DNA of 10,360 nucleotides, from assembly GCA_021413595.1 (NCBI GenBank), contig JAIOQD010000039.1:1-10360 (forward strand). The letters run 5' to 3'. Positions 1 to 10,360 of the stretch are shown here, piece after piece (position 1 is the first letter of the stretch; every line of letters begins with the position of its first letter). The notes under the pieces were generated by a model, which did no database searches, was not told the DNA's origin, and saw only the letters and a list, made by a program, of their open reading frames with translations. The stretch is from Bacteroidota bacterium. Lineage in GTDB: Bacteria > Bacteroidota > Bacteroidia > 2-12-FULL-35-15. A program made the position numbers and the translations under genes.

Positions 1-2522
1 CCTTCCCCACAAGTTTTAGTTTCAGCTTCATGGCCTTTACAGCAGCTTTTAACGGGAGCTGTTCCTGCATGTTCCATACACATTGCTTTTTCATCTGATG
101 AACATTTCATTGAATCACAATAAGCTGCACATTCTTCTTTGCTCATGTTCATACATTTTTCCATGTCGCATTTCGCCCCTGCAAATTTCCCCTCAGCATC
201 ATACATACTCATGCAATATGCTTTTTCAGTAGCAGAGCATCCTTTTTCATCACACATTTTTGCACACTCTTCTTTTGTCATAGTAGCACATTTGCTCATA
301 TCACATTTGCTGTGCATACTGGTGCATGAACCATGTGTTTCCTGCTCTCCCATTGAACATTCTTTTTTCATTCCACAAGCATCACTTCCGCCTTCAGAAG
401 AAACAACAGCGATGTATGGAGCAATTACCAAAGAAACAATTGACATTAATTTGATAAGGATATTCATGGAAGGACCTGAAGTATCTTTGAATGGATCACC
501 AACAGTATCTCCTGTTACAGATGCTTTGTGTGGTTCAGATTTTTTGTAGAACATTTCACCATTGATCATTACTCCTTTTTCGAATGATTTTTTTGCATTA
601 TCCCACGCTCCACCTGCATTACTTTGGAAAATACCCATCAATACACCTGAAACAGTTACACCTGCTAATAAACCTCCTAATACTTCCGGTCCGAATATAA
701 AACCAACAATTACCGGTGTAATCAAAGCAATAGCTCCCGGCATCATCATTTCACGGATAGATGCTTTAGTTGAAATAGCAACACATTTTTCGTATTCGGG
801 TTTTGCTTTGTATTCCATAATTCCCGGGATTTCACGAAACTGTCTTCTTACTTCCTGAACCATATCCATAGCTGCTTTACCAACTGCCTGGATACATAGT
901 GCCGAGAAAATGAAAGGGATCATACCTCCAACAAATAAACCTGCTAATACAGGGGCTTTGTAAATATCAATAGCATCAATTCCGGCAATACCAACAAAGG
1001 CTGCAAACAAAGCCAAAGAAGTTAATGCTGCTGAAGCAATTGCAAATCCTTTTCCGGTAGCAGCTGTAGTATTACCTACTGCATCTAAATTATCAGTACG
1101 CTCACGAACTTCTGGAGGTAACATGCTCATTTCGGCAATACCACCTGCATTATCAGCGATAGGTCCAAAAGCATCGATCGCTAATTGCATAGCTGTTGTA
1201 GCCATCATACCTGCTGCAGCGATTGCAACACCATATAAACCTGCAAAATAATAAGATGCCATGATACCTGCTGCCAATGTAAGAATTGGGATAACAGTAG
1301 ATTTCATCCCTACCGATAAACCGCCAATAATATTAGTTGCATGTCCGGTAGATGATTGTTGAATGATGGACATTACAGGAGCTTTACCCATTGCTGTGTA
1401 ATACTCGGTAACAATACTCATTATTGCACCAACCACAGTTCCTACAACAATTGCTAAAAAAACGTTTAATCTTGAAAATGCATAACCACGTAAGCTTAAT
1501 TCTTCCGGTAACATCCACATTACTATGAAATAAGAAGCAATAACAGTAAGGATCATTGACGACCAGTTACCTAAGTTCAATGCGTTTTGTACGTTTGATT
1601 TGTCATCTTTGATGCGAACAAACCAAGTTCCAACAATAGAGAAAAGAATTCCTAAACCACATATTACCATTGGTAATAATATTGGTGACATTCCATTAAA
1701 ATTATCTACCACTGTAATTTCTTGTCCTAAGATCATAGTGGCCAAAATTGTGGCTACGTAAGAACCAAATAAATCGGCACCCATACCTGCAACGTCACCT
1801 ACGTTATCACCAACGTTATCAGCAATTGTAGCCGGGTTACGTACATCATCTTCAGGAATACCTGCTTCAACTTTACCAACTAAATCGGCTCCAACGTCAG
1901 CTGCTTTTGTATAAATACCACCACCTACTCTTGCAAATAAGGCAATAGATTCTGCACCTAAAGAGAAACCTGTTAATACTTCGATGGCTGTTTTCATGTT
2001 AATAACATCAACACCATCTTCACCAATTACATTAAATATTTTCAAGAAAACAATGAACAAACTTCCTAAACCAAGTATTGCTAAACCTGCAACACCAAGT
2101 CCCATTACGGTTCCACCTGTAAAAGAAACTTTTAAGGCTTGTTTTAAACTGGTTTTAGCAGCTTGTGTAGTACGAACGTTTGCTTTTGTAGCAACTTTCA
2201 TTCCTATGTATCCTGCTGTAGCAGAAAAAATAGCTCCAATAATAAATGCGATGGAAATGATCCAGCTGGAGTGAATTTCTTTACCATTAATTTCATGGAT
2301 TGTTCCTGAATAAGCTAATAACGCAGCTGCAAATACCACGAAAATACTAAGTACTTTCCATTCAGCTTTTAAAAATGCCATTGCTCCATCAGCAATGTAT
2401 CCTGCAAGTTCCTGCATTTTAGCATCACCCGCATCTTGTTTACTTACCCAGGCCGATTTTACAGCCATTACAATCAATCCAAGGATTCCTAATGCAGGAA
2501 CCAAATACATTATTTCATTCAT
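1..2522 (-). CDS. hppA: K+-dependent membrane-bound proton (or sodium) pumping pyrophosphatase, 3' end cut by window edge, with Cys-rich C-terminal tail
   Basis: This inner-membrane pump couples pyrophosphate hydrolysis to ion export. The frame is open from the ATG at 2522 to the left edge (840 codons, no stop). Visible family motifs are [18 protein letters not shown] (about residues 200-217), the substrate-binding [20 protein letters not shown] (about 221-240) and [18 protein letters not shown] (about 481-498). In the last, Ala rather than Lys follows GNTT, the signature of K+-dependent enzymes. The ion-selectivity glutamate is absent from both usual helix-6 places (G253 and A257 in DLFGSYVA), while helix 5 has Glu191 in [12 protein letters not shown]. 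From family knowledge this fits the Flavobacterium johnsoniae-type H+-pumping subgroup; the transported ion is inference. The core ends with a hydrophobic helix near residues 682-700. A Cys/Met-rich tail with 18 Cys follows, described separately. The start at 2522 places the usual N-terminal hydrophobic helix first; there is no Shine-Dalgarno, only an A-rich leader. A good promoter lies about 130 nt upstream. Confidence 0.96.
39..308 (-). repeat. Two tandem 45-codon cysteine-rich repeats in the tail of the pyrophosphatase
   Basis: Repeat 1 (174-308, residues 739-783) and repeat 2 (39-173, residues 784-828) are in frame with hppA. Each begins KCDMxKC and continues xxM[ST]KEECAxxCD. Both share exactly the same cysteine spacing: C-x4-C-x7-C-x3-C-x4-C-x7-C. 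Over the first 33 residues 21 are identical. Three more Cys precede them (codons at 375, 357 and 324) and three follow (42, 39 and 9). Met is also abundant, and His occurs near both ends. Six regularly spaced Cys per unit suggest metal binding or disulfide bonding; no known domain was recognised. Because this family is known to have its C-terminus outside the cytoplasm, the tail is probably periplasmic (inference). Confidence 0.9.
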
Positions 2523-2582
2523 ACTTATTCTTAATTTTTAATTATTGTTTATTGATTTTCTTATAAGTTTGGAATTTTGCCT

Positions 2583-2615
2583 TTATAAAACATCGATTTT
2601 AACTAAATAGCTCAT
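2583..2615 (-). other. Possible 10-codon upstream ORF in the hppA leader (doubtful)
   Basis: Between the predicted hppA promoter and its ATG, an ATG at 2615 opens a frame reading MSYLVKIDVL and stopping with TAA at 2583. It has no ribosome-binding site. In a leader this A/T-rich a short ATG frame is expected by chance, so this is recorded only because it lies inside the predicted transcript. Confidence 0.12.
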
Positions 2616-2653
2616 TGTTAAATAGTTATGGATGTTAATTTAAAAATTCGGTG

Positions 2654-2685
2654 CAAACTTATGTAAAATCTTACGGAATATCAAA
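2654..2685 (-). promoter_or_regulatory. Bacteroidota-type promoter for hppA
   Basis: On the minus strand, TTTG (2685-2682) is followed after exactly 20 nt by TAAGTTTG (2661-2654). This is a full match to the primary sigma-factor consensus of this phylum, TTTG-N19-21-TAnnTTTG. Transcription would start near 2648, giving a leader of about 125 nt before the hppA ATG at 2522. The match is seen directly; activity is inferred. Confidence 0.65.
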
Positions 2686-2706
2686 AAAACAAGACAAATG
2701 GACAAA

Positions 2707-2751
2707 AATAAAGGTTGAATATATTGTAATTGTTTGGAAATCAGCCTTATT
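2707..2751 (-). terminator. Probable intrinsic terminator of the patatin-barrel gene
   Basis: Read on the minus strand, AATAAGGCTGA (2751-2741) pairs with TCAACCTTTATT (2718-2707). This gives 11 base pairs, one of them G-T, with one bulged A and a 22-nt loop. The 3' arm runs directly into a T-rich stretch (TTTATTTTTG). It lies 32 nt past the patatin stop codon and just upstream of the hppA promoter, as expected for a terminator separating two units. Confidence 0.55.
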
Positions 2752-2782
2752 GCTTTTTACATAGAGAGAGGGGTAAGATTAC

Positions 2783-5134
2783 TTACTCAATAGCACGTTT
2801 GTTGAACATAATATAACCAAAATGGAAGAGTACGGAGAAGGGCTTTTTTTCCTGATCGTAATAGTTTACGCTTAAGCTCAATGGACCAATAGGTGTACTC
2901 CAAACAATTGCTCCTGTAGCAATATAGTGTTGTAAAGCAAATGGACTGCTATAATCTGTTTTTAGCTGTGCAGTTTTGATAAATGACTGAACGGGTTGAA
3001 AGACATAGCCCTCAGCACGAAATTCAATGTTTTCACGGAAATTAACAACAAATTTTAAACCTCCCGCTAAATATTGATGCGCTCGATAATTTTCTAAAAA
3101 AATTGTTTTACTATCGGGCGTTGGTTGAAAAGCAGGAGCAGATAATACACTTGCAGTAAAATTATTAAAAAGAGTTTTGGTGGAATATACACCCTCGCCA
3201 AATAAACCAATTTTTAACGTCCCTCTTCTATTAAAATATCTTTCGGCTTTGGTTTTAAAAGTAACCCATTCGTGATATTTCTTAAATTTGTTTACTCCAT
3301 TGATTGATGTGGAACCAGGTGTATTTGTTTCTAATCCATTCACATATAGTAATTTAATATTAACATAACTACCTTGATTCGCATACTGTTTCCGGTTCAA
3401 TGAATTGATCTCATAATATCCCTGATAGTTGAACATATCAAAATCGGTGCGATCAGTAGTGTCGTCTTCTGTAAATTGTGTTGTTTGGTAATATTTGTCG
3501 GTGATCCGGCCACTACCGGCACCAAGAACCATTCGTCCTTTTTTACCTGTAGGGAAACCTATTTTCACATTGGCGTATTGTTCATTTTGTTTTAGGTAGG
3601 CTGGTTTAACATCTTTTAAAAATGAACTGCTACTCGAGAAATAATCCCATTTATTCCAGGTAACACTAGGTTCAACATAAATTGGTGTTCTGAAAGGGAA
3701 ATCGAAACGTGTTTGAATTTGGGCTGAATTATATAATTTACCAAAATAAACATTAGCTGTTATAGCTGCGGCAAACTGATCCAGATAATTATATTGAACC
3801 CCTAAATATCCCTGACTTATTGGACGATTAGAAAAATTACCGCCAAAATAAGTAATAATGTCCCGTTCCTTCTTAACTTTTAAATATAGATCGTAAAATC
3901 CTGACTGCGGATTAAATTTTGCTTGTGGGTATATATATTTTATTTTATTGTCGGAAGCAAGTCGGAAATATCCTTCTTTAATTTCTTCCATACTTACCTG
4001 TTTAATATTGTTACGCAACAACTTAGGTGAATATTCTGATTGTTTGGTATCTTGTTTACTATTCTGACGTAAAATTCGTCTTGCATATTCTGCTTGCTTG
4101 CTGTTTAAGCCTTCAATAAAAATATTATCAAAAACAATTTCAGGGATTTTTGCTCTAAACTTAGCACGTTTAGCTTTAAGTTCTTCAGGAGTTATTCTAT
4201 TTACAACGTGAGCTTTTATGAAATCCATTTGACGCATTGTAGCAACATAGCCACTATCAATAGTTGGTTGTGGGTCACTGAAGTCAAAAAGGCTGACATT
4301 TGTTTTAGGTTTAATAATTAGTCCGGCTTCACAGGGTACGTCAAAATTGGTTTTACCAAGTAACATACATTTGATCTGAGATACAATATTATCTTCATCC
4401 GCAGGAGGAATATTAGCAGCAACAGTACTTCCGATAATAAAATCAGGATAAAAATCCTCATACATAATGTTGGAGGGGAAATTATTATAAAATCCACCGT
4501 CATACAATAATCTTCCATCTACTGCAACAGGAGGGATGAAAAATGGGTAGGCAATTGAAGAGCGAACAGCCTGCCCTAAATCCCCTGATTTCATAATAAC
4601 AGTTTCTTTTTTATGAACGTCCGCAGCTACACAGCGAAAAGGGATAAATAAACTATCAAAATCATATTTTGCGGCAGCAGAAGGTCCTGTAGTAAATTCT
4701 AATAAACCAAAATCCAACGAAAGTGGATTCACTATGTTAGTGGGGAGCCTCAATTTAAGAGCGGAATCAAGTGATAATTTGAAACTTATCCATGATGGAT
4801 CATTGTCGTCATTTTTAAAATAATAGGCGTACTTTTCGTCAGTAGCGCCTACAGTCATACCTATATATGATTCAGTTTTTACAAAAGCTTCGATTTGAGT
4901 TGGAGAATAACCCAAAGCATACATTGAGCCAATTAATGCGCCTTGAGATGTTCCTGTGATGTAATCTACAGGAATATTATTTTCTTCAAGTGCTTTTAAA
5001 ACTCCTATATGTGCGTAACCCGCTGCACCACCACCACTAAATACAACGCCTATTTTTTGAGCAGTTGAGAATTTTGCAGTAAAAATGAGCAGAATGAATA
5101 AAATAAAGTAGTTTTTTTGTAGACTCAGCCTCAT
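2783..5134 (-). CDS. Patatin-like phospholipase with POTRA-like segment and C-terminal outer-membrane beta-barrel (type Vd/PlpD-like)
   Basis: A predicted secreted lipid acyl hydrolase joined to its own outer-membrane barrel, 783 residues. Residues 1-25 form a Sec signal peptide (basic start, hydrophobic core, STA before the mature Q). The patatin domain follows at once, about residues 27-300. It has the oxyanion loop GGGAAG (34-39), the nucleophile elbow GTSQG with Ser63, and the catalytic Asp212 in YDGGFYNNFP, so the Ser-Asp dyad is intact. Residues about 335-430 resemble a POTRA module (IFIEGLNSKQAEYARRIL). The rest is rich in alternating aromatic strands, consistent with a BamA/TamA-like 16-strand barrel. 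This architecture matches type Vd autotransporters such as PlpD and FplA and many Bacteroidota patatins; whether the enzyme reaches the cell surface or faces the periplasm is not known here. It ends 260 nt before hppA and has its own putative promoter and terminator, so it looks monocistronic. Confidence 0.92.
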   Translation of the reverse strand: MRLSLQKNYFILFILLIFTAKFSTAQKIGVVFSGGGAAGYAHIGVLKALEENNIPVDYITGTSQGALIGSMYALGYSPTQIEAFVKTESYIGMTVGATDEKYAYYFKNDDNDPSWISFKLSLDSALKLRLPTNIVNPLSLDFGLLEFTTGPSAAAKYDFDSLFIPFRCVAADVHKKETVIMKSGDLGQAVRSSIAYPFFIPPVAVDGRLLYDGGFYNNFPSNIMYEDFYPDFIIGSTVAANIPPADEDNIVSQIKCMLLGKTNFDVPCEAGLIIKPKTNVSLFDFSDPQPTIDSGYVATMRQMDFIKAHVVNRITPEELKAKRAKFRAKIPEIVFDNIFIEGLNSKQAEYARRILRQNSKQDTKQSEYSPKLLRNNIKQVSMEEIKEGYFRLASDNKIKYIYPQAKFNPQSGFYDLYLKVKKERDIITYFGGNFSNRPISQGYLGVQYNYLDQFAAAITANVYFGKLYNSAQIQTRFDFPFRTPIYVEPSVTWNKWDYFSSSSSFLKDVKPAYLKQNEQYANVKIGFPTGKKGRMVLGAGSGRITDKYYQTTQFTEDDTTDRTDFDMFNYQGYYEINSLNRKQYANQGSYVNIKLLYVNGLETNTPGSTSINGVNKFKKYHEWVTFKTKAERYFNRRGTLKIGLFGEGVYSTKTLFNNFTASVLSAPAFQPTPDSKTIFLENYRAHQYLAGGLKFVVNFRENIEFRAEGYVFQPVQSFIKTAQLKTDYSSPFALQHYIATGAIVWSTPIGPLSLSVNYYDQEKKPFSVLFHFGYIMFNKRAIE

Positions 5135-5751
5135 TGATAAATGATATGAATAATAGCTTACAAAATTACCAAAAAATAATGCAGAAAAAGTAACATTATA
5201 AAAATTTAATTTGAGAGCCGTTTTAATTTTTATTCAAAATAGTTTTTAGGTTTCCCACAATTGTGCAAAAGGCAAGCAGGCCTATCGTATTATTGTAATC
5301 CGCCACAAGCGTTAGTATGGTCAGGTAGATTTGTTATCAGGCAGTACTTGCACTTATCAAGGTATTGTTACTTCAATATATTATAGAAGCTTCGGTATTT
5401 GTTAATCATGCTCGAAAAAAAATACTCACTGTTTTTTCTTCACAAAAATATTCCGTTCTCCGGGTATCGCCAATTATCTTACAGGAAAACAACAATTACC
5501 CTTTTGGGGGGTGGGGGAGAGGTGTTTGCTTAGTAGTAAATCAAACCCAAATGAGATTAAAAGTGCCAAATTTGAAAGCGAATTGAAATTTAACATGTAA
5601 ATTTATAATTCATATTTCGTTTGCGACATTTAGGATACAATCTAATTAACAAAATATGTAATTAAATTTTAAGCAGATTTTTAATCTTTCCATATTAATA
5701 AAATATTCACTCAAAACAGATCCAACAAAAATTAATTGATACTTATTTTAC
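5135..5751. other. 617-nt non-coding divergent intergenic region with a G+C-richer centre and a G-run
   Basis: The region lies between two divergently transcribed genes. No convincing gene was found. The segment about 5255-5360 is visibly less A/T-rich than its flanks. It holds a short outer inverted repeat (GTGCAA 5263-5268, TTGCAC 5348-5353) and a small inner hairpin (AGGC 5269-5272, GCCT 5279-5282); no known RNA family was recognised. At 5506-5522 there is a G-rich run (six G, T, five G, then AGAGG), odd for such DNA. A 73-codon frame (5365-5586) spans it but reads like translated non-coding sequence (NNYPFGGWGRG) and is not called as a gene. The stretch 5590-5751 is very A/T-rich and must contain the GH1 promoter. 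A TTTG at 5620 with TA at 5643 (19-nt spacer) is the nearest candidate, but the second TTTG half is missing. Confidence 0.6.
5161..5168 (-). promoter_or_regulatory. Possible -7 element for the patatin-barrel gene
   Basis: On the minus strand TAATTTTG (5168-5161) matches the Bacteroidota -7 consensus TAnnTTTG and lies 26 nt upstream of the ATG at 5134. No exact TTTG box occurs about 20 nt further upstream, so support is partial. It implies a leader of only about 20 nt. Confidence 0.35.
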
Positions 5752-7185
5752 ATGAATCGCAGGGAGCTTATCAAAAAAGCAATTTTAGCAAGTGTTGCAA
5801 CCGGTTTATCATCCAAGCTTTTGGGGCAGCCCTTAAGGTTTGCACCTGTGATTTCCAAAAATGATTTTGGAAAGGATTTTGTGTGGGGAGCTGCAACCGC
5901 AGCCTATCAGATTGAAGGCGCGTGGAATGAGGAAGGCAAAGGCGAATCCGTATGGGATCACTTTACTCATAACAAAAAAAACAGAATTAAAACCCGTGAA
6001 AACGCTGACACAGCCTGTGATTTTTATCATCGTTATGAGCATGATATTGATTTGTTAAGTTCAATGAATATTCCTGCTTTCCGGTTTTCAATAGCATGGT
6101 CTCGCATATTACCATTAGGTACTGGGGCTGTGAATCAAAAAGGTATAGATTTTTATTCCCGATTGATCGATAAATGTCTGAAAGCAGGAGTTGAGCCATG
6201 GATAACGCTTTATCACTGGGATATTCCACAAACCTTGGAGGAGAAAGGTGGCTGGGAAAATCGCGAAGTATGTAATTGGTTTGCTGAATATATAGAACTC
6301 TGCACCAAAAGCTTTGGTGATAGGGTAAAAAACTGGATGGTGTTCAATGAGCCAATGGCCTTTACAGCATTGGGTTATATGCTTGGAATCCATGCTCCGG
6401 GGAAACGAGGGATGAAGGGCTTTTTAAAAGCGACCCATCATACAGTACTTTGCCATGGTATTGGAGGGCGTATTATCCGAAAAAATGTTCCTAAGGCTCA
6501 TATCGGTACTACTTTTTCTTGCAGCCCGATTGATGCATGGAAAGAAAAATCTGCAAATATCCGGGCAGCTAAAAGAGAGGATGTATTGGTTAATAGGCTA
6601 TTTATTGAGCCTGTTTTGGGAATGGGCTATCCCATAAAGGATCTGCCAGCCTTAAAAAAAATTGAGAAATATATATTGCCAGAGGATGCAAATAATATGG
6701 CCTTCGATTTCGATTTTATTGGAGTGCAGAATTATTCACGTTTCGTTGCACGTGATTTAGGTGTAGTTCCGCTGGTACATGCAGTAAATGTAGATCCCCA
6801 AAAGTTGGGGCACGATATTACAGAAATGAATTGGGAGGTTTATCCGGAAGGCATTTATCGGATTTTGAAACAATTTGCTGCCTATCCTAATATTAAGAAA
6901 ATAATAGTGACAGAAAATGGTGCCGCTTTCCGTGATGAAGTAACTGAAAACGGTGTGAGAGACCCTAAGCGCCAGAAATTTTTGCAAGATTATTTGGAGC
7001 AAGTGCTAAAGGCTCAAAAAGAAGGAGTTCCTGTGAAGGGTTATTTTGTTTGGAGCTTTATGGATAATTTTGAGTGGGCAGAAGGATACCGACCTCGTTT
7101 CGGATTGGTACATATAGATTTTAATACGCAAAAAAGAACTATAAAAGACAGTGGACTTTGGTTTAAGAAGTTTTTAGGGGAATAA
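5752..7185 (+). CDS. Glycoside hydrolase family 1 beta-glucosidase with Tat-like leader
   Basis: A retaining beta-glycosidase of 477 residues, likely releasing glucose from beta-glucosides; exact substrate specificity cannot be read from sequence. The family N-terminal signature FVWGAATAAYQIEGAW is at residues 43-58, with Gln53 in the sugar-binding position. His155-Trp156 (YHWD) are conserved subsite residues. Glu200 in FNEP is the acid/base and Glu388 in VTENG is the nucleophile. The C-terminal YFVWSFMDNFEWAEGY (431-446) carries the aglycone and glucose-binding residues. All key residues are present and the length is normal for GH1 plus a leader. The start MNRRELIKKA followed by a modestly hydrophobic stretch resembles a twin-arginine signal, suggesting export of folded enzyme to the periplasm; the catalytic domain begins near residue 38. 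There is no Shine-Dalgarno before the ATG, as usual in this phylum. It is the only plus-strand gene, with no sugar transporter or regulator beside it. Confidence 0.95.
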   Translation: MNRRELIKKAILASVATGLSSKLLGQPLRFAPVISKNDFGKDFVWGAATAAYQIEGAWNEEGKGESVWDHFTHNKKNRIKTRENADTACDFYHRYEHDIDLLSSMNIPAFRFSIAWSRILPLGTGAVNQKGIDFYSRLIDKCLKAGVEPWITLYHWDIPQTLEEKGGWENREVCNWFAEYIELCTKSFGDRVKNWMVFNEPMAFTALGYMLGIHAPGKRGMKGFLKATHHTVLCHGIGGRIIRKNVPKAHIGTTFSCSPIDAWKEKSANIRAAKREDVLVNRLFIEPVLGMGYPIKDLPALKKIEKYILPEDANNMAFDFDFIGVQNYSRFVARDLGVVPLVHAVNVDPQKLGHDITEMNWEVYPEGIYRILKQFAAYPNIKKIIVTENGAAFRDEVTENGVRDPKRQKFLQDYLEQVLKAQKEGVPVKGYFVWSFMDNFEWAEGYRPRFGLVHIDFNTQKRTIKDSGLWFKKFLGE

Positions 7186-7196
7186 CATATAAAATT

Positions 7197-7321
7197 AACA
7201 CAGAGTGCACGGAGGTTTAAAGAGTTGCACTGAGAGGGATCATAAGAGTGGAAATAGTTGAGAAAAATTAATAGTGATACATAACCCTGTGAAACTCCAT
7301 TTTCTCTGTATTCTCTGTGTT
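7197..7321. repeat. Imperfect inverted repeat between converging genes (CACAGAG-type)
   Basis: The left arm 7197-7234 and right arm 7285-7321 are inverted copies around a 50-nt centre. The outermost nine bases are perfect (AACACAGAG against CTCTGTGTT), 14 of the outer 18 match, and similarity continues inwards through GAGTTGCACTGAG against GAGTTTCACAGGG with a one-base gap. It begins 11 nt after the GH1 stop and ends 21 nt before the stop of the converging GreA-like gene. CACAGAG/CTCTGTG intergenic repeats are, from memory, common as dispersed copies in bacterial genomes including Bacteroidota. The folded RNA could act as a two-way terminator, but there is no clear T-tract, so this is inference. 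Confidence 0.75.
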
Positions 7322-7342
7322 GAAAAAAGTTAAATGCAACCA

Positions 7343-7804
7343 CTATAAAACTTGTTGTATTGCATACAAAGAACCATTAAAATTTATTTCCTGATCGGCT
7401 GTTAAACCAATAAGTTTGAGTGCTATTGGTGATGTTGGTGATACTGCAAAATAAATTTCTGAATCAATCATTAATTTCCCTGCACTAATGGAAATATAAA
7501 ATTTTTCTTTGTTGGTAATTACTAAACTTCCGAGTGCAGCAGTCTGCGACTTTTGGTCGGGATTTATCCTGTCGAGTAATTTTTTTAATTCCAATGTTTC
7601 AATTAATTGTTTGGCATTTTTTTCTTGCTCCAGCTGCATCATTGCCCTTCCTGTTTCATGCTTATCTCCTGCACTGCTTTTTGTTTCATCGTTACCCGAT
7701 TCGCTTGCTGCATTAATAGCAGCTTGGATGTGGCTCATCCGTTGATTTACATAATCAACACATTTGGAATACAATTGGGATTTTAATTGTTGATTTTTGT
7801 CCAT
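7343..7804 (-). CDS. GreA/GreB-like protein (putative transcript-cleavage-factor relative)
   Basis: The protein has 153 residues from the ATG at 7804. Residues 1-80 are mostly helical and charged, with an acidic loop (NDETKSSAGDKHETG, 38-52) in the middle, as in the antiparallel coiled coil of Gre factors. Residues about 91-153 resemble the GreA C-terminal FKBP-like domain: GSLVIT, then YFAVSPTSPIALKLIGLTAD and a final short strand. In GreA the coiled coil enters the RNA polymerase secondary channel and its acidic tip stimulates cleavage of backtracked RNA; whether this relative does so is unknown. Similar short Bacteroidota proteins with the phrase ETGRAMMQLE are, as I recall, often labelled 3-oxoacyl-ACP synthase, which nothing here supports. 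An upstream in-frame ATG (7879) is less likely: it would add 25 residues unlike the family and lies upstream of the promoter-like site at 7841-7848. Confidence 0.8.
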   Translation of the reverse strand: MDKNQQLKSQLYSKCVDYVNQRMSHIQAAINAASESGNDETKSSAGDKHETGRAMMQLEQEKNAKQLIETLELKKLLDRINPDQKSQTAALGSLVITNKEKFYISISAGKLMIDSEIYFAVSPTSPIALKLIGLTADQEINFNGSLYAIQQVL

Positions 7805-7840
7805 CAAAAAATATTGATTTTTTTTACTATTCAGCATTAT

Positions 7841-7848
7841 CAAATATA
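7841..7848 (-). promoter_or_regulatory. Possible -7 element for the GreA-like gene
   Basis: On the minus strand TATATTTG (7848-7841) fits TAnnTTTG and lies 36 nt upstream of the ATG at 7804. A TTTG box at the right distance is not present (the nearest, 7880-7877, is 28 nt away). It abuts the inverted repeat starting at 7850, whose arm would occupy the spacer, and it favours the 7804 start over the ATG at 7879. Confidence 0.4.
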
Positions 7849-7849
7849 C

Positions 7850-8006
7850 GCCACGAATTTCAGAAATTTTTAAAAACAAAAAAAATGTTTAAATAATAGC
7901 TGCAATCCATTATTGTATAATAATCAAAAAATGGAAATCATGCCTAAACTGCAGCAATTAACACAAATTTTTATTTTCTGCTTTTTAAATTCGTGAAATT
8001 CGTGGC
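7850..8006. repeat. Inverted repeat with GCCACGAATTTC ends (possible dispersed intergenic element)
   Basis: The 20-base arms 7850-7869 and 7987-8006 are reverse complements at 18 of 20 positions, with outer ends GCCACGAATTTCA and TGAAATTCGTGGC. The 117-nt interior is very A/T-rich and holds a nested inverted pair, AGCTGCA near 7900 and TGCAGC near 7955, with CCATT/AATGG inside it, so the unit could fold into a long hairpin. It fills nearly all the space between the GreA-like gene and the small outer-membrane protein gene, and its left arm lies upstream of the GreA-like promoter site. No transposase or target-site duplication was seen. Similar AATTCGTGAAATTCGTGGC repeats are, as I recall, widespread in bacterial intergenic DNA. 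Confidence 0.7.
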
Positions 8007-8031
8007 TTATTTTACTCCTAATGAGTAGTAA

Positions 8032-8748
8032 TTATTTTTTAGTTTTTTTTGAAAAACCATAGTAAAAACCAAAGCCAAAACTAAGGTAACGAATAGGACC
8101 GGAATTATCTTTTCCAAACTGCGACCATTCATCCAGGCATAATTCATAGGGATCGAAGTTGCGTTTAATTATACTATAAGTGAGGGTTGCTCCAATTCCA
8201 AAATTTGCTTCTGTTAAAAAAAACAGGTTTACTTCAGGTTCTATATAGGAAGATCTAAAACCTGAAATCAGGGGCTTTTCATTTAGCGTTTTACTTTTGA
8301 AGGAGGAGTATTTGGTATTGTTTTGACCGATTGATACTGCAGCTGACAACAGCATTGTGTTTTTACTATTTACATAAAAATCGCTTCCCAATTTTAAAGC
8401 AGCATTATTAATTGCCATATCTGCATTTAGATCCGGTATTTTATTTTCAGTGATTTTTAATAATCCATTTTTAAAAGTGACACCTGCAAACAAGCCTTTG
8501 TAGAGCATTAAATTTAGACCAGCGTTAACCTCATAAATCCCCACAAAGCTTTTTTTAAAGGATTTATTGCCAATAGGGTGTGGTACAGTAACTGATACTC
8601 TTGGGCTGAATAAATAATATTGTTTTTGACGAGGAGGAGATTCCTCAGCAATCTTAGTTTCAAATTGATCAGGTTCATCCTGTGCAATAGAAGTATGCGA
8701 AACTAAAACAAACAATAGTAATAAAAGATAGATGCAATACGTTCTCAA
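8032..8748 (-). CDS. Secreted, probably outer-membrane beta-barrel protein of unknown function
   Basis: The protein has 238 residues. Residues 1-22 are a clear Sec signal peptide (MRTYCIYLLLLLFVLVSHTS, cleavage likely after SIA). Residues about 23-42 are polar and acidic. From about residue 43 the sequence alternates short stretches of hydrophobic and polar residues typical of beta strands, such as VNAGLNLMLYKGLFAGVTF, NFGIGATLTYSII and the last strand YLSFGFGFYYGF before a basic KKTKK tail. This pattern, with Gly/aromatic-rich strands, suggests an 8- to 10-stranded outer-membrane barrel. It resembles the porin-like or OmpW/outer-membrane-beta-barrel families only generally, and no specific family was recognised. 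The Cys at residue 5 is too early to be a lipobox. The gene appears to stand alone, flanked by the inverted repeat 7850-8006 and the hairpin 8806-8852. Confidence 0.75.
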   Translation of the reverse strand: MRTYCIYLLLLLFVLVSHTSIAQDEPDQFETKIAEESPPRQKQYYLFSPRVSVTVPHPIGNKSFKKSFVGIYEVNAGLNLMLYKGLFAGVTFKNGLLKITENKIPDLNADMAINNAALKLGSDFYVNSKNTMLLSAAVSIGQNNTKYSSFKSKTLNEKPLISGFRSSYIEPEVNLFFLTEANFGIGATLTYSIIKRNFDPYELCLDEWSQFGKDNSGPIRYLSFGFGFYYGFSKKTKK

Positions 8749-8769
8749 ACTATAAAATTTTGTTATTTA

Positions 8770-8801
8770 CAAAGATGAAAATTAATTTGAAAATGTACAA
8801 A
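8770..8801 (-). promoter_or_regulatory. Possible promoter of the small outer-membrane protein gene
   Basis: On the minus strand TTTG (8801-8798) is followed after 20 nt by CATCTTTG (8777-8770), one mismatch from TAnnTTTG. It would start transcription about 15 nt upstream of the ATG at 8748. A near match, TATAATTTG (8806-8798), overlaps the upstream box, so assignment is uncertain. Confidence 0.4.
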
Positions 8802-8805
8802 TTAT

Positions 8806-8852
8806 AAAAATGTGTTAAAATAATTTTCAAAAAATTAAATTAGCACATTTTT
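8806..8852 (-). terminator. Hairpin downstream of cphA, probable terminator
   Basis: AAAAATGTGTTAA (8806-8818) and TTAGCACATTTTT (8840-8852) are reverse complements at 12 of 13 positions around a 21-nt A/T-rich loop. On the minus strand the hairpin starts 17 nt after the cphA stop, and its 3' arm ends in a run of five T. The stem is weak in G/C but symmetrical, fitting an intrinsic terminator in a low-G+C genome. Confidence 0.55.
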
Positions 8853-8869
8853 ACATTTTAAAATTATTG

Positions 8870-10360
8870 TTACCCTTCTTTATCCAGATAAGATTGTACT
8901 ATATCAATTGCATTATCGATCACATCACTTAAGGCTGTAATAAATGTGCCTGATTTGGCTAATGAAAGTGCATGTTTTAAAGCATCAACTTCTTTAGGGA
9001 TGTATTCGTAAGATTGTTTCGGATCTATTTCTTTAATACCTTCCACCAAAAGTTTAACAATATCATCAGCTTCCCTTCCACGTAAAAATTTATCTTGTCG
9101 TATAATAATATGATCGAACATTTGAGCGGAAATTCTTCCTAATTCTCTAATGTCACTATCTCTTCTATCGCCTGTACCTGTAATAATACCTATTTTATCA
9201 GGAGAGTCGATAGTAGATAAAAATTCTTTAATACCATTGAAGCCATCCGGATTGTGAGCAAAATCGATCATCACTTTAAAATCTTTAAAAGTGAAAATAT
9301 TCATTCTTCCCGGAGTTTGTGCAGCTGATGGAATAAATGTTTCGAGTGAGGTGCCAATATCTTCAATTTTAAAACCATAAACGTAAGAAGCAAGTGTTGC
9401 CGCTAATACATTATAGATCATAAAAGTTACTTTGCCACCAAAGGTTAATGGTATTAAGGTTACTTTTTCAACTCTGAATTTCCAATCGCCTTTCTTTATT
9501 GTGATGTAGCCATTTTCGTAAATAGCAGCAATTCCGCCTTTTTTGCAATGCTCAACTATTACCGGATTGTTTTCATCAACACTAAAATAAGCTATATTGC
9601 AACTTGCGTTCTTACCGATCTTTACGCAGTATTTGTTATCTGCATTAAGCACAGCATACCCATCACGTTTAACGCTTTCAACCACTACCCCTTTTACTTT
9701 GGCCATTTCGTCCAGAGTATTGATGTCGGATAAACCCATGTGATCAGCTTGTACGTTAGTCACTATTGCAATATCACATTTGCTGAAACCAAGTCCTGCT
9801 CTTAAAATGCCGCCACGTGCTGTTTCCAGAACAGCAAACTCAACGGTAGGATCTTTCAAAATAAATTCGGCACTCACTGGGCCGGTGGTATCACCTTTTG
9901 TTAACATAGAGTTTCCTACGTAAATACCATCGGAAGTGGTGAATCCTACTTTAAATCCGTTATTTTTAACAATATGAGAAATTAAACGGGTGGTAGTAGT
10001 TTTACCATTGGTTCCTGTAATGGCAATAATTGGTATTCTGCATGATTTGCCTGTTGGATAAAGCATATCAATTACAGGAGCCGCTACATTTCTTGGTAAA
10101 CCATTGGCTGGAGCTAAGTGCATCCGGAAGCCGGGAGCTGCGTTCACTTCTAATACCACAGCACCGGTATCTTCTAATGGTTCGTTAAGATTGGTTCCCA
10201 TAATATCAATACCACAAATATCCAAACCAATTATTCGTGAAATACGTTCAAAAATAAATATATTGTGTGGATGCACAATATCCGTGATGTCCGTGGAAGT
10301 TCCACCAGTACTAAGATTAGCGGTTCCCTTTAAATAACATAATTCCTTTTTTGCAAGAAT
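8870..10360 (-). CDS. cphA: Cyanophycin synthetase, C-terminal 496 residues (5' end beyond right edge)
   Basis: The enzyme makes cyanophycin (multi-L-arginyl-poly-L-aspartate), a nitrogen reserve polymer, adding Asp and then Arg with ATP in the cytoplasm. The frame is open through the right edge. The GTG at 10276 is internal: codons before it read KGTANLSTGGTSTDITDIVHP, a conserved CphA stretch. The window holds the end of the ATP-grasp domain, including EVNAAPGFRMH (10118-10150), and the entire Mur-ligase-like domain. The latter has the P-loop GTNGKTT (9995-10015), then DTTGP, ETARGGILRAGLGF, TNVQADHMG, the C-terminal AHNPDG (9242-9259) and GDRRDSD (about 9152-9172). All these match CphA, and the C-terminus is not truncated. 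Full-length CphA is about 870-900 residues, so about 57 percent is present. In non-cyanobacterial genomes cphA often neighbours a cyanophycinase gene, which would lie off the right edge (inference). A MurE-like cell-wall ligase is unlikely because of the fused ATP-grasp part. Confidence 0.93.
   Translation of the reverse strand: MLAKKELCYLKGTANLSTGGTSTDITDIVHPHNIFIFERISRIIGLDICGIDIMGTNLNEPLEDTGAVVLEVNAAPGFRMHLAPANGLPRNVAAPVIDMLYPTGKSCRIPIIAITGTNGKTTTTRLISHIVKNNGFKVGFTTSDGIYVGNSMLTKGDTTGPVSAEFILKDPTVEFAVLETARGGILRAGLGFSKCDIAIVTNVQADHMGLSDINTLDEMAKVKGVVVESVKRDGYAVLNADNKYCVKIGKNASCNIAYFSVDENNPVIVEHCKKGGIAAIYENGYITIKKGDWKFRVEKVTLIPLTFGGKVTFMIYNVLAATLASYVYGFKIEDIGTSLETFIPSAAQTPGRMNIFTFKDFKVMIDFAHNPDGFNGIKEFLSTIDSPDKIGIITGTGDRRDSDIRELGRISAQMFDHIIIRQDKFLRGREADDIVKLLVEGIKEIDPKQSYEYIPKEVDALKHALSLAKSGTFITALSDVIDNAIDIVQSYLDKEG

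Follow-up and report, generated by a model that had tools for sequence, protein, structure and literature searches.

A conserved Cys/Met-rich repeat tail fused to membrane pyrophosphatases in many Bacteroidia

The left end of a 10,360 bp stretch of Bacteroidota DNA (assembly GCA_021413595.1, contig JAIOQD010000039.1; the whole stretch analyzed here is referred to as the window) raises the question of whether a long Cys- and Met-rich tail truly belongs to the membrane pyrophosphatase (HppA) that it follows, and what such a tail might do. The minus-strand hppA ORF (coordinates 3–2522) encodes 840 residues and is open, with no stop codon inside the window. Residues 709–840 (132 aa) include 18 Cys, 14 Met, and 4 His, compared with 3 Cys in residues 1–702, and at a 1% Cys background the probability of at least 18 Cys in 132 residues is 2e-15. 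An earlier note made from the sequence had described an uninterrupted frame extending into at least 130 Cys/Met-rich residues and two 45-residue tandem repeats with the same Cys spacing, and both descriptions are borne out: the first repeat begins at residue 740 and the second exactly 45 residues later, at 785, and the two share the spacing C-x4-C-x7-C-x3-C-x4-C-x7-C, and are identical at 19 of 31 residues. By eye, each unit is itself approximately two 17-residue halves (C-D-x3-C-x4-K-x2-C); within unit 1 the halves agree at 5 of 14 aligned positions.

Window base 1 is the contig end (G000:C100 from base 1), and the hppA frame runs off there, such that the contig offers no sequence for the extension to the left that the earlier note had proposed. 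Nonetheless, the closest relative (L031), which is 96% identical across the whole protein, has a tail ending in CGEGHH-stop, and the window tail is thus short by about three residues plus the stop, and is nearly complete rather than open-ended. The ORF is divided as follows.

405..2522, minus strand: HppA core (residues 1–706), a membrane pyrophosphatase (PF03030, VrPPase 4A01 alignment, AlphaFold2 model)
3..404, minus strand: Cys/Met-rich C-terminal tail (residues 707–840), cut by the contig end about three residues short of its stop
324..377, minus strand: variable Cys-bearing linker from helix 16 to repeat 1 (Cys716, 722, and 733), pLDDT below 50 in both models
171..305, minus strand: repeat 1 (45 aa; Cys-spaced 31-aa unit at 213–305), A2 profile E 7.7e-25
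78..170, minus strand: repeat 2 (31-aa unit), A2 profile E 2.5e-11 at 69–170
9..44, minus strand: vicinal-Cys end segment (Cys827–828 and 838), a region that in many relatives holds a second Cys module (module 2) instead

The earlier note also named two ways in which the fusion could be illusory, namely a frameshift or assembly error at about position 390, or a tail that is really a distinct downstream gene. When 84,980 species genomes were searched using only the tail as query, 388 stretches were confirmed, and in the best 80 of these the tail is fused in frame to HppA in every case; 79 were identified by a script that finds the tail and an HppA signature in the same ORF, and the other (L045), whose contig begins inside the last HppA signature, was judged by eye. 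Named Flavobacterium species with the fusion include F. cauense, F. saliperosum, F. suncheonense, F. fluvii, F. croceum, and F. alvei. Recurrence of the same in-frame fusion across many genomes rules out the frameshift or assembly error, and its presence in 80 of the 80 best relatives rules out a separate downstream gene. Judged from these comparisons, the Cys/Met-rich tail is a genuine, conserved module fused to HppA.

The core itself matches its family profile over the full length. PF03030 (H_PPase) matches residues 13–700 (profile positions 1–645; 894 bits), the pump part is 44–45% identical to VrPPase in a fold search, and the AlphaFold2 pump model superimposes on VrPPase with a TM of 0.77–0.78 by query length. 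In the alignment to 4A01, Glu191 lies opposite VrPPase Ser235 (position 5.43), with Gly253 at 6.53 and Ala257 at 6.57, assignments that depend in part on a VrPPase residue numbering that we take to be correct. The window pump therefore has the arrangement of the Flavobacterium johnsoniae type, with Glu at 5.43 and none at 6.53 or 6.57. All 96 Cys-tailed cores of a 136-core set share it, L090 and L097 as judged by eye and the other 94 by script. A further 34 cores in that set have Glu5.43 but no Cys repeat; the six with Ser5.43 and Glu6.53 also lack the repeat. The F. johnsoniae H+-PPase is reported to have Glu5.43 in the excerpts of PMC10897367 and PMC6882861, and the window pump has in common with this K+-dependent type the semi-conserved Glu at 5.43 and its absence from 6.53 and 6.57, as well as the GNTTA..G motif of the K+-dependent VrPPase; the same excerpts make no mention of a Cys-rich tail. 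From the gate residues and PMC10897367 as excerpted, we infer that the Cys-tailed pumps translocate H+ rather than Na+, and the NCBIfam NF001955 name for the pump family, sodium-translocating, is probably wrong for them.

On which side of the membrane does the tail lie? The earlier note placed the C-terminus outside the cytoplasm, and this is very probable. In other HppAs an OmpA (PF00691) or YceI (PF04264) domain is joined on at this junction, and there are two triple fusions, HppA-Cys repeat-OmpA in Flavobacterium croceum (L107) and HppA-Cys repeat-YceI in L173. With OmpA and YceI domains at this junction, and two of them placed behind a Cys repeat, the tail is most likely periplasmic. The published topology agrees in the part of PMC8657866 consulted, in which the N-termini of even-numbered mPPase helices face the cytoplasm, and helix 16 thus would end outside. 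A free-standing protein built from the second Cys module (L224), which by eye has a signal peptide and lipobox, points the same way. As mPPases are homodimers, we strongly infer that there are two copies of the tail per pump. The further statement that these enzymes normally end shortly after helix 16 holds poorly in Bacteroidia, where long HppA tails are frequent.

Several of these other tails can be recognized. A motif script finds YceI-like C-termini on 16 of the 136 cores (L181, L186–L189, L192, L193, L197–L200, L205–L208, and L030), and the domain is confirmed by Pfam in both YceI tails scanned (L173 and L181). YceI is an isoprenoid-binding fold, and its presence on a PPi pump is puzzling. 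A conserved end segment resembling FEGT.AEVKAKV is found by script in 22 of 96 Cys-repeat tails, mostly in Flavobacterium (L054, L057, L063, L081, L082, and L091 among others), and also in L210, which has no Cys repeat. HppAs L184, L185, and L194 have yet another conserved C-terminal extension, which is Cys-free; that of L184, the only one of the three scanned, matches no Pfam family over the cut-off.

We compared these tail classes on a tree of 136 cores (FastTree only), made by keeping 173 of 186 rows with a core of at least 640 residues and then removing near-copies; L173 is absent from it because rows with short cores were left out. The tree loci, like those used for dN/dS below, were picked for their tails, and frequencies are not derivable from either set. 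The class script misses some degenerate units (e.g. L158, a profile match classed as OtherCys), and L107 was classed by hand. The Cys-repeat label requires 18 changes compared with a shuffled mean of 35.6 and is thus clustered, although branches that are starred force only 8 of its changes; with L107 counted in, there are 17 changes over 96 rows. The 16 YceI rows require 12 changes and the 4 OmpA rows require 4, both counted without a shuffled control, and at 7 rows, when nine YceI tails were still classed as 'other', YceI was not clustered. Close to the window on the tree are L186, which has a YceI tail, and L217, which also has a different tail. On this tree, tails are often swapped, even among near relatives, and the Cys repeat is conserved where it is present. 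Because unrelated domains replace it in some close relatives, the tail is not required for pumping in general.

These frequent changes of class would be expected if the HppA C-terminus were simply a permissive periplasmic attachment site, to which unrelated domains (Cys repeats, YceI, OmpA, and other small ones) are tethered for functions other than pumping. We regard this as unlikely, as the clustering of the Cys repeat runs counter to it, and in the genomes searched the repeat is found above noise only on HppA, a distribution that points to an association with the pump more than to freely moving cargo.

The latter observation derives from surveys with a profile of the 45-residue repeat (A2; cut-off E 0.01 for the class survey). 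Of 396 Bacteroidia genomes, 378 have HppA and 61 have the repeat, the latter spread over 20 of 198 genera. The window's own genus supplies 18 of the 61 genomes, and 32 of 36 genomes of this genus (including the window's own) have the tail; among the four that lack it, no HppA was found in three and only the front part in the fourth. The A2 matches in the class lie in ORFs of 787–906 residues, except for contig-edge pieces in G025 and G233, which on reading are HppA ends. In a draw of 392 genomes from the phylum, in which fusion was judged by ORF length and sequences were read only where they had also been fetched, the strong matches are in 17 genomes, the window's own and 16 of one genus in family f53, with ORFs of 814–897 residues. 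Genomes outside class Bacteroidia gave weak rows only, and the nine weak rows of this draw (E 0.002–0.09) are fewer than expected by chance for the number searched. The earlier note had called for a profile search for both fused and free-standing copies; those fused to HppA were found, but no free-standing repeat rises above noise in the 396 class or 392 phylum genomes. Weak matches L225 and L226 look like chance on fetching, L224 is a truly free-standing protein but one composed of module 2, and 24 pattern matches in viral contigs gave no confirmed example.

Purifying selection is evident in dN/dS values of 0.108 for the units, 0.257 for the rest of the tail, and 0.036 for the core, calculated over 34 pairs, of which 31 are distinct (three repeat the same genomes from two collections) and six join tails that differ in unit number. 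By these values selection acts on the units, but more weakly than on the pump. In these alignments the Cys-repeat tail is kept by purifying selection in many Bacteroidia.

Conservation within the units is concentrated on Cys. The profile finds units on 125 of 166 distinct tails; of the 150 unique units, all have Cys18 and Cys23, 149 have Cys31, and 148 have Cys14. Cys1 is present in each of the 146 units that reach that position, and Cys6 in 138 of 149, where it is replaced by Met (7), Val (3), or Leu (1). All six Cys are kept in 134 of 146 complete units; Cys6 alone is missing in nine of the 146, and is Met in six of those nine. Among 110 complete, non-redundant tails, selected by a pattern in which positions 18 and 23 must be Cys, 65 have an odd total number of Cys. 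Mean composition is 12.0% Cys and 8.0% Met in the 96 Cys-repeat tails, compared with 0.5% and 2.3% in 16 YceI tails. Of the 96, 93 have Cys residues next to each other, and seven have at least four His within their last 20 residues.

Metal binding and disulfide bonding had both been proposed for the tail. The first is a sensible reading, and the odd Cys totals, the occasional Met at a repeat Cys position, and the failure to find DsbB or VKOR in the genus favor metal (or free thiols) over full disulfides; DsbB was found in none of six genus genomes (6 of 14 control genomes were positive), and VKOR in 24 of 281 class genomes but in none of the 11 genus genomes listed. We therefore lean, at slightly less than an even chance, toward a thiol/thioether metal-binding module for Cu(I) or Zn. 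Each unit would form a small helical motif, as predicted, in which the near-invariant Cys14, 18, 23, and 31 of the 31-residue unit, together with Met side chains, could bind soft or borderline metals as thiolates and thioethers, with Cu(I), Zn, or similar metals as candidates. Accessory segments rich in CC, His, and CX3C may add metal capacity, and on the periplasmic face of the pump, which helps to maintain the proton-motive force, the tail could buffer or sense metal. There are counterpoints. Retention of all six Cys is also expected of a disulfide-knotted unit, VKOR is rare class-wide anyway and other oxidants are possible, and no metal-binding structural relative was found in PDB sequence, repeat-profile, or fold searches. 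When the two ORFs nearest to hppA on either side were clustered, a reading by eye of the 14 largest clusters showed no metal-handling gene. The gene directly upstream of hppA, also by eye, encodes a soluble pyrophosphatase in 16 loci and is patatin-like in 16 others.

Alternatively, the units may be disulfide-stapled helical mini-domains, in which structural disulfides hold each unit together and possibly also join one tail of the dimer to the other, to make a stable extracytoplasmic spacer, clamp, or binding surface. The strict Cys retention fits such a fold, as do, by eye, short predicted helices with N-cap-like T/S-x-E-E motifs and a scarcity of large hydrophobic residues, such that something must hold the fold together. 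Cys6 alone is nonetheless dispensable in some complete units, nearly all tails contain adjacent Cys, and the missing DsbB and VKOR argue against it, although VKOR is present in three Cys-tailed genomes (G040, G128, and G205). The odd totals are a further difficulty, but they could balance across the dimer, and the C-termini of the dimeric plant enzyme are close together according to a title cited in PMC5150537 as excerpted. We consider this reading possible but doubtful.

Structure prediction is in keeping with small helical units. An AlphaFold2 model of the tail alone (35 rows) has a mean pLDDT of 63 and pTM of 0.37, with helices over both units at block pLDDT of 73–89 (84–89 over most of unit 1 and 73–85 in unit 2) and low confidence elsewhere; in the whole-pump model the values for the units fall to 63–76. 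A fold search with the tail model (mean pLDDT 63) finds no solved structure at E 0.001, and the tail has no Pfam match over the cut-off and no NCBIfam or PDB relative, including in a search of its profile against PDB sequences. The repeat profile's only PDB match is pheromone ER-10, at E 0.096.

Cys-rich metal-binding proteins of other kinds offer partial parallels. The metallothioneins SmtA and MymT are cytosolic and free-standing, in contrast to the regular 45-residue repeat of the window tail, which is fused to a pump, and only 1 of 42 units gives a weak match to Pfam Metallothio_6 (E 0.2). They are similar to the tail in being short and very Cys-rich (PMC7558416, as excerpted). The copper storage protein Csp1, described in the same source, is likewise helical, Cys-rich, and of periplasmic type, with Met/His ligands at one end, but it is a free-standing four-helix bundle that has a Tat signal and forms a tetramer, and the tail matches the Csp bundle in neither sequence nor fold. 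A closer architectural parallel is the Paucibacter mPPase with a C-terminal OmpA-like domain (PMC11210485, PeerJ 2024), which similarly has an extra domain after the last membrane helix; it differs in being predicted to be K+-insensitive and in the domain it carries, and the word 'cysteine' is absent from its text. Searches of open-licence PMC papers turned up no account of a membrane pyrophosphatase with a Cys-rich tail, and within the literature reached this is a known pump with an undescribed, new accessory domain. Work on membrane pyrophosphatases usually treats them as bare 16-helix pumps, and many Bacteroidia add C-terminal periplasmic modules to them.

The module could couple an energy pump to the metal or redox state of the cell envelope. 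Should it bind metal or sense thiol state, a PPi-driven proton pump would have a periplasmic input, and structural and transport work on Flavobacterium-type enzymes would need to allow for it. One elaboration, a long shot, is that the paired Cys/Met tails of the HppA dimer act as a periplasmic metal/thiol-redox sensor that tunes PPi-driven proton pumping. If so, envelope metal stress would be linked to membrane energization, and one pump would take its periplasmic input from alternative tails, whether OmpA, YceI, or Cys. A related account has the tail toggling between reduced and oxidized (or metal-bound) states, so altering pumping. A selected Cys-rich domain at the exit side of an ion pump is what it would predict, but some near relatives swap the tail (L186 and L217), and the other tail types would need a different role; we consider it improbable. 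As the module is small and repeated, its function is directly testable.

Module 2 (C-x3-C-x3-C-x5-C-x3-C-x3-C), which follows the Cys repeat in many relatives, is present in 28 of 396 genomes at E 0.01. Beyond the HppA ORF it occurs in these genomes only in G041, and in G025 and G087 downstream of an in-frame TGA. The G041 protein is free-standing and Cys-rich, with 163 residues, three tandem copies of module 2, and, by eye, a signal peptide and lipobox; its coordinates are as follows.

L224:919-1422 (G041:C10) and L256:5734-6225: free-standing module 2 protein of G041

No plasmid match to the L224 protein was found. A Sco-like protein (by eye) is encoded about 4.7 kb upstream of it.

The in-frame TGA lies between the repeat and module 2 in two lineages, L035/L113 (G025) and L166/L247 (G087), and in L166 it takes the place of the Cys with which module 2 opens in relatives. 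Selenocysteine is ruled out at these positions, as SelA and SelB are each over the cut-off in none of seven genomes (controls over cut-off: SelA 1 of 14, SelB 2 of 14), and we read the split tails as natural truncations between modules.

Elsewhere in the window, an Rfam scan gave no match. A patatin-like phospholipase gene (2783–5134, minus strand; PF01734 at residues 30–220) lies upstream of hppA in the same direction, and at 8870–10360, also on the minus strand, is a Mur-ligase-type protein resembling cyanophycin synthetase by eye, which is cut by the window end.
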